From: Curtobacterium aurantiacum
GTDB lineage: Bacteria > Actinomycetota > Actinomycetes > Actinomycetales > Microbacteriaceae
Length of the DNA stretch: 64,000 nucleotides
Assembly: GCF_018598555.1 (NCBI RefSeq)
Contig: NZ_JAHEWN010000001.1
Coordinates: 310,001 to 374,000, forward strand
Reading direction: 5' to 3'
Of this stretch, positions 1 through 64,000 are shown piece after piece (position 1 is the stretch's first letter; each line of letters opens with the position of its first letter). Both the position numbers and the translations under genes were made by a program. The notes under the pieces were generated by a model, which saw only the letters and a program-made list of their open reading frames with translations, was not told where the DNA came from and did not search any database.

Positions 1-1329
1 GCGCTCATCGAGGCGAGCGCCGACGACAGGGTCATCGGTGTCACCACGTGGATGCACACGTTCAGCCCGGCCAAGATGTGGATCGGCGGCCTGCAGGCCC
101 TGACCAAGCCGCTGCTGCACCTGCACACGCAGGCGAACGTCACGCTGCCCTGGGCGGACATCGACTTCGACTTCATGAACCTCAACCAGGCCGCGCACGG
201 CGACCGTGAGTTCGGTTACGCCCTGGCCCGCCTGGGCGTCCGGCACGCCACGGCCGTCGGTCACGTCTCGGACCCCCGCGTCCAGCAGCGCGTCGCGAAC
301 TGGACCCGTGCCGCGGCCGGTGCGGCAGCCGTCCGGTCGCTGAAGTTGACGCGCTTCGGCGACAACATGCGCTACGTCGCCGTCACCGAGGGCGACAAGA
401 CCGAGGCCGAGATCGAGCTCGGCGTGCAGGTCAACACGTGGGCCGTCAACGAGCTCGCGGCAGCAGTGGAGGCCGCAGAAGCGGACACGGCAGCGGTCGA
501 CGCACTCGTGGCGACGTACGAGCGCGACTACGACGTGGACCCGTCACTCCGCAGCGGCGGCGGCGAACGGCACGCCGCGCTCCGCGACGGCGCCGCCATC
601 GAGATCGGTCTCCGCACCCTGCTCGCGCAGAACGGCAGCGCCGCGTTCACCACGAACTTCGAGGACCTCGGCTCGCTCAAGCAGCTGCCGGGCCTGGCCG
701 TGCAGCGTCTGATGGCCGACGGCTACGGTTTCGGTGCCGAGGGCGACTGGAAGACAGCCGTCCTCGTCCGCGCGATGAACGTCGCCGGCGCCGGCCTGCC
801 CGGTGGTGCCTCCCTGATGGAGGACTACACCTACGACCTCACCCCGGGTGCCGAGAAGATCCTCGGTGCCCACATGCTCGAGGTCTCGCCGGCACTCACC
901 ACCACGAAGCCGACGCTCGAGATCCACCCCCTCGGCATCGGCGGCAAGGACGACCCGGTCCGCCTGGTCTTCACCGCCGACTCCGGCGAGGCCGTCGTCG
1001 TCGCGCTGTCCGACACCCGCGACGGCTTCCGCCTCACCGCGAACGTCGTCGACGTCGTGCCTCCGACCGAGGCCCTGCCGAAGCTGCCCGTCGGCCGCGC
1101 GGTCTGGGAGCCCCGGCCGTCGTTCCCCGTCGCCGCCGAGGCCTGGCTCACCGCCGGCGCCGCGCACCACACCGTGATGACGACGGCGGTCGGCCTGCAG
1201 GTCGTCGAGGACTTCGCGACCATGGTCGGCACCGAGTTCCTGGTCATCGACGAGCACACCACCGCCCGCGGCTTCCGCGACGAGCTGCGTCTCCAGCAGA
1301 CGTGGCACCGTCTCGACCGCGGCTTCTAG
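1..1329 (+). CDS. araA: L-arabinose isomerase, 5' end outside window
   Basis: AraA interconverts L-arabinose and L-ribulose in the cytoplasm, the first step of bacterial arabinose use. The frame is open from base 1 and gives 442 residues; the family is about 500 long, so roughly 60 N-terminal residues lie upstream of the window. Family signatures are visible: HTFSPAKMW near the start, [21 protein letters not shown] and GAEGDW (the catalytic glutamates of the family), GAHMLEV, and AHHTV near the C-terminus (metal/catalytic histidines). The next gene starts 18 bases downstream, so araA is probably the distal part of an arabinose operon that begins outside the window. Confidence 0.96.
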
Positions 1330-1347
1330 AGGAGTCAGGACCCCGAG

Positions 1348-2622
1348 ATGAGCGACGTGATCGCGGCCGAGCGCACCCGCACCAACTGGGCGGGCAACGT
1401 GACGTACCGCGCGTCGGCGCTGGCCAGCCCGACGTCGGTGGACGAGCTCCAGCAGCTCGTCGCGGCGACGCCGCGCCTGACGGCGCTCGGCTCGCGACAC
1501 TCGTTCAACACCATCGCCGACACCGACGCCGTCCAGGTGTCGTTGTCGGACCTGCCGCCCGTGCTCGACATCGACACGTCGCGTCGCGTCGTGCGGGTCG
1601 CCGCCGGCATGACGCACAGCCAGGTCGCGACCGGTCTGGAGGCCCGTGGCTGGGCACTCGGGAACCTCGCGTCCCTGCCGCACATCTCCACGGCCGGGGC
1701 CGTCGCCACGGGAACGCACGGCTCCGGTGTGCGGAACCCGTCGCTCGCGCAGGCGGTCGTCGGCCTCGACGTGGTGCGCGCCTCCGGTGAGCTCGCGCAC
1801 GTCGACGCCTCGTCGCCGGACGGGCTGCTCGACGCCCACCGGGTGGGGATCGGCGCGCTCGGCGTCGTCACCGCGGTGGAGCTCGCGATCGAGCCGACGT
1901 TCCAGGTCGCCACGACGGTGCACCTCGACCTGCCGTGGGACGCCGTCGCCGAGCAGTTCGACCAGGTCATGTCCGACGCGTACTCGGTGTCGATGTTCAC
2001 GTCGTTCGACGACCGCGGCGCACGGCAGGTCTGGGTCAAGCACCGCGTCGACGAGGCCGCTCCGACCGTCGACCTGGTGGCGCTCGGTGCCCGTGCCGCC
2101 TCGGGACCGGTGCACCCGGGGGCGAACGACCCGGCCGGGGTCACCGAGCAGGGCGGCGTACCGGGGCCGTGGTCCGAGCGGCTGCCGCACTTCCGGTCCT
2201 CGTTCACCCCGTCCACCGGGGCCGAGATCCAGGCGGAGTACCTGATCTCCGCGGGCTCAGCGGTGGCCGCACTCCAGGCGCTCCGACCGCTGGCGTCGCT
2301 GTTCGCCCCGATCCTCATCGCCGCGGAGGTCCGCACCGTCGCGGCCGACACCGCCTGGCTCGCGCCGTCGTCCGGTCGGCAGTCGGTCGGCCTGCACTTC
2401 ACGTTCCGTCGTGACCCCGCCGCCGTGTCCGCGGCGGTGGCCCGGATCGAGGACGTCCTGGCACCGTTCGACCCTCGGCCGCACTGGGGCAAGGTCTCGG
2501 CTGCGAGTGCGGAGCGGCTGCACGAGGCGTACCCGCGGTTGTCCGACTTCGCTGCGCTCGCCCGTGACCTCGACCCCACGGGGCGGTTCCGCAACGCGTT
2601 CCTGGCCCGCATCCTGTCCTGA
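1348..2622 (+). CDS. FAD-linked alditol/xylitol oxidase-like protein
   Basis: 424 residues, member of the VAO/ALO flavoprotein oxidase family. The N-terminal FAD domain contains GSRHSFN, where His51 matches the histidine that carries covalent FAD in Streptomyces alditol oxidase, followed by IADTD and a THGSGVRN loop; the C-terminus has the ALO-type HWGK. Alditol oxidases convert xylitol, sorbitol or similar polyols to aldoses with release of H2O2. A D-arabinono-lactone or gulonolactone oxidase role is the alternative. It follows araA by 18 bases with GAGGAG upstream of the ATG, so it is probably co-transcribed and takes part in pentose or pentitol metabolism. The family is clear; the substrate is inference. 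Confidence 0.85.
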   Translation: MSDVIAAERTRTNWAGNVTYRASALASPTSVDELQQLVAATPRLTALGSRHSFNTIADTDAVQVSLSDLPPVLDIDTSRRVVRVAAGMTHSQVATGLEARGWALGNLASLPHISTAGAVATGTHGSGVRNPSLAQAVVGLDVVRASGELAHVDASSPDGLLDAHRVGIGALGVVTAVELAIEPTFQVATTVHLDLPWDAVAEQFDQVMSDAYSVSMFTSFDDRGARQVWVKHRVDEAAPTVDLVALGARAASGPVHPGANDPAGVTEQGGVPGPWSERLPHFRSSFTPSTGAEIQAEYLISAGSAVAALQALRPLASLFAPILIAAEVRTVAADTAWLAPSSGRQSVGLHFTFRRDPAAVSAAVARIEDVLAPFDPRPHWGKVSAASAERLHEAYPRLSDFAALARDLDPTGRFRNAFLARILS

Positions 2623-2716
2623 GCCGCGCCGTTTCCCAGCGGATCGGGATGCGTTGTCCGGGTGTCGCACCGGAGCAGCGCCGGGCGTTCACATGTGAGG
2701 ACGCAAAGGTCGGGGC

Positions 2717-3607
2717 ATGGCGAACCTCAACCGCATCATCGGCATGGCCTCCAAGGCCATCGACAAGCAGCTCCAGAAGCGTGGGCAGGGGGGAACCGCG
2801 CCCGGCGCCGGATCACAGCAGGGCGGAACCGACTGGCGTGGCATCGTGCGCAGCGCCGCCGACAAGCTGACCGGCGACGACCGGAACCAGCAGCAGCCGC
2901 CGCAGCAGTACGGCCAGCAGCCGTCGCAGCAGTACGGCCAGCCACAGCAGTACGGCCAGCAGCCGCCGCCGCAGCACGGGTCCGACGCCGACAAGGTCGC
3001 CCTGGCGAAGTACGACTACCTGCTCCGCACCTCGTCGCCGGAGCAGCTCGAACAGGTCCACCACGACGCCTTCGCGCGGCTCACCGCCGCGCAGCGCCAG
3101 CAGGTGCGCGACCGCCTGAACTCCGAGCTCCCGCCCCACGAGCACCTGCGCGACGACTCGGCGGGCGGCATGGCCCGTGCGATGACCCGCGGTGAGATGT
3201 CGCGTCCGGGTCTGGTCCGACGGGTCCTCGGCGGTTCGGGCCGTTCGGGCAACGGGCGGGGCCGCGGCGGCGCCTTCGCCGGTGGTGCAGCGGTCGGTGC
3301 CGGCGCGATGGCGTTCGGTGGCCTCGCCGCAGCGGTCGCCGGGGGAGCGGTGCTGAGCGCCGCCGCCGGCCCGGTCCTGGCGGGTGCCGCTGACCTGGGC
3401 GTCGACTTCGAGGGGATCGCCTCGGGCATGGGTGACCTCGGGCTCGGTGACCTCGGTGGTGGCGTCGAGGGGATCGTCGGCGAGGGCGAGCAGCTGCTCG
3501 GCGGGTTCGGTGAGCAGGCAGCAGGCTTCGGTGAGCAGGCGTCCGGCCTCGGCGAGCAGGCGTCGAACCTCGGCAACGACTTCCTCGGTGGGCTCTTCGA
3601 CCGCTGA
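2717..3607 (+). CDS. Q/Y/G-rich low-complexity protein of unknown function
   Basis: 296 residues, not assigned to a characterised family. Residues 57-87 are almost only Q, P, Y and G in repeated QQYGQ units. A short helical, charged segment follows (about 97-150, beginning KYDYLL and including RLTAAQRQQVRDRL). After a Gly/Arg linker comes an Ala/Gly-rich hydrophobic stretch (about 180-225), and the C-terminus has repeated GEQAxGxGEQAS units that look like an amphipathic or flexible tail. There is no signal peptide. Such proteins occur in related actinobacteria and are sometimes labelled cation-transporting ATPase, but I see no ATPase motif. It stands alone between operons. Confidence 0.7.
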   Translation: MANLNRIIGMASKAIDKQLQKRGQGGTAPGAGSQQGGTDWRGIVRSAADKLTGDDRNQQQPPQQYGQQPSQQYGQPQQYGQQPPPQHGSDADKVALAKYDYLLRTSSPEQLEQVHHDAFARLTAAQRQQVRDRLNSELPPHEHLRDDSAGGMARAMTRGEMSRPGLVRRVLGGSGRSGNGRGRGGAFAGGAAVGAGAMAFGGLAAAVAGGAVLSAAAGPVLAGAADLGVDFEGIASGMGDLGLGDLGGGVEGIVGEGEQLLGGFGEQAAGFGEQASGLGEQASNLGNDFLGGLFDR

Positions 3608-3811
3608 CGCACTCGGGTGCGAACGCATCGGGAATAGCGGGACGGCGGACGGCGCTTGCAATGTTTCGTCGTGCGTCGTCCGAGGCGCGCGAGATTCGGA
3701 CGGGCCACCGTCGCGGTGTCAGGATGGACGCCGCCCGGCGGGTGAACCGTTCCGCCGTCGCAGCGACCGCCACCGTGGTCGCGACCCCCTTCCCCGAGGA
3801 GCAGCACCGTC

Positions 3812-5475
3812 ATGAGACGCCCCAACCGCCTGACGATCACCGCGGCCGTCGCCGCAGCAGCAGCCCTGGTCCTGACCGGCTGCTCGGGTGGGGGTTCGTC
3901 CGACGACGGTGCCGAGGGCACGGCCAAGGGCGGCACGCTGAACATCCTGACGCCGCAGACCTCGTTCCACCTCGACCCGGCGACCAGCCAGAGCCTCGGC
4001 ATCACGTCGCTCGGTCTCGTCGCCCGACGGCTCACCACGTGGGACGTCGAGCCGGGGAAGACGGCGAAGGTCGTCCCGGACCTGGCGACCAACACCGGGG
4101 TCTCGAGCGACGACGGCAAGACCTGGACCTACACGCTGAAGGACGGCGTCGAGTTCCAGGACGGCACGCCGATCACGACGAAGGACATCAAGTGGGGCAT
4201 CGAGCGCTCGTTCGCGCCGACCCTCAGCGGTGGTCTGAGCTACCACAAGTCGCTCCTGGTGGGCGGCGACGACTACAAGGGCCCGTTCGAGGGGAAGTCG
4301 CTCGACAGCATCGAGACCCCGGACGACAAGACCATCGTCTTCAAGCTGAACGACGCGTACGGCGACTGGCCGTGGCTCGCGTCGATGCCGGCGTTCACCC
4401 CGGTGCCCGAGGGTGAGGGGAAGGACACCGGTGCCTACGACCTGAAGCCGGTCGCCTCCGGTCCGTACCAGGTGCAGTCGAACACCCAGGGCTCGCAGGT
4501 CACGCTCGTCCGGAACAAGAACTGGAGCGCGAAGACCGACGAGGTCCGCACGGCCGGCCCGTCGAAGATCGTCTTCAAGGAGAGCCAGGACCAGTCCACG
4601 GCCACCCAGACGCTGATCGCGGACAACGGCGACGCCAAGAACTCCTTCGGGGCCATCTACCTCGGCGCCGCCGAGCTGAACCAGGTGCGCAGCAACCCGG
4701 CTGCGCAGGACCGCCTGGCCACGTCGAAGGCCGGCCCGATCACGTACATGGCGATCAACACGCAGCGCGGTGAGCTCAAGGACCTCAAGGTCCGCCAGGC
4801 GCTGCAGTACGCGGTCGACCGCAAGTCCTTCCGGATCGCCGCCGGCGGCGCGATCGCCGGCACTTACGCGTCCACGCTCATCACCCCGGGCATCGCCGGC
4901 CGCGAGGACTACGACCTGTACGAGACGAAGGCCACGGGCGACGTCGACAAGGCGAAGCAGCTGCTCGAGGAGGCCGGTGTCAAGGACCTCAAGCTGACCC
5001 TCGTCACGCAGAATGACCCCACCTACCTGGCCCAGGCGCAGGCGCTGCAGTCCGGGCTGAAGCGTGCCGGCATCGCCGTGACGCTCAAGCCGCTGGACTA
5101 CGACTCCTTCACGCAGGCGACCACCAACGGCACCGACTTCGACCTGTCGCTGTCGAGCTGGCAGCCGGACTTCCCGAGCGCGAACGCCAACCTGCAGCCC
5201 CTCTACGCCTCGTCCCAGATCGGTGGCGGCGGCTACAACGTCTCGAAGTACAGCAACCCCGAGGTCGACGCGCTCATCGCGAAGGCCAGCTCCACGGTCG
5301 ACCAGGACGACGCGCAGAAGCTCTGGGCCGAAGCGGACCAGGAGATCATGGCCGACGCCCCGGTCGTGCCGCTGATCTACGCGAAGCAGTCGTTCCTCGC
5401 CGGTTCGAACGTGCAGAACTTCCAGATCGCGGACTTCCCCGCGTACCCGAACTACCTCAAGGTCTCGCTCGAGCA

Positions 5476-5479
<4 letters not shown>
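3812..5479 (+). CDS. Peptide/nickel-type ABC transporter substrate-binding lipoprotein
   Basis: 555 residues, SBP family 5 (DppA/OppA type). It has a lipoprotein signal peptide with lipobox LTGC (lipidated Cys24) followed by a Ser/Gly-rich linker. The mature part carries family features such as LxPDLATN, WTYTLKDGVEFQDGTPITTKDI and the LRVRQALQYAVDR-like segment (here DLKVRQALQYAVDR). It would sit on the outer face of the membrane and deliver oligopeptides or similar solutes to the permeases encoded downstream. The stop overlaps the next start by four bases (GTGA). The substrate cannot be read from the sequence. Confidence 0.92.
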
Positions 5480-7202
<1,723 letters not shown>

Positions 7203-7206
<4 letters not shown>

Positions 7207-8138
7207 CGGCCAACGTCGTCGACCGACCGGTCGCACCGTCGGGCCGCACGACCGGCTTCCGGGCCGTCGTGCGCCGGGTCCGACAGGACCGCTGGGCGGT
7301 GGCCTCGGCAATCGTCATCGCGGTGTTCCTGGTGGTCGCCGTGGCGGCACCGCTCATCGCGAAGCTCTCCGGGCAGGACCCGTACGCCTACGACATCGAC
7401 GCGCTCAACTCGTTCGGTGCGCCCAGCGGTCCGGGTGGGGGCATCAGCGGTGAGCACTGGTTCGGCGTCGAGCCGCTGACCGGGCGCGACCTGTTCTCGA
7501 TCGTCACGTACGGTGCCCGGACCTCGCTCGGCATCGGGCTCGCGGCGACGCTGGTGTCGATCGTCATCGGCGTGCTCGTCGGTGTCACGACCGGGTTCTT
7601 CGGCGGCTGGTACGACCGGGTGCTCTCGCGGGTCGTCGACGTGATCTTCGGGTTCCCGTCGCTCGTCTTCATGATCGCCCTCACCGCGATCGTGCCGACG
7701 TCGTTCCCCAAGCCGGTCCTGGTCGTGCTCGTCATCGGGTTCTTCGGCTGGCCGGCCGTCGCCCGTGTCGTCCGGGGCCAGACCCTGTCGCTGGTCAGCC
7801 GGAACTACGTCGTCGCCTCCACCGCGATGGGCGCCGGGAGGTGGCACGTCATCCGGACGCAGCTGCTGCCGAACCTCGCCGCGACGATCACCGTCTACGC
7901 GACCATCTCGATCCCGTCGATGATCGGTGCCGAGGCTGCCCTGTCGTTCCTCGCCGTCGGCGTCAACCCGCCGACGCCGTCGTGGGGCCGCAGCATCGGC
8001 GACGCCATCGGCTGGGTGCAGACCGACCCCATGTACCTCGTGTTCCCCGGAGTGGCCCTGTTCCTCATCACCCTCGCGTTCAACGTGCTCGGCGACGCTC
8101 TGCGCGACGCCCTCGACCCGCGAGGGGGCACCCGGTGA
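7203..8138 (+). CDS. Dipeptide-type ABC transporter permease (DppC-like)
   Basis: 311 residues from the GTG at 7203, which overlaps the ATPase stop (GTGA). It has an N-terminal OppC segment with one membrane helix, then a periplasmic-side loop with HWFGVEPLTGRDLFS, the hallmark of DppC/OppC proteins, then about five further helices. The EAA-type ATPase-coupling loop is seen around ASTAMGAGRWHVIRTQLLPN. C-terminal GDALRDALDPR is typical of the family. It forms the membrane channel with the next gene product. The gene order binding protein, ATPase, DppC, DppB is less usual than the DppA-B-C-D-F order. Confidence 0.93.
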
Positions 8139-9139
8139 ACGCCGCGACCCTGCGGTTCCTGGCGATCCGCGTCCTCGGTGCCGCGGTCGTGCTGCTCGTC
8201 GTCGCGGCCATCACCTACGCGCTGTTCATGCTGCTGCCGACCAACCCGGCGCGGGCGATCTGTGACAAGCCGTGCACCCCGGACCGGCTGCGCGAGGTCC
8301 AGGCGTTCCTCGGCACGGACAAGCCCTGGCTCGCGCAGTTCGGCGCCTACCTGGCCGGGATCTTCACCGGCCGGACCTTCGGCAGCGGCAACAGCGTGAT
8401 CGAGTGCGCGGCGCCGTGCTTCGGGTACTCGTTCCAGCTGCACGAGAGCGTCACCGAGCTGATCCTGTCGCGCCTGCCCGTCACCGCCTCGATCGCCGTC
8501 GGCGCCGCCGTGCTGTGGCTCGTCACCGGGGTCGTCGGCGGAACCGTCTCGGCGCTGCGCCGGGGGACCTTCGTCGACCGGGCCGTGATGACGGTCGCGG
8601 TCGCCGGGGTCTCGGCGCCGACGTACCTGGTCGGGCTGCTCGGCATCCTGCTGTTCGGGTTCGTGCTCGGCGTCCTGCCGACGAGCGGGTACGTGGCGTT
8701 CAGCGACGACCCCGTCGGCTGGTTCACCCACCTGGTCCTGCCGTGGTGCGTGCTCGCGTTCATCAGTGCCGCGATCTACGCCCGGCTCACCCGCGGCGAG
8801 ATGCTCGAGTCGATGTCGCAGGACTTCGTGCGGACCGCTCGGGCCAAGGGGCTGCGGGAGCGTCAGGTCGTCGTGCGGCACGGACTCCGGACCGCGATCC
8901 TGCCCGTGGTGACGCTGTTCGGGCTCGACCTCGGGTCGCTGCTCGGCGGTGCGGTCATCACCGAGAAGGTGTTCTCGATGCAGGGACTCGGCGCGCTGCT
9001 CATCGACGCGGTGCACACGCTCGACCTGCAGGTCGTCGTCGGCTTCACGCTGTTCTCGGCGCTGCTGATCGTCACGGCGAACGTGATCGTCGACGTGGTC
9101 TACGCGTTCGTCGACCCGCGGGTGCGGCGCCGGACGTAG
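8135..9139 (+). CDS. Dipeptide-type ABC transporter permease (DppB-like)
   Basis: 334 residues from the GTG at 8135 overlapping the DppC stop (GTGA). The first helix (about 8-28) is followed by the NPA segment of DppB proteins and an extracytoplasmic loop with two cysteine pairs, ICDKPC and CAAPCF, which might form disulfides. Five further helices follow. The coupling loop is RTARAKGLRERQVVVRHGLRTAILP, and the C-terminal helix ends VDVVYAFVDPRVR, the classic DppB ending. It is the last gene of the importer operon; a family B inverted repeat lies 20 bases past its stop. Confidence 0.93.
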   Translation: MNAATLRFLAIRVLGAAVVLLVVAAITYALFMLLPTNPARAICDKPCTPDRLREVQAFLGTDKPWLAQFGAYLAGIFTGRTFGSGNSVIECAAPCFGYSFQLHESVTELILSRLPVTASIAVGAAVLWLVTGVVGGTVSALRRGTFVDRAVMTVAVAGVSAPTYLVGLLGILLFGFVLGVLPTSGYVAFSDDPVGWFTHLVLPWCVLAFISAAIYARLTRGEMLESMSQDFVRTARAKGLRERQVVVRHGLRTAILPVVTLFGLDLGSLLGGAVITEKVFSMQGLGALLIDAVHTLDLQVVVGFTLFSALLIVTANVIVDVVYAFVDPRVRRRT

Positions 9140-9158
9140 GGCCGCTGTCCGCTCGTGT

Positions 9159-9221
9159 GGTGCGAGGTTCCGTACTCCGTGTGAGGTCGTCCGCATGCCA
9201 CGGAATCGGGAACCTCGCACC
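9159..9221. repeat. Family B inverted repeat, likely bidirectional terminator
   Basis: Two 23-base arms (9159-9181 and 9199-9221) beginning GGTGCGAGGTTCC and ending GGAACCTCGCACC are complementary with a few mismatches. They lie between two convergent genes, where a bidirectional terminator is expected. Further CTCGCAC / GTGCGAG heptamers run on to about 9272. Closely related arms recur at 54199-54261 and 56859-56920, so this is a dispersed repeat family and not only a local hairpin. No T-tract follows, which is usual in such GC-rich DNA. Confidence 0.7.
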
Positions 9222-9302
9222 AGGGCGCCCGAGCCTCGCACCCGGGCGCCCGCCCCTCGCACGGTGCGAGGCTCACGCCTCAGCCTGCGCGGGCGACGTC
9301 GA

Positions 9303-10622
9303 TCAGAAGTACGTGATCCCGTGCGGCGTCCGCGGCGGCAGCAGCATCGCCCGGAGCAGCTCCACCGACGCCGGGTCCGTCGCGCGGACGAGCCCCGCCG
9401 CCGCCAGCGTGACGGGGGAGACCGACCCGATCAGCAGCGCACCGAGCTCCGCGACGTCGAGCTGGACGTCAGAGCCGGCCACGTCGACGTCGTCGGCGAT
9501 GCGCGTGACGGTGCCACGGGCCTCCTGGACGTCGAGGCGGTACGTCCCGGTGGTGAAGCCGAGCGCGTCGGTGACCCCGAGTGTCAGCGACCCGTCGACG
9601 GCGAACGGCCGCGAGGTCAGCACCGCCGCGACGTCGAGCACCCGCAGCCAGACGTGGTCTTCTTCGTGGTCGACGTCGTACGCCCGGTTGTCCCCGAGCG
9701 CCGCGACGATCGGGTCGTCGAGGCGCGAGCGGGTGTACTTCACGACGTCGTTCAGGTCGATCGAGAGCAGGAACTCCCACAGGGCGATGTAGGCCGCATC
9801 GTTCGCGTAGACCAGGTCGACGACCTCGATCGAGGTGTCGGAACCCTGCCCCTCCTTGACGCGCCAGGTGACGTAGCCGTCGAGCTCGTCGGAGCCGTCG
9901 GGACGGTGCACGGCGGCACGGACGTCCTTCGCCTTCTGTCCGTCGTGCCCGAGCAGCCCGAACGCGATCGGCCAGGTGCCGGTGTTGCGGACCATGGAGC
10001 CGGGCGTGCGGACGTGGAAGCGGTCGAAGACCGCCTTGCCGGGACCGTCGGCAAGCCACTGCGGCGTCACGACCGACACCGTGCCGGACGTCGGTACGAG
10101 GAGGGGGAGCGCCCGTTCACGGCGGACGTGCACGGCGCGCTCGCGGACGGCGCAGCCGAAGCCGAAGCGACGGTAGATGGTGCCCTCGGACGCGGTCAGC
10201 GACGCGACGGCGTAGCCCTCGGCGACGCCGCGCTCGAGCGCGTGCGTCATCATCCGCCGCAGGATGCCGCGGCGACGCTCGGTCGGTCGGACGGTGACCG
10301 CGGAGATCGCCTGCGTGTCGACGGAGGACCCGTCACCCCAGCTCAGCGCCTTGCGGAACCAGGTGAAGGTGCCGGCCGGCCACGTCTCGTCGACGGACCC
10401 CGGGAACGGCTCGCGCACGTAGACGCCGAGGAACGTCTCTTCGTCGGCGATGAAGTGGGACGCCATGCGGGCTGCGCCCTCGTCGTCCGGGAAGGGTTCG
10501 TGGAACCCCATCCCCACGGCCTGCATCCACGCAGCCGTGTCGGCGTTCGGTGCCCCCTTGTCGTCCGTCCCGGGCGCGAACTCGCGCAGCTCGTAGCGGT
10601 CGTCGAATGCGTCGTTGCTCAC
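9303..10622 (-). CDS. GNAT acetyltransferase of the Eis family
   Basis: 439 residues. The N-terminal GNAT domain shows the acetyl-CoA pocket as SAVTVRPTERRRGILRRMM, followed by EGTIYRRFGFG, typical of Eis (enhanced intracellular survival) proteins. A second GNAT-like region and a C-terminal SCP2-like domain follow, and the protein ends in an aromatic residue (ITYF), as Eis enzymes do (the C-terminal carboxylate acts in catalysis). Mycobacterial Eis acetylates aminoglycosides and protein amines at several positions. Homologues in environmental actinobacteria have unknown substrates, so resistance is possible but not shown. The gene is monocistronic; its promoter must lie in or beside the repeat-rich block at 10623. 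Confidence 0.88.
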   Translation of the reverse strand: MSNDAFDDRYELREFAPGTDDKGAPNADTAAWMQAVGMGFHEPFPDDEGAARMASHFIADEETFLGVYVREPFPGSVDETWPAGTFTWFRKALSWGDGSSVDTQAISAVTVRPTERRRGILRRMMTHALERGVAEGYAVASLTASEGTIYRRFGFGCAVRERAVHVRRERALPLLVPTSGTVSVVTPQWLADGPGKAVFDRFHVRTPGSMVRNTGTWPIAFGLLGHDGQKAKDVRAAVHRPDGSDELDGYVTWRVKEGQGSDTSIEVVDLVYANDAAYIALWEFLLSIDLNDVVKYTRSRLDDPIVAALGDNRAYDVDHEEDHVWLRVLDVAAVLTSRPFAVDGSLTLGVTDALGFTTGTYRLDVQEARGTVTRIADDVDVAGSDVQLDVAELGALLIGSVSPVTLAAAGLVRATDPASVELLRAMLLPPRTPHGITYF

Positions 10623-11237
10623 GTTCCGACACTATCGGGGCCGGGTGACGTCGCGACAGACGTGTGGTGCGTCCGTCACATGCCGGGAGTTGGGTGTCGG
10701 GCGCACGGCGTACGGCGTACGGCGTACGGCGCACGGTGCGGGGTTCGTGGGTCGGCGCGGTGGAGGTGGTTCGGTGCGGGGTTGTGGCGGGGCACGGGGC
10801 GGGCAAGTTCGCACGGGTCGGGTGATCCGGCACGGTGCGGTTCCGTGGCTCTGGGCACGAGCTCGCACCGGGAGCGGGAACGCGCACGGAGCCTCCGGCA
10901 CTGCACGGTGCGCATGCGCGACGAACCGGCATCGCACGGACGAACCCAGCACCGTGCGACTTCGTGGCCGCGTCAGTGGGGGCTCGCCCGGAGCCGCACG
11001 GTGCGGGGTTCGTGGGTCGGCGCGGTGGAGGTGGCTCGGTGCGGGGTCGTGGCGGGGCACGGGGCGGGCAAGCTCGCACGGGTCGGGCGATCCGGCACGG
11101 TGCGGTTCCGTGGCTCTGGGCACGAGCTCGCACCGGGAGCGGGAACGCGCACGGAGTCGCCGCCGCTGCACGGTGCGCATGCGCGACGAACCGGCACCGC
11201 ACGACGAACCCCGCACCGTGCGACGGGCGTGGACGCG
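10623..11237. repeat. Non-coding block with a 265-bp-period duplication
   Basis: No convincing gene. Bases 10731-10936 reappear at 10996-11201 with few substitutions and a constant offset of 265 bases, so a unit of about 265 bp is present nearly twice in tandem. Both copies start GCACGGTGCGGGGTTCGTGG and contain GCACGGTGCG, GAGCTCGCAC and GTGCGCATGCGC palindromes. Just before copy 1 there is a short array of CGGCGTA heptamers (about 10703-10730). The block separates the promoter side of the Eis gene from the end of the next minus-strand gene. Reading frames across it are open by composition only. Confidence 0.85.
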
Positions 11238-11771
11238 TCAGTCGGTCGCGCCGCCCGGGGGCTCCACGAGCAGTCCGACGCGGTCGTCCAGGTAGTCGGC
11301 GAGGGGGACTGCGGCGCCAGCGGCGGGGGACCAGCGGACGAGCGGCACGTCGTCGGCGACGACGAGCACACCCTCGGCACCGACGAGGGTGTCGTCGACG
11401 GGGATGGCGACGGCACCGTGGTTGACCGTGTCCCCGGCGGTGAAGTGGCCCTTCGCGGCGGCGGCACGGTAGGCGCGACGGACCTCGGCGGAGACCGACT
11501 GGTACTGCGACCGCCCCGGTTCGGTGACGCGGGTGATCGACCCGGTGGCCCAGACGCGGCCGGCTGTCTCGGGGGACGCCCCGATCAGGAGCGCGCCGAC
11601 CCGCCACACCCGGCCGAGTGGCCGCATCGTCGGGTCACGACGGATCCCGAGGACGGCCTTCGGCTGCACGTACTCGCCGAGTGCTTCGTCGGGGACGTCC
11701 GCGGCGCGGAGCCGTCGGGCCGCTGCGTCGAGGAGCTCCCGCGCCCGCTGCACTCCGTCCGTCACGTCCAC
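11238..11771 (-). CDS. Conserved actinobacterial protein of unknown function
   Basis: 177 residues from the GTG at 11771, a soluble protein of unknown function. Visible features are an N-terminal amphipathic helix (ARELLDAAARRLRAA), a central RPLGRVWRVGALLI segment and C-terminal repeated short strands ending in PLADYLDDRVGLLVEPP. No catalytic motif stands out. Similar genes next to SipW-type signal peptidases are sometimes named glutaminase in actinobacterial annotations; I see nothing to support that activity. The frame stays open to an ATG at 11861, giving a 207-residue alternative with a Pro-rich N-terminus. Its 5' part overlaps the end of the signal peptidase gene by 137 bases. Confidence 0.7.
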   Translation of the reverse strand: MDVTDGVQRARELLDAAARRLRAADVPDEALGEYVQPKAVLGIRRDPTMRPLGRVWRVGALLIGASPETAGRVWATGSITRVTEPGRSQYQSVSAEVRRAYRAAAAKGHFTAGDTVNHGAVAIPVDDTLVGAEGVLVVADDVPLVRWSPAAGAAVPLADYLDDRVGLLVEPPGGATD

Positions 11772-12417
11772 CGAGCCTAGACCGGGTGGTGGTCGTGGTC
11801 TCGGTGGTGGTCCGTTCGACGTGGTGCGCTGCGCTGCGGCGTCCGCGGACGGTGCCGGCACGGCGACGACGGGCCGTGCTGACGAAGCCGGCGGTCATCA
11901 TGACCGCGCCGTACGTCAGGAGAACGCCGGCGACCGCGGGGATGAGCCAGCTCCGCGACCCGTTGACGACCTGGTTGACGATGCCGATCTCCGGCACGGA
12001 GTACCAGACCACGCCACGGATCTGCACGGCGGTGACCGGTGCCGGGTCGGCCTCGGCGTTGTTGTCGCCCTTGAGCACGAAGGTCCGCTCGCCGTCCGAC
12101 GACGAGGCCACCGAGACCACCCGGTGACTGACGACCGCGGGCTGCCCGGACACGATCTGGTAGGTCACGACGTCGCCGACCCGGATGTCCTCGACCGGGG
12201 TCGGACGGACCACGAGCAGGGTGCCGGGGGGCAGCGTCGGCTCCATCGACCGCGTCAGGACCGTGAGCGGCATCGAGCCCGTGGCCTTCGGCACGACGAT
12301 CAGCACGACGGCGAGGCCCGCGACGATGAGCAGCAGTCCGGTGCTGACCCCGAACGCGATCGCGTGGACGACCGCACGCCACCCGGTCCTGGGTGCCCTG
12401 GGGCTCAGACGCCGCAT
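11635..12417 (-). CDS. SipW/archaeal-type signal peptidase I
   Basis: 260 residues, family S26B. An N-terminal helix (about 13-38) is followed by LTRSMEPTLPPGTLLVV, which holds the catalytic serine (SMEP), then DIRVGDVVTY, VSHRVV (the histidine that replaces lysine in S26B enzymes) and LKGDNNAEAD. A C-terminal helix lies around 175-200. It would cleave the alternative signal peptides of the three proteins encoded just upstream. The start overlaps the preceding stop by 13 bases. The last 60 or so residues are a Thr/Arg/Pro-rich tail without family resemblance that overlaps the next gene by 137 bases, so a shifted or lost stop is possible. Confidence 0.9.
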   Translation of the reverse strand: MRRLSPRAPRTGWRAVVHAIAFGVSTGLLLIVAGLAVVLIVVPKATGSMPLTVLTRSMEPTLPPGTLLVVRPTPVEDIRVGDVVTYQIVSGQPAVVSHRVVSVASSSDGERTFVLKGDNNAEADPAPVTAVQIRGVVWYSVPEIGIVNQVVNGSRSWLIPAVAGVLLTYGAVMMTAGFVSTARRRRAGTVRGRRSAAHHVERTTTETTTTTRSRLGGRDGRSAAGAGAPRRSGPTAPRRGRPRRSTRRVRAAEGRPRDPS

Positions 12418-13301
12418 CGGATCGCCGCCCCGTTGTCCTGGGTGAAGAGCGTCACCTTGCCGGTGCCCGCGACGGTGGTCGTGGGGTTGCCGGCGCTGTC
12501 GAGCACCTTGACGGTGACGGTCAGCGTGCCGGCGGTGCCGGCGCTCGTGGGGATGTCCGGCGGCGCGATGGTGATGAACGCCGAGTAGTCCTGCGCCTTG
12601 TGCCCGACGGGGGTCGAACCGACGTAGGCCCCGTACCAGGTGTCCATCGGGCGGTTCGCGGCGTCCCACCGCACTTCGACGTACCAGCCGCCGTGGTCCG
12701 TGCAGACGAGCGACGGGGTGGCGTCGACCGTCGCCGCCGGGGTGGTCAGGGTGAAGCCGCCCGTCACGACACCGGAGGTCCAGGTCCCGCTCGTGACCGT
12801 GAGGTTGACGTTCACCTTGGCGGTCGAACCGGCCGGGGCGGACGACTGCAGGGTGCTGCGGGTGCACCAGACGGCGGAGGCGCCAGCGGCGAGCTTCGCG
12901 GTCATGCTCGGCAACGACGCCCAGCTGCCGGTGACCGACCCGCTGCCGACGGCCGTGCTCGTGGTGCAGGCAGCGGCCGAGGTGACCGGCCAGGCGACGA
13001 CGGTGACGGCCTTCGCGAGTGCGGCCGAGCTGCCGGAGACGACGGAGACCGTGGTTGTGGCGCTGCCGCCGAGGGTGCCGGAGTCGGTCAGCGTGATCGG
13101 CTTCGTCGTCGAGGTGACGCTCGCCGAGAACGCCGTGGTGAGTGCGCTCGTGCCGCTGATCGACGCGGCGACCTTCCCGATCGTGGTGCTCGCGGCGGTG
13201 GTGCTGGCCGAGCTCCACACCGCCCACGCGGCACTCGAGGTGCCACCGACGAGCACGGCGGTGAGGAGCGCGGCGACGAGGAGTCGGAGGCGGCGGTTCA
13301 T
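12405..13301 (-). CDS. Secreted SipW-substrate protein, TasA/camelysin-like
   Basis: 298 residues. The signal sequence is of the SipW-dependent type: short MNRRLRLL n-region, hydrophobic core to about residue 26, then AVWSSAS just after the helix. The mature part is Ser/Thr/Ala-rich with many short beta-type segments (TTTVSVVSGSSAAL, KVNVNLTV) and four cysteines (AACTTS, WCTR, LVCTD, RCGV) that may form two disulfides. TasA is a biofilm fibre protein in Bacillus; here a surface fibre or matrix role is inference from the signal type and the signal peptidase next to it. The start overlaps the previous stop (ATGA). Confidence 0.8.
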   Translation of the reverse strand: MNRRLRLLVAALLTAVLVGGTSSAAWAVWSSASTTAASTTIGKVAASISGTSALTTAFSASVTSTTKPITLTDSGTLGGSATTTVSVVSGSSAALAKAVTVVAWPVTSAAACTTSTAVGSGSVTGSWASLPSMTAKLAAGASAVWCTRSTLQSSAPAGSTAKVNVNLTVTSGTWTSGVVTGGFTLTTPAATVDATPSLVCTDHGGWYVEVRWDAANRPMDTWYGAYVGSTPVGHKAQDYSAFITIAPPDIPTSAGTAGTLTVTVKVLDSAGNPTTTVAGTGKVTLFTQDNGAAIRCGV

Positions 13302-13876
13302 GCGGAGACCTGCGTTCCGGTGACGGTGAGGGTGAGGTCGGTGGTGGCGCCCGCGACGGACTGCGGGGCGTCGGCGTCGAGTGCCATCTCGAGGCACCCG
13401 ATCCCGCTGGTTCCCGCCGGCAGGGTGAACGAACCGGTGCCGGTGTCGAAGGCGGCGAGCCGACCGCTCGTGCCGGTGAGCCCGGGGACGCACTTCGCGG
13501 TCGACGACACCATCGCGAGGTGCAGCGTCAGCTCACCGGTCGCCGCCGCGACGGACGACTTCGCGGACGTCGTCGCGACGCGCATCGACAGGGGGATCGA
13601 TCCGGTGTTCCGTACCGTGAAGGTGCCGGTGGTGCTCGTGCCGGGCCCGAGGACCGCGGTGTTCATCGCCGTCGTGCTGCCGACCGTGATGGTCGCCGTG
13701 GCCGAGTGCACGGCGGTGCCCGAGGTGCTGGCGGTCCCGTTCCACAGCGCGTACGTGCCGCCGGTGCCGAGGAGCGCCGTGCCGACCGCGACGACCAGGG
13801 CGAGCGCGACCGGCCACACCCAACGGTGCCGTCGGGCTGCGCGGTGGCGTCCCGTCGTCCGTGGTGTGGCGGTCAT
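13298..13876 (-). CDS. Secreted SipW-substrate protein
   Basis: 192 residues. A basic n-region (RHRAARRHR) and a helix at about 20-40 are followed by GTYALWNGTAS, the ALW motif that marks SipW-type substrates. The mature part has beta-rich repeats ending NTGSIPLSMRV and LTLTVTGTQVSA and two cysteines (KCVPG, IGCLEM). The gene has CAGGAGC upstream of its ATG and lies 45 bases after the preceding gene; its stop overlaps the next start by four bases, so the three products and the peptidase should be made together. Confidence 0.82.
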   Translation of the reverse strand: MTATPRTTGRHRAARRHRWVWPVALALVVAVGTALLGTGGTYALWNGTASTSGTAVHSATATITVGSTTAMNTAVLGPGTSTTGTFTVRNTGSIPLSMRVATTSAKSSVAAATGELTLHLAMVSSTAKCVPGLTGTSGRLAAFDTGTGSFTLPAGTSGIGCLEMALDADAPQSVAGATTDLTLTVTGTQVSA

Positions 13877-13921
13877 GTGGCTGCTCCTGGTCGTCGTGGT
13901 CGGTGGGGTGCGATCGGGGGA

Positions 13922-14476
13922 TCAGGAACCGATCGCGGTCTGGGTGAGCGTGAAGGCGAGCGCGCTCAGGTTGATCGAGCCGCCCTGGCCGGTGGTCGCC
14001 GAGGCGGGGAGCGTCACGGTGAAGACGACCTTGACCGTCGAGGTCGACGCGGACGGCGAGACCACGAAGGTGTTCGCGTTCGACGAGGACTGCACGACCG
14101 AGGCGCTCGACGAGGTCACGGCCAGCGTCTTCGTCGTGGCGGCGAGCAGCGCGGCGTCGCCGGTGATGCTCTGGTTGGCGTAGGTCAGGTTCGCCTTGAG
14201 GTCCTGGCCGGTCGCGCCGATGTTCAGCGTCTGCGTGAACTGGAACGTGTTGCCCGGGACCATCAGGGCCTTCGTCGGGTCGATCGCGGTGGAACGACCG
14301 TTCGTGATGTCCGTCCAGGCACCGTCGTTGTTGGCGCTCAGCGTCAGCGTGCCGGCGTTCACGGAGGACGCGGCGCTCGAGGCGCTGGCGTTCCAGAGGG
14401 CGAACGTGCCGGCACCGCCGAGGAGGAGGGCGACGCCTGCTGCGCCGGCGATGGCACCGGTGACGATCTTGTGCAT
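13922..14476 (-). CDS. Secreted SipW-substrate protein, first gene of the operon
   Basis: 184 residues from the ATG at 14476 (an upstream in-frame ATG at 14530 would add 18 residues without signal character). The signal peptide MHKIVTGAIAGAAGVALLLG is followed by GTFALWNASAS, again the ALW motif after the helix. The mature part has no cysteines and is Ser/Thr-rich with TQTLNIGATGQDLKANLTYA. It resembles the alternate-type signal peptide families of actinobacteria. As promoter-proximal gene it may be the main structural subunit, with the other two as minor or anchor subunits; that division is inference. Confidence 0.82.
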   Translation of the reverse strand: MHKIVTGAIAGAAGVALLLGGAGTFALWNASASSAASSVNAGTLTLSANNDGAWTDITNGRSTAIDPTKALMVPGNTFQFTQTLNIGATGQDLKANLTYANQSITGDAALLAATTKTLAVTSSSASVVQSSSNANTFVVSPSASTSTVKVVFTVTLPASATTGQGGSINLSALAFTLTQTAIGS

Positions 14477-14869
14477 GAGGGGTGGATCCGTTCCTGCGTG
14501 CCCGGGCACGCTGAAGCCCACCGGTGACATTCGGGCGTCGTTCCGGTGGGGAGGTTGTCATCGACCCAGTGGTTGGAGGGGGTCGCGGCTGACCGGTGCC
14601 GAGAACGGTCGCCGGGCCTCGGAGCGCATGTGCTGCTGCTCGGGCGGGCTGGACTCGCTCTGGTGACGACGGTACTCGTCCCCCAAAGTGCGGACAAGCG
14701 AGAACGATCGTTCACCAAGGCCCCAGAACGGGGGGCATTTGAGTCCCCGACAAGGAGGACACGTTTTGTACCCCAGTTTCTGGGTGCCCACTGTACGAAA
14801 ACATGGCGCAATCGCAAGGAATGTGAGTACGCCGCTCGCCGTTGCACCGTCCGGAAACGAGGAGGGCCC
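14477..14869. promoter_or_regulatory. Divergent regulatory region, long leader of pnuC
   Basis: 393 bases between the SipW-substrate operon (leftward) and pnuC (rightward). The part 14680-14815 is less GC-rich than its surroundings and full of symmetry: a perfect 12-base palindrome GAACGATCGTTC at 14702-14713; a GGGG...CCCC hairpin at about 14730-14748; and a composite stem at 14764-14802 in which GTTTTGTAC pairs with GTACGAAAAC (one bulged base) around an inner CCCAG-TTT-CTGGG hairpin. This could be an operator plus a structured 5' leader. No named riboswitch class could be recognised by eye. SD sequence GGAGGG lies just before the pnuC ATG. Confidence 0.5.
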
Positions 14870-15535
14870 ATGGACATCGTGCGCTGGTTGTTCGACGCGC
14901 AGATCGTCATCGGCGACCAGACGGTGCTCTGGCGCGAGGTGATCGGCAACGTCTTCGGGCTGCTCAGCGCCCTCGGTGGCATGCGCCGCAAGGTGTGGGC
15001 CTGGCCGGTCGGACTGATCGGCAACGCGTTGCTCTTCACCGTCTTCATGGGGGCGCTGTTCGACACCCCGAACCCGGTCAACCTGCTCGGACAGGCCGGC
15101 CGTCAGGTGATGTTCATCATCGTGAGCATCTACGGCTGGTACCGGTGGACGCACCGCCCCGAGGACGCGACGACCGTGATCGACCCGCACTGGGCCTCCT
15201 GGCGGACCCGTCTGCTGCTCGTCGTCGGCCTGGTCGGCGGCACCGCCCTGCTGACCCCCGTCTTCCGAGCCCTCGGGTCCTACGAGCCGGTGTGGAGCGA
15301 CGCCTGGATCTTCGTCGGCTCACTCCTCGCCACCTACGGCATGGCGAAGGGGTGGGTCGAGTTCTGGCTCGTCTGGGTGGCGGTCGACCTGGTCGGTGTC
15401 CCGCTGCTGTTCTCGGCGGGGTACTACGCGTCCGGCCTGATGTACGTCTTCTACGGGGTGTTCACCCTGACCGGGTTCTTCGTGTGGATGCGCCAGCGGG
15501 TCCGTCCGCCGGCGGCGCCGATCACCGTCGGCTGA
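14870..15535 (+). CDS. pnuC: Nicotinamide riboside/mononucleotide transporter PnuC
   Basis: 221 residues, about seven membrane helices, PnuC family. Characteristic segments are EVIGNVFGLLSALGGMRRKVWAWPVGLIGN near the start, QXXFXXXXXYGWYRW (here RQVMFIIVSIYGWYRW), and the C-terminal EFWLVWVAVDLVGVPL and YVFYGVFTLTGFFVW. It takes up nicotinamide riboside for NAD synthesis by facilitated diffusion coupled to intracellular phosphorylation. The ATG at 14870 has GGAGGG five bases upstream. No NadR kinase gene is adjacent, and the long leader suggests control at the RNA or operator level. Confidence 0.92.
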   Translation: MDIVRWLFDAQIVIGDQTVLWREVIGNVFGLLSALGGMRRKVWAWPVGLIGNALLFTVFMGALFDTPNPVNLLGQAGRQVMFIIVSIYGWYRWTHRPEDATTVIDPHWASWRTRLLLVVGLVGGTALLTPVFRALGSYEPVWSDAWIFVGSLLATYGMAKGWVEFWLVWVAVDLVGVPLLFSAGYYASGLMYVFYGVFTLTGFFVWMRQRVRPPAAPITVG

Positions 15536-15645
15536 CCGGCCGGCGCAGCCGGGGCCGACCGATCGCGCCACGGGCTGACCCGAGCAGGAGCACGGCCCCC
15601 GGTCTGGGACGAGACAAACCCGCCGCGATGCGCTGTGATGGTCTG

Positions 15646-16278
15646 ATGGAACCGCTGCATGCCGAACGCGCCGAGGACGACGAGTCCCTCGCCGAACGCA
15701 CGGTGCGCGCGGCCATCCGGGCCTACCGACTGCACCCGTTCGACGCCGTCGACGCCGCGGTCATCGCCGAGGTCGCGGGCATCCCGCTCGAGACCGTCGA
15801 GCGGCTGTTCCCGACCTGGGACGGCCTGCTGCTCGTCACGTACGACCGGTGGTCGCAGCTGCGGGGGACGCGGCGCAGGAACCCCCCGACGTGCACGATC
15901 GCGCACGTCCGCCTGACCCTCGCCGAGGACGTCGCCGATCCCGGCCTCGTCCGGGTGCTCGCGGGACTCATCACCGTGGCGAGCTCGGACTCCGGGTTCG
16001 CCGAACTGTTCCGCAAGCGCTTCGAGGAGTACGCCGAGCAGCTGACCGTCGGCCTGCAGCGCGACTTCGACCAGGGCGCGGAAGAAGCGGGCATCCCGGC
16101 CTACCAGGCCGCCACCCAGCTGCTGGCGATGTACGAGGGGCTGCAGATCCAGATGCTCGTCCGCCCGCACATCGACGTCCTGGTCGAGTTCGACCGGGCG
16201 GCGAACACCCTGCGCCAGGGCTGGAAGCGGCACGCCGTCCCCTCGTGGGACCTCGACGAGGCACCTGTCCGCGTCTGA
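15646..16278 (+). CDS. TetR-like transcriptional regulator
   Basis: 210 residues. The N-terminal part has a TetR-type three-helix DNA-binding fold (about 18-68) with AVDAAVIAEVAGIPLETVERLFPTWDGLL, where the usual tyrosine/phenylalanine pair at the end of the HTH is RLF. The rest is helical with a ligand-domain pattern (GFAELFRKRFEEYAEQL, AATQLLAMYEGLQIQMLVRPHID). The target is unknown; the convergent ABC exporter ends 26 bases away but is not divergent from it, so local control is not obvious. An in-frame ATG at 15628 would add six residues. Confidence 0.8.
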   Translation: MEPLHAERAEDDESLAERTVRAAIRAYRLHPFDAVDAAVIAEVAGIPLETVERLFPTWDGLLLVTYDRWSQLRGTRRRNPPTCTIAHVRLTLAEDVADPGLVRVLAGLITVASSDSGFAELFRKRFEEYAEQLTVGLQRDFDQGAEEAGIPAYQAATQLLAMYEGLQIQMLVRPHIDVLVEFDRAANTLRQGWKRHAVPSWDLDEAPVRV

Positions 16279-16304
16279 CCCGCCCGGGCGGCGACGGACC
16301 GACG

Positions 16305-17525
16305 TCAGCCCCGCCGCCCCCGCCGCCACGACAGCACCTGCCGCACCGTCACCTTCGACCCGTACTGCGCGACCGAGTGCCGGAACAGGTACTCGGCGAA
16401 CCACAGCAGCAGCCCGGCGACGACGAACACCTCGACGATGCAGACCACCGACTCCGTCACGGTGAGGGCACCGACCGCGTTCCGCACCATCGCGGTGATC
16501 GGCGTGAAGGTCGGGAAGTACGTGAAGAACTGCGCGACGGGCGAGGTCGGTGTCGTCATCACGAAGAACGCCGCGTACAGCGGGATGATGAGCGCGAAGA
16601 TCGCGGCCGACTGCAGCGCCGAGGCGTCCTTGATCGACGGGACAGCGGCCCCGACGGCGACGAACAGCCCGGAAGCGAGCAGTACGCCGCCCACGAGCAG
16701 CAGCGCCCCGGTGACCATCCGCCACGGGTCGACGGTCAGGCCGCCGAGCCGCGACGACACCAGCGGCAGCGCGACGAGCAGCCCGATCAACCCGGGCACG
16801 ACGAACACGCTGACCTGCACGAAGCCGACGAGCAGCATCGCGATCACCTTGCCGCGGATCAGGTCGCCCGCGGTGACCGTGGTCAGGATCATCTCGGAGA
16901 TCCGGTTCTCCTTCTCCTCGACCACGACGGTGACCATCCGCGCGGCGAGCAGGATCACGAGCCCGAAGAACGCCGCCACGAACAGGAACGGCGGCACGAC
17001 GGACAACCAGCCGGGCGCGACCCGGCCGTCCGCGTAGGTGGTGACGTCGGTGGCGGGCGGACTGCGCAGCAGCTCGACGGTCTCGCGGTCGTCCACCGAC
17101 GCGGCGACGCTCTGCTCGAGCACCCGCTCGGCGAGCGACGAGTACACCCCGTTGGCGAACAGCCCCCGGTCGGCGGCGTCGACGCGGATCGCGGTGGTGG
17201 ACGGCGACGACGGGAACACGATGAAGGCGTCGAGGTCACCGGAGCGCACAGCGGCCCGGTCCGCCGCGGCGTCGGTCGACGGCGTCCCGCCCCACTTCGC
17301 GGCGACGGACTCGGACACCAGGCCGGACTCGTCGACGTAGTGGAACGGGGTCTTCGTGGCCGACGACCCGGACACCACGGAGTTCGTGCCGGCCGCCTGA
17401 CCGATGCCGACGAGCAGCGACACGACCACGATGACCACCGGCAGCGCGAGGGTGCCGATCCAGAACGCGGGCTTCTTCACCGCCCGGACGAACTCGAAGC
17501 GCACGACGGTGCCGAGGTTGCTCAC
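16305..17525 (-). CDS. ABC-2 type permease, NatB-like sodium export family
   Basis: 406 residues. One helix near the N-terminus (about 22-42) precedes an extracytoplasmic domain of about 150 residues, then five to six helices fill the C-terminal half. The segment VVEEKENRISEMILTTV in the cytoplasmic loop before helix 2 is characteristic of NatB/YhaP-type proteins. Together with the ATPase encoded upstream it would form an exporter for Na+ or a small toxic compound. The GTG start overlaps the ATPase stop (GTGA). Confidence 0.87.
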   Translation of the reverse strand: MSNLGTVVRFEFVRAVKKPAFWIGTLALPVVIVVVSLLVGIGQAAGTNSVVSGSSATKTPFHYVDESGLVSESVAAKWGGTPSTDAAADRAAVRSGDLDAFIVFPSSPSTTAIRVDAADRGLFANGVYSSLAERVLEQSVAASVDDRETVELLRSPPATDVTTYADGRVAPGWLSVVPPFLFVAAFFGLVILLAARMVTVVVEEKENRISEMILTTVTAGDLIRGKVIAMLLVGFVQVSVFVVPGLIGLLVALPLVSSRLGGLTVDPWRMVTGALLLVGGVLLASGLFVAVGAAVPSIKDASALQSAAIFALIIPLYAAFFVMTTPTSPVAQFFTYFPTFTPITAMVRNAVGALTVTESVVCIVEVFVVAGLLLWFAEYLFRHSVAQYGSKVTVRQVLSWRRGRRG

Positions 17526-18457
17526 GCGGCGGCTCCGTCGGCGGACGCAGCGGCCAGGGCGTCGTGCCCGTACACCTGCACGAAGATCTCGTCGAGCGGG
17601 ATCCGGCGCATCTCGAACGCGGTGACGTGCACCCCGGCCGCGATGAGTCCTGCCAGGATGTCCGCGCCGTCCGGAGCGGCGGCCTGGGTCGGCACGAGGT
17701 ACGCGACGTGCCCCTCGTGCCGGGCGAGCCGGTACAGCTGTGACCGCGGCACGGGGCCGTCGAGCCCCACGCGGGCGACGGCACCGCCGAAGGCGTCCTG
17801 CACGTCGGGCACCGAGCCGTACGCGGCGGCCCGGCCGTCCTTGAGCAGCAGGATGCGGTCGCAGAGCCGCTCGACCTCGTCCATGTGGTGCGTCACGAGG
17901 ACCACGGTGGCGCCGTCGGTCTTCCGCTCGTCGACCAGGTCGAGCAGGAGCCGCCGGTTGACCGGGTCGAGCCCCTTCGTCGGTTCGTCGAGGATGAGCA
18001 GCCGGGGCCGGTCCATGATCGTGATGCCGAGCTGCACCTTCTGCTGCTGCCCGCCGGAGAGCTTGTCGACGCGCAGCTTCGCACGGTCGGCAAGGCCCAC
18101 GCGCGCCAGGTAGTCCATGCTCCACGCGGTCGCCTCGGCGCCGCGGAGCCCGCGCAGGCGCCCGAAGTAGGTCATCACGTCGATGACGGACTCCTTGCGG
18201 TACAGCCCGCGCTCTTCGGGCAGGTAGCCGATGCCGCCGGTGGCCGGCCGGTAGGGGCGGCCGTCGATCGTCAGGGTCCCCGACGTCGGCGTGGTGATGC
18301 CGAGCAGGGCCCGGATGGTCGTGGTCTTGCCGGAGCCGTTGCTGCCGAGCAGCCCGAACGTCTCACCGGGAGCGACGTCGAACGACAGTCCGTCGACCAC
18401 GTTGCGGTCCCCGAACCGCATCACGAAGTCCTGCACGCCGATGCTCGCCCCGCTCAT
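17522..18457 (-). CDS. ABC transporter ATPase, NatA-like
   Basis: 311 residues. Walker A GSNGSGKTTT, Q-loop region GYLPEERGLYRKESV, signature LSGGQQQKVQ, Walker B LLILDEPTKGLDPVN and H-loop VTHHMDEVERLCD. The EERGLY motif and the C-terminal domain of about 80 residues (ending LDEIFVQVYG) match NatA-type exporters. It pairs with the permease gene that overlaps its stop. The ATG at 18457 is preceded by a 16-bp inverted repeat and GTACGCCC-type direct repeats (18505-18583), where its promoter must lie. Confidence 0.9.
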   Translation of the reverse strand: MSGASIGVQDFVMRFGDRNVVDGLSFDVAPGETFGLLGSNGSGKTTTIRALLGITTPTSGTLTIDGRPYRPATGGIGYLPEERGLYRKESVIDVMTYFGRLRGLRGAEATAWSMDYLARVGLADRAKLRVDKLSGGQQQKVQLGITIMDRPRLLILDEPTKGLDPVNRRLLLDLVDERKTDGATVVLVTHHMDEVERLCDRILLLKDGRAAAYGSVPDVQDAFGGAVARVGLDGPVPRSQLYRLARHEGHVAYLVPTQAAAPDGADILAGLIAAGVHVTAFEMRRIPLDEIFVQVYGHDALAAASADGAAA

Positions 18458-18504
18458 GCGGCGACCCTACCGGTGGTTTCTTCCCAGAACGGCCGCGATG
18501 GGTT

Positions 18505-18583
18505 GCGGAAACGGGCGTACCTGGTCGGAACGTTCGACTCAGTACGCCCGTTTCCGCCGGGTACGCCCGTTTCGCCCAGGTAC
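18505..18583. repeat. 16-bp perfect inverted repeat plus direct repeats
   Basis: GCGGAAACGGGCGTAC (18505-18520) is exactly complementary to 18542-18557 with a 21-base loop. The right arm motif GTACGCCCGTTTC then recurs at 18561-18573, and GTACGCCCC follows at 18580. The array lies upstream of the NatA-like ATPase and downstream of the GH13 terminator, so it may be an operator array or part of a terminator/repeat element. Confidence 0.6.
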
Positions 18584-18595
18584 GCCCCGACAGGC

Positions 18596-18637
18596 GGACG
18601 GGAGGCGCGGTGCCGGCTGGCACCGCGCCTCCCGTCC
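18596..18637. terminator. Family A inverted repeat, terminator of the GH13 operon
   Basis: Two perfectly complementary 19-base arms (GGACGGGAGGCGCGGTGCC and its complement) around a four-base loop, 33 bases past the stop of the alpha-glucosidase gene. The right flank carries GGTCGCG, the conserved flank of this repeat family, which recurs at 31240, 34863, 40782, 54311, 56731 and 59862. Confidence 0.75.
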
Positions 18638-18669
18638 GTCATCCGGTCGCGCCCAGGGCGCGGGTCGCG

Positions 18670-20328
18670 TCAGGAACGCAACCAGGCCGTCCCCACGCCC
18701 GTCAGGGCGCCGTCGACCACGGGGGCCGAGGCGAGCAGCAGCTCGCCTGCCGGCAGGGTGAACGGCTCGTCGCCGAACACGGTCACGCTCGTCCAGCCGT
18801 TCGGCCGACGGAACGCGAGCACGTCGTCGCGGCCGGTCTCGATCCACTCGAGCTGCTCCTCCGACTGCAGCTGGCCGCGCAGGCCGAGCGCCTTCCGGTA
18901 CAGGTTCAGGGTGGAGTCGGGGTCGGTGTCCTCGGCCTCGACGCTGGAGTCCGCGAACCACGCCGGCTGCGGCAGGTGCGAGCCGTCCGGACCGAACCCG
19001 AACGACGGGCCGGAGCGGGTCCACGGGATCGGCACGCGGCAGCCGTCACGACCGACGTCGACTCCCGGGTTGCGGAAGAAGGCCGGGTCCTGGCGGTCGG
19101 CGTCCGGGATGTCGCCGACCTCGTGCAGGCCGAGCTCCTCGCCCTGGTACAGGTACGCGGAGCCGGGCAGGGCGAGCTCGAGCAGCGTGGCGGCCTGCGC
19201 GCGACGCAGGCCGAGCGACCGGTCGAGCGCGTCCTGCGAACCGCCGGCGAGCAGCCAGGCGCTGCCCTGCTTGTCGGTGCCGCCGGCGCGGGGCGGCAGG
19301 GCGTAGCGGGTCGCGTGCCGGACGACGTCGTGGTTCGAGAACACCCACGTGGTCGACGAGCCGGACTGCTCGGCGAGCCCGAGGTTGAACTCGATGATCG
19401 TGCGGAACTGGGCGGCGTCGAAGTCGGCCTCGAGCAGGTCGAAGTTGAACGCCTGACCGAGCCCCTCGGCGCTGGCGTAGCGGGCGCGGCGGTGGGCGGG
19501 GACCCAGGCCTCGGCGACCGCGGTGCGGGCCGGGGTGAACTCGTTGAAGACCGTCCGCCACTCGGCGTAGATCTCGTGCACGTCGTCGCGGTCCCAGAGC
19601 GGGTGCGTGCCGTCCTTCGGCAGCTCGGCGAGCTCGGCCCAGGTGGGCAGGGTCTCGCCCAGGTCCTTCGCCAGGCCGTGGGCCACGTCGATGCGGAACC
19701 CGTCGACGCCGCGGTCGGACCAGAAGCGCAGGGTGTGCAGGAAGTCGTCGCGGACCTCGCGGTTCGCCCAGTTCAGGTCGGGCTGCTCCTTCGCGAAGCT
19801 GTGCAGGTACCACTGGCCGTCGCCGACGGCGGTCCAGGCCGGGCCGCCGAAGATCGAGATCCAGTCGGCGGGGGCTTCCTCGCCGGACGGCCCCGTGCCG
19901 TCGCGGAACACGTAGCGGTCGCGGGCGGGGGAGCCCTTGGGTGCTGCGAGCGCCTCGCGGAACCACTCGTGCCGGTCGCTCGTGTGGTTCGGGACGACGT
20001 CGACGATCACCCGGATGCCGGCGGCGTGCAGTGCCTCGACCATGCGGTCGAAGTCGTCGAGGGTGCCGAGGCGCGGGTCCACGTCGCGGTAGTCGTCGAC
20101 GTCGTAGCCGCCGTCGGCCAGGGCGGACGGGTAGAAGGGGCTGAGCCAGACGGCCTCGATGCCGAGCGATGCCAAGTACGGCACCCGCTCGGTGATGCCG
20201 GGCAGGTCGCCGATGCCGTCGCCGTTCGCGTCGGCGAACGAGCGGGGGTAGATCTGGTAGACGCTGGCCTGGCGCCACCAGGTCTCGTCGTTCGTGGTGG
20301 TGGCTGACTGGGCGAGGGTGTCGGTCAC
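18670..20328 (-). CDS. Alpha-glucosidase, glycoside hydrolase family 13
   Basis: 552 residues from the GTG at 20328, an intracellular GH13 enzyme of the oligo-1,6-glucosidase/alpha-glucosidase group. Conserved regions in order: WLSPFYPSALADGGYDV, DVVPNHTS, GFRIDVAHG (nucleophile Asp214), VAEAWV (acid/base Glu273) and FSNHDVVRH (Asp334). It probably splits maltose- or isomaltose-like sugars brought in by the importer encoded upstream. GAAAGG seven bases before this GTG supports it. An upstream GTG at 20481, overlapping the permease stop as GTGA, is in frame and would add 51 residues encoded by a tandem repeat; that start cannot be excluded. Confidence 0.9.
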   Translation of the reverse strand: MTDTLAQSATTTNDETWWRQASVYQIYPRSFADANGDGIGDLPGITERVPYLASLGIEAVWLSPFYPSALADGGYDVDDYRDVDPRLGTLDDFDRMVEALHAAGIRVIVDVVPNHTSDRHEWFREALAAPKGSPARDRYVFRDGTGPSGEEAPADWISIFGGPAWTAVGDGQWYLHSFAKEQPDLNWANREVRDDFLHTLRFWSDRGVDGFRIDVAHGLAKDLGETLPTWAELAELPKDGTHPLWDRDDVHEIYAEWRTVFNEFTPARTAVAEAWVPAHRRARYASAEGLGQAFNFDLLEADFDAAQFRTIIEFNLGLAEQSGSSTTWVFSNHDVVRHATRYALPPRAGGTDKQGSAWLLAGGSQDALDRSLGLRRAQAATLLELALPGSAYLYQGEELGLHEVGDIPDADRQDPAFFRNPGVDVGRDGCRVPIPWTRSGPSFGFGPDGSHLPQPAWFADSSVEAEDTDPDSTLNLYRKALGLRGQLQSEEQLEWIETGRDDVLAFRRPNGWTSVTVFGDEPFTLPAGELLLASAPVVDGALTGVGTAWLRS

Positions 20329-20374
20329 GTCGGGCCTTTCGTGGGTCGGGGGGTTCGTCGGGTTCGTCGGGTGT

Positions 20375-20481
20375 GTGTCGGTCGGGCCCGCACCGCCGGT
20401 GTCGGTCGGGCCTGCACCGGCGATCTCGGTCGGGCCTGCACCGGCGATCTCGGTCGGGCCTGCACCGGCGGTGTCGGTCAC
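20375..20481. repeat. 24-bp tandem repeat, four and a half units
   Basis: Units at 20375-20398, 20399-20422, 20423-20446 and 20447-20470, each containing TCGGTCGGGCCTGCACC with few changes, then a partial unit to 20481. It fills the gap between the sugar permease and the alpha-glucosidase. Read on the minus strand in the glucosidase frame it encodes T-E-I-A-G-A-G-P repeats without a stop. Because the period is a multiple of three, unit gain or loss would keep the frame. Confidence 0.85.
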
Positions 20482-21392
20482 TTGATGGCGCCCTGGGTCA
20501 CGCCGGCCATCACCCACCGCTGGGTGACGAGGTAGACGACGATCGCCGGGGCCATCGCCATCAGGTACGAGGCGAACGACACGTTGTAGTTGTTGCTGAA
20601 CTGCGTCTGGAACATCTGCTGCAGCACCGGCAGGGTCTGCAGCGCCGGGTCGGAGGTGATCAGCGACGGCATCACGAAGTCGTTCCAGGACGCGAGGAAC
20701 GCGAAGATGCCGACGGTGGCGCTCATCGGTGCCAGCAGCGGGAACACGAGTCGCCAGAACACCTGCCCCGTGCTCGCACCGTCGATGCGTGCACTCTCCT
20801 CCAGCTCCGCCGGGATCGAGCGCAGGAAGGCCGTGAAGAGCAGCACGCTGAAGGACAGCTGGAACATGACGTGCAGGATCGCGACGCCGAGCGGGTTGTC
20901 CAGGTGTGCGAGCCCGGTGAGTTTCACCTGCGACAGCGCGAGCACCGGGAACGGCAGGAACATCGCGGCGAGCAGGTAGAAGAACGACCAGCGGAACAGT
21001 TTGCGGTCCCAGTTCCGGGCGATCGCGTAGGCCGTGAACGAGGACAGCAGGATCGTGCCGACGACGGTGATCGCCGCGACGAACACCGAGACCGCGAAGG
21101 CCCGTGGGAAGTCGGTCAGCTGCCACGCCTGCACGAACCCGTCGACGCTGAACGGTGCCGGCAACGAGAACGCGTTGCCGTCGACGGCCTGCCCCGTGGT
21201 CTTGAACGCCATCGTCAGGGTGACGTACAGCGGCACGAGCACCGACAGTGCGCAGAGCACGAGGACGACGGTGACGGGCCAGTTCGAACGACCGCGGCCG
21301 GCCTTGCCCGAGCCGGAGGACCGGTCGGCGTCGACGGAACGGATGCTGCCGGTCGCGGTGGTCCCCGGCCGCAGGGGTGCTTGCAGGGACAT
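20478..21392 (-). CDS. Sugar ABC transporter permease, MalG type
   Basis: 304 residues, CUT1 family. Six helices starting at about residue 40; the EAA coupling motif is LEESARIDGASTGQVFWRLVFPLL. The C-terminus ends in VMAGVTQGAIK, the common ending of MalG-type permeases. Its ATG shares one base with the stop of the partner permease (TGATG), so translation is coupled. No ATPase gene is in this operon, so a shared housekeeping ATPase (MsiK type) is probably used, as in many actinobacteria. Confidence 0.93.
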   Translation of the reverse strand: MSLQAPLRPGTTATGSIRSVDADRSSGSGKAGRGRSNWPVTVVLVLCALSVLVPLYVTLTMAFKTTGQAVDGNAFSLPAPFSVDGFVQAWQLTDFPRAFAVSVFVAAITVVGTILLSSFTAYAIARNWDRKLFRWSFFYLLAAMFLPFPVLALSQVKLTGLAHLDNPLGVAILHVMFQLSFSVLLFTAFLRSIPAELEESARIDGASTGQVFWRLVFPLLAPMSATVGIFAFLASWNDFVMPSLITSDPALQTLPVLQQMFQTQFSNNYNVSFASYLMAMAPAIVVYLVTQRWVMAGVTQGAIK

Positions 21393-22360
21393 CAGAGCGC
21401 TGCCTTCCCGCGGGTCGCCCGCAGCTGGACCACGGCGATGACGACCGCGATGACGAAGAAGATCGTGGCGTTCGCCATCTGGTAGGCGTAGTCGCCGCCG
21501 TTGAAGCCCTTGAAGATCGACATCGCGACACTGGTGGTCGAGGTGCCGGGGCCGCCGTCGGTCAGGCCGACGATGATGTCGTACGAGTTCAGGAAGTTCT
21601 TGAACCCGATGACCAGGTTGATCAGGATGTAGCCCGCCGTCAGCGGTGCGGTGATCGAGACGAGCTGTCGCCAGGCGCTGGCACCGTCGAGCGCCGCCGC
21701 CTCGTACACCTCGCCGGGGATCGAGAGCACGCCGGCGATGTAGATGAGGAGCGTCGACGGGATCGCCTGCCAGGCGGTGACGATGACGATCGCCAGCCAG
21801 GCCAGGTCGGGGTCCGCCAGGATGCTCTGCTCGAGCGGCCCGAACCCGATCGCCGTGGCGAACGCCGGCAGGCTGTTCGCGAACAGGAACGAGAACACGT
21901 AGGCGATGACGATCCCCGAGATCACCATCGGCAGCACGAACACCGCGCGGAGGGCGATCTTGCCGCGGATCTTCGACGTCAACGCGATGGCGAGCAGGAA
22001 CGCGATCGCGTTCACGACGATCACGGTGACGAGCGAGAACCCGAGCGTGAACAGGTACGCCTGCAGGATCGCGGGGTCGGAGAACACCGCGATGTAGTTC
22101 GTGAGCCCGGTGAAGCGGAACTCGCCGAAGCCGACGGAGTTCGTGAAGCTCAGCACGATGCCCATCACCGCCGGCAGCGTGATGGCGAGCGTGAAGAGCA
22201 CCAGGGTGGGCAGCAGGAACGCCAGGAAGAGCGGGTCGACGCGGGGCTTGCGGCGTCCGCCCGGCAGTCCCTTCCGTCGTCCGGCCTGGAGGCCCGGGGC
22301 GGTTCCGCCACGGCGGCGGCGGTCCGCCGTCGTGATGGATTCGGTGGTCGTGGTTGCCAT
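21392..22360 (-). CDS. Sugar ABC transporter permease, MalF type
   Basis: 322 residues, CUT1 family, six predicted helices after a basic N-terminus (RRRGGTAPGLQAGRRKGL). The coupling motif is PGEVYEAAALDGASAWRQLVSITAPL. It forms the heterodimeric channel with the MalG-type protein encoded next. It lies 12 bases after the binding-protein gene and has GGAGAC as a ribosome site. Confidence 0.93.
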   Translation of the reverse strand: MATTTTESITTADRRRRGGTAPGLQAGRRKGLPGGRRKPRVDPLFLAFLLPTLVLFTLAITLPAVMGIVLSFTNSVGFGEFRFTGLTNYIAVFSDPAILQAYLFTLGFSLVTVIVVNAIAFLLAIALTSKIRGKIALRAVFVLPMVISGIVIAYVFSFLFANSLPAFATAIGFGPLEQSILADPDLAWLAIVIVTAWQAIPSTLLIYIAGVLSIPGEVYEAAALDGASAWRQLVSITAPLTAGYILINLVIGFKNFLNSYDIIVGLTDGGPGTSTTSVAMSIFKGFNGGDYAYQMANATIFFVIAVVIAVVQLRATRGKAAL

Positions 22361-22372
22361 TCGGACGTCTCC

Positions 22373-23671
22373 TTACGCGGCCGTGCGGAGCGCGAGACGC
22401 GCCCAGTCGGCGTCGAGGGTGCGGAGCTGGCGCTGCGGGTCGCCGCCGAAGGCGATCGACTGCGCGTAGTTCGCGACCGGGATCTCGGCGGGGATGAGCT
22501 GCGAGGCGCCGAGGTAGAAGGCTGCGTCGTCGTAGTACGACTGCATGCCACGGAGGGCGGGGTTCGACGCCGGGGGAGCGTCCTTCCGGACGCCGAAGCC
22601 GTTGTTGTCCGCGTTGTACTGGTCGTTGACCCGCTTCGACATCAGGAACGACAGGAACTCGCGGGCGGCCTCCTGCTTGCGCGACGCCTCCGGGATCCAG
22701 AGGGCCAGGTCGACGTTCACGCGCACCTTGCGGTCGGCCGGGTCGTCGGTGACGGGCAGCGGGAAGGTGCCGAGGTCCATGTCCTTCGTGGTCTTGGCGA
22801 TCTCGCCGAGCGCCCACGGTCCCTGCAGGTACATGCCGGCCTTGCCCTGGGCGAAGGCGAGGTTGCCGTCGCCGTACCCGCGGCTCGCGGCACCGTCCTG
22901 GTGCCAGGCCCGGAGCTGCACCATGCGCTCCATCGGCTTCCGCAGGTCGCGCTCGAACGACACGGCCGATCCCTTGCCGACGTTCGTGCCCTCGCGCCGG
23001 AGTGCCTCGAAGGTCGCCGGGGTGTCGATCATGCCGCCGATCGAGTAGTCGAACATGCCCTGGGCGATCGTCCAGTTGTCCTTGAACGTGCCGTAGATCG
23101 GCGCGATGCCGGCCTTGGTCAGGCGCTCGCACACGTCGGCGAACTCGCTCCACGTCGTCGGGATCTCGAGCCCCTGCTCCGCGAAGAGCGCCTTGTTGTA
23201 GATCACCGAGGCGGCGGTCACCGAGTACGGCAGGGCGCTCTTCCGGCCGGGGTAGTCCGCGGTCTGCTCCATGAGCGGCCACAGGTCGGGGTTGATGGTG
23301 TCGGCCTGCGGCAGGTCGGACAGGTCGGTCAGCGCACCGTGCTCGACGAACGGCACGACCGAGAAGTTGTAGTTCCAGCAGCCGAGGTCCGGCGGCCGGT
23401 TCCGCACGAAGTTCGCGGACATGCTCGAGGTCGAGTCGCGGACGACCCGGACCTTCGACTGGGTCTGGTGGAACTGCGCGATGACGTCGTCGAAGTAGCC
23501 GATGACCTCGGGCTTCGACACGTAGAACGTGATGGTCTCCGGCTTGGCGCTCGAGGACCCGATCGGGGCGCACCCGGCGAGCGCGAGGCCCGCTCCGATA
23601 CCGCCCGCTCCGAGCAGGAACCCGCGTCGGCTGACCGAAGCTGTGTTCCTGGCGGTGGCGTGTGCTTGCAC
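22373..23671 (-). CDS. Sugar ABC transporter substrate-binding Tat lipoprotein
   Basis: 432 residues from the GTG at 23671 (GGAG six bases upstream). The signal peptide combines a twin-arginine motif, SRRGFLLG (Arg15-Arg16), with a lipobox LAGC (Cys34), so it is probably exported folded by Tat and then lipidated. The mature part is SBP family 1 (maltose/oligosaccharide type) with KAGMYLQGPWALGEI and ADNNGFGV. It feeds the two permeases; the GH13 gene points to an alpha-glucoside. It is divergent from the ROK gene, from which it is separated by an A/T-rich operator-like stretch. Confidence 0.9.
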   Translation of the reverse strand: MQAHATARNTASVSRRGFLLGAGGIGAGLALAGCAPIGSSSAKPETITFYVSKPEVIGYFDDVIAQFHQTQSKVRVVRDSTSSMSANFVRNRPPDLGCWNYNFSVVPFVEHGALTDLSDLPQADTINPDLWPLMEQTADYPGRKSALPYSVTAASVIYNKALFAEQGLEIPTTWSEFADVCERLTKAGIAPIYGTFKDNWTIAQGMFDYSIGGMIDTPATFEALRREGTNVGKGSAVSFERDLRKPMERMVQLRAWHQDGAASRGYGDGNLAFAQGKAGMYLQGPWALGEIAKTTKDMDLGTFPLPVTDDPADRKVRVNVDLALWIPEASRKQEAAREFLSFLMSKRVNDQYNADNNGFGVRKDAPPASNPALRGMQSYYDDAAFYLGASQLIPAEIPVANYAQSIAFGGDPQRQLRTLDADWARLALRTAA

Positions 23672-23740
23672 GTCGTCTCCGTCCGTCCGGACCCGGCGTC
23701 CCTGCCGTTCCGTCCCGCGCGTGGCTCCGATGCCACCCGC

Positions 23741-23770
23741 GCAACTAAATCTAGCGAGAAAATCTAATTC
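23741..23770. promoter_or_regulatory. Operator/promoter candidate between sugar operon and ROK gene
   Basis: An A/T-rich island in GC-rich DNA with the direct repeat AAATCTA at 23747-23753 and 23760-23766 (13 bases apart, about one helical turn and a quarter). It lies in the 132-base divergent gap, 34 bases before the ROK start. ROK-family repressors bind A/T-rich sites, so this is the likely operator controlling both directions, and it probably also contains the -10 elements. Confidence 0.6.
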
Positions 23771-23803
23771 CGCAAGGAACTCGTCGCGCGATAGGGTCAC
23801 GGC

Positions 23804-24964
23804 ATGCCGCCACCCCGTGGAACGAGCGCAGAGACGCTGCTCGCTTACGCCTTCGACTCGTCGGCGTTCACCGCGACCGAGGCGATCGACGCCACCGGGC
23901 TGACCCGGTCGACCGTGCTGGGTGCGGCCGAGGAACTCGTGCGGCTCGGCTGGCTCCGCGAGCTCGACGACGCCCGCGCCGCGGGGGAGTACCGGATGGG
24001 ACGCCCCGCACGCCGTTACGAGCTCGACACGGTCGCCGGGGTCGTCGTCGGCGTGGACGCCGGCCAGCACCGGGTCACGGCCTTCGTCGCCGACCTGCGC
24101 GGCACGGTGCTCGGTCGTGCCGAGGGGGCGCTCGGTGAGTCGGGCCTCGACGTGCCCGTGCGACTCGGGGTCCTCGCCGACACCGTGGCCGCCGCGCTCG
24201 CCTCGGCCGCCGTCGACCGCGAACGGGTCCTGGTCACGGTCGTGGGCATCCCGGCACCGGTCGACGCCGCCGGTGCCTCGCCCGACGACGGCGGCTTCTG
24301 GGTCCGGATGAACCCGGGGTTCGCCGATGCCGTCCCGCACGGGCGTGTGCTGGTCGAGAACGACGCGAACCTCGCGGCGCTCGCCGAGCGGCCGTCCTCC
24401 GGTGACGCCTCGTTCGCGGCGCTGCTGTCCGGCGAACGCTTCGGCGCGGGCCTCGTCGTCGACGGGGTCCTGCTGCGCGGTGCCCACGGTGGTGCCGGGG
24501 AGATGCGAGTGCTCGAGCTCGTCGAGGGCGTCGGGTCGTCCGACGGCATCGGCGCCGTCGCCCGCACGTTCGTCGCCGACGCCGTCGCCGCCGGGCACAT
24601 CCCCAGAGGCGCCGCGCTCGCCGCCGACGCCGCCCTGGTGTTCGCGGCCGCACGGAGCGGTGATCCGGTCGCGCGCACCATCGTCGACCGCCTGGGCGAC
24701 CGCCTGGCCCGTGTCTGCATCATGCTCGCGAGCCTGCTCGACATCGACCGCGTGGTGGTCGCCGGCGCGATCGCACAGCCCGCGGTCGCCGTCATCGACC
24801 GCGCGCGCGACCTGCTCGCGAAGGGGCACTTCGACCCGGTCCCCGAACTCGTCGCGTCGTCGCTCGGCGCCGACGTCGTCGTCATCGGGGCCGTGGCCCA
24901 CGCGGTCGACGCGGTGCGGGCCGACCCGCTGTCCTTCGCGGTCCGGCCCGTGCTCGCATCATGA
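23804..24964 (+). CDS. ROK family transcriptional repressor
   Basis: 386 residues. The N-terminal winged HTH (about 10-65; FTATEAIDATGLTRSTVLGAAEELVRLGWL) is followed by a ROK sugar-kinase-like domain with VVVGVDAGQHR (replacing the phosphate-loop DxGxTK), VENDANLAALAE and GGAGEMR. The zinc-binding CGxxGCxE motif of many ROK proteins is not present, as often in NagC/XylR-type actinobacterial repressors. Its position divergent from the binding-protein operon suggests that it senses a sugar (or sugar phosphate) related to the GH13 substrate and represses the operon. Confidence 0.88.
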   Translation: MPPPRGTSAETLLAYAFDSSAFTATEAIDATGLTRSTVLGAAEELVRLGWLRELDDARAAGEYRMGRPARRYELDTVAGVVVGVDAGQHRVTAFVADLRGTVLGRAEGALGESGLDVPVRLGVLADTVAAALASAAVDRERVLVTVVGIPAPVDAAGASPDDGGFWVRMNPGFADAVPHGRVLVENDANLAALAERPSSGDASFAALLSGERFGAGLVVDGVLLRGAHGGAGEMRVLELVEGVGSSDGIGAVARTFVADAVAAGHIPRGAALAADAALVFAAARSGDPVARTIVDRLGDRLARVCIMLASLLDIDRVVVAGAIAQPAVAVIDRARDLLAKGHFDPVPELVASSLGADVVVIGAVAHAVDAVRADPLSFAVRPVLAS

Positions 24965-25008
24965 CCGCACGGCGCACCGGGTAGTTGCAGATCTGACAGG
25001 ATCTTGTC

Positions 25009-25530
25009 GTGCACCGTCTCCGAGCCCTCCCGATGCCCGTGGTGTTGCCGGTGCTCTTCCTGTTCGCGGGCGGGCTGTGGTTCGTGATCGGGCTGTTCGT
25101 CTTCCCTCGTGACATGCCCCTGCTCTGGCGCGCGATCGGTACGGTCTTCTACGCTGGCGGCATGACGGCGTTCTTCGGCGTCTGGATCAGCCGGGCTCGT
25201 CGGCGAGCCGGCGGCGCGACGCAGTTGACGGACGTGCAGCGCGGTCTGAAGCGCGGCGAGGTGCCCGATGACGCTGATCTCGCCACATGGTCCGCCACGG
25301 TCGAGGAGCACCACCGACAGTTGCGGTGGAGCCTGTGGTTCGGGCCGGTCGTCTTCGGGGTGATGGTCGTGCTCGCGCTCGTGCTCGCCCTGACCTCGAC
25401 GCCCTGGTGGTGGTTCGGGGTGGCGTTCTTCGTGGGGTTCCTGCTGTTCTCGGTGATCACGACGCCCCGCGCGCTCGCGAAGGCCGAGGTCGTGCGCGAG
25501 GAGCTCCGTCGCCGGGCGAACGGGCTCTGA
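25009..25530 (+). CDS. Small membrane protein of unknown function
   Basis: 173 residues from a GTG. Two helices near the N-terminus (about 10-28 and 38-58), a soluble charged middle (RRAGGATQLTDVQRGLKRGEVPDDADLATW) and two closely spaced helices (about 108-150) before a basic C-terminus. No family recognised. It starts 44 bases after the ROK gene on the same strand and converges with the NUDIX gene; the last 15 bases between them hold no clear terminator. Confidence 0.7.
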   Translation: MHRLRALPMPVVLPVLFLFAGGLWFVIGLFVFPRDMPLLWRAIGTVFYAGGMTAFFGVWISRARRRAGGATQLTDVQRGLKRGEVPDDADLATWSATVEEHHRQLRWSLWFGPVVFGVMVVLALVLALTSTPWWWFGVAFFVGFLLFSVITTPRALAKAEVVREELRRRANGL

Positions 25531-25545
25531 CGCGAACCCGGCGCA

Positions 25546-26238
25546 TCAGCTCGGCAGTGGGATCTCCCGTTGGCGGTCCCACGGTTCCGTCCAGCCGAGT
25601 CGGTCGAACAGTGCATCCAGCAGCATTGCGGTGAAGCCCCACACCAGGTGCTCGTCGCCGTCGGCCTCGATCGTGAACGCCGGCCCGCGCCACTCCTGAC
25701 CACTGCGGCGGATCACGGTCACGCCGCGGTTCGCCGGGTCGAGCAGGTCCGCCACCGGCACCCGGAACACCGCCGCCGACTCGTGCTCGTCGACGACACG
25801 GATCGGTGAGGGGTCGCGCCACCAGCCGATGACGGGCCGGACCAGGTGGTTCGAGAACGCCAGGGGCACGGCGGGCAGGGCGCCGAGCACGTCGACGCCG
25901 GCGGGGTCGAGACCGGTCTCCTCCTGCGCCTCGCGGAGTGCGGCGGCGACGGCGTCCGCGTCGCCGGGGTCGATGCGTCCACCGGGGAACGCGACCTCGC
26001 CGGCGTGCGCGCGCAGGGTAGTGGCCCGGGCGAGGAGCAGGACGTCGAGGTCGCGGGGGACCCCGGGCGCAGCCGCCGGTCGGTCGCTCGGGGTGTGGTC
26101 GAGCGCGCCGAAGAGCATCAGGACCGCTGCCCGTCGGGGTGAGGCCGTGCTGCCGGGTTCGACGAGCGGCCCACCGTCACCCCAGCCGTCCGCTGCGACC
26201 GCCGCGAGTGCAGCCCGTACCGATCCGTCGTGCGTCAC
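25546..26238 (-). CDS. NUDIX hydrolase, CoA pyrophosphatase-like (NudL)
   Basis: 230 residues. The NUDIX box is GGRIDPGD.DAVAAALREAQEETGL (about residues 86-110, complete GX5EX7REXXEEXGX pattern with one longer spacer), preceded by LRAHAGEVAFP, the extra motif that marks CoA-diphosphatases of the NudL/YeaB group. It would hydrolyse CoA or its derivatives to phosphopantetheine and 3',5'-ADP, a housekeeping or clean-up function. The gene is divergent from the esterase gene. Confidence 0.88.
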   Translation of the reverse strand: MTHDGSVRAALAAVAADGWGDGGPLVEPGSTASPRRAAVLMLFGALDHTPSDRPAAAPGVPRDLDVLLLARATTLRAHAGEVAFPGGRIDPGDADAVAAALREAQEETGLDPAGVDVLGALPAVPLAFSNHLVRPVIGWWRDPSPIRVVDEHESAAVFRVPVADLLDPANRGVTVIRRSGQEWRGPAFTIEADGDEHLVWGFTAMLLDALFDRLGWTEPWDRQREIPLPS

Positions 26239-26421
26239 CCGTTCACCCTAGGTGCGCGCCACCGAGCGGTCCGGCGGGGGCGCCGCACCGGACGCTTCGC
26301 TGCGCGTCGGTCGAGTGCCGTCTGGGAGCCGCACAGGTGGGAACTGTGCGAACCGGAAGCGCCTCGGTGCCCCGTTCGCAGCGGGCCGCCGCCACGATTG
26401 CACCGTCCGCCGGGAGGCCCC

Positions 26422-27753
26422 ATGTTCCACGATCTGCTCCGACCCCTGTTCCACGTCGCCGTCGTCGCACCGTCCGTGCTCGTCCCGGTCGACGTCGCCG
26501 CCGGGCTCCTCACCGTCGCCGCGCTCCTGCCGGCGTTCGGTCGTCGCTCCCGCCGTCCGGTCCGGGGCCTGGTCTGGCGGCTCGGCGCCGTTGCTGTCGG
26601 TGCGGTGATCGGCCTGGTCGCGGTGTGGTGGTTCGGGGACGTGCAGGACCCGTACGGGGTGTCGTTCACCCCGATCACCCGGATGTGGGTGGCCCTTGCC
26701 TTCGGCGGTGTCGGGCTCCTCGTCGTCACGGTCGTCCAGGGTGGCTGGCTCCGCCGCGTGCTCGGCGTGCTCGCGGCGATGGCGGTGGCCATGGCCGCCG
26801 TCCTCGGCGTCAACGTCGACTTCGGGGCGTACCGCACCATCGAGCAGGCCGTGACGACCGATCCGTACCCGTCGGGTCCGCTGGGACACGAGACGGGGGT
26901 GGGGCGCGCCTCCAGTCCGGTGGTCGACCCGGCCACCTGGCGGGCGCCCGCCGACATGCCGCGACGCGGGAAGGTGCTCTCGGTCACCATCCCGTCGACC
27001 GTCTCCCATTTCCACGCACGGCCGGCGGTGGTGTACCTGCCGCCGGCCGCCCTGACCGAGCGGCCACCGACCCTGCCGGTCGTGATCAGCCTGGCCGGGC
27101 AACCCGGGCAGCCGAGCGACATGTTCCAGGCCGGTCGGCTCGGCGCGGTGATGGACGCCTTCGCCGACGCCCACCACGGCCTCGCCCCGATCGTCGTCGC
27201 GCCCGACCAACTCGGTGCACCGGACCGGAACCCGATGTGCGTCGACTCGCCTCTCGGCCGCTCCGCGACGTACGTCATGACCGACACGACGAACTGGGTC
27301 CGGCAGCACCTCCGCGTCGGACCGGCGCCCTCGGCCTGGGGCATCATCGGGTTCTCGCAGGGAGCCACCTGCGCCATGCAGTTCTCCGCCGCACACCCCG
27401 ACGTGTTCGGCACGACCTTCGCCATCTCGAGTGAGCTCGCACCCCTGAACGGCGACGCGCAGCACAGCATCCAGTACGGCTTCGGCGGCTCGGCCTCCCG
27501 GTACGCCGCAGCGGCACCGCGGGCGATCATGCGGGCACACGGGCGGTACCCCGGGCACCTCACGGTGTTCGCGTACGGCAGCGAGGACAAGCCGTACGTC
27601 GCCTCGACCACGATGCTCCGTGCGGCTGCCGACGCCGCGGGCATGCGCACACGACTGTTCGTGTCCGAGGGCTCCGCCCACGACTGGAACACCGTCCGGT
27701 ACGCCCTGCGCGTCGGGATGCCCGGTCTCATCGCGCACCTGGGCCTCCGGTGA
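26422..27753 (+). CDS. Membrane-anchored esterase, alpha/beta hydrolase (antigen 85/esterase D type)
   Basis: 443 residues from the ATG at 26422 (GGGAGG upstream). The first 140 residues hold about four membrane helices. The rest is an extracytoplasmic alpha/beta hydrolase domain of the esterase D type with nucleophile elbow GFSQGA, an oxyanion-side SLAGQPGQP segment and a C-terminal SAHDWNTV histidine region. It resembles the secreted mycolyltransferase-like esterases of actinobacteria that act on cell-envelope lipids. The stop overlaps the MprF-like start (GTGA), so a shared role in lipid or envelope modification is likely. Confidence 0.82.
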   Translation: MFHDLLRPLFHVAVVAPSVLVPVDVAAGLLTVAALLPAFGRRSRRPVRGLVWRLGAVAVGAVIGLVAVWWFGDVQDPYGVSFTPITRMWVALAFGGVGLLVVTVVQGGWLRRVLGVLAAMAVAMAAVLGVNVDFGAYRTIEQAVTTDPYPSGPLGHETGVGRASSPVVDPATWRAPADMPRRGKVLSVTIPSTVSHFHARPAVVYLPPAALTERPPTLPVVISLAGQPGQPSDMFQAGRLGAVMDAFADAHHGLAPIVVAPDQLGAPDRNPMCVDSPLGRSATYVMTDTTNWVRQHLRVGPAPSAWGIIGFSQGATCAMQFSAAHPDVFGTTFAISSELAPLNGDAQHSIQYGFGGSASRYAAAAPRAIMRAHGRYPGHLTVFAYGSEDKPYVASTTMLRAAADAAGMRTRLFVSEGSAHDWNTVRYALRVGMPGLIAHLGLR

Positions 27754-30257
27754 GCGCGGTGGTCGCGGCCCTCGGGTGGACCCACCCGAGACGGCTCGTG
27801 CCGGCAGTCCGTCGGTACCCGCTGACGAGTGTCGTCTCGGCCCTGACGATCGTCGCCGGCATCGCCGCCGTGGTGCTCCGCTGCATCGGCGCGCACGACG
27901 GCCGGACACCCGACACCCTGGGCGGGACGATGGGGCCGCTCGGCGTGGTCGCGGTGACGAGCAGCGTCATCGGGTTCCTCGTCACCTCCGTCGCCGTCGT
28001 GGTCTGCACCGGGGCGTCCGAGCGGCTGCTCGGCTGGCGGCGCACCCTGCTCGCGATGGTCGTCACGACCGTCGTGGGGACCGGTCTCGGCGCCGTGCTG
28101 CAGCTGTTCGACGGTGCCCCCGCGAGCCGCGGCTTCCTCGTGCACCTCGGGCACCTCGGCCCGTGGACCTGGATCGTCGGCACCATCGTGACCGCGAGCG
28201 CCTTCGCCGGCGCCCTGTGGCGACGCCGGATCCGGGTCGTGTCGATCGCGGTCGTCGCGGCGCTGCTGCTCTACTCCGGGCACGCGTCCGACCTGCACGC
28301 GGCGCTCGCCCTGCTCGTCGGCCTGGTGCTCGGACGCATGCTGCGGCGGTCGCCGGTGCGGAGCGGCTGGACCCGGAGTTCCTCACGCGAGACCCGGGTC
28401 CTGCTGGTCGCCGCGGTGACGGTGTCGGCGGTCGGCCCCGTCCTGGCGCTGGTGACCGGCGCACGGTTCGGGCTGCTCGCCCCGCTCGCCGTCGTGCTCG
28501 GCACCGGCCCGACCGGGCGGATGCCGCACTGCTCGGTGACCGGGGTGACCGCCAGCTGCGTCCGGGCGCTCGCCGCGGTGCACCCGCACGGTCCGGTGCA
28601 GTCGCTGCTGGCGGTGATGCCGCTCGTGGTCCTGGCCGTCGGCGCGGTGGGACTCCGACGCGGCAGCCGGTTCGCGCTGTGGCTCGTCGTGACGGTCGAC
28701 CTGGTCACCGGTGTCGCCACCGCTGTCTCCTTCGGTGTCCTGCCCGAGCGGCACCACGCCGTCGTGCAGCGTCTGGCGTCGGACCACCTCGCGGTGTCGC
28801 TCTCGATCGCCGCCTCGGTGCTGGTGCCGATCGCGACCGCCGTCGTGCTCGTCCTGCGGCGCGCGGACTTCCCGGTCCGGACCGACCGGCGCCGTCTGCT
28901 GACCTTCGTCCTCACGGTCGCGGGCTCGGCCGTGGCGCTCGCGGTCGTCGTCGTCGGTGTCGCCGCGGCGTCGGGCGACAGCGTGCGCGAACCCCTCCAC
29001 CTGGCGCTCGCCGTGCTCGGTCCGATCGCCCCCGTGACCCTGCCCACGCACCTGGCGCAAGCCGAGCCGGCGTTGCGGTTCGTCGTGGGCATCTCGGGCC
29101 CGCTCCTGTGGCTCGCGGTGGCGATCGCCGCGGTCCGCCCGACCGGGGCGGGACGCTCGGACACCGACCTCGACGGCCAGGACACAGCCCGGGCAACGGC
29201 TCGGGCACTCCTGATCGCCGGTGGCGGTGACACCTTCGGCTGGATGACGACCTGGCCCGGCAACGAGTACTGGTTCACCGAGGACGGCCGCGCCGGTGTC
29301 GCCTACCACCGCACCGGCAGCGTCGCCGTGACGACCGGCGGACCCTTCGGACACGAGGACGCGCGGCTGGCGGCACTCGAGGGCTTCGCACGGGCCGCGG
29401 ACGACCACGGCTGGACGCCCGTCTTCTACGGCATCGATGCCACCCTCGGCGCTGCGCTCGCCCGGCTCGGTTGGACGACGCTCCCCGTGGCCGAGGACGC
29501 CGACCTCGACCCGCGGACCTGGACGACCACGGGCAAGCGCAAGCAGGACGTCCGCACGGCCGTCAACAAGGCGGCCCGCTCCGGCACCACCGCGCTCTGG
29601 TCGGACTGGGCCTCGCTGCCCGGATCGGTCACCCGCCAGATCGAGGCGATCTCGGAGGAGTGGGTCGCCGAGCGCGAACTGCCGGAGATGGGGTTCACCC
29701 TGGGCGGGATCGACGAGATGCGCGACCCCGCCGTCCGCACGCTCGTCGCCCTGGGCTCGGACGGCGACGTGCTCGCCGTCACCAGCTGGCTGCCCGCCTA
29801 CCGCGCCGGGCAGGTGGTCGGGTGGACGCTCGACGTGATGCGCCGCGCCCCGGACGCCCCGAACGGTGTGATGGAGTTCCTGGTCGCGAGTGCGGTCGAC
29901 CGGATGCGCACCGACGGTGCCGAGCGGCTCAGCCTGTCCGCGGCACCCCTCGCGTCCTCGGCCGAACCGCAGGGTGCCGGTCGGAGCGGCGTCGAGTCGG
30001 TCCTCGACGTCGTCGGCGGTGCGCTCGAACCGGTCTACGGGTTCCGTTCCCTGCTGCGCTTCAAGGCGAAGTTCGGGCCCGACCTGCACCCGCTGGTGAT
30101 GGCGTACCCGGACCCGGTGGCGCTGCCCACGATCGGCGTCGCCATCGTCCGCACCTACCTGCCGGGACTGTCGCTCCGCCAGGCCGTGGCGATCGTGCGG
30201 GAGCGGCGTCCGGCACACGGAGCCCGGGCCGAGCAGCCGGCGGAACGGGTCGGCTGA
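27750..30257 (+). CDS. MprF/LysX-like protein with DUF2156 domain
   Basis: 835 residues. The N-terminal half has about 12-14 membrane helices; the C-terminal part from about residue 485 is a cytosolic DUF2156 (GNAT-like aminoacyl transfer) domain with DTFGWMTTWPGNEYWF, KRKQDVRTAVNKAAR and VYGFRSLLRFKAKFGP, all typical of phosphatidylglycerol lysyltransferases. MprF enzymes add an amino acid from tRNA to phosphatidylglycerol and flip it, which gives resistance to cationic peptides. No tRNA synthetase domain is fused here, unlike mycobacterial LysX. The amino acid cannot be told from sequence. The GTG start is set by the GTGA overlap. Confidence 0.85.
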   Translation: MSAVVAALGWTHPRRLVPAVRRYPLTSVVSALTIVAGIAAVVLRCIGAHDGRTPDTLGGTMGPLGVVAVTSSVIGFLVTSVAVVVCTGASERLLGWRRTLLAMVVTTVVGTGLGAVLQLFDGAPASRGFLVHLGHLGPWTWIVGTIVTASAFAGALWRRRIRVVSIAVVAALLLYSGHASDLHAALALLVGLVLGRMLRRSPVRSGWTRSSSRETRVLLVAAVTVSAVGPVLALVTGARFGLLAPLAVVLGTGPTGRMPHCSVTGVTASCVRALAAVHPHGPVQSLLAVMPLVVLAVGAVGLRRGSRFALWLVVTVDLVTGVATAVSFGVLPERHHAVVQRLASDHLAVSLSIAASVLVPIATAVVLVLRRADFPVRTDRRRLLTFVLTVAGSAVALAVVVVGVAAASGDSVREPLHLALAVLGPIAPVTLPTHLAQAEPALRFVVGISGPLLWLAVAIAAVRPTGAGRSDTDLDGQDTARATARALLIAGGGDTFGWMTTWPGNEYWFTEDGRAGVAYHRTGSVAVTTGGPFGHEDARLAALEGFARAADDHGWTPVFYGIDATLGAALARLGWTTLPVAEDADLDPRTWTTTGKRKQDVRTAVNKAARSGTTALWSDWASLPGSVTRQIEAISEEWVAERELPEMGFTLGGIDEMRDPAVRTLVALGSDGDVLAVTSWLPAYRAGQVVGWTLDVMRRAPDAPNGVMEFLVASAVDRMRTDGAERLSLSAAPLASSAEPQGAGRSGVESVLDVVGGALEPVYGFRSLLRFKAKFGPDLHPLVMAYPDPVALPTIGVAIVRTYLPGLSLRQAVAIVRERRPAHGARAEQPAERVG

Positions 30258-30307
30258 CCCGGGCGGACCCGCGGGCGGACCCGCCGCACCGTCGGTACGT
30301 TCGGAGC

Positions 30308-30841
30308 ATGGGAACCGAACGAGCCGACGGACCGGCCGTGGACGAGCACGATCCGTACGAACGCCGCCCCGGCTACGTGACGAGTGTCGACGGCCGGACC
30401 GACCGGATGACCACGGACATGTTCGCGGGTGTCGGGGTCGGCTTCGCCCTGGTGTTCATCCTCGGGTTCTTCCAGGTCGTGGAGTGGATCGCCATCGGAG
30501 CGGCCGTCGTCATCGGCGCCGCAGTCTGGTTGGTCCTGCGCGGCCGGCGACGGCGCGCAGATCGCCGCGCCGATCGCTCACCGGACGCCGTCCCGCGTGC
30601 TCGAGACCGCGCGCTCGCCGAGGCGAACGGAGGACGTCGGTTCTTCGTCGCCCAGAACCCGGTCGTCGTCATCGTGATGGGTGTGATCTTCATCGGTGTC
30701 GCGGTCGCCCCGCTGCTGCTGGGTGGGGTCTCCGCCGCTCGGATCCTGATCGCGGTCATCGTCGTCGCGAGCGGCGTCCTCTGCATCGTTCAGGGGATCG
30801 GAACGCTGCGCGTGCGCCGTCGGGAGCACGGCGGCGGCTGA
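30308..30841 (+). CDS. Small membrane protein of unknown function
   Basis: 177 residues from the ATG at 30308 (CGGAG upstream). Two helices at about 42-75, a basic loop (RGRRRRADRRADR) and two further helices at about 118-165. No recognised family; the pattern is like small actinobacterial envelope proteins. It begins 50 bases after the MprF-like gene on the same strand and may belong to the same transcript. Confidence 0.65.
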   Translation: MGTERADGPAVDEHDPYERRPGYVTSVDGRTDRMTTDMFAGVGVGFALVFILGFFQVVEWIAIGAAVVIGAAVWLVLRGRRRRADRRADRSPDAVPRARDRALAEANGGRRFFVAQNPVVVIVMGVIFIGVAVAPLLLGGVSAARILIAVIVVASGVLCIVQGIGTLRVRRREHGGG

Positions 30842-30908
30842 GCCGCGGTCGGCGGCCCGCCCGAAGTGGGCGCATCGGCGTCGCCCGAGGGCCAATAGGC
30901 TCACGACC

Positions 30909-31214
30909 GTGACTGCACCGCACGCTGGGCGACGCTTCGGCGCGACCCGAGGCGAATTCGCGCTCCTGATGACGGTGACCGTCGTCCTCGGACTCGTGGT
31001 CCCGGCAGGCGGGCTGCTCGCCGCCTTCGGCTCGCTGCTGACCGGTGTCCGTGACGATCGTCGACGCGTCCGTGCCCTGTTCATCGTCGGCTTGAGCATG
31101 TTGGTGCTGCAGGTCGCGTGGGTCGTCCTCAGCATCTGGGGGCCGGTGGAGGTCTGCGGCTCGACGAACGGCGGCCCCGAGACCTGCCAGACCTACTGGC
31201 CCTGGGAAGCCTGA
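30909..31214 (+). CDS. Small two-helix membrane protein
   Basis: 101 residues from a GTG at 30909. Two hydrophobic helices (about 16-45 and 54-78) and a C-terminal extracytoplasmic tail with two cysteines (VCGS and TCQT) that could form a disulfide. No family recognised and no strong ribosome site. The next gene converges on it, with a degenerate family A repeat between them. Confidence 0.55.
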   Translation: MTAPHAGRRFGATRGEFALLMTVTVVLGLVVPAGGLLAAFGSLLTGVRDDRRRVRALFIVGLSMLVLQVAWVVLSIWGPVEVCGSTNGGPETCQTYWPWEA

Positions 31215-31239
31215 CGCGTCGTCGACGCGACCACAGGGC

Positions 31240-31277
31240 GGACGGGAGGCGCGGTGTCAGCTGGCACCGTGCCTCCA
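31240..31277. terminator. Degenerate family A inverted repeat between convergent genes
   Basis: GGAGGCGCGGTG (31245-31256) pairs with CACCGTGCCTCC (31265-31276) with one G-T type mismatch around TCAGCTGG. The left flank has GACGCGACC, the flank conserved in the family. The position between two gene ends fits a bidirectional terminator. Confidence 0.65.
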
Positions 31278-31308
31278 GGCACGGCCGCCTCGGGTGGTCT
31301 TCCGGGCG

Positions 31309-31707
31309 TCAGGGAGAGGGCTCGCGGGACCAGTAGTCCGCCTGGATCACGAGGAGGTCTCCCTGGACTTCTGACGTCAGGTTGACGACACGGGGATCCC
31401 ACAGGGTCCCGGGCAGCCTCGCGAACGGCTCGGTGCCCAACGTCGTCGACAGTTCGGACGGGCTCACCCCCGTCGGCGGCTGCACGGACACGACCGACCA
31501 GCATCCACCGGATGCGCACTCCTCGTCCTCGTGAACTACCCTGCTCCCGGCCGGCAGGGGGATCGACGACGACGTCGGCACGTCGCCTTCCGTCGCCCCC
31601 GCGAACAGCAGTGCGGCGCGCAGACCGATGAACAGGACGGCCGCGGCGCCCACGATCAGAACGGTCACGACGATCGCTCGTCGGGTGTTCGTCCGCTGCC
31701 TGGTCAC
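31309..31707 (-). CDS. Small exported or membrane-anchored protein of unknown function
   Basis: 132 residues. One N-terminal helix (about 10-34) after a basic start (MTRQRTNTRR), with no lipobox, so a membrane anchor is likely. The outer domain of about 95 residues has two cysteines in ECASGGCW and ends in QADYWSREPSP. No recognised family. It starts 40 bases downstream of the MFS gene end on the same strand and might be co-transcribed with it. Confidence 0.6.
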   Translation of the reverse strand: MTRQRTNTRRAIVVTVLIVGAAAVLFIGLRAALLFAGATEGDVPTSSSIPLPAGSRVVHEDEECASGGCWSVVSVQPPTGVSPSELSTTLGTEPFARLPGTLWDPRVVNLTSEVQGDLLVIQADYWSREPSP

Positions 31708-31747
31708 GTTCGCAGCCTAGGCGGCGGCCCGGGCGGACCACCGGACG

Positions 31748-33001
31748 TCAAGCCGCCGACACCGTGACCGAGCGGCGTTCCATCAGCCGCCACGATCCTC
31801 CGAGCAGCGGCGTGAGCGTCACGACCGTGTACACGACCGCGACGACGGCGAAGGTGGCCTCGACCCCCACGCCGTCGGCAGCGAGCCCGGCGAGCAGGCC
31901 GCCGACGGGGATGCCCGCCCATGCGCCGGCACCGAGCAGACCGAACACCCGCGCGCGCATGTGCTCCGGGATCCGCTCGAGCTCGACGGCTCCGAGGATC
32001 GGGTTGATCGAACCGGCCGCGAGCCCGGAGAGCGCGGCGGACGCGAGCATCCACGGCAGGCCAAGCCCGAGGGCCGGAACGACCAGTGACGGCCCGCCGG
32101 CGAGCACGAAGCACAGGGCGAAGACCAACCGTCGCGGCACGCGGTGCGCCACGTACCCGAAGGCGACGGAGCCGAGGAACGCCGCACCCCCGAAGACGCC
32201 GGTGACGAGCCCGAGCGCCTGCGCGCCGCCGAGCTGCTGGTCGGCGTAGAGCGGCAGGAGCGTGGTCGAGCGTGCGGCGTCGAGCAGGTTCGTCACGAGC
32301 ACCAGCGCGACCACGAGCCGGAACAGGGGATCGCGGACGCAGAACCGGAACCCGTCGGCGATGTCGCGCCAGTACCCCCGCGACTCCACGGGCTCGCCGG
32401 ACGCGACCACCGGCGCCACCGCACCGCGGACCGTCAGCGCCATGAGCAGTGCGGCTGCCCCGAAGGCGATCGCCACGCAGGCGAGACCCGGCATCGGACC
32501 GAGGACGGCGACCAGGGTCCCGCCGAGGGGCGCACCGAGCAGCACCGACAGCCGTGACGACGCCTCGAAGTGGCCGACGGCACGTTCGAGCGGCACGCCT
32601 GCCGCGGTCGCGAGCCCCGGCAGGAGCACCCGTCGGGCGGACTCACCCGGGGTGTCGAACAGCCCGCTGACGAACACGAGTGCGAGGAGCGCCCAGAACG
32701 GCAGACCGACGGTCCAGGTGAGCACCGGCATCGCGAGCAGGGTGAGCCCGCTGACGACGTCGGACGCGACACTCGAGCGGACGAACCCGACCCGCTCCAC
32801 GATGGCACCACCGAACGGGCCGCCGAGCACGATCGGCACCGTTGCCATGAACGCGGCGATGCCGACGTCGGTGGCGGAGCCGCCACGCGCGAGGACGGCG
32901 AACGGCACGGTGATGGTGGTGACGACGTTCCCGATGCGCGACACCACCTGCACCGCGAGCAGTGCGCGCAGTTGCGCGCGGGGGCTCAGGCGCGCGGCCA
33001 T
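31748..33001 (-). CDS. MFS transporter, drug-efflux-like
   Basis: 417 residues, 12 helices, major facilitator family of the MFS_3/enterobactin-exporter-like type common in actinobacteria. Visible signatures are GGPFGGAIVERVGFVRSSV in loop 2-3, the position of motif A, and GVFGGAAFLGSVAFGYVAHRVPRR in the second half. The substrate is unknown. Its start overlaps the end of the ArsR-like regulator by 16 bases, so both form one operon and the regulator very likely senses the exported compound. Confidence 0.87.
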   Translation of the reverse strand: MAARLSPRAQLRALLAVQVVSRIGNVVTTITVPFAVLARGGSATDVGIAAFMATVPIVLGGPFGGAIVERVGFVRSSVASDVVSGLTLLAMPVLTWTVGLPFWALLALVFVSGLFDTPGESARRVLLPGLATAAGVPLERAVGHFEASSRLSVLLGAPLGGTLVAVLGPMPGLACVAIAFGAAALLMALTVRGAVAPVVASGEPVESRGYWRDIADGFRFCVRDPLFRLVVALVLVTNLLDAARSTTLLPLYADQQLGGAQALGLVTGVFGGAAFLGSVAFGYVAHRVPRRLVFALCFVLAGGPSLVVPALGLGLPWMLASAALSGLAAGSINPILGAVELERIPEHMRARVFGLLGAGAWAGIPVGGLLAGLAADGVGVEATFAVVAVVYTVVTLTPLLGGSWRLMERRSVTVSAA

Positions 33002-33558
33002 CGGTATGCCTGGTTCAGCACGAAGACCTGCTCAGAGCCGTCCCCGGCGTGGTGCTCGGCAGCGACACCGGCCCAGCGGTCCACGACGCCGCGGAGTTCC
33101 TCGCCCATGTCCTGGAGTTCGGCTGCCGTCAGGCGGAGCACGCGGTCCGAGCTCGAGGACGCCGACACCCACTCGCGTCCGAGCGTCGGCGCGAGGTCGA
33201 CGAAGGCCTCGTAGTTCGCGGCGTACACGCGGGCGACCGCGTGGTCGAGGGCGTTCGTGGCGAGCAACCGCTCCGGGTCGTCGAGCGCGTCGGCGAGCTC
33301 CCACACGGAGGCGTCGTGTGCGGCTCGCCACCAGCGCTCACGGCGGTCCGTGCCCGCGTCGGGAGCGGGTTCGATGAAGCCCGCGGCGGCCAGTCGGGTG
33401 CAGTGGTAGCTGATCGTGCCGGGCGCCTCGTCGATCACCCCGCCGATCGTCGCGGCGGTCTGCGGGCCGTTCGCCCGCAACAGGCCGAGGATGCGCAGGC
33501 GCGTCGGGTGAGCGAGGGCGCGCATCTGGGCGGGGTCGTCGATCCGTCCTTGGGTCAT
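32986..33558 (-). CDS. ArsR-like winged-helix regulator
   Basis: 190 residues. N-terminal winged helix (about 10-75) with MRALAHPTRLRILGLLRANGPQTAATIGGVIDEAPGTISYHCTRLAAAGFIE, a typical HTH_20/ArsR pattern (not repeated here as metal site, since no Cys/His cluster is visible). The C-terminal half is helical and may bind an organic ligand. It is the first gene of the operon with the MFS exporter. A perfect dyad 17 bases before its start is the obvious autoregulatory site. Confidence 0.85.
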   Translation of the reverse strand: MTQGRIDDPAQMRALAHPTRLRILGLLRANGPQTAATIGGVIDEAPGTISYHCTRLAAAGFIEPAPDAGTDRRERWWRAAHDASVWELADALDDPERLLATNALDHAVARVYAANYEAFVDLAPTLGREWVSASSSSDRVLRLTAAELQDMGEELRGVVDRWAGVAAEHHAGDGSEQVFVLNQAYRWPRA

Positions 33559-33574
33559 GGTGCGACCCTACATG

Positions 33575-33590
33575 CACAAGAAGTCTTGTG
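33575..33590. promoter_or_regulatory. Dyad operator of the ArsR-like regulator
   Basis: CACAAGA-AG-TCTTGTG is a perfect 7-base dyad with a two-base centre, 17 bases upstream of the regulator start. A dyad this close to the start would sit over the transcription start or leader and supports autorepression. Confidence 0.6.
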
Positions 33591-33679
33591 GAGTTCGCCC
33601 AGTGTTCGGCGTCGTCGTGCGACCTCCGCACCTTGTGGCCCTCTCATGGCGCGAGGCGTCCCACCGACCTACCGTCTAC

Positions 33680-33705
33680 TTGTCAGACGATCGTCTGTCG
33701 AATAG
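33680..33705 (+). promoter_or_regulatory. Promoter with a 14-base palindromic operator, SGNH hydrolase gene
   Basis: A -35-like TTGTCA (33680-33685) is followed by the perfect palindrome CAGACGATCGTCTG (33684-33697) and a weak -10-like GAATAG (33700-33705; 14-base spacing, shorter than usual). The palindrome would lie between the promoter elements, where a TetR- or MarR-type repressor would block RNA polymerase. The core ACGATCGT also occurs in the pnuC leader palindrome at 14702. Confidence 0.5.
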
Positions 33706-33728
33706 GCCCTCTGGAAGGAACCTGCTCC

Positions 33729-34823
33729 ATGCGTCACGCTCCTCGCCTCCGCCGCACCCACGCGCTGCTGATCACCAGTGGCGTCCTGACGGCGGCAGCG
33801 CTCGCTGTCGGGGCGGCCGGGCCCGTCTCCGCGGCCAACGCCGACGGCGCGGCGCCCACCCAGTCCGTGGCCGCCGCCAGCGGTGACAACTACGTGGCCT
33901 TGGGCGACTCGTACGCCGGCGGCTTCGGCATCGCCCCCTACGGCTCGGGCCCGGCGGCCGGCTGCTTCCAGTCCACCACCGACTACCCGCACCAGGTCGC
34001 GGCTTCCCTGGGACTCCGGCTCGACGACCGAGCCTGCGCCGGTGCCACCACCGGCAACATCACCCGGGTCCCGCAGGCGACCGGCGTCGGACGCACCACC
34101 GCGCCCGTCCAGGCCGACGCACTCTCCAAGGACACGGACGTCGTCACGGTGTCGATCGGCGGAAACGACCTGGGGTTCACCGGCGTCATCAAGAACTGCA
34201 TCGCGCTGGCCAAGAACGGCCCCTTGTTCGCCGACATCCGCGGGCACAGCTACGACCACTGCAAGGACTACTACGCACCGGTCGTCCGTGGCGTTGAACA
34301 CGATCGTCTCGCAGCGCGCATCCGCACCACGGTTGCGCCGCGGCTCGCACAGACCTTCCGCGTGATCGCGCAGCGTGCCCCGCGGGCGAAGGTGTTCGTC
34401 GTCGGCTACCCGATGATCGCGCCGGGCTCGTCGCAGTTCCCGAAGGGGTGCTTCTCGAGCCTCCTCGGCGACTCCGGGTTCGAGCCGCCGTTCCCCCAGA
34501 ACGCGTTCCCCTTCACCGGCGTCGACACCGCCTACTTCCACCGCACCCAGAACGCGCTCGACGGAGCGGTCAAGGCTGCGGCGAAGGCTCGTGGCTTCAC
34601 CTACGTCTCGACGCTCCAGGCCTCCGCCGCGCACACCCCCTGTGCTGCGTCGGGCTCCGCATGGATGGCAGGACTCACCCTGACGGATCACGGCACCGCT
34701 GCGGACAGCACGCCGGTTGCCGGGACGAAGTACAGCATCCTCTTCGGCGCACTCCACCCGAACGCCGCCGGCGTCGCGTACCTGCGTGACCAGACCAAGG
34801 CTGCGATCGTCGGATCGCGCTGA
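33729..34823 (+). CDS. Secreted SGNH/GDSL lipase-esterase
   Basis: 364 residues. A signal peptide (about 1-35, ending near VSAANA) precedes an SGNH hydrolase domain: block I ALGDSYAGG (Ser61 nucleophile), block II/III with GNITRV and SIGGNDLGF, and block V HPNAAG (catalytic His). At least six cysteines (ACAGA, NCIALA, HCKDYY, GCFSS and TPCAAS among them) suggest disulfides as in Streptomyces secreted lipases. It would hydrolyse lipid or acyl esters outside the cell. The ATG at 33729 has GGAAGGAA upstream. A family A repeat terminates the gene. Confidence 0.88.
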   Translation: MRHAPRLRRTHALLITSGVLTAAALAVGAAGPVSAANADGAAPTQSVAAASGDNYVALGDSYAGGFGIAPYGSGPAAGCFQSTTDYPHQVAASLGLRLDDRACAGATTGNITRVPQATGVGRTTAPVQADALSKDTDVVTVSIGGNDLGFTGVIKNCIALAKNGPLFADIRGHSYDHCKDYYAPVVRGVEHDRLAARIRTTVAPRLAQTFRVIAQRAPRAKVFVVGYPMIAPGSSQFPKGCFSSLLGDSGFEPPFPQNAFPFTGVDTAYFHRTQNALDGAVKAAAKARGFTYVSTLQASAAHTPCAASGSAWMAGLTLTDHGTAADSTPVAGTKYSILFGALHPNAAGVAYLRDQTKAAIVGSR

Positions 34824-34862
34824 GCCTGCGCCTGCTGGTCGCGTCATGGACGCGACCACGAA

Positions 34863-34908
34863 ACGGACGGGAGGCCCGTTGCCAGCTGGCACCGGGCCTC
34901 CCGTCCGT
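34863..34908. terminator. Family A inverted repeat, terminator of the SGNH gene
   Basis: Arms starting ACGGACGGGAGGCCCG and their complement meet at GCCAGCTGGC, with one mismatched pair near the centre; 39 bases past the stop. The left flank has GGACGCGACCA, the conserved flank of the family. Confidence 0.75.
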
Positions 34909-35053
34909 CTCGGGTGGGCTACCGGGCGTCGGGTCGCCAGCGCTCGCATGCTGTCGGACCGTGACCCGGCGGGGCGTCTCGTTGCGCCGTGCTCGTCCTG
35001 TGCAGAAGCCCCGCGCGCGAAGCGGGCGACGTCGCTTCGCTCCGATGACCGGC

Positions 35054-35085
35054 TTGACATTGACACTAATGTCAATGTTGACGAT
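35054..35085 (+). promoter_or_regulatory. MerR-type operator/promoter O1 of the efflux gene
   Basis: The dyad ACATTGAC-ACTAAT-GTCAATGT occupies 35057-35078. A -35 element TTGACA lies at 35054-35059, and GACGAT at 35080-35085 fits a -10 at a 20-base spacing, the long spacing used by MerR-activated promoters with the dyad between the two boxes. The ATG of the pump is seven bases past the -10 and has no ribosome site, so the transcript may be leaderless. Confidence 0.7.
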
Positions 35086-35091
35086 GGTCAG

Positions 35092-36558
35092 ATGACGACT
35101 TCTGCCCGCACCCACAGCAAGCCTCCGAGCACTGATCGGTTGAAGCCGGGGGACGGACTGGTCCTCGGCCTCCTGATGGCGTCCACGTTCCTCGTCCTGC
35201 TGAACGAGATGCTGCTCGGCGTGGCACTCCCGACCCTCATCCGCGACCTCGGCGTCACCCCGTCCGCCGGTCAGTGGCTGACGACCGGCTACCTCCTCAC
35301 GCTCGCCGTGCTCATCCCCGCGACCGGGTTCATCATGCGTCGCTTCCACCTGCGGACGATCTTTCTCACGGCCTTGTCGACCTTCATCGTGGGGACCGCG
35401 ATCTCAGCGGTCGCACCCGGGTTCGCGGTGCTCCTCGTCGGACGCGTCGTCCAGGCGGTGGGGACCGCGGTGTTCGTGCCGCTGCTCATGACGACGGCCA
35501 TCCGCTTGGTGCCCGAGTCCCGCCGTGGTCGGATCATGGCGCTCGTCACCGCCGTCCCGGCGATCGCTCCGGCAGTCGGCCCTGCCATCTCCGGGCTCGT
35601 GCTGACGTTCCTGCCGTGGCGGTGGCTGTTCATCCTCGTCCTGCCCCTCGCCGTGATCGCCCTCGTCGCGGGAGCGATGAAGCTGAAGAACATCACCGCG
35701 CCGGAACGCGCAACCCTCGACCTGTTCTCGGTGGCGCTGTCCGCCGTCGGGTTCGGCGCGCTGGTGTTCGGCCTGTCCTTGATCGGCGAGTCCGCTGAGG
35801 GTCACGCCCCCGTCCCGCCCGTCATCCCGATCATCGTCGGTGTCCTCGGCGTGGCCGGGTTCGTGTTCCGTCAACTCGCGCTCCGTCGTCACGGGGACGC
35901 GTTCCTCGACATGCGCATCTTCCGGTCCAAAGCCTTCGTCGTCCCGATCCTCGTCATGCTCTTCGTGGCGCTCAACGGCTTCGGGATCCTGCTCGTCCTG
36001 CCCCTGGTGCTCACCGGATCGCTGGGGCTCAGCACCCTCTCCATCGGACTGTTCCTCGTCCCCGGTGGCATCGTCATCTCCGTCGTCTCCGCCCTCGGGG
36101 GCCGTGTCTACGACCGGTACGGCCCCCTGCCACTGGCGATCCCCGGCGCGATCATCTGGGCGGCCAGCATCTGGTTCCTCAGCGCCCTCGACAACCGCAG
36201 CAGCGTCTGGGTCTACCTGGCCGGGTACCTCGTGATGACCGCAGCGCAGGCGATGATGTGGGCCCCGATGACGACCCTCGCGCTGTCGTCCCTCCGCGCC
36301 GAGCTGTACCCGCACGGCAGTGCCGCGTTCAGCGCGGTGCAGCAGCTCGCCGGCGCTGCCGGCGGTGCAGTCCTCGTGTCTGCCTACACGATCGGCTCGA
36401 ACGCCGTGAACGCAGGCGAACTCAACGTCGTGCAGACCGTCGCTGCGGGTCAGACTGCGTTCATGACCGCCGGCATCATCGCGGTGGCCGCTGTCATCGG
36501 CACCCTCGCGATCGGCCGCCGTCGAGCGACCCCTCCCGCTGCTGTCGACGTGGCCTGA
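35092..36558 (+). CDS. DHA2-type multidrug efflux MFS transporter
   Basis: 488 residues, 14 predicted helices (EmrB/QacA group). Motif C-like GPAISGLVLTF and motif A-like segments are visible, with LNEMLLGVALPTLIRDLG in helix 1, the D1/H1 signature of the DHA2 family. It exports hydrophobic drugs or metabolites with protons. It starts the module controlled by the MerR gene 187 bases downstream; a GGGGCCTC hairpin lies between them. The ATG at 35092 is chosen because it follows the promoter dyad directly and because no upstream start has family similarity. Confidence 0.9.
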   Translation: MTTSARTHSKPPSTDRLKPGDGLVLGLLMASTFLVLLNEMLLGVALPTLIRDLGVTPSAGQWLTTGYLLTLAVLIPATGFIMRRFHLRTIFLTALSTFIVGTAISAVAPGFAVLLVGRVVQAVGTAVFVPLLMTTAIRLVPESRRGRIMALVTAVPAIAPAVGPAISGLVLTFLPWRWLFILVLPLAVIALVAGAMKLKNITAPERATLDLFSVALSAVGFGALVFGLSLIGESAEGHAPVPPVIPIIVGVLGVAGFVFRQLALRRHGDAFLDMRIFRSKAFVVPILVMLFVALNGFGILLVLPLVLTGSLGLSTLSIGLFLVPGGIVISVVSALGGRVYDRYGPLPLAIPGAIIWAASIWFLSALDNRSSVWVYLAGYLVMTAAQAMMWAPMTTLALSSLRAELYPHGSAAFSAVQQLAGAAGGAVLVSAYTIGSNAVNAGELNVVQTVAAGQTAFMTAGIIAVAAVIGTLAIGRRRATPPAAVDVA

Positions 36559-36578
36559 ACCGCTGATCAACTCCGGAG

Positions 36579-36603
36579 GGGGCCTCGCTTCCGCTGAGGC
36601 CCC
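36579..36603 (+). terminator. Hairpin terminator after the efflux gene
   Basis: GGGGCCTC pairs exactly with GAGGCCCC around a nine-base loop, 20 bases past the stop of the pump. No T-tract follows. Read-through into merR is possible. Confidence 0.65.
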
Positions 36604-36701
36604 GTCGTGATGCTCGGCACGAGTCAGATGGTTTCACGGGCGCGGGATGTCGGCGGAGAAGTTGAGTCCATCTTCCGTCTCCTTGGTCTTCCCCATGCTC
36701 A

Positions 36702-36723
36702 ACGTTGTCACTAATGTCAATGT
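36702..36723 (+). promoter_or_regulatory. MerR operator O2, before the merR gene
   Basis: ACGTTGTC-ACTAAT-GTCAATGT: same centre and right half as O1, left half changed at two positions. It lies 21 bases before the merR start, on top of the likely promoter (TTGTCA at 36705), so it suggests autoregulation. A perfect TTGACA also lies on the opposite strand at its edge (36720-36725). Confidence 0.65.
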
Positions 36724-36744
36724 CAAGCCGACGACGGAGGGTAG

Positions 36745-37134
36745 ATGAGAATCGGAGAACTGGCAGAGAAGACGGGCGTCGCACCCCGGATGCTCCGTTA
36801 CTACGAGAAGCAGGGACTGATCCAGCCGACGAGGCTCCCGAACGGGTACCGCGACTACGACGACTACCTGATCGAACGCGTCGGGAAGATCCGCGGGTTG
36901 GTCGACTCCGGCATCCCGACCCGCATCATCATCGATGTCCTCCCGTGCCTGGACAAGCAGCAAGCGATCGTCGTCAGCAACGTCGAGCCAGGACTCCGCG
37001 ACATGCTCGTCGAGGAACGCGACCGCATGGCGCAGAAGATCGACTTCCTGATCCAGAACCGCGACGCCCTGACCGCGTACATCGAAGCGCTCGACGCTGC
37101 CACATCGGACCGGCTCGCTACCCAACCGAGCTAG
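36745..37134 (+). CDS. MerR family transcriptional regulator
   Basis: 129 residues. The N-terminal winged HTH is textbook MerR: MRIGELAEKTGVAPRMLRYYEKQGLI, then RLPNGYRDYDDYLIERVGKI. A short dimerisation coiled coil fills about 85-115 (LVEERDRMAQKIDFLIQNRDALTAYIEAL). There is no cysteine cluster of metal-sensing members and no large effector domain, so the inducer is unknown. GGAGGG lies before the ATG. It is flanked by two genes whose promoters carry the same dyad as its own, so it almost surely controls all three. Confidence 0.92.
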   Translation: MRIGELAEKTGVAPRMLRYYEKQGLIQPTRLPNGYRDYDDYLIERVGKIRGLVDSGIPTRIIIDVLPCLDKQQAIVVSNVEPGLRDMLVEERDRMAQKIDFLIQNRDALTAYIEALDAATSDRLATQPS

Positions 37135-37155
37135 GCACTCGCGCACCGGTTGGAC

Positions 37156-37187
37156 TTGACATTGACACTGATGTCAGTGTTGAGACT
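37156..37187 (+). promoter_or_regulatory. MerR-type operator/promoter O3 of the monooxygenase gene
   Basis: ACATTGAC-ACTGAT-GTCAGTGT (37159-37180), one change in the centre and one in the right half against O1. TTGACA (37156-37161) and GAGACT (37182-37187) are placed exactly as in O1, and the ATG is again 38 bases from the first base of the -35. No ribosome site is present, which again suggests a leaderless message. Confidence 0.7.
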
Positions 37188-37193
37188 GGTGAT

Positions 37194-38552
37194 ATGACCA
37201 CCGAGACCTCCCAACTGACGTCCGCCCCTCAGATGCTCCTGGCAATGCAGCTCGTCGGCGGGTTCGGCGGGGCTCCCGGTGCCTGGCGCATGCCCGGCGT
37301 CCCCCTGGACAGCTACACCGACATGGACGCACACGTCCGCCATGCCCAGGCTGCCGAGCGCGGCAAGGTCCAACTGCTCTTCTTCGCCGACACTCCCGCA
37401 CTCGAGACGGATCTGAACGTGCAACCGCAGCGGCACGTCATCGACCCGGTCGTGGTCATGACGTCCATCGCCCGCGAGACGAAGCGCATCGGGCTGGTTG
37501 CCACCGCTTCGACGACGTTCAACGAGCCGTACAACATCGCCCGGCAGTTCAAGGCGATGGACGTCATCAGTCACGGACGCATCGGCTGGAACGCGGTCAC
37601 GACCTCCAACCCAGAAGCGGCTGCGAACTTCGGGGTGGCGGTGCCGCCGAGACCGGAGAAGTACGGACGAGCGCACGAGGTGATCCAGGTCGTTGAGGCG
37701 CTTTGGGGCAGCTGGGGCACGGACGCGCTCATCGGCGATGTCGCAGCGGGCATCTATGCCGACGCGTCGAAGATCCAGCCGATCAATCTCGGTGGTCAGT
37801 ACGTCGCTTCCCGTGGGCCGCTGCCCATCCCGCCGTCGGAGCAGGGTCAGCCCGTCATCTTCCAGGCCGGCGGGGGTCAGAACGGCCTCGAACTCGCCGG
37901 GCGTTACGCGGACGGGGTCTACGCCACTCCCTACGACATCGCCAGCGCGAAAGCGCAGCGCGATGCTCTCCGCGCAGCTGCCGTCGCCGCGGGCCGAAAT
38001 GCTGACGACATCAAGATGTTCGCCGGCTTCATGCCCACCGTTGGCGCTACCAAGCGGGACGCCCTCGACCGTCGCCGCGCGCTTGACGAGTCCATCGACC
38101 TTCGCCAGCGCGTTGCCTACCTCGGGCACATGATCGGGTTGCCCCTCCGCTACGAGGACATCGACCAGTCCGTGCCCGAACAGGTCCTCGAGCGGGCGGT
38201 GGCGAACCCGTCCGACCCACGCTCGGACCATGCGCTCGCTGTTGTCCGCGAGGGATGGTCTCTCCGCGATGTCATCGCGCACGGCGTCATCGACTACCAC
38301 CCCGTCGTCGCCGACACCCCCGAAAGGATTGCCGACTTCATGCAGGAGTGGTTCGAGGCCGGCGCATGCGACGGCTTCTCCCTCTCCATCGACAGTCTCC
38401 ACGACGGAGTCGACGCCTTCGTCGACGAAGTCGTGCCGATCCTCCAGGAACGCGGCATCTTCCACCGCGACTACGAGGGCGCCACCCTTCGCGACAACAT
38501 CCACGCAGCCCCTCGCTACGGACGAGACCCACGAGTCATCGGCGAGAGCTGA
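37194..38552 (+). CDS. NtaA/DszA-type FMN-dependent monooxygenase
   Basis: 452 residues, bacterial luciferase-like TIM barrel of the NtaA/SnaA/DszA/DmoA group. Typical segments are MQLVGGFGGAPGAWR near the N-terminus, SHGRIGWNAVTTSNPEAA and PPSEQGQPVIFQAGGG. Members use FMNH2 from a separate reductase to oxidise nitrilotriacetate, sulfones, dimethyl sulfide, streptogramins and other organics; the substrate here is unknown. Its promoter shares the MerR dyad of the efflux pump. No flavin reductase gene is adjacent, so a reductase elsewhere must supply FMNH2, or the oxidoreductase gene that follows may take part. Confidence 0.88.
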   Translation: MTTETSQLTSAPQMLLAMQLVGGFGGAPGAWRMPGVPLDSYTDMDAHVRHAQAAERGKVQLLFFADTPALETDLNVQPQRHVIDPVVVMTSIARETKRIGLVATASTTFNEPYNIARQFKAMDVISHGRIGWNAVTTSNPEAAANFGVAVPPRPEKYGRAHEVIQVVEALWGSWGTDALIGDVAAGIYADASKIQPINLGGQYVASRGPLPIPPSEQGQPVIFQAGGGQNGLELAGRYADGVYATPYDIASAKAQRDALRAAAVAAGRNADDIKMFAGFMPTVGATKRDALDRRRALDESIDLRQRVAYLGHMIGLPLRYEDIDQSVPEQVLERAVANPSDPRSDHALAVVREGWSLRDVIAHGVIDYHPVVADTPERIADFMQEWFEAGACDGFSLSIDSLHDGVDAFVDEVVPILQERGIFHRDYEGATLRDNIHAAPRYGRDPRVIGES

Positions 38553-38616
38553 TGCCACCGGGACCATCGACACCGCGACGAAGAGGATGAATGCCGCGTC
38601 GGCATCAACGGGTAAC

Positions 38617-38662
38617 TTCGATCCACGTCAAGTTTGATGTGTATCGAAAAAGGCCGTACTGT
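38617..38662 (+). promoter_or_regulatory. Long dyad operator and promoter of the quinone oxidoreductase gene
   Basis: The 32-base dyad 38617-38648 has outer arms TTCGAT/ATCGAA, middle CAC/GTG and inner TCAA/TTGA, with two unpaired positions per side only at single bases. TTGATG (38634-38639) and TACTGT (38657-38662) form a good -35/-10 pair with 17-base spacing, so the right half of the dyad covers the -35. Such long dyads with TTGA cores are typical of ArsR-type repressor sites; the ArsR gene at 39860 is the natural candidate. Confidence 0.65.
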
Positions 38663-38715
38663 GAGCCCATGGGCTCCGGAACACCCCGGTGCATCACCGC
38701 GACGATTGGACCGCC

Positions 38716-39726
38716 ATGCGCGCCTGGACCCTCGCCGACTTCGGCTTCGACAATCTCCACCTCCGCGAGGTCGAGGTCCCGACCCCCGGCCCCAACGAGC
38801 TTCTCGTGGAGGTCTCGGCCGTTTCCCTGAACTACCGTGACAAGGCACTCGTCGAAGGGAACTACTCGCCCGAGAAGATGCCGAAGGGCCTCATCGTCGG
38901 CGCGGACTCCGCCGGCGTCGTCACCGCGGTCGGCTCCGACGTGACGAAGTGGGAGGTCGGCGACCGTGTCACCTCGCACTTCTACTCCACGTGGGCCGAC
39001 GGTCCGTGGGACCAGGTGCACACCGACGCGATGATCGGCGGCCCGATCGATGGCGGTCTCGCCGAGTACATGCTGCTGCACGAGGACCGCGTCGTGAAGA
39101 GCCCCGACAACCTCACCGACGCGGAAGCGGCCACGCTGCCGATCGCAGCGCTGACTGCGTGGTTCTCCCTCTTCCACCACGGCAAGCTGGAGACGGGTGG
39201 CAGCGTGCTCGTGCAGGGCACCGGCGGGGTGTCCGTGTTCGCGATCCAGATCGCATCCGCATTCGGCGCACGCGTGATCGCCACGTCCTCCAGCGACGAC
39301 AAACTCGCCATCGCGAAGGAACTCGGCGCGACCGACCTCATCAACTACCGCACCACCCCCGACTGGGCCGGCAAGGCGCTCGAGCTCACCGATGGGAAGG
39401 GCGTCGACGTCGTCATCGACGTCGCCGGCGGTGACGGCATCAACGACTCCGTCCGCGCAGCGAAGGCCGGTGGCGTCGTCGCAGTCATCGGCTTCCTCGC
39501 AGGGCAGACCACGAACCTCGACCTCATGACGGTGCTGTTCCGCCAGACCACCATCCAGGGCATCGCCGTCGGTACTCGGGTGGCTTTCGAGGAGCTCGTC
39601 GAGTTCCTCGATGACCACGAGATCAGCCCCGTCATCGACTCCACCTTCCGATTCGAGGACGCGAAGGCCGCCTACGACCGTCTCGCCGAAGGTCCCCTCG
39701 GCAAGGTCGTCATCGAGGTCCGCTGA
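38716..39726 (+). CDS. Zinc-free NAD(P)H:quinone oxidoreductase / alcohol dehydrogenase-like
   Basis: 336 residues, medium-chain reductase family without the catalytic zinc cysteines. The N-terminal domain has SLNYRDKALVEG; the nucleotide-binding domain has QGTGGVSVFAIQIA, a GxGGVSxF motif typical of this NADP-linked group, and LGATDLINYRTTPDW. It would reduce quinones or enones with NADPH. The start is uncertain: the ATG at 38716 fits the family; a GTG at 38689 would add nine residues. It follows the monooxygenase gene and has its own operator and promoter. Confidence 0.85.
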   Translation: MRAWTLADFGFDNLHLREVEVPTPGPNELLVEVSAVSLNYRDKALVEGNYSPEKMPKGLIVGADSAGVVTAVGSDVTKWEVGDRVTSHFYSTWADGPWDQVHTDAMIGGPIDGGLAEYMLLHEDRVVKSPDNLTDAEAATLPIAALTAWFSLFHHGKLETGGSVLVQGTGGVSVFAIQIASAFGARVIATSSSDDKLAIAKELGATDLINYRTTPDWAGKALELTDGKGVDVVIDVAGGDGINDSVRAAKAGGVVAVIGFLAGQTTNLDLMTVLFRQTTIQGIAVGTRVAFEELVEFLDDHEISPVIDSTFRFEDAKAAYDRLAEGPLGKVVIEVR

Positions 39727-39859
39727 CCTCGACTGCTCCTCGCGTTCCGAGTCGTTCTCGTCGTCGCCGCTGGTCGTTGTGACAGATGCACGGCGGAGAA
39801 GCTCGCAGCGGCTGGCCACACCCTCTCGGTACGATCATTCCCCCGTAAGGAGGCTGCGA

Positions 39860-40183
39860 ATGGCTCGAGCACCGATCGACGACGAACCATCCACCGAGGA
39901 CCTGCACTTCCCGCGAGTCCTGGAAGTCATCGCCGACCCGATCCGGCTGAGCATCGTGACGCAGCTCGCGTCGGCCGAAGCGGACATCAGCTGCGGCAAC
40001 TTCGACCTGCCCATCAAGGCTTCGACCGCGACGCACCACTTCACCGCGCTGCGGCAGGCCGGTGTGATCCACCAGTACTACGTCGGCACGTCTCGGATGA
40101 ACGTACTCCGCGAAGCCGACCTGGAAGAAGCGTTCCCCGGGTTCCTCCCTTCCGTGATCGCTGGCGTCCGCAGGGGCAGGTAG
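39860..40183 (+). CDS. ArsR family transcriptional repressor
   Basis: 107 residues, a single ArsR/HTH_20 winged helix: EVIADPIRLSIVTQLASAE, then IKASTATHHFTALRQAGVIHQYYVGTSRMNVLR. No CVC metal motif, so a metal sensor is unlikely; a redox sensor through the single cysteine (DISCGNFD) is possible. AAGGAGG lies seven bases before the ATG at 39860, one of the strongest ribosome sites in the window. It lies 133 bases after the oxidoreductase gene, the promoter of which carries the long dyad, so it probably represses that gene. Confidence 0.88.
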   Translation: MARAPIDDEPSTEDLHFPRVLEVIADPIRLSIVTQLASAEADISCGNFDLPIKASTATHHFTALRQAGVIHQYYVGTSRMNVLREADLEEAFPGFLPSVIAGVRRGR

Positions 40184-40375
40184 CGGCTCCACAGCAATCC
40201 CATCCGCGATGACCCGCCCTCCGGCCATGAGTCCGACGCGATCGACGACGGCGCCGATGAGCGCCATCACAACCCCCGCATCCAGCGCCCCGACGCCGAA
40301 GGCGCGGCAGAACACCCGTGGCGCAAGGTGGGTCAGCATGCCTGCATCCACGTCCTCAGGACCTACCCTGGACGG

Positions 40376-40738
40376 ATGCTCTCCCGCCGCGAAGCCGCAG
40401 TCCGGCTCGACATCCCCCTCGAGATGGCGACCCGCCACGGCATCCCGTCGCGCCTGAGTGAAGCGGAGCTCGACGCGATCGAGCAGGACCCGCCCGCCTG
40501 GCTCGTGCAGTCCCGCGCAAACCGGACCGGCACCAAGAAGGTCTGGACGCGCCTGGAGTGCGTGGTCTGCGGCTTCGACGAAGAGGCGCGTCCGAAGAAG
40601 TGGTGGCCCGAGTGGGACTACCTGATGTGCGACTACCACGCCCCGTACCAGGCGCCCGAGCCCACCGCCGGCCTGACCCGGCGTGAGGTCGAGGGCATCG
40701 GCAGCCGCTTCATCGCCCTCGTCGACGAGAAGCGCTAG
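40376..40738 (+). CDS. Small protein with possible zinc knuckle, function unknown
   Basis: 120 residues from the ATG at 40376. The N-terminal part is like a small HTH (LSRREAAVRLDIPLEMATRHGIPSRL.EAELDAIE), a helix pattern seen in excisionase-like or phage-associated proteins. The middle has ECVVCGFDE and, 22 residues on, LMCDYHAPY: two Cys pairs plus His, a plausible zinc site. The C-terminus is charged. No family recognised. It stands alone between the ArsR gene and a perfect palindromic terminator. Confidence 0.65.
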   Translation: MLSRREAAVRLDIPLEMATRHGIPSRLSEAELDAIEQDPPAWLVQSRANRTGTKKVWTRLECVVCGFDEEARPKKWWPEWDYLMCDYHAPYQAPEPTAGLTRREVEGIGSRFIALVDEKR

Positions 40739-40781
40739 CCCACAGGGTCCGCCGGGGCGCCGCGGCAGCAGACGCGACCAT

Positions 40782-40831
40782 GGACGGACGGGAGGCCCGG
40801 TGCCAGCTGGCACCGGGCCTCCCGTCCGTCC
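40782..40831. terminator. Perfect 50-base palindrome, family A, between convergent genes
   Basis: Two exact 25-base arms without loop: 40782-40806 and 40807-40831, centred on CAGCTG and beginning GGACGGACGGGAGGCCCGG. It is the most complete copy of family A. GACGCGACCA, the conserved flank, lies just to the left. It separates two convergent genes and is the expected bidirectional terminator. Confidence 0.85.
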
Positions 40832-40849
40832 TGGGTGGACCTGCGGACG

Positions 40850-41800
40850 CTACTCGGTCGTCGAGACCCAGTCGATGAGGAGGTTGCCCTCGTCGCCCCA
40901 GTTGCCGACCTGGAACATGAAGCGGTGCGGCGTCGTCGGCACGTCCTCGGTGATGGTCTGCAGGACCCTGCCGTCGACGCTGTACGTGACGGACTCGCCG
41001 GGCACCCAGTCCACCTTGTACGTGTGCCAGTCGCGCCACGAGACACCGGTGTCGACCTGGATGCGCTCGGCCTCCCGTCCCGGGGTCATCGAGTGGTGGA
41101 ACACCATCGGGTTCGACTCGAAGTTGCCCTCGGGGAAGTCGATCTCGCCGTCGGACCACACGTTCGACGTCGGCCACAGCATGAACGCCGCACCGTTGCC
41201 GTCGCCGCCGGTCGCCTTCGCGCGGACGGAGAACGAGCCGCCGACGTGGTCCCAGGCGCCGTCGGAGGAGCCGAAGGTGCCGGCCGCTCCGGCACCGGTG
41301 CCGAGGGCGACGTCCATCACGCCGTCGTGCACCGAGACCGTCTTGCTCGGCGCGTAGATGCCGGAGGTGCCGTCGGGGTAGGGCTGCCACGACTGCGGGT
41401 AGAGCGACGAGACGAGGCCGGTGACAGCGTTCGTGGTGAAGTCCTCGACGAAGGAGGCATCGGGAGCGAGCGCCGCGAGGTCCTCGGGGGCCGCCTCGGG
41501 TTCGGGCTCGGGCGCTGCCTCGGGCTCGGCTTCCGCCTCGGGCTCGGGCTCGGCGACGGGCGCTGTGTCCTCGATCGGAGCGGAGTCCTGCGTGGGCTCC
41601 GGTTCCGGGGCCCACTCGTCGGTCGGGGCCGGCGGCTCCGTCTCGTCCGGGGCCGGCGTCGGGGTGGGGTTCACCGGAGCGTGGTGCCAGCGGCGCTCGC
41701 CGTCCCAGCCCCACCAGGTCCGGGCGGAGGCGGCGGTGGGGACGCCGAGGACCAGGGCGCCGGCGGTCGCGGCCGCCAGGACTGCGCGGTGGCGGATCAT
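40850..41800 (-). CDS. Secreted glycoside hydrolase family 16 protein
   Basis: 316 residues. A signal peptide (cleavage near ASARTWW, about residue 26) leads to an acidic, Pro/Glu-rich linker (about 48-108, repeated EPEPE and EAEPEA) and then a GH16 beta-jelly-roll domain. The catalytic motif is DGEIDFPEGN with Glu219, Asp221 and Glu224 in the ExDxxE arrangement (nucleophile, helper, acid/base). GH16 enzymes cut beta-1,3/1,4-glucans, galactans or related polymers; the substrate is not readable. No carbohydrate-binding module is present. The linker would hold the domain away from the cell wall or be secreted with it. Confidence 0.85.
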   Translation of the reverse strand: MIRHRAVLAAATAGALVLGVPTAASARTWWGWDGERRWHHAPVNPTPTPAPDETEPPAPTDEWAPEPEPTQDSAPIEDTAPVAEPEPEAEAEPEAAPEPEPEAAPEDLAALAPDASFVEDFTTNAVTGLVSSLYPQSWQPYPDGTSGIYAPSKTVSVHDGVMDVALGTGAGAAGTFGSSDGAWDHVGGSFSVRAKATGGDGNGAAFMLWPTSNVWSDGEIDFPEGNFESNPMVFHHSMTPGREAERIQVDTGVSWRDWHTYKVDWVPGESVTYSVDGRVLQTITEDVPTTPHRFMFQVGNWGDEGNLLIDWVSTTE

Positions 41801-42085
41801 CGGGTGCGTCCTTCGACGGGCGTGGACGTGTTTCCTGGGGTCGTGCCGCGCAGAGGCGTGCACGTGCTTCGGGTCGAGATGTCGGGCTCCTCGTGGTGCT
41901 TCGGGCGCAGGATGCGGGGAGGGACGGACGCGTCGACCGGCCGGTTGCCGAGGGGTTCGTTGACACGTCCACGGACATCTTGCATCATTTGTGACCCGTT
42001 CGGGGGGCGTCACGGAAATCGATCGACGAACGCCCGGTGTCCTGCGGCCGAACGTGCACGATGCAACGCGCGGCGAGCTGACGGG

Positions 42086-43411
42086 TCAGACCCGGGGGAT
42101 CGGCTGCAACCGCTGCAGCTGCGTCACGTGTCCCGGCTCGAGCTCGTCGAGCGAGGCCACCCCGAGCAGCCGCATGGTCCGCTCGATCTGCTCGGACAGG
42201 ATCTGGATCATCCGGTCCACCCCGGCCTCGCCGCCGGCCATCAGCCCGTACAGGTAGGCGCGACCGACCATCGTGAACTTCGCGCCGAGGGCGACCGCGG
42301 CCACGATGTCGGCGCCGGACATGATGCCCGTGTCGAGGTGCACCTCGGTGTCCCCGCCGACCTCCTTGACCACGGAGGGCAGCAGGTGGAAGGGGACGGG
42401 TGCGCGGTCGAGCTGTCGGCCGCCGTGGTTCGACAGCGTGATGCCGTCGACCCCCAGGTCCGCCAGGCGCTTGGCGTCGGCCAGCGACTGCACGCCCTTC
42501 ACGACGACCTTGCCCTGCCACTGGTCGCGGATCCAGGCGAGGTCCTCGTAGGTGACGGTCGGGTCGAACATGTGGTCGAGCAGCTCCCCGACGGTGCCGG
42601 ACCAGCGGTCGAGCGACGCGAACGCCAGCGGCTCGGTGGTCAGGAAGTCGAACCACCACCACGGCCGCGGGATCGCGTTCACCACGGTCCGGGCGCTCAG
42701 CTGCGGCGGGATCGAGAACCCGTTCCGCTTGTCCCGCAGCCGCGCACCCGCGACGGGGACGTCCACGGTGACGAGCAGGGTGTCGAACCCGGCCTGCTGC
42801 GCGCGGGAGACCAGCGCCATCGACTTCTCGCGGTCCTTCCACATGTACAGCTGGAACCAGTTGCGCCCGTGCGGGTTGGCGTCCCGGACGTCCTCGATCG
42901 CGGTGGTGCCCATCGTGGAGAGCGAGAACGGGATGCCGGCACGTCCGGCTGCCCGGGCGCCGGCCCGCTCGCCCTCGGTCTGCATCATCCGCGTGAATCC
43001 CGTCGGCGCGATGCCGAACGGGTACGACACCGGCGCCCCGAGCACCTCGCGCGAGGTGTCCACCCTCGACACGTCCCGCAGGATCGCCGGGGTGAACTCG
43101 ATGTCCTCGAACGCCTGCCGGGCACGGGCCAGGGAGATCTCCGCCTCGGCCGCGCCCTCGGTGTAGTCGAAGGCGGCCTTCGGGGTGCGCCGGGCGGCGA
43201 TGTCGCGGAGGTCCCAGATCGTCAAGGCCTGCTCGAGGCGCTGACGCCGCCCCGGCAGCGAAGGCTTCCTGAACTGCATGAGCGGCGCGAGGTCCCGCAC
43301 CGTCGGCAGCTGCCGCTTGACCGGCGTGCGAGCGGCGGACGCGGACCCGGTCGCGGGCGCCGGTGCGCCGGTTGCGGGGTCGATCCGGTGCTGGTCGTCG
43401 GTCGTGGTCAT
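42086..43411 (-). CDS. lldD: L-lactate dehydrogenase (quinone), FMN-dependent
   Basis: 441 residues, alpha-hydroxy-acid oxidase TIM barrel. Marks are [45 protein letters not shown] (active-site His/Arg) and [19 protein letters not shown], which agree with LldD over glycolate oxidase. It oxidises L-lactate to pyruvate and passes electrons to menaquinone. It is the last gene of the rhamnose operon, its ATG overlaps the rhaB stop (ATGA), which supports use of the L-lactate that RhaEW releases. Confidence 0.92.
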
Positions 43412-44895
43412 GCGTGGCTCCTGACGGGGGATCGATCGGGATCGGCGCGCGACGACGCCGAGGGGGTGTACCGCACGGGCTCGACGCTCCGTGCGACGAT
43501 GCTGCGGAGTGCCTCCAGTGAAGCCCCTCCGAGGCCAGCGAGTCCAGCGGCGCGCGCCTGCACCAGCACGTTGCCGAGTGCGGTGGCCTCGACCGGGCCG
43601 GCCACGACCGGCAGGCCGGTGCGGTCCGCGGTCAGCTGGCAGAGCAGCCGGTTCTGCGAGCCGCCGCCCACGACGTGCACGACCCGGATGGTCTTGCCGG
43701 TCACGCCGGCGATGGTGCGCAGGGTCCCGGCGTACGCCGTCGCGAGCGACTCGAGGATGCTCCGGACGAACTCCGCGCGCGACGCGGGGGCGCTCAGCCC
43801 GTGCGCCGCGCACCACGCGGCGATCCGTGCCGGCATGTCGCCGGGCGCCGTGAACGACTCGTCCGCGGGGTCGAAGACGGGAACCGGGGCGGTGACGGCC
43901 GCGGCGGAGGCGAGCAGGGCCTCCAGGTCGACGTGGTCGCCACCGCGCTCCCAGGTGCGGACGCTCTCCGACAGCAACCACAGTCCGGACACGTTCTTCA
44001 GGAACCGGACGCGGCCGTCGACACCGCCCTCGTTCGTGCAGTTCGCGCGTCGCGCCGCGTCCGACAGGACGGGCGCGTCGAGCTCGACGCCGACGAGCGA
44101 CCACGTGCCCGACGAGATGTAGGCGAAGTCCGGCTCCGTCGCGGGGACCGCGACGACGGCGCTCGCCGTGTCGTGCGAGCCGACCAGCGTCACGTCGGCC
44201 TTCCCGCCGACGAGTTCGGCGACGGACGGCAACAGGGGGCCGAGTCGGTCGCCCGGGTCGCGCAGCGTGGGCAGCAGCCCGGCCGGGAGGCCCGCAGCAG
44301 CCCGCACCGCCGGGTCCCACCCACGGGTGGTCGCGTTCAGGGCCCCGGTCGTCGAGGCGTTCGTGCGCTCGGCCGCCTCGACCCCCGTCAGCCAGTACCC
44401 GAGCAGGTCGGGCACGAGCAGCGCACGCTGCGCGAGCTGCAGTGACGGGTCGGCAGCCCACTGGAACAGGGTGTTGAACGGCAGGTGCTGCAGGCCGTTC
44501 CGGGCGTACAGCTCGGTGGCGGCCATCCGGGCGTGCACGGGGCCGACACCGCCCTGGTGCCGGTCGTCGCGGTAGTGCGAGGGCAGCCCGAGCAGTCGGC
44601 CGTCGCGGAGCAGGCCGTAGTCGACCGCCCACGAGTCGATGCCGATGCTGGCGATCGCGGGGTGCTCGGCGAACGCACGCCGGAGCCCCTCGGTCACCTG
44701 CCGGTACAGCTCGACGACGTCCCAGTGCAGGGCCTCGCGACCGGTGTCGGCGTCGCCCTCGTGCAGGGTGACGGGGCCGTTCGGGAACCGCGCGACGTGG
44801 TCCATCCGGACCCCGTCGGGGTCGACGTGGCCGACGATCACCCGGCCGCTGGTGGCCCCGAGGTCGACCGCGGCGACGCTGCCGCTGGCGTGCAT
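43408..44895 (-). CDS. rhaB: L-rhamnulokinase
   Basis: 495 residues, FGGY kinase family. N-terminal [15 protein letters not shown] (phosphate binding), [41 protein letters not shown] and the C-terminal [17 protein letters not shown] (adenosine-binding region) match RhaB. It phosphorylates L-rhamnulose to L-rhamnulose 1-phosphate. The gene lies 26 bases after rhaEW and overlaps lldD. GAGCAGGAGCAG precedes the start. Confidence 0.94.
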
Positions 44896-44921
44896 GCTCT
44901 GCTCCTGCTCGGTGTTCGTCG

Positions 44922-47006
44922 CTACCGCAGGAAGGCCGCGGCGACGCCAGCGTCGACGGGCACGTGCAGGCCGGTGGTGTGCGAGAAGTCGTCGGTGCAG
45001 ATGGCGTAGACGGCGTTCGCGACGTTCTCGGGCACGACCTCGCGCTTCAGGATCGTGCGCTGCGCGTAGAACTTGCCGAGGTCCTGCTCCTCGATGCCGT
45101 ACGTCTTGGCGCGGTTGGCGCCCCAGCCGCTCGCGAAGATGCCGGAGCCGCGCACGACGCCGTCGGGGTTGATGCCGTTGACGCGGACGCCGTGCGCACC
45201 GAGCTCGGCCGCGAGCAAGCGCACCTGGTGGGCCTGGTCGGCCTTCGTGGCGGAGTACGCGATGTTGTTCGGCCCGGCGAACACCGAGTTCTTCGACGAG
45301 ATGTACACGATGTCGCCGCCGAGCCCCTGCTCGATGAGCACCTTCGCCGCGGCCTTCGACACCAGGAACGAGCCCTTCGCCATCACGTCGTGCTGCAGGT
45401 CCCAGTCCTGCTCGGTGGTCTCGAGCAGGCTCTTGGACAGCGACAGCCCCGCGTTGTTCACGACGAGGTCGAGGCCGCCGAAGTGCAGCAGGGTCTGCTG
45501 GATCGCCTGCTCGATCGCGGCGGCGTCTGTCACGTTCGCGGCGACGCCGATGGCGTGGTCGAGGCCGCCGATCTCGGCCGCCGCAGCGGTGGCCTTCTCG
45601 AGGTCGAGGTCGGCGATGACGACGGCGGCACCCTCGGCCGCCAGGCGCTTCGCGATCGCCTTGCCGATGCCCGATGCGGCCCCGGTGACCAGGGCGATGC
45701 GCGTCGCGAGCTTCTTGGGCGCGGGCATCCGCTGCAGCTTCGCCTCTTCGAGGGCCCAGTACTCGATCCGGAACTTCTCGGCCTCGTCGATCGGGGCGTA
45801 GGTGCTGACGGACTCGGCGCCGCGCATGACGTTGATCGCGTTGAGGTAGAACTCCCCGGCGACCCGGGCGGTCTGGGCGTCCTTGCCGTACGAGAACATC
45901 CCGACGCCGGGGACCAGCACGATGAGCGGGTCGGCGCCGCGGATCGCGGGACTCGTCTCGTCTGCGTAGCGGTCGTAGTACGCCTGGTAGTCGGCGCGGT
46001 ACTGCTCGTGCAGTTCGTGCAGGCGGGCGGTCTGCTCGTCGACGCTCGCCGAGGCCGGCAGGTCGAGGATGAGCGGCTTGACCTTGGTGCGCAGGAAGTG
46101 GTCCGGGCAGCTGGTGCCGAGGGCCGCGAGTTCCTCGGCGCGTTCGCTCGCGAGGAAGTCGAGCACGACGGCGCTGTCGGTGAAGTGCCCGACGACCGGC
46201 TTGTCGTGCCCGGCGATGCCGCGGATCGTCGGGGCGAGGGCGGCGGCGCGTGCGCGACGTTCGTCGGTCGGCAGTGCTTCGAACCCCGCTCGGACGCCGC
46301 CGAACGGGTCCGCCTTGCCGTGCTCCGCGAGGTACTGCTCGGCGGTGTCGATGATCCAGCGGGAGTTGCCTTGCGCCTCGTCGCTCGTGTCCCCCCACGC
46401 GGTGATGCCGTGGCCGCCGAGGATCGTGCCGATCGCCTGAGGGTGGTCACGCTTGACGCCTGCGATGTCGAGCCCGAGCTGGAATCCGGGTCGGCGCCAC
46501 GGCACCCAGACGACCCGGTCGCCGAAGATCCGCTCGGTCAGGGCCGGACCGTCTGCCGCCGTGGCGATCGCGATGCCGGCGTCGGGGTGCAGGTGATCGA
46601 CGTGGGCGGCGTCGACGAGGGCGTGCATCGCGGTGTCGATCGACGGCGCGGCACCGCCCTTGCCGTGCAGCGTGTAGTCGAAGGCGGCGACCATCTCGTC
46701 CTCGCGCTCGACGCCCGGATAGACTTTTCGCAGGGCTCGTACCCGGTCGACGCGCAGGACCGCGAGGCCCGCCGGGGTGAGGGTGCCGAGGTCGCCCCCG
46801 GAGCCCTTCACCCAGAGCAGCTCGACCGGTTCGCCCGTGACGGGGTCGGTGTCTGTTCCCTTGGCGGAGGTGTTCCCGCCCGCGTAGTTCGTGATCCGCG
46901 GATCCGAGCCGAGCGCGTTCGAGCGCGCGATGAGCGCACTGATCGTCTCGTCTGCATCCGTGAGCTGCGTTGCGGGGTCCACCCGTGCCTCCACTGTGTT
47001 CGTCAT
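44922..47006 (-). CDS. rhaEW: Bifunctional rhamnulose-1-phosphate aldolase / L-lactaldehyde dehydrogenase
   Basis: 694 residues in two parts. The N-terminal class II aldolase domain (about 1-400) has [12 protein letters not shown] and HVDHLHPDA (metal histidines). The C-terminal short-chain dehydrogenase (about 430-694) has [12 protein letters not shown] and the catalytic YSATKAD. RhaEW proteins cleave rhamnulose 1-phosphate to DHAP and L-lactaldehyde and oxidise the latter to L-lactate, a one-protein version of two enterobacterial steps. It follows rhaI by four bases. The symbol is the one used for this fused family in alphaproteobacteria, Bacillus and actinobacteria. Confidence 0.93.
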
Positions 47007-47010
47007 GTTC

Positions 47011-48183
47011 CTACGCGCCCCAGCCGGCCTGGACGCCGCCGACGCGGTCCTCGGCGATCGACTGCTGGTACCCGGACTCCAGGTACGCGCGCATCGGGTT
47101 CGCCGGCAGCCCGCGGGACTCGCGCCACTCGGCCAGGTCCTTCCGGACGTCGGTCTGGTACGCGTCCATGAAGACCTCGTTCGCGCCCAGGACGTCGTGC
47201 GCCTCTTGTGCGGCGGTCAGTGCGACGCGGTCGAGCAGGAGCGCGCGGGCCGTCATCTCCTGCACGTTGAGCACCGAGCGGATCTGGCCGGGGATCTTGT
47301 CCTCGACGTTGTGGCACTGGTCGAGCATGAACGCCACGTCGGGGTTGTCGTAGCCGCCGCCGCGGATGACCTCGACCAGGATCCGGAACAGCTGGAACGG
47401 GTCCGCGGCGCCAACGATCAGGTCGTCGTCGGCGTAGAAGCGCGAGTTGAAGTCGAAGGATCCGAGCTTGCCGAGGCGCAGGAGCTGCATCACGATGAAC
47501 TCGATGTTCGTGCCGGGGGCGTGGTGGCCGGTGTCGAGGCAGACCATCGCCTTCGGGCCGAGTGCCGCCGTCTGCACGTAGCTGGTGCCCCAGTCGGGGA
47601 CGTCCGTGTGGTAGAACGACGGCTCGAAGAACTTGTACTCGAGCACGAGCCGCTGGTCAGCACCGAGGCGGTCGTAGATCGTGCTGAGCGACTCGTGCAG
47701 GCGGTCCTGGCGGGAGCGCATGTCCTCTTGTCCGGGGTAGTTCGACCCCTCGGCGAGCCAGATCTTCAGGTCGCGGCTGCCGGTGGCGTCCATCACGTCG
47801 ATGCAGCGCAGGTGGTGGTCGATCGCCTTCTGCCGGATCGTCTCGTCGACGTGGGTCAGGGCGCCGAACTTGAAGTCGTCGTCCTGGAACGTGTTCGAGT
47901 TGACGGTGCCGAGCGACACCCCGTGCTCCTCGGCGTGGCGCTTGAGGTCGGCGAAGTCGTCCACCAGGTCCCACGGGATGTGCAGCGCGACGGTGGGGGC
48001 CAGGCCGGTGTACTCGTGCACCTGGGCGGCGTCGGCGATCTTCTCGTACGGGTCGCGCGGGGTGCCCGGCGTGCTGAACACCTTGAAGCGGGTGCCGGAG
48101 TTGCCGAAGGCCCAGCTGGGCAGCTCGATCTGCTGTCGTGCCAGCTGGTCGGCGATGCCGGCGAAGCTCGGGGTCGATGTCAT
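47011..48183 (-). CDS. rhaI: L-rhamnose isomerase, RhaI type
   Basis: 390 residues, of the RhaI (Pseudomonas stutzeri/actinobacterial) rather than the E. coli RhaA type, with KVFSTPGTPRDPYEKI, KIWLAEGSNYPGQ, VLEYKFFEPSFYHTD, LDTGHHAPGTNIEFI and SFDFNSRFYADDD holding the metal-binding Glu, Asp and His residues. It converts L-rhamnose to L-rhamnulose. First gene of the leftward rhaI-rhaEW-rhaB-lldD operon. A LacI-type operator and promoter lie 24-65 bases before its ATG; GAGGAAGTGAC is the ribosome site. Confidence 0.93.
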   Translation of the reverse strand: MTSTPSFAGIADQLARQQIELPSWAFGNSGTRFKVFSTPGTPRDPYEKIADAAQVHEYTGLAPTVALHIPWDLVDDFADLKRHAEEHGVSLGTVNSNTFQDDDFKFGALTHVDETIRQKAIDHHLRCIDVMDATGSRDLKIWLAEGSNYPGQEDMRSRQDRLHESLSTIYDRLGADQRLVLEYKFFEPSFYHTDVPDWGTSYVQTAALGPKAMVCLDTGHHAPGTNIEFIVMQLLRLGKLGSFDFNSRFYADDDLIVGAADPFQLFRILVEVIRGGGYDNPDVAFMLDQCHNVEDKIPGQIRSVLNVQEMTARALLLDRVALTAAQEAHDVLGANEVFMDAYQTDVRKDLAEWRESRGLPANPMRAYLESGYQQSIAEDRVGGVQAGWGA

Positions 48184-48206
48184 CGTGTCACTTCCTCGTG
48201 TGCGAT

Positions 48207-48248
48207 TGAATCGTTTCATACAGTACGGCGCGCGGCGGTCTGCCGCAA
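48207..48248 (-). promoter_or_regulatory. rhaI promoter with LacI-type operator
   Basis: Read leftward: -35 TTGCGG (48248-48243), 17 bases, -10 TACTGT (48225-48220), then the operator TGAAACGATTCA (48218-48207) over the predicted transcription start. The half-sites TGAA/TTCA around a central CG are typical of LacI family sites. The same 12-mer lies before the MFS gene at 57057. Confidence 0.7.
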
Positions 48249-48275
48249 CCGTGGTGGTGTGGTGCCGTTGGTGCC

Positions 48276-48344
48276 GCAAACACCGGTGTTCACGTGTTGA
48301 ACACGCGCGTTCGGGGGTTCGACGCGCGAACACCGGTGTTTTGC
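48276..48344. repeat. Nested palindromes between rhamnosidase end and rhaI promoter
   Basis: AACACCGGTGTT occurs twice (48279-48290 and 48329-48340), each a perfect palindrome, and the segment between them contains GTTGAACACGCGCGTTC and its near complement, so the whole stretch can fold into one long stem or two small ones. It begins 12 bases past the rhamnosidase stop and would act as its terminator, but it could also be a double operator. Confidence 0.6.
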
Positions 48345-48355
48345 GAGCCAGGGGC

Positions 48356-50674
48356 CTACGCGGCGGGGACCGCGGCGGGGGCGCGGAGGTCGTGCGTTCC
48401 GCCGCCGACCCGCTGCTCGGGGACACCCGGCAGGCGCACCACGGCCGAGACGCCCTCGGGCACGGTCGCCCGGACGCGCAACTCCCCGTCGACGAGCTCC
48501 CACCGCACGGCGACGTGCCCGTGCACGGTGTCGAGCGAGGTCTCCGCCCACGTCAGTCCACCGCCCGGCTGCGGGGCGATGAGCACGGACTCGTACCCCG
48601 GCGACAGCGGCGACAGGCCACCCACCACCCGGTGCATCCAGTCCGCCACGGCACCGAGTGCGTAGTGGTTGAACGAGGTCATCTCACCCGGGTTGATCGT
48701 GCCGTCCGGCAGCATCGAGTCCCACCGCTCCCACACCGTCGTCGCGCCCATCGTCACCGGGTACAGCCACGACGGGCACTCCGTCTGCAGCAGCAGCCGG
48801 TAGGCGTCCTCCAGGTGGCCCGTCTGCGTCAGCGCGTCGGTGATGAACGGGGTCCCGGCGAAGCCCGTCGAGATCCGGTACCCGGACGCCTCGACCAACT
48901 CGGCGAGACGGTCGCCGGCCACGGCCTGCTCCTGCTCGGACAGGATCCCGAACACGATCGCCAGCGTGCACACCGTGGTCGCGTCCGACAGGATCCGCCC
49001 GTCGTCCTGCAGGTAGTGGGTGCGGAACCCGGCCTGGAGGCGCGTGGCGAGTTCCCGGAACTCCGCTGCTTCCGCCTCGTGACCGCCCAACAGCTCCGCC
49101 GCGTCCGCCACGATCGTCGCGGACCGGTAGGCGCAGATCGTCGCGACGACGCCCTTGTCGGCCTTCGCGTCGGCCGGGGCCTCGGGCGGGGCGTCCGGGT
49201 CGAGCCAGTCGCCGAACTGGAACACGGTGTCCCACAGGTCTTCCGGGGACAGGTGGTCACGGACCCGGCGCAGGTGTGCGGCCATCGAGTCGAACTGCTC
49301 CTCGAGCACCGCGGTGTCGCCGTACGCCTGGTACAGGGTCCACGGCACCCAGACGCCGGCGTCCGACCAGACGGCGGTCGCGTCGGGCTTGCCGAAGTCC
49401 TCGGCGGGGGAGTACTTCAGCACGTCCGGCACCACGAACGGGATGACCCCGTCGGCGTGCTGCTGCTCGAGCCAGACGTCGCGCAGCCAGTCGGCCAGGA
49501 ACGTCCGCGTGTCGAACAGGTACGAGGCCGTCGGGGCGAACGCGGCGATGTCGCCCGTCCAGCCGAGTCGCTCGTCGCGCTGCGGGCAGTCCGTCGGCAC
49601 GCTCAGGAAGTTGCCCTGCATGCCCCGGACGACGTTGTCGTGGAAGGTGTTCAGCAGCTCGTGGCTCGACGCGAACGTGCCCGTGCGGGTGAGGTCCGAC
49701 CCGACCTGCACGGCGGTGACCGCGGCGCGGAGCTCGTCGTGGCTGCCCGGCCAGCCGTCGACCTGCGCGTAGCGGAACCCGTGGAACGTGAAGCGGGGCT
49801 CGAACGTCTCGGGCTCGTCGTCACCGCGCAGGGTGAAGTGGTCCGTCGCCTTCGCGGTGCGCAAGGGGCGGGTGCCGAGCTCGTCGTGCTCGAGCACCTC
49901 GGCGTGCTGCAGGGTGAGCACGGTGCCGGCTTGACCGGTCGCGGTGACCCGGAGCCACCCGACCAGGTTCACGCCGAAGTCGAGCAGGGTGGCTCCCGAC
50001 GGGCTCGTCCAGATCGCCACCGGGGCGATCTCGGCGAGCGGGCGCACCGGCGGCACCGTGTCGGCGACGAGTTCGCGCTCGCCGATGTCGACCGTGTGCA
50101 CCGTGCTCGTCCGACCCCGGTGGCCGTCGACGCTGGGCACGGTGACCTCGCCGGGCGTCAGGAACGAGCCGTCGCGGAGTCGGGCGTCGATGTCCTGCCC
50201 GTCGTAGAGCTGGTCCGCGGTGATCGCGCTCGACAGGGCCTGCCAGTCGGTGTCGGTCGTGACGTGCTGCTCGTGCCCGTCGGCGAAGGTGATCCGGAGC
50301 TCGGCGAAGCCGGCGCGCTCGTCGGTGTACCAGCCGCCACCGCCGCCCCAGGCCAGGCGTCCGGCGGCCCAGCCGTTGCCGACGACGAGCGCGAGCACGG
50401 CCGGCTGGCCGGGGAGCGTGTCGGACAGGTGCTCGGTGACGTCGTGCGAGACGACGCGGATGCGCCACTCGTAGCTCGTCCACCCCGGTTCGAGCAGGTG
50501 GTCGGAGACGCGCTGCCCGCCGAGCCAGGCCTCGACGACGCCGAGGGCGCTGACGTCGAGGGTGGCGGCGGTGACGGCGCCGTGGCCGTCGTCGAGGGGG
50601 AACTCCCGACGCAGGATCGGGGCGCTGCCGAGGTCGGTGTCGGCCGCGATGAACGGTGCGGTCCAGGTGGTCAT
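48356..50674 (-). CDS. Alpha-L-rhamnosidase, glycoside hydrolase family 78
   Basis: 772 residues without signal peptide, so probably intracellular. The N-terminal beta domains (to about residue 300) include EWRIRVVSHDVTEHL and GNGWAAGRLAW. The alpha/alpha barrel shows the GH78 catalytic region VPTDCPQRDERLGWTGDIAAF and, further on, WSDAGVWVPWTLYQAYGD and NHYALGAVADWMH. It removes terminal L-rhamnose from glycosides such as plant flavonoid rhamnosides after uptake by the ABC importer upstream. It is somewhat shorter than the usual 850-1000 residues. The 119-base gap to the permease gene has no clear hairpin, so it is likely in the same transcript. Confidence 0.92.
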   Translation of the reverse strand: MTTWTAPFIAADTDLGSAPILRREFPLDDGHGAVTAATLDVSALGVVEAWLGGQRVSDHLLEPGWTSYEWRIRVVSHDVTEHLSDTLPGQPAVLALVVGNGWAAGRLAWGGGGGWYTDERAGFAELRITFADGHEQHVTTDTDWQALSSAITADQLYDGQDIDARLRDGSFLTPGEVTVPSVDGHRGRTSTVHTVDIGERELVADTVPPVRPLAEIAPVAIWTSPSGATLLDFGVNLVGWLRVTATGQAGTVLTLQHAEVLEHDELGTRPLRTAKATDHFTLRGDDEPETFEPRFTFHGFRYAQVDGWPGSHDELRAAVTAVQVGSDLTRTGTFASSHELLNTFHDNVVRGMQGNFLSVPTDCPQRDERLGWTGDIAAFAPTASYLFDTRTFLADWLRDVWLEQQHADGVIPFVVPDVLKYSPAEDFGKPDATAVWSDAGVWVPWTLYQAYGDTAVLEEQFDSMAAHLRRVRDHLSPEDLWDTVFQFGDWLDPDAPPEAPADAKADKGVVATICAYRSATIVADAAELLGGHEAEAAEFRELATRLQAGFRTHYLQDDGRILSDATTVCTLAIVFGILSEQEQAVAGDRLAELVEASGYRISTGFAGTPFITDALTQTGHLEDAYRLLLQTECPSWLYPVTMGATTVWERWDSMLPDGTINPGEMTSFNHYALGAVADWMHRVVGGLSPLSPGYESVLIAPQPGGGLTWAETSLDTVHGHVAVRWELVDGELRVRATVPEGVSAVVRLPGVPEQRVGGGTHDLRAPAAVPAA

Positions 50675-50793
50675 GTGGTGGTCCTTTCACGCGACCGGTC
50701 GTCGTCGACCGGTGCGGGGGTCGTGGCCCCGGCCGTCCGCCCGGGTGGGCGGTGTGGCGGAGGCGGGTCGCGCCTCCAGGCCGGGGTGGGCGG

Positions 50794-51705
50794 TCAGCCC
50801 TTGACGGCGCCGCTGGTCATGCCGGCGACGATCTGACGGTTGAAGAAGACGTAGAGGATCAGCGGCGGGATCGTGATGAGCAGCACGTCGGTGAACAGCA
50901 GGTTCAGCTGGCTGACCGACTGGCTCTGGAACGCGTAGAGCGTCTGCTGCACCGTCGCGTTCTCGGACCCCGGCAGGAAGTACAGCGGGTTCGTGAAGTC
51001 GTTGAACACCGTCACCGACTGCACGAGCACGACCGTGATGATCACCGGCTTGAGCAGTGGCAGCACCACCCCGAAGAACAGGCGGATCGGGCCGGCGCCG
51101 TCGAGCACGGCGGCCTCGTCGAGTTCCTTCGGGATCGTCGCGACGAACGCCCGGAACAGCAGGATGCAGAACGACAGGCCGAAGGTCGCCTCGATGAGGA
51201 TCATCCCGCCCATGGTCTTGAACAGGTTGAGCCCCTGCAGCACCCAGATGGTCGGCACGATCGCCGGCGGCACGATGAGCCCCGCCAGCACGAAGAAGTT
51301 GATCAGGCCGTTCCACCGGCTCGGCCGCCGCTGCAGGACGTACCCGACCATCGCGGAGAACACGACCATGACGGTGACGCTGCCGACGGTGAGCAGGGCG
51401 CTGTTCCAGAACGCGCGGAGGATCCCGCCGTCGCCGCTCTGGAACACCGCCTGCAGGTTCTGCCACAGCTGCCAGTCGGTCGGCAGGCTGAAGCCGAGCT
51501 GGTTCGCCTCGGCGGGGTTCTTCGCCGCCTGGAGCAGGACGAAGACGAACGGCACCAGGAACACGACGAAGCTGACGACGATGGCGATCGAGCCGATGAT
51601 CCACCGGCGGGCGCGCCCGGGGTGGCGGGACCGGCTCGCCGGTGTCGGGCGGCGGCTGTCGGACGCCGGCGCGTGGCCGGTCCCGGGGGTGGTGACGGCG
51701 GTCAC
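50794..51705 (-). CDS. Sugar (rhamnoside?) ABC permease, MalG type
   Basis: 303 residues from the GTG at 51705 (GTGA overlap with the MalF-type gene). Six helices after a Ser/Arg/Pro-rich N-terminus. Coupling motif KELDEAAVLDGAGPIRLFFGVVLPLL; C-terminal RQIVAGMTSGAVKG is the standard MalG ending. Works with the next-listed permease and the lipoprotein in import, most likely of rhamnose-containing glycosides, given the GH78 gene downstream. No ATPase is encoded here. Confidence 0.92.
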   Translation of the reverse strand: MTAVTTPGTGHAPASDSRRPTPASRSRHPGRARRWIIGSIAIVVSFVVFLVPFVFVLLQAAKNPAEANQLGFSLPTDWQLWQNLQAVFQSGDGGILRAFWNSALLTVGSVTVMVVFSAMVGYVLQRRPSRWNGLINFFVLAGLIVPPAIVPTIWVLQGLNLFKTMGGMILIEATFGLSFCILLFRAFVATIPKELDEAAVLDGAGPIRLFFGVVLPLLKPVIITVVLVQSVTVFNDFTNPLYFLPGSENATVQQTLYAFQSQSVSQLNLLFTDVLLITIPPLILYVFFNRQIVAGMTSGAVKG

Positions 51706-52643
51706 AGGTCCGCCTCCTTGCGGTTGAGGAGCCACGAGATGGGCACCATGATCGCCGTGACGACGACGAACAGGACCACGTTGCCGGCGGTGGACAGGCC
51801 GTAGAACCCGGCCTGGTACTGCTTGTAGATCACGCTCGCGATCACGTCGCTCGTGAACCCCGGCCCGCCGCCGGTCATCGCCCAGATCAGGTCGAACGAC
51901 CGCAGGCCGCCGATGAGCGACAGGATGATGACGGTGCCCATCGCGGGGCGGGACAGCGGCAACGTGATGTTCCGGAAGGTCGACCACGCGCTCGCGCCGT
52001 CGACCCGTGCCGCCTCGAAGTACTCCTGCGGGATCGCCACGATGCCGGCGATGAAGATGAGCGTCGCGATGCCGACGCCCTTCCAGACGTCCACCGCGGC
52101 GACGCTCCACAGGGCGAGCGCCGGGTCGGTCAGCCACCCGGGGGTGGGCAGGCCGACCGAACCCAGCACACCGTTGATGATCCCGTGGAACGGGTCCATC
52201 AGCGCCTTGAACGTGATGCCGATGCCGATGGTCGACACGAGCACCGGGAAGAACACGACCGCCCGCAGGTAGCCGCGCCCCAGCACGGGCGACGTGAGGA
52301 GCAGGGCGAGGGCGAGTCCGAGGACCACCTTCGCCGCGCTCGTCACGAAGCCGTACTGGAAGGTGTGCACGAACCCGGAGACGAGCTGCGGGTCCTGGAA
52401 GAACCGGACGAAGTTGTCGAAGCCGATGAAGGTCTGGTCGAACAGCGTCCAGCGGGTGAGCGAGAAGTAGAACCCGGCGAAGGTCGGGACCGCGAAGAAC
52501 ACGACGTACAGCGCGATCGCGGGGATGAAGAACCACGCGGGGTAGAACGAGCGCATCCGCTTGCGCGCTGGCCCGGGGCGGCCGGCCTTGCGTGTCTGCG
52601 GCGGGGCCACCGCCGTCGTGAGGGTCGCGGTCACACCGATCAC
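51702..52643 (-). CDS. Sugar (rhamnoside?) ABC permease, MalF type
   Basis: 313 residues if the GTG at 52643, which overlaps the binding-protein stop as GTGA, is used; a GTG at 52634 gives 310. Six helices; the coupling motif is PQEYFEAARVDGASAWSTFRNITLPL. GGPGFTSDVIAS in the loop before the last helices is typical of MalF-type proteins. Pairs with the MalG-type protein. Confidence 0.92.
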   Translation of the reverse strand: MIGVTATLTTAVAPPQTRKAGRPGPARKRMRSFYPAWFFIPAIALYVVFFAVPTFAGFYFSLTRWTLFDQTFIGFDNFVRFFQDPQLVSGFVHTFQYGFVTSAAKVVLGLALALLLTSPVLGRGYLRAVVFFPVLVSTIGIGITFKALMDPFHGIINGVLGSVGLPTPGWLTDPALALWSVAAVDVWKGVGIATLIFIAGIVAIPQEYFEAARVDGASAWSTFRNITLPLSRPAMGTVIILSLIGGLRSFDLIWAMTGGGPGFTSDVIASVIYKQYQAGFYGLSTAGNVVLFVVVTAIMVPISWLLNRKEADL

Positions 52644-53959
52644 CAGCCCTTGATGCCGAGCTGCTGTGCCTGCTGGACGACGTCGTCGTCGTACTGGTCG
52701 GCGCCCTTGCTCGCGGAGGTGATGCCCGAGCCGACCTGCACGCAGATCTTCTCGAGGTTCGGGCCCTTGATCGGGGACAGGAACTCGAGCGCGGGGCTCG
52801 CCTTGCCGTCGTCCAGGTACTTCTGCAGGTCGTCGATCATCGGGGGCACGTCGTCCGGCAGCGAGCAGGTCGAGATGACGTACGGGCCGGCGGGGGTACC
52901 GGTGTCGTTCTGCACCTGGCAGCCCTCGGTGGAGTTCGCGAAGGCGACGAACTTCTTCGCCGCCGCCAGCTTGTCGCCCGTGGTCGTCTTCGGGATGTAC
53001 AGGCCGTTCGGCTCCCAGATCGTCAGGTTCGTGTCCGCGGCGTCCTCGGCGGGCAGGGCGAACGCTCCGATGTCGTCGACGGCGTCGGGGGAGTCCTGCT
53101 GGATCGCGGAGATCGCGTTCGTGAGCATTGGGTACTGCGCGCCGGTGCCGTCGGCCAGCATCTTCAGACCGTTCGCCTGCGTGGCCGAGGCGTAGTCCTC
53201 GTTGTAGAGGTCCTTGTCCTTGCCCTCGGCGAGGTGCTCGAACCCGGCGAGTGCGGGTTCGTCGGCGTAGGACTCCTTGTTGGCGGTGTAGTCGTCCGCC
53301 CACTTCTCGTCCTGTGCGGTGATGTTCGCGAAGTCGCCGAGGACGAACAGCTGGCTGGTCCAGGTGTCGCCGTAGGTCTGGATGATCGGGGCGACGTCGC
53401 CGGCGTCCTTGATCTTCTCGCTGTTGCTGATGAACTCGTCCCACGTGGTCGGGACCTCGAGGCCGAGGTCGTCGTAGACCTTCGTGTTGTAGAGCACCGC
53501 ACCGCCGAAGCTCGTGCCGAACGGGGCGCCGTACATGCCCTTGTCGGTGCTGACGACCTTGGTGAACTGCGGGTCGACGTCGCCCGCCCACTTCTCGTCG
53601 GACAGGTCCACCAGGGTGTTGTCCGGGTTGAGGGCCTGCATGAGCGAGCCGGAGTTGTAGTTGAAGACGTCGGCGGCCTCGCCGGTCGACAGCCGGGTCT
53701 TGATCAGGTTGTCGCCGTCGGTGCCCTGGGGCCGGGTGTCGAACTTGACGGTGATGTCGGTGTTGGCCTTCTCGAAGGCCTCGATGAGCGGCTTCGCGGT
53801 GGCCGCGGTGGCCGGGGCGTTGTCGGCCTGGTAGGTGATCTCGACCTTGCCGCCGCCTTCGTCGGCGGAGCCGCCGGACGAGCACGCTGCGAGCCCGCCG
53901 ATCAGGACCGTCGCGCCGCCGATGGCGATCGCGCGCTTGGTCATGGAACGAACTGACAT
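52640..53959 (-). CDS. Sugar ABC transporter substrate-binding lipoprotein
   Basis: 439 residues. Sec-type lipoprotein signal with lipobox LAAC (Cys26) and a SSGGSADEGGG linker. The mature part is SBP family 1 with FEKANTDITVKFDTRPQG near the start and LPAEDAADTNLTIWEPNGLYIPKT. Two cysteine pairs in the C-terminal third (EGCQV with STCSL, and KICVQ) are unusual for the family. AGGAGG precedes the ATG and a CCCGGGG hairpin lies in the leader. First gene of the importer-rhamnosidase operon. Confidence 0.92.
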   Translation of the reverse strand: MSVRSMTKRAIAIGGATVLIGGLAACSSGGSADEGGGKVEITYQADNAPATAATAKPLIEAFEKANTDITVKFDTRPQGTDGDNLIKTRLSTGEAADVFNYNSGSLMQALNPDNTLVDLSDEKWAGDVDPQFTKVVSTDKGMYGAPFGTSFGGAVLYNTKVYDDLGLEVPTTWDEFISNSEKIKDAGDVAPIIQTYGDTWTSQLFVLGDFANITAQDEKWADDYTANKESYADEPALAGFEHLAEGKDKDLYNEDYASATQANGLKMLADGTGAQYPMLTNAISAIQQDSPDAVDDIGAFALPAEDAADTNLTIWEPNGLYIPKTTTGDKLAAAKKFVAFANSTEGCQVQNDTGTPAGPYVISTCSLPDDVPPMIDDLQKYLDDGKASPALEFLSPIKGPNLEKICVQVGSGITSASKGADQYDDDVVQQAQQLGIKGW

Positions 53960-54049
53960 TCCTTACCTCCTCGTAAGGCCCGGGGCTGGGGTACCCCGGG
54001 TGAAACGGACCCGGATCCCGCGCCGTCGCGGAGTCCGGTTACTGCGTTT

Positions 54050-54098
54050 TAGAACGTTTCAATCAGGATGGAACCATGCGGATTGAAGCGTGTCAATC
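54050..54098 (-). promoter_or_regulatory. Promoter of the importer operon with two LacI-type dyads
   Basis: Read leftward: TTGACA (54096-54091), 17 bases, TTCCAT (54073-54068). The dyad GATTGA-AGCGTG-TCAATC (54081-54098) overlaps the -35 box, and TGAAACGTTCTA (54061-54050) lies at the predicted transcription start. The second shares TGAAACG with the operators at 48207 and 57057. Two sites 30 bases apart, three helical turns, fit repression by a LacI-type dimer pair. Confidence 0.7.
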
Positions 54099-54198
54099 GC
54101 TGTGCCGATTTCGTTACGCGATCCCGCGGAGCGGGGTGCGGGGTGGTGCGGGGCGGGCGCTCGCTTGCCCGCTCGCTCGCTCGCTCGTCCATCCGTCC

Positions 54199-54261
54199 GG
54201 TGCGAGGTTCCACACTCCGTGACGGGCGCGCGGGCTCGCACGGAGTGCGGAACCTCGCACC
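54199..54261. repeat. Family B inverted repeat
   Basis: Arms 54199-54221 (starting GGTGCGAGGTTCC) and 54239-54261 (ending GGAACCTCGCACC), 23 bases each with one mismatch, loop of 17. Second copy of the family after 9159. Confidence 0.75.
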
Positions 54262-54310
54262 GAGCCGACGCGCGGTGCTGCACCGTGCGGTGGTCGCGCC
54301 GCCCGCCGGC

Positions 54311-54350
54311 CGGGAGGCCCGTGTCGGCCCCGTCCCGCGCCTCCCGTCCG
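54311..54350. repeat. Degenerate family A repeat
   Basis: CGGGAGGCCCG and GCGCCTCCCGTCC arms with a GC-rich, poorly paired middle, followed by GGTCGCGTCC, the family A flank. It lies downstream of the LacI gene end. Confidence 0.6.
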
Positions 54351-54370
54351 GTGCCCGGTCGCGTCCGCGG

Positions 54371-54472
54371 GGCGAGTCTCGGCTCCGCGGGCAGGATGCG
54401 GCCGTCCGGGGGCGAGGGCGAGGGCGAGGGCGAGTCTCGGCTCCGCGGGCAGGATGCGGCCGTCCGGGGGCG
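54371..54472. repeat. 58-bp tandem duplication with GGGCGA hexamers
   Basis: GGCGAGTCTCGGCTCCGCGG and the following bases occur at 54371 and again at 54429, an offset of 58, nearly identical over 44 bases. The spacer between them is four GGGCGA hexamers (54409-54433). The array lies in the noncoding stretch before the LacI gene end; a further GAGTCTCGGCTGG stub follows at 54491. Confidence 0.75.
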
Positions 54473-54508
54473 AGTCCTGTCCGCCGGGCCGAGTCTCGGC
54501 TGGCGCGG

Positions 54509-55615
54509 TCAGGCCTCGGTGCGCCTCGGGTCGCTCGACGTGATCGTGCCCGCGACGGCGGCCGCGGCGGCTGCTGCGGCCGCGCCCTCGCGACCGAGCG
54601 TGCTCTCGCGCGGCACCAGCTCGCTGCCGAGCACGACGGTCCGGTGCACGTGCATCGGGTCGGTGAGTTCCTCGAGCAGCAGTTCCACCGCGGCCGCACC
54701 CATCTCCGAGCCGTGCATCGTCACCGAGGTCAGCGGCACCGCACCACCCCACGCCACGGAGTTGTGGTCGCAGCCCGACACGGGGATGTCCTCGGGGACG
54801 CGGATCCCGGCGGCTCGGAGCTCGGAGACGACGGCCATCGCGAGCAGGTCGGTCACACCCAGTACCCCGTCGGGGCGTTCGTCCTCGGGCATCCGGGCGA
54901 TGCGGAGCCCGGCGTCGGTGCCACCCGGCGGGTCGATGTCCCCGGCGTCGACGTCGAGGAGCTCGACCCCCGGGTGCGCCGCGACGGCCCGCAGCACACC
55001 GGCCCGTCGGCGGTCGACGGGCTGCAGGTCCGGACGGGCGCTCACGAACCCGATGCGTCGGCACCCGCGGTCGATCAGGTGCTCGGTCGCCAGGAACCCG
55101 GCCTGCTCGTTGTCCACGACCACCGCGCAGGCGTCGAGTTCGTTCGGTTCGTAGTTGACGTACACGACGGGTCGGCCGTGGCGCCGCGCGACCTCGACCT
55201 GGTCGCGGGACTCCGTCATCGAGGCGAGCAGGATCCCCGACACCCGGGCGCTCTCGAGGTAGGCGAGGTGTTCGCCCTGCGCCTGCAGGTCGTCCTCGCT
55301 GCTGGCGATCAGCAGGGTGAAGCCGCGTTGCCGCGCGGCAAGCTGTGCGCCGTTGACCATGTCGCTGAACAGGGAGTTCCGCAGCGACATCACCACCAGA
55401 CCGATCGCGCGCGTGCTGCCGGACACCAGCGCCCGGGCGTTGCGGTTCGGCGTGTACCCGAGTGCGTCGATCGCGTCCCGCACGCGTGCGGCGGTCGCGT
55501 CGGCGACCCGCTCGGGGTGGTTCAGGACGTTCGAAACCGTGGCGAGCGAGACCCCGGCCCGGGCTGCGACGTGGTGCACGCTCGGCGGGCCGACGCGCCG
55601 GGGGACATGCACCAT
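54509..55615 (-). CDS. LacI family transcriptional repressor
   Basis: 368 residues. HTH at about 11-35 (SVHHVAARAGVSLATVSNVLNHPERV) with the hinge helix NRNARALVSGSTRAIGLV, then a periplasmic-binding-protein-like effector domain (GCDHNSVAWGGAVPLTSV near the C-terminus). The C-terminus is Ala-rich. It lies upstream of the importer operon on the same strand and is a prime candidate for the LacI-type dyads at 54050-54098. Effector probably rhamnose, a rhamnoside or rhamnulose (inference). Confidence 0.9.
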   Translation of the reverse strand: MVHVPRRVGPPSVHHVAARAGVSLATVSNVLNHPERVADATAARVRDAIDALGYTPNRNARALVSGSTRAIGLVVMSLRNSLFSDMVNGAQLAARQRGFTLLIASSEDDLQAQGEHLAYLESARVSGILLASMTESRDQVEVARRHGRPVVYVNYEPNELDACAVVVDNEQAGFLATEHLIDRGCRRIGFVSARPDLQPVDRRRAGVLRAVAAHPGVELLDVDAGDIDPPGGTDAGLRIARMPEDERPDGVLGVTDLLAMAVVSELRAAGIRVPEDIPVSGCDHNSVAWGGAVPLTSVTMHGSEMGAAAVELLLEELTDPMHVHRTVVLGSELVPRESTLGREGAAAAAAAAAVAGTITSSDPRRTEA

Positions 55616-55658
55616 GCTCCGATCGTAGGCGGCGGGAGAGCGGTGTCCGGACCGCGCC

Positions 55659-56669
55659 CTAGGCGTCGGCGACGGAGGACTGCCGCACCACGAGCTCCGG
55701 TGTGAACTCCACGTGCTCGAGGTCGATGTCCTGCCCCTGCTCGACCTGCTTCGTCAGGAGTTCGATCGCGCGGCGACCGAGGTCCTGCGCGGGCTGCCGT
55801 ACGGACGTCAGTGGGACCACGGCGGACTCGGCGAACGCGATGTCGTCGTAGCCGACGATGGCGATCTGCTCGGGGACCGCGATGGTGCCGCGCATGATGA
55901 AGGCCTGTTCGAGCCCGACGGCGAGCAGGTCGTTGGCGGCGAAGACGGCGTCCGGGCGTTCGGCGGCCGGCCGGGCCTGGATCGCTTCGCCGATGCGGCG
56001 CCCTTCGAGCACGGACAGCGAGGTGGTCGGCAGGGCTTCGAGCCGGATGCCCGCGGCCTGGGCGGCGGCGAGTGCCCCGGCGTGCCGGTCGGCGACCTGG
56101 CGGATGCCGAACGGCCCGCCGACGAAGGCGATGTGGGTGCGGCCGATCGCCGCGAGGTGCTCGACCGCGATGCGACCACCGGCGATGTCGTCGACCGAGA
56201 CCGAGGCGAAGTGCTCGTCGTCGGCGCGACGGTCCACCAGCACCACGGCGGTGCCCTGGTCACGCAGCCGTGCGAGGCGGGACAGGTCGTCGCCGGCGGG
56301 GGAGATCAGGAGTCCGGCGACACGGCGTTCCTCGAACAGGTCGACGTAGGTGCGTTCGCGGTCGGTCGACTCGTCGGAGTTGCCGATCAACACCGCGAGG
56401 CCGTTGTCCATCGCGGCGTCCTCGGCGCCCCGGGCGACGTCGGTGAAGAACGGGTTGCCGCCGTCGAGCACGATGAGGCCGACGGTGGAGCTGCGCCCGG
56501 CCCGGAGCTGCCGTGCGGAGTCGTTGCGGACGAACCCGAGCGTCGCGATCGCCGACTGCACGCGTTCCACCGTGCCGGGAGCGACCTTGTCGGGGCGGTT
56601 CAACACGTTCGACACCGTGCCGAGGGACACGCCCGCGAGCGCTGCCACCTCTCGCACACTGACCGCCAT
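55659..56669 (-). CDS. LacI family transcriptional repressor
   Basis: 336 residues from the ATG at 56669. HTH MAVSVREVAALAGVSLGTVSNVLNRP, hinge NDSARQLRAGRSSTVGLIV, and a type I PBP effector domain (GYDDIAFAESAVVPLTSVRQP). It is divergent from the MFS-rhaM operon and lies just upstream of the other LacI gene (43 bases), so the two may be co-transcribed. Close to RhaR-type actinobacterial repressors by context; which LacI binds which site cannot be told from sequence. Confidence 0.92.
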   Translation of the reverse strand: MAVSVREVAALAGVSLGTVSNVLNRPDKVAPGTVERVQSAIATLGFVRNDSARQLRAGRSSTVGLIVLDGGNPFFTDVARGAEDAAMDNGLAVLIGNSDESTDRERTYVDLFEERRVAGLLISPAGDDLSRLARLRDQGTAVVLVDRRADDEHFASVSVDDIAGGRIAVEHLAAIGRTHIAFVGGPFGIRQVADRHAGALAAAQAAGIRLEALPTTSLSVLEGRRIGEAIQARPAAERPDAVFAANDLLAVGLEQAFIMRGTIAVPEQIAIVGYDDIAFAESAVVPLTSVRQPAQDLGRRAIELLTKQVEQGQDIDLEHVEFTPELVVRQSSVADA

Positions 56670-56730
56670 GTGGCCATCCTGGCATCGGCGCGGTCCGCGC
56701 GGTCGGCCCGCGCCGTGATCTGTGGAAAAC

Positions 56731-56775
56731 GCGGACGGGAGGCGCGGGGCGGGCCGGTGCCGGGCCTCCCGTCCG
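56731..56775. repeat. Family A inverted repeat in a divergent promoter region
   Basis: GCGGACGGGAGGC (56731-56743) pairs with GCCTCCCGTCCGT (56764-56776) around a 20-base GC-rich loop, followed by GGTCGCGTC at 56782, the conserved flank. Divergent setting, unlike the other copies. Confidence 0.7.
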
Positions 56776-56858
56776 TGGGGTGGTCGCGTCGACTGCCCGC
56801 GCACGGTGCGAGGTACGCGGCGTGTGCGATGCGCGCGGCCGGTGCGATGCGCGCGGAT

Positions 56859-56920
56859 GGTGCGAGGTTCTGCACTCGGTGCGGGGCGGGAGAGGTCGCA
56901 CGGAGTGCGCAACCTCGCAC
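56859..56920. repeat. Family B inverted repeat in a divergent promoter region
   Basis: Left arm GGTGCGAGGTTCTGCACTC (56859-56877, then GGTG to 56881) and right arm 56899-56920 starting CACGGAGTGCGCAACC, few mismatches. Third copy of family B. Confidence 0.7.
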
Positions 56921-57012
56921 GGGGCGGGCGCCCCTCGCACGGTGCGGGCGCAACCTCGCACCGGGCGAGCGACCCCTCGCACGGTGCGAGGGGGCGTCCG
57001 GCGAAGCCGCTC

Positions 57013-57068
57013 TTGCCAGCGCGCACACCGGAGCGCTATCGTCCTCGTCGTCCCGTTGAAACGATTCA
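57013..57068 (+). promoter_or_regulatory. MFS-rhaM promoter with LacI-type operator
   Basis: -35 TTGCCA (57013-57018), 18 bases, -10 TATCGT (57037-57042) and, from about +8, the operator TGAAACGATTCA (57057-57068), identical to the rhaI operator. AACGGAGG gives the ribosome site at 57082-57089. Confidence 0.7.
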
Positions 57069-57094
57069 CCGACGAACACGCGAACGGAGGACCA

Positions 57095-58450
57095 ATGGCG
57101 GTCCGCATCGGAGCCCGGAACACCACGGGCTGGAAGGCCACCGTCTCGGTGGCCATGTCGAACTACATCGAGTCGGGGTCGATCATCGCGATCGCCACGA
57201 GCCTCAGCCTCTGGCAGGCCGAGTTCCGCATCGGCGACCTCGAGGTCGGCCTGCTCGCGAGCCTGTCCGCGAACGCCTTCGGTGCCGCCGTCGGCGCGAT
57301 CGTCGGCGGACCGCTGTGCGACCGGTACGGACGGAAGTTCATCTACACGTACGACCTGCTCCTCTACATGCTCGGCATCCTGCTCGCGGTGTTCGCCGGC
57401 AGCTACGGCATGCTCCTGGTCGGCTTCATCCTGACCGGCATCGCCGTCGGGGCGGGCGTGCCGGCGAGCTGGACCTACATCGCCGAGCAGGCCCCCGCGG
57501 ACAAGCGTGCGGCCCACGTCGGCACGGCACAGCTCGCGTGGTCGATCGGGCCGATGGTCGGGTTCGCCCTGGCGATCGCCGCGGCACCGCTCGGCCTGCT
57601 CGGCAGCCGCCTCATCTTCGCCCACCTGTTCGTCGTCGCCGCGATCGTGTGGTGGCTCCGCCGCGGGCTGCCCGAGTCGGCGATCTGGAAGGACGAGCGC
57701 GCGGCCACCGGCACGGCGAACTTCTTCCACGGGATCACGCAGCTGTTCAGCCGCCGGAAGAACCTGACCGCGATGCTGTTGCTGTTCGGCGTCTACGCGC
57801 TCTGGAACACTGTCGCCGGGCAGGCCGGCATCTTCCAGCCCCGGGTGTACGCGGCGACCGGGGTCACGAGCGTCACCGAGCAGTACGGGTTGCAGATCCT
57901 GGTCTGGGGCTGCACCGTGGCCGCGACGTACTTCGGCTTCATGCGGTACGCCGACCGGGTCAGCCGCCGCACGCTCTACGCCGCCGGGGCCGTGCTGGCG
58001 ATCATCGCATGGGCCGTGCTCATCTACGCGCCCGCCAACCTCGGCACCCTGCTGTTCTTCGCCGTGGCGTGGGGCATCTCGTCTGGCATCGGCGCACAGG
58101 CGTTCTACGGCCTGTGGACGAGCGAGCTCTTCGCCACCCGGTACCGCGCCAGCGCCCAGGGCGTGCTGTTCCTGGCCGCCCGGGTCATGGTCGGCCTGCT
58201 GAGCATCTGGTTCCCGCTGCTGCTGTCGGACATCGGGCTGCGAGCCCTCGGCGGCCTGATCCTCGGGCTCCTCGCGCTGTCGTTCCTGGTCGGCACGATC
58301 TGGGCACCGCGCACCCAGGGCAAGACCCTCGAGGCGATCGAGGCCGAGCGCTACGGCACCGTCACCACGGTCACCGGGACGGTCCGCACCGCCGACGAGC
58401 GCACCGTCCACGACGCCGAGCAGCGTCGCCGCGAACAGGCCGGCCGGTGA
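57095..58450 (+). CDS. MFS sugar transporter, probable rhamnose uptake
   Basis: 451 residues, 12 helices, sugar-porter-like MFS: GGPLCDRYGRKFIYTYDLL (D-R-x-G-R-K loop motif), PASWTYIAEQAPADKR (the PESPR-like position) and RYRASAQGVLF in the second half. A cytoplasmic C-terminal tail of about 35 residues is charged. Operon with rhaM through a GTGA overlap and shared operator with rhaI make L-rhamnose the likely substrate. The locus therefore has two uptake routes, this proton-coupled one and the ABC system. Confidence 0.87.
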   Translation: MAVRIGARNTTGWKATVSVAMSNYIESGSIIAIATSLSLWQAEFRIGDLEVGLLASLSANAFGAAVGAIVGGPLCDRYGRKFIYTYDLLLYMLGILLAVFAGSYGMLLVGFILTGIAVGAGVPASWTYIAEQAPADKRAAHVGTAQLAWSIGPMVGFALAIAAAPLGLLGSRLIFAHLFVVAAIVWWLRRGLPESAIWKDERAATGTANFFHGITQLFSRRKNLTAMLLLFGVYALWNTVAGQAGIFQPRVYAATGVTSVTEQYGLQILVWGCTVAATYFGFMRYADRVSRRTLYAAGAVLAIIAWAVLIYAPANLGTLLFFAVAWGISSGIGAQAFYGLWTSELFATRYRASAQGVLFLAARVMVGLLSIWFPLLLSDIGLRALGGLILGLLALSFLVGTIWAPRTQGKTLEAIEAERYGTVTTVTGTVRTADERTVHDAEQRRREQAGR

Positions 58451-58788
58451 CCCGCGTCTGCTTCCGGCTGCAGGTGCAGGTCGAGCTGCTCGACGCCTAC
58501 CGCGAGCGGCACGCCGCCGTGTGGCCGGCGATGCTCCGGGCGATCGCGGTGGCGGGGCGGCGGAACTACTCGCTGTTCCTCGACGACGACGGGCTGCTCA
58601 TCGGGTACTACGAGACGGACTCGGTGGCCGATGCGGACGCGGCGCTCGCCGCGTCCGCGGTGGCTGCGGCGTGGGAGGCGCACATGCAGGACCTCTTCGC
58701 CGGGTCCACCGGGCGCGCCGACCAGACGGCGCGGGTGCTGCCCGAGGTCTTCAACCTCGAGGACCAGTTGGCGGCCGCGCCGGACTGA
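58447..58788 (+). CDS. rhaM: L-rhamnose mutarotase
   Basis: 113 residues from the GTG at 58447 (GTGA overlap with the MFS gene). Family marks: VCFRLQVQVELLDAYRERHAAVWPAML (with the catalytic His), NYSLFLDDDGLLIGYYE and the C-terminal LPEVFNLE. RhaM speeds the exchange of alpha- and beta-L-rhamnopyranose; RhaI needs one anomer. This length matches the usual 104-115 residues. Its place behind the transporter matches entry of sugar followed by anomer correction. Confidence 0.93.
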   Translation: MTRVCFRLQVQVELLDAYRERHAAVWPAMLRAIAVAGRRNYSLFLDDDGLLIGYYETDSVADADAALAASAVAAAWEAHMQDLFAGSTGRADQTARVLPEVFNLEDQLAAAPD

Positions 58789-58806
58789 CAGTCGGACGCG
58801 GACTTC

Positions 58807-58857
58807 GTGAGCAGGAATGGTCGGGTCCGCCGGCGCGACCCGACCATTCCTGCTCAC
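58807..58857 (+). terminator. Perfect 21-bp inverted repeat, terminator after rhaM
   Basis: GTGAGCAGGAATGGTCGGGT (58807-58826, arm runs to 58827) is exactly complementary to 58837-58857 with a nine-base loop. It starts 19 bases after the rhaM stop. Sequence unrelated to families A and B. Confidence 0.8.
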
Positions 58858-58906
58858 CAAGCGCCCGCCGCACCCGACTGACGGGGGCCGTCGCTACCGT
58901 GGGCGC

Positions 58907-59827
58907 ATGCAGCCGCCAGCAGCCGGGACCCTCCGCATCCTCCACCTCTCCGACACCCACCTGACCGGCGACGGCGCCCTGCACCAGGGCACGGTCGACA
59001 CCACGGCCGCGCTCGAACGGCTGCTCGCCCACGTCGACGACGTGCCCGGCATCGGACTCGTGGTGGTGTCCGGAGACGTCTCCGAGGACGGCAGCCCCGA
59101 GTCCTACGCGACGGTGCGGGACCGCGTCGGCGGCTGGGCGGAGCGGCACGGAGCGGCCTTCGTCGCGGTGCCCGGCAACCACGACCAGCGCGAGGGGTTC
59201 CGCCGGGTCCTGGCGAACGGGCACGTCCTGGGCCAGGGCGGCACGGCGCTCATGCACACGATGGAGTACCTGCCGCCGACGGTCCCGGTCTCCGGGCAGT
59301 CGGTCGTCGCCGGGCGTCGGATCGTGACCGTCGACACGAGCGTCCCGGGTGCCGGGTACGGCGAGCTCAGCGACACGGCGCTCGAGCGCCTGCGCACAGC
59401 CATCGCCGAAGGCGAAGACGACGCCCCGCACGGCACCGTCGTCGTCCTGCACCACCCGCCGCTCCCCGCCCCGACCGAGCTGCACGAGGCCCTCCGCCTG
59501 CAGAACCCCGAGGCGCTCGCCGACGTCATCCGCGGTTCCGACCTGCGGGTCGTCCTCGCCGGCCACTACCACCACCACTTCGCCGGGTCGCTCGCCGGCG
59601 TCCCGGTCCTCGTCGCCCCCGGCGTCGCGAACGACACCGACGTCGTCGGCCCCTACGACGAAGAATCCGCGGTCGTCGACAGCGGCGCGCTCGTCGTCGA
59701 CGTCGCCACGGACGGCTCCGTCTGGTCCACACCGGTCCGCGTTCCGCGGGGCGACGCCGACCCGCGGGCCTTCCACCTCGACGCCGGGACCGTCCGGTCC
59801 GTCATCGCGGCCGCCGGCAAGCACTGA
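58907..59827 (+). CDS. Calcineurin-like metallophosphoesterase (Icc/CpdA type)
   Basis: 306 residues. The metal-binding motifs are in order: LSDTHL (Asp and His), VVSGDVSEDG, VPGNHDQR and LHHPPLPAP, then AGHYHHHF. This five-motif set and length match the 3',5'-cyclic-AMP phosphodiesterase-like (CpdA/Icc) proteins. The actual substrate may be a cyclic nucleotide, a nucleotide or another phosphodiester. No obvious link to the rhamnose operon, from which the 21-bp terminator separates it. The ATG at 58907 has no strong SD sequence. Confidence 0.85.
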   Translation: MQPPAAGTLRILHLSDTHLTGDGALHQGTVDTTAALERLLAHVDDVPGIGLVVVSGDVSEDGSPESYATVRDRVGGWAERHGAAFVAVPGNHDQREGFRRVLANGHVLGQGGTALMHTMEYLPPTVPVSGQSVVAGRRIVTVDTSVPGAGYGELSDTALERLRTAIAEGEDDAPHGTVVVLHHPPLPAPTELHEALRLQNPEALADVIRGSDLRVVLAGHYHHHFAGSLAGVPVLVAPGVANDTDVVGPYDEESAVVDSGALVVDVATDGSVWSTPVRVPRGDADPRAFHLDAGTVRSVIAAAGKH

Positions 59828-59861
59828 GCACCCACCGGGTGCGGTGGACGCGCATGACGGC

Positions 59862-59903
59862 GGACGGGAGGCCCGTGGCCGGGCCGCCACGGGCCTCCCG
59901 TCC
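59862..59903. terminator. Family A inverted repeat, terminator
   Basis: GGACGGGAGGCCCGTGGC (59862-59879) and GCCACGGGCCTCCCGTCC (59886-59903) are exact complements around six bases, 34 bases after the metallophosphoesterase stop; GGTCGCGTCC follows at 59911. Confidence 0.8.
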
Positions 59904-60002
59904 GTCGTCTGGTCGCGTCCACAGCCCGGGTACCCCACGTCTTCGGGTTGCGTGCGGGAACACCGAGTAGCACGGACGCACACCTGGAGCGAAGGAGCAC
60001 CC

Positions 60003-61064
60003 ATGCGAGTCGGCAGTGCAGTGCAGTACGACCGGTACGGCGACTTCGACGTCGTCGAACTCGTCCCCCAGGACAAGCCGTCCGCCGGCCCGGGCGAGAT
60101 CGTCGTCGAGATCGTGGCCGCCGGACTGAACCACATCGAGCGGTTCCTCCGCGAGGGGAAGCTCCGCGACCACGTCGACCTGGAGTTCCCCGCCCACCAG
60201 GGCGTGGACTTCGCCGGCATCGTCCGCGCGCGGGGCGACGGCGTGAAGGACCTCCGCATCGGCGACGAGGTGATGGGGCACGCGCCGACCGGCGGGGCGC
60301 ACGCCACCTGGATCGCGGTGCCCCGCGGCGCCGTGATCAAGAAGCCGGAGCACGTCGGCTGGGAGGTCGCCGGCGGCCTGTACCTGGCGGGCTGCACCGC
60401 GGTGTCCGTGGTCCGGTCGCTGCGGCTCGGACCGAAGGACACCGTCGTGATCACCGCGGCGGCGGGCGGCGTCGGGCACATCGAGTGCCAGCTGGCGCAC
60501 GACGCCGGCGCGACCGTGATCGCCCTCGGCAGCGCGCGCAACCACGACTACCTGCGGCAGATCGGCACGCTGCCCGTCGTCTACGGCGAGGGGGAAGAGG
60601 AGCGCATCCGCGCCATCGCCGACGGCCGACCGATCACCGCGTTCATCGACAACCACGGTGAGAGCAACGCCGAGCTGCTGGCCGAGCGACTCGGTGTCGG
60701 CCAGGAACGGTTCGTGTCGTCCGAGGAACGCCGGGACATCGAGGTCCGGTTCCTCCGGGCCCCCGCCGAGGACGAGGAGACCCGCGAGCTCCTGACCCTG
60801 CTGGCGAAGGCGGTGCAGGACCGCCGGGTGCAGGTGCTCATCTCGGGCTTCTACCCGTTCGAGTACATCGTCGAGGCGTACGAGGACCTGGCCGAGATGA
60901 AGTCCCGCGGCAAGGTGGTCATCGGCATGCAGACCGTCGAGACCGGTGCCCGGCTGGACTGGTACCGGTCCGAGAAGGCCCGCGATCTGCGCGACCGGTA
61001 CGCCGACGCGCGGGGGACCGACACGGAGACGATGGCCGGCGGGTCGGCGTCACCGGCGAGCTGA
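60003..61064 (+). CDS. Zinc-free NADPH:quinone-type oxidoreductase (medium-chain)
   Basis: 353 residues. N-terminal GroES-like domain with LNHIERFLREG, then a Rossmann domain with VVITAAAGGVGHIECQLAHDAG. The C-terminal part, EYIVEAYEDLAEMKSRGKVVIGM, completes the fold. A C-terminal tail of about 35 residues (WYRSEKARDLRDRYADARG) is longer than usual. No zinc-binding cysteines. It would reduce quinones, enones or related electrophiles. GAAGGAG before the ATG at 60003 fixes the start. It stands alone between a family A repeat and a hairpin terminator. Confidence 0.85.
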   Translation: MRVGSAVQYDRYGDFDVVELVPQDKPSAGPGEIVVEIVAAGLNHIERFLREGKLRDHVDLEFPAHQGVDFAGIVRARGDGVKDLRIGDEVMGHAPTGGAHATWIAVPRGAVIKKPEHVGWEVAGGLYLAGCTAVSVVRSLRLGPKDTVVITAAAGGVGHIECQLAHDAGATVIALGSARNHDYLRQIGTLPVVYGEGEEERIRAIADGRPITAFIDNHGESNAELLAERLGVGQERFVSSEERRDIEVRFLRAPAEDEETRELLTLLAKAVQDRRVQVLISGFYPFEYIVEAYEDLAEMKSRGKVVIGMQTVETGARLDWYRSEKARDLRDRYADARGTDTETMAGGSASPAS

Positions 61065-61079
61065 GCCGACCGGCGCGGC

Positions 61080-61109
61080 GCGGGGCCGGCACGCTCGTGC
61101 CGGCCCCGC
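61080..61109. terminator. Bidirectional hairpin terminator
   Basis: GCGGGGCCGGCAC (61080-61092) and GTGCCGGCCCCGC (61097-61109) are exact complements around GCTC, between two convergent genes; unrelated to family A. Confidence 0.85.
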
Positions 61110-61138
61110 GGTTGCGCACCGGTGCGGCGCGCGCCGCG

Positions 61139-61999
61139 TCAGCTCAGGATGTCCTTCGAGGCGAACCGGCTGTACGCCAGGGCCCCGAACACCACGACGT
61201 ACCCGAGCTGCAGCACCGCGTTCGACCCGAACGAGTCGAACGAGATCGGGTCGCGCAGCAGGTCGCCGAACCCGAGCCACTGGTGCGAGAACAGGTACGG
61301 GTGCAGCCAGTCGAGCTGGGGGAGCTGGTCGAGCACCTGCGAGGCCCCCGCGAGGACGACCGTCGCGGCCATCGCCCCGACCGGCACGTTCGTCAGCGTC
61401 GACGCGAACATCCCGATCGCCACGAGCCCGAGCATCGACAGCGCGACGTACAGCGCGAGCAGGAGCGCACGACCGGCGTACGACCAGCCGCCGACCTGCG
61501 TGCCGGACAACAGCGTGACCGGTCCGATCGGGAACAGCACCGCACCGATCGCCGCCCCGACCAGCACGACGAGCAGTGTGGCGGCCAGGCAGAACGCGAC
61601 GGCACCGGCGAACTTCACCAGGATGAACCGCACGCGGCCCGTCGGTGCGACGAGCAGGTAGCGGATCGTGCCGTGGCTCGCCTCGCCCGCGACGGTGTCA
61701 CCGGCCACCACCCCGACCGTCAGCGGCAGGAACAGCGGGATCGACACCGTCAGCGCCGTGAAGGCGACGAACAGGCCGTTGTTGGTGATGTCACCGAGGA
61801 ACGCCGGCCCGCCGTCGTCACCGTCGGTGGTCAGCTTCACGGCGACCGCGATGAGGATCGGCACGAGTGCGAGCGCCCCGAGCATCGCCCAGGTCCGGCG
61901 ACGGCGGAACACCAGCGCGAGTTCGGAACCGAGCAGGGCGAACGGGCGCTGCCGGCGGCGGACGGCCACGTCGCGCACGGCCAGGTCAGGCTGCGACAT
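61139..61999 (-). CDS. ABC-2 type transporter permease
   Basis: 286 residues, about six helices. First helix at about 35-55 (TWAMLGALALVPILIAVAVKL), then GDTVAGEASHGTIRYLLVAPTGRVRFILVK, typical of bacitracin-type (BcrB/YhfO-like) export permeases. With the ATPase encoded upstream it would export a peptide, lipid or drug. Its start overlaps the ATPase end by 14 bases. Confidence 0.87.
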   Translation of the reverse strand: MSQPDLAVRDVAVRRRQRPFALLGSELALVFRRRRTWAMLGALALVPILIAVAVKLTTDGDDGGPAFLGDITNNGLFVAFTALTVSIPLFLPLTVGVVAGDTVAGEASHGTIRYLLVAPTGRVRFILVKFAGAVAFCLAATLLVVLVGAAIGAVLFPIGPVTLLSGTQVGGWSYAGRALLLALYVALSMLGLVAIGMFASTLTNVPVGAMAATVVLAGASQVLDQLPQLDWLHPYLFSHQWLGFGDLLRDPISFDSFGSNAVLQLGYVVVFGALAYSRFASKDILS

Positions 62000-62993
62000 C
62001 GAATCCCTCTCCGGTGAGTGCGACGAACAGGTCCTCGAGGGTGCCGCCGCCCACGGTCAGGCCGCGCACCCGGACGTCCGCGCGGACGAGCTCGGCGGTG
62101 ATCGTCTCGGGCAGGAGCTCGTTCGGCAGGTCTGCGACGAGCACGTCCGCGCCGCCGTCGTGCCGCGGGACGAGCCCGAGCCGGGTGAGGACGGTGGCGG
62201 CGTGCCCGACGTCGGGCGTGCGGACGGTCACGGTTCGGGCACCGGCTGCACGGAGCTCGTCGAGCGGTCCCTGCGCGACGATCTTGCCCGTCCGCATGAC
62301 CGCGGCGTGCGTGCAGACCTGTTCGATCTCGGCCAGCAGGTGACTCGACACGAACACCGTGGTGCCGTCGTCGGCCAGGGAGCGGATGAGGTTGCGGACC
62401 TCGCGCGTTCCCTGCGGGTCGAGGCCGTTCGTCGGTTCGTCGAGCACCAGCAGGTCGCGGGGTGACAGCAGGGCGTTCGCGAGGCCGAGCCGCTGCTTCA
62501 TGCCGAGGGAGTACGCGTGCGCCTTCTTGTCGGCCGCGTGGGTCAACCCGACGCGGTCGAGGGCGCCGGCGACACGGGCCTTCCGGGTGCGGGGGTCCGA
62601 CGTGGGGTCGGCGGCGTCGAAGCGCTGCAGGTTGGCCCGGCCGGACAGGTACGGGTAGAAGGCCGGCCCCTCGACGAGCGCGCCGACGCGGGGCAGGACG
62701 TCGTGCAGGGCCTTCGGCATCGGCTCACCCAGGACCTCGATCGTGCCGCCCGTCGCGCTCGACAGCCCGAGCAGCATCCGGATCGTGGTGGTCTTGCCCG
62801 AACCGTTCGGCCCGAGGAACCCGAAGACCGCGCCGCGCGGCACCGCCAGGTCGATGCCGTCGACCGCGCGCTGCTTGCGGAACACCTTCTGGAGGCCCGT
62901 GGTGCGGATCGCGAGGTCGGCCCCCGGAGCCGGGGCGGTGGCGTCCACGGCGTCGGGTGCGGTCGTGCTCACGTCGGGGTCGGCCGCGCTCAC
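61986..62993 (-). CDS. ABC transporter ATPase, BcrA/antibiotic-export type
   Basis: 335 residues. After a low-complexity Asp/Ala/Pro N-terminus (about 1-28): Walker A GPNGSGKTTT, signature YSLGMKQRLGLANALL (the LGMKQRLG variant of bacitracin-type ATPases), Walker B LLVLDEPTNGLDPQG and H-loop VSSHLLAEIEQVC. The C-terminal 70 residues are a regulatory domain. The GTG start overlaps the LolA-like stop (GTGA). Confidence 0.9.
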   Translation of the reverse strand: MSAADPDVSTTAPDAVDATAPAPGADLAIRTTGLQKVFRKQRAVDGIDLAVPRGAVFGFLGPNGSGKTTTIRMLLGLSSATGGTIEVLGEPMPKALHDVLPRVGALVEGPAFYPYLSGRANLQRFDAADPTSDPRTRKARVAGALDRVGLTHAADKKAHAYSLGMKQRLGLANALLSPRDLLVLDEPTNGLDPQGTREVRNLIRSLADDGTTVFVSSHLLAEIEQVCTHAAVMRTGKIVAQGPLDELRAAGARTVTVRTPDVGHAATVLTRLGLVPRHDGGADVLVADLPNELLPETITAELVRADVRVRGLTVGGGTLEDLFVALTGEGFDVAA

Positions 62994-64000
62994 TTCGCCG
63001 CGGCGACCAGCGAGGCCACCGGCACGGCGCCCGCGAACACCCGGCCGTCGTCGGTCAGGTAGACCGACACGAGCGACGTCTGCACGGCGCGGCCGCCGTC
63101 GACGGGCTTCGTCAGCTGGTCGAGCAGACCGGAGGCCTCGCCCTCGAGCCCGGACTGGTCGACCGTGCCGGCGGGGAGCTCGGCGATGGTGCTCCAGCCC
63201 GTGCCCGTGAGGGTCGGTTCGTCACCGCTCGGGGTGCCGTGGCGGTCGCCGTGCTCGCCCTTCGCGTGGGATCCGGCGTCGGAGAGGTCCTTCTCGGTCA
63301 CCTTCGCGTTGGACGGCGGGGTGAAGTCGAAGAGCCGGGCGGCGGGGGCCCCGTAGTCGAGGCTCGTGAAGCCGACCTGCACCGCCGGGTCCTCCCTGCC
63401 TGCGGCCTCCACGGTCGCGCGGAGCGGGAGCCCGGTCTGCTGGTCTACGGCCAGCCGGACGGCGCCGACGAGGGTGTCCGACGACTTCGGCGTCAGGGTG
63501 ATCTGCCAGGCGTCGTGCCCGGCGACGCTGACCTCGGTCGGCTTCGACACCAAGGTGGTCGGGGTGATCGCGTCGATGGCCTGCCGGGCGATGTCGGCCG
63601 GGGTGGTCGTGCCGTCCCGCAGGTCCTTCGCGGTGTCGCTCGGCAGGGTCACGTGCGTGGCCGTGCGATCCTTCGAGTCCCAGGTCCAGACGTCCGAGCC
63701 GTTCCGGACGACGTCCTGTTCGGCGAGCTGCTGCGTCAGCTGGACGCGCTGCTTGTCCGGGCCGTCGACGTAGACGCGGGCGGTGTGGGACGAGGTCAGC
63801 AGGCCGAGGACGTCGGAGGCGTCGCCCTCGAGCGAGGAGCCGCCGGAGCCGGTCGGCAGCTCCGGCAGGCCGAGGGCGCTCGTCTGCGAGAGCTTGCCCG
63901 AGTACTGGGCGTCCGAGGACTTCGCGATGCTGGCGATGACGTCCGCCGCGCTCGGGTTCGTCCCCGCGATCGGGTCGTTCGCGGCGTTCGCGATCATCGG
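62990..64000 (-). CDS. LolA-like secreted/membrane protein, 5' end outside window
   Basis: At least 337 codons are in the window; the frame is open to the edge. The visible first Met (63997) falls within IANAANDP, a likely signal-peptide end, so the real start is upstream. The rest resembles LolA/LppX or DUF2092-type lipid-binding domains: ADVIASIAKSSDAQYSGKLSQ, VYVDGPDKQRVQL, DVWTWDSKDRTATHV and LRATVEAAGREDPAVQVGFTSLDYG. Co-transcribed with an ABC exporter, it may sense or carry a lipid or cell-wall compound. Function is not established in monoderms. Confidence 0.8.
   Translation of the reverse strand, partial: PMIANAANDPIAGTNPSAADVIASIAKSSDAQYSGKLSQTSALGLPELPTGSGGSSLEGDASDVLGLLTSSHTARVYVDGPDKQRVQLTQQLAEQDVVRNGSDVWTWDSKDRTATHVTLPSDTAKDLRDGTTTPADIARQAIDAITPTTLVSKPTEVSVAGHDAWQITLTPKSSDTLVGAVRLAVDQQTGLPLRATVEAAGREDPAVQVGFTSLDYGAPAARLFDFTPPSNAKVTEKDLSDAGSHAKGEHGDRHGTPSGDEPTLTGTGWSTIAELPAGTVDQSGLEGEASGLLDQLTKPVDGGRAVQTSLVSVYLTDDGRVFAGAVPVASLVAAAK

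Follow-up and report, generated by a model that had tools for sequence, protein, structure and literature searches.

Within the 64-kb window, by which we mean the whole stretch of DNA that was analysed, an inverted repeat precedes a gene for an MDR-family reductase, and a gene for a small ArsR-family repressor follows in the same direction. The features of the locus are as follows.

38617-38648, no strand: predicted 32-bp operator (dyad), TTCGATCCACGTCAAGTTTGATGTGTATCGAA, with 13/16 pairs; kept before the MDR gene in the comparison loci L040, L041, L043, L044, L045 and L046
38618-38631, no strand: box 1, TCGA-N6-TCAA, putative site of one ArsR dimer; the unit was set by isolated 18-bp boxes before paralogues
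38634-38647, no strand: box 2, TTGA-N6-TCGA, whose left half-site doubles as the -35 hexamer (from the box pattern and the -35 comparison)
38634-38639, plus strand: -35 hexamer, TTGATG; TTGAYN stands at the same place in 7/7 sites compared
38657-38662, plus strand: -10 hexamer, TACTGT, after a spacer of 17 bases; TANNNT at 17 or 18 bases in 5/7 sites, CANNAT in 2/7
38716-39726, plus strand: MDR-family NAD(P)H-dependent reductase, 336 aa, the presumed target gene (Pfam ADH_N and ADH_zinc_N)
39860-40183, plus strand: ArsR-family repressor, 107 aa, with a single cysteine, Cys45 (putative sensor); HTH_20 and HTH_5 match just under the Pfam cut-offs

The best NCBIfam model for the reductase was quinone_pig3 (PIG3 quinone oxidoreductase family), at 210.5 bits and below the cut-off of 296.8. 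The protein has neither a cysteine nor a GHE zinc motif, and thus lacks the usual zinc site. The MDR and arsR genes are separated by 133 bp, so their co-transcription cannot be taken as given. The upstream neighbour of arsR is the MDR gene, the next gene past it (40328-40738) has a weak DUF5997 match, and no thioredoxin gene is adjacent. No ArsR match above 42% identity was found among the matches listed for 47 congeneric genomes, and no MDR match reached E 1e-60 in the 29 congeners searched, so the MDR-ArsR pair looks acquired or repeatedly lost. At a cut-off of E 1e-18, ArsR matches came from eight of 398 genomes of the family, the genome under study among them; in one of the eight (G464), an MDR gene (67%) and an arsR gene (68%) occur together with a dyad like the window's upstream of the MDR gene. 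An order-wide MDR search, in which five candidates were scored per genome, provides weak evidence of absence.

A sequence-only reading had placed a dyad with two mismatched pairs at 38617-38662, without a copy elsewhere in the window. The dyad itself was recovered; it spans 38617-38648, and the end given, 38662, is that of the -10 hexamer. The mismatch count depends on the central G/T, being two if this pair is called spacer and three if it is counted. In the window, whose GC content is 71%, nine 32-mers have at least 13/16 pairs, and the dyad is the only one with at least 50% AT. Because such dyads arose at a mean of 2.3 per sequence in 40 first-order Markov sequences, each 64 kb long, pairing quality by itself is not rare, and we dropped the argument for significance from pairing alone. 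None of the dyads in the Markov sequences was AT-rich; pairing and AT composition together are rare, and it is the comparative evidence that gives the site its significance. The 64-kb window holds no second two-box site scoring 15/16, in line with the claim that the dyad has no copy there, and no second copy within three mismatches of the dyad consensus was found in the genome's own 3.6-Mb assembly. A terminator-like match on the minus strand (38651-38668) was rejected, as it did not exceed the shuffle expectation for the region.

The proposed promoter layout, with the dyad covering the -35 of a promoter with 17-base spacing, was present and conserved in seven orthologous sites. In all seven, the window's included, the -35 is kept inside box 2; for the -10, the best match among spacers of 16-18 bases was taken at each site. 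The label "unusually good" that had been given to this promoter is unsupported, since its hexamers match the sigma-70 consensus at 4 + 3 = 7/12 bases and a consensus promoter scan of 37600-41200 listed no promoter. The MDR promoter is weak by consensus, with a conserved layout.

From a scan of named genomes we took the best 80 of 346 ArsR relatives as comparison loci, among which L045 and L047, judged by length and position, lie on the same contigs as L033 and L034. The same MDR gene adjoins arsR in six of these 80 loci (Rathayibacter sp. VKM Ac-2630, two Arthrobacter, Kocuria dechangensis, Paeniglutamicibacter sulfureus and Cryobacterium sp. N22), with an MDR identity of 66%-91%; the two genes are co-directional in four and divergent in two. 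The predicted operator stands before the MDR gene in 6/6 of the loci, among the best 80 of 346, that have both genes. A quick tree of 82 rows and 113 columns, few for so many rows, grouped the window ArsR with eight loci (L040-L047) at 99% SH-aLRT. In two members of this clade, L042 (Arthrobacter ruber) and L047 (Mycetocola miduiensis), a genome-wide search gave no MDR match at E 1e-50, and there is no such operator near arsR. The earlier proposal, with the dyad as the site of the repressor encoded downstream, is strongly supported by this co-occurrence of operator, MDR and ArsR and by the absence of the operator from the two MDR-less loci of the clade; its description of the likely repressor, 1.2 kb downstream with one cysteine and no metal motif, agrees with the arsR start at 39860 and with the sequence, in which we read no CxC. 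The segment 38617-38648 is very probably the landing site of this ArsR over the MDR promoter, as predicted from sequence. In L042, an MDR remnant of 25 residues (L042:3870-3944; 64% identity) lies directly before arsR, where the operator is gone, which points to MDR loss there. In L040 (Rathayibacter sp. VKM Ac-2630; L040:2935-4119), the MDR matches residues 1-318 only, after which the frame differs and overruns the arsR start; its C-terminus looks frameshifted.

The dyad appears better read as two adjoining boxes of approximately TYGA-N6-TCRA, 16 bp apart from center to center, although each of the window boxes is weakly palindromic as read from the sequence. We set a box pattern of approximately WYGA-N6-TCRW by eye on L033, L003, L037, L038 and some further sites and then counted it on all 80 loci, so that it was defined on part of the loci later counted. 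At an array threshold of 15/16, a two-box array was found near a gene start in 66 of the best 80 of 346 loci, and the other 14 had no array at this threshold. With a gap of 3 (a 17-bp period), there were 77 near matches in 29,160 bases of upstream DNA versus four in 622,700 bases elsewhere. With a gap of 2 (a 16-bp period), six were near and two elsewhere, the near ones solely in the six MDR loci. Near matches at other gaps were few (six at -4, five at 0 and at most four at any other). We then sorted the best 80 of 346 loci by partner gene, assigned by tblastn to one representative of each type, with a Pfam check on L053 and L076. The array was present in 6/6 loci with the window's MDR type (MDR1), all with gap 2; in 40/42 loci with a second MDR type (27%-31% identity to the window's) and in 19/21 with an Old Yellow Enzyme, both with gap 3; and in 1/11 loci with none of these partner genes. 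The array goes with the partner gene. ArsR relatives in many actinobacteria are accompanied by similar putative paired boxes and by other detoxifying reductases adjoining.

Isolated copies before ArsR paralogues support the box as a unit of the sequence pattern. Upstream of a genus-wide ArsR paralogue, perfect 18-bp boxes (GTACGA-N6-TCGTAC) come in pairs in 26/28 congeneric loci and singly in 2/28; the paired boxes lie 29-52 bp apart, and the copy in the genome under study (L120) has two, 30 bp apart. The sole locus from another genus in this paralogue set (L018) has no 18-bp box. In the same genome, a pair of perfect GTTTGA-N6-TCAAAC boxes with a distance of 39 bp (L121:2811-2867) sits between a second ArsR paralogue and a divergent ORF of ∼200 aa.

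These isolated boxes bear on a different reading of the same site, in which a single symmetric ArsR complex, made of one dimer or of two dimers paired about the central G/T, would span all 32 bp of the dyad, with the boxes as its arms. The 13/16 pairs about the dyad center exceed the symmetry within either box, as such a complex would have it, and in Streptosporangiales-type sites the outer GTACGA and inner TTTGA half-sites differ, so that the whole array is symmetric. We nevertheless consider a single complex unlikely: the perfect 18-bp boxes before paralogues stand alone, 29-52 bp from one another, and nine of the best 80 of 346 loci have three consecutive boxes matching 24/24 (counted without a control for triples), an arrangement with no single center of the same kind. 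Far less probable still is that the dyad is bound by the MerR-family protein encoded at 36745-37134, with ArsR acting elsewhere. That gene lies 1.5 kb upstream and a 55% homologue occurs near the MDR gene in L041, but putative MerR-type dyads near TTGACATTGACACTGATGTCAGTGTTGA differ in sequence from the 38617-38648 dyad, and a MerR homologue is found in 3/80 loci (best 80 of 346), one of them (L041) with the window's MDR; the operator follows ArsR.

We compared the repressor with its solved relatives. The best was the thiol sensor RexT (7txm, an entry named in the RexT paper, PMC8960804), with 65 bits by phmmer versus 23 for the next entry and 105 versus 31 bits in a profile search. Cys45 aligns with the peroxidatic Cys41 of RexT and is kept in 81/81 sequences (the best 80 of 346 loci and the window); it is the sole cysteine in 66 of them. 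In the same 81 sequences, Arg65 (RexT Arg61) is invariant, Asn81 (RexT Asn77) is found in 66 with Ser in the other 15, and the place of RexT Thr68 is held by Gln72 throughout; the Arg and Asn positions thus match the reactive site of RexT. The place of RexT Cys40 is a cysteine in 0/81 and is Ser44 in the window ArsR, which makes the vicinal-disulfide chemistry of RexT impossible there; oxidation, a mixed disulfide or alkylation of one cysteine would therefore be the likely switch. Homology to RexT supports a putative non-metal thiol-sensing role for the window ArsR. How one-cysteine sensors perceive oxidants or electrophiles is called enigmatic by the RexT authors (PMC8960804).

The place of RexT Lys50 (Lys54) is Lys in 72 of the 81 sequences and Ala or Pro in exactly nine clade members, which have the 16-bp register wherever an array is present. 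We considered this substitution as the cause of the changed half-site and rejected it: the correlation lies within one clade, and the link is not clean, since L121 keeps Lys beside its GTTTGA-N6-TCAAAC boxes.

It is very improbable that the window ArsR is instead a metal or metalloid sensor. A general NCBIfam metalloregulator model did match weakly (34.8 bits, cut-off 55), but the protein has one cysteine and no CxC or other multi-cysteine metal site, its nearest solved relative RexT is described in PMC13421787 as binding no metal, and the partner genes are reductases, not metal pumps.

Taken as a whole, a two-dimer ArsR operator over the MDR promoter, with reduced ArsR repressing and Cys45 sensing an oxidant or electrophile, is the reading that we consider likely. 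Each box would hold one ArsR dimer, and reduced ArsR would occupy both. Over 16 bp the helix makes about one and a half turns, which would place the two dimers on roughly opposite faces of the DNA; as box 2 extends over both the -35 hexamer and the promoter spacer, bound ArsR would block RNA polymerase at the MDR promoter. The arsR gene, downstream and in the same direction as the MDR gene, is probably co-transcribed with it and would then be autoregulated. Cys45, beside the DNA-reading helix, may act as the sensor: its oxidation, S-thiolation or alkylation by a quinone, enone or peroxide would release the operator, the MDR reductase would be switched on and remove the electrophile, and arsR would be expressed too if co-transcribed. 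The partner enzymes, MDR and Old Yellow Enzyme proteins, belong to the NAD(P)H-dependent reductases, and quinones and enones are common substrates of both; this fits with an electrophile signal.

The proposed system can be compared with two described ones. CyeR of Corynebacterium glutamicum, the regulator of cye1 (Ehira 2010, as cited in PMC8960804), is a RexT-cluster ArsR repressor of an electrophile-reducing oxidoreductase. Like the window ArsR, it is placed in the RexT cluster and has a cysteine at the place of RexT Cys41 (PMC8960804). A CyeR-type layout, with arsR divergent from an Old Yellow Enzyme-type gene, occurs in 21 of the best 80 of 346 loci. The window differs in that its presumed target is an MDR reductase lying upstream in the same direction, with no linked Old Yellow Enzyme; its ArsR also lacks the second cysteine, seven residues away, that is given for CyeR in PMC8960804. 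The proposed window operator has a 16-bp box spacing. In RexT-trxA2 of Nostoc/Anabaena PCC 7120 (7txm, 7txn and 7txo), the regulator has Cys41, Arg61 and Asn77 at the places held by Cys45, Arg65 and Asn81 in the window ArsR. The latter differs in having Ser44 for Cys40 and Gln72 for Thr68, and its presumed target is an MDR reductase, whereas that of RexT is a thioredoxin. The RexT motif as given in PMC8960804 and PMC13421787, ATTCG-N15-CGAAT, differs in spacing from the window boxes.

DtxR/IdeR-type operators are also short and hold two dimers on opposite faces of the DNA. The geometry is the same as that proposed here from spacing alone, but DtxR and IdeR are unrelated, metal-dependent repressors. 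The window system can be classed as RexT/CyeR-like regulation. Our literature search, mostly of titles and abstracts, gave no description of its operator architecture and no tandem-box ArsR operator of this kind; an earlier description is possible.

More tentatively, with the chances somewhat under even, these loci may represent a wide actinobacterial family of one-cysteine ArsR electrophile sensors, whose tandem boxes would be read by two or three dimers on alternating faces with a 16- or 17-bp period. The reductase partner would have been swapped (two MDR types and Old Yellow Enzyme) while the sensor and array were kept, and the window clade would have shifted from 17 to 16 bp, with its outer half-site changing from GTACGA to TTCGAT or TTTGAT. 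If this is true, the shifted register and half-site would insulate the window clade from paralogues in the same cell. Apart from this wider reading, the comparison gives a palindrome that stood alone a place in an operator code for a family of ArsR proteins, which can be tested: where the boxes lie, how many there are and how far apart they stand would predict the reductase gene that each ArsR controls. The loci also provide a natural series, in spacing (16 versus 17 bp), in box number (one, two or three) and in cysteines (one versus two), for studying the response to oxidants or electrophiles of an ArsR whose single cysteine has no resolving partner.

Finally, we noted other repeats in the window. 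MerR-type dyads near TTGACATTGACACTGATGTCAGTGTTGA lie at 35054-35081, 37156-37183 and 36699-36726 (minus strand), with two, zero and six mismatches to the 37156 copy, before an MFS exporter, an NtaA/DmoA-type monooxygenase and the MerR gene, respectively; a similar site with five mismatches precedes an MFS homologue in L040. Dispersed GC-rich palindromes of at most 50 bp, with GGACGGGAGGC...GCCTCCCGTCC in common, are found in intergenic positions at 18595, 31245, 34863, 40782, 56732 and 59861, and resemble a terminator or REP-like element present in several copies.
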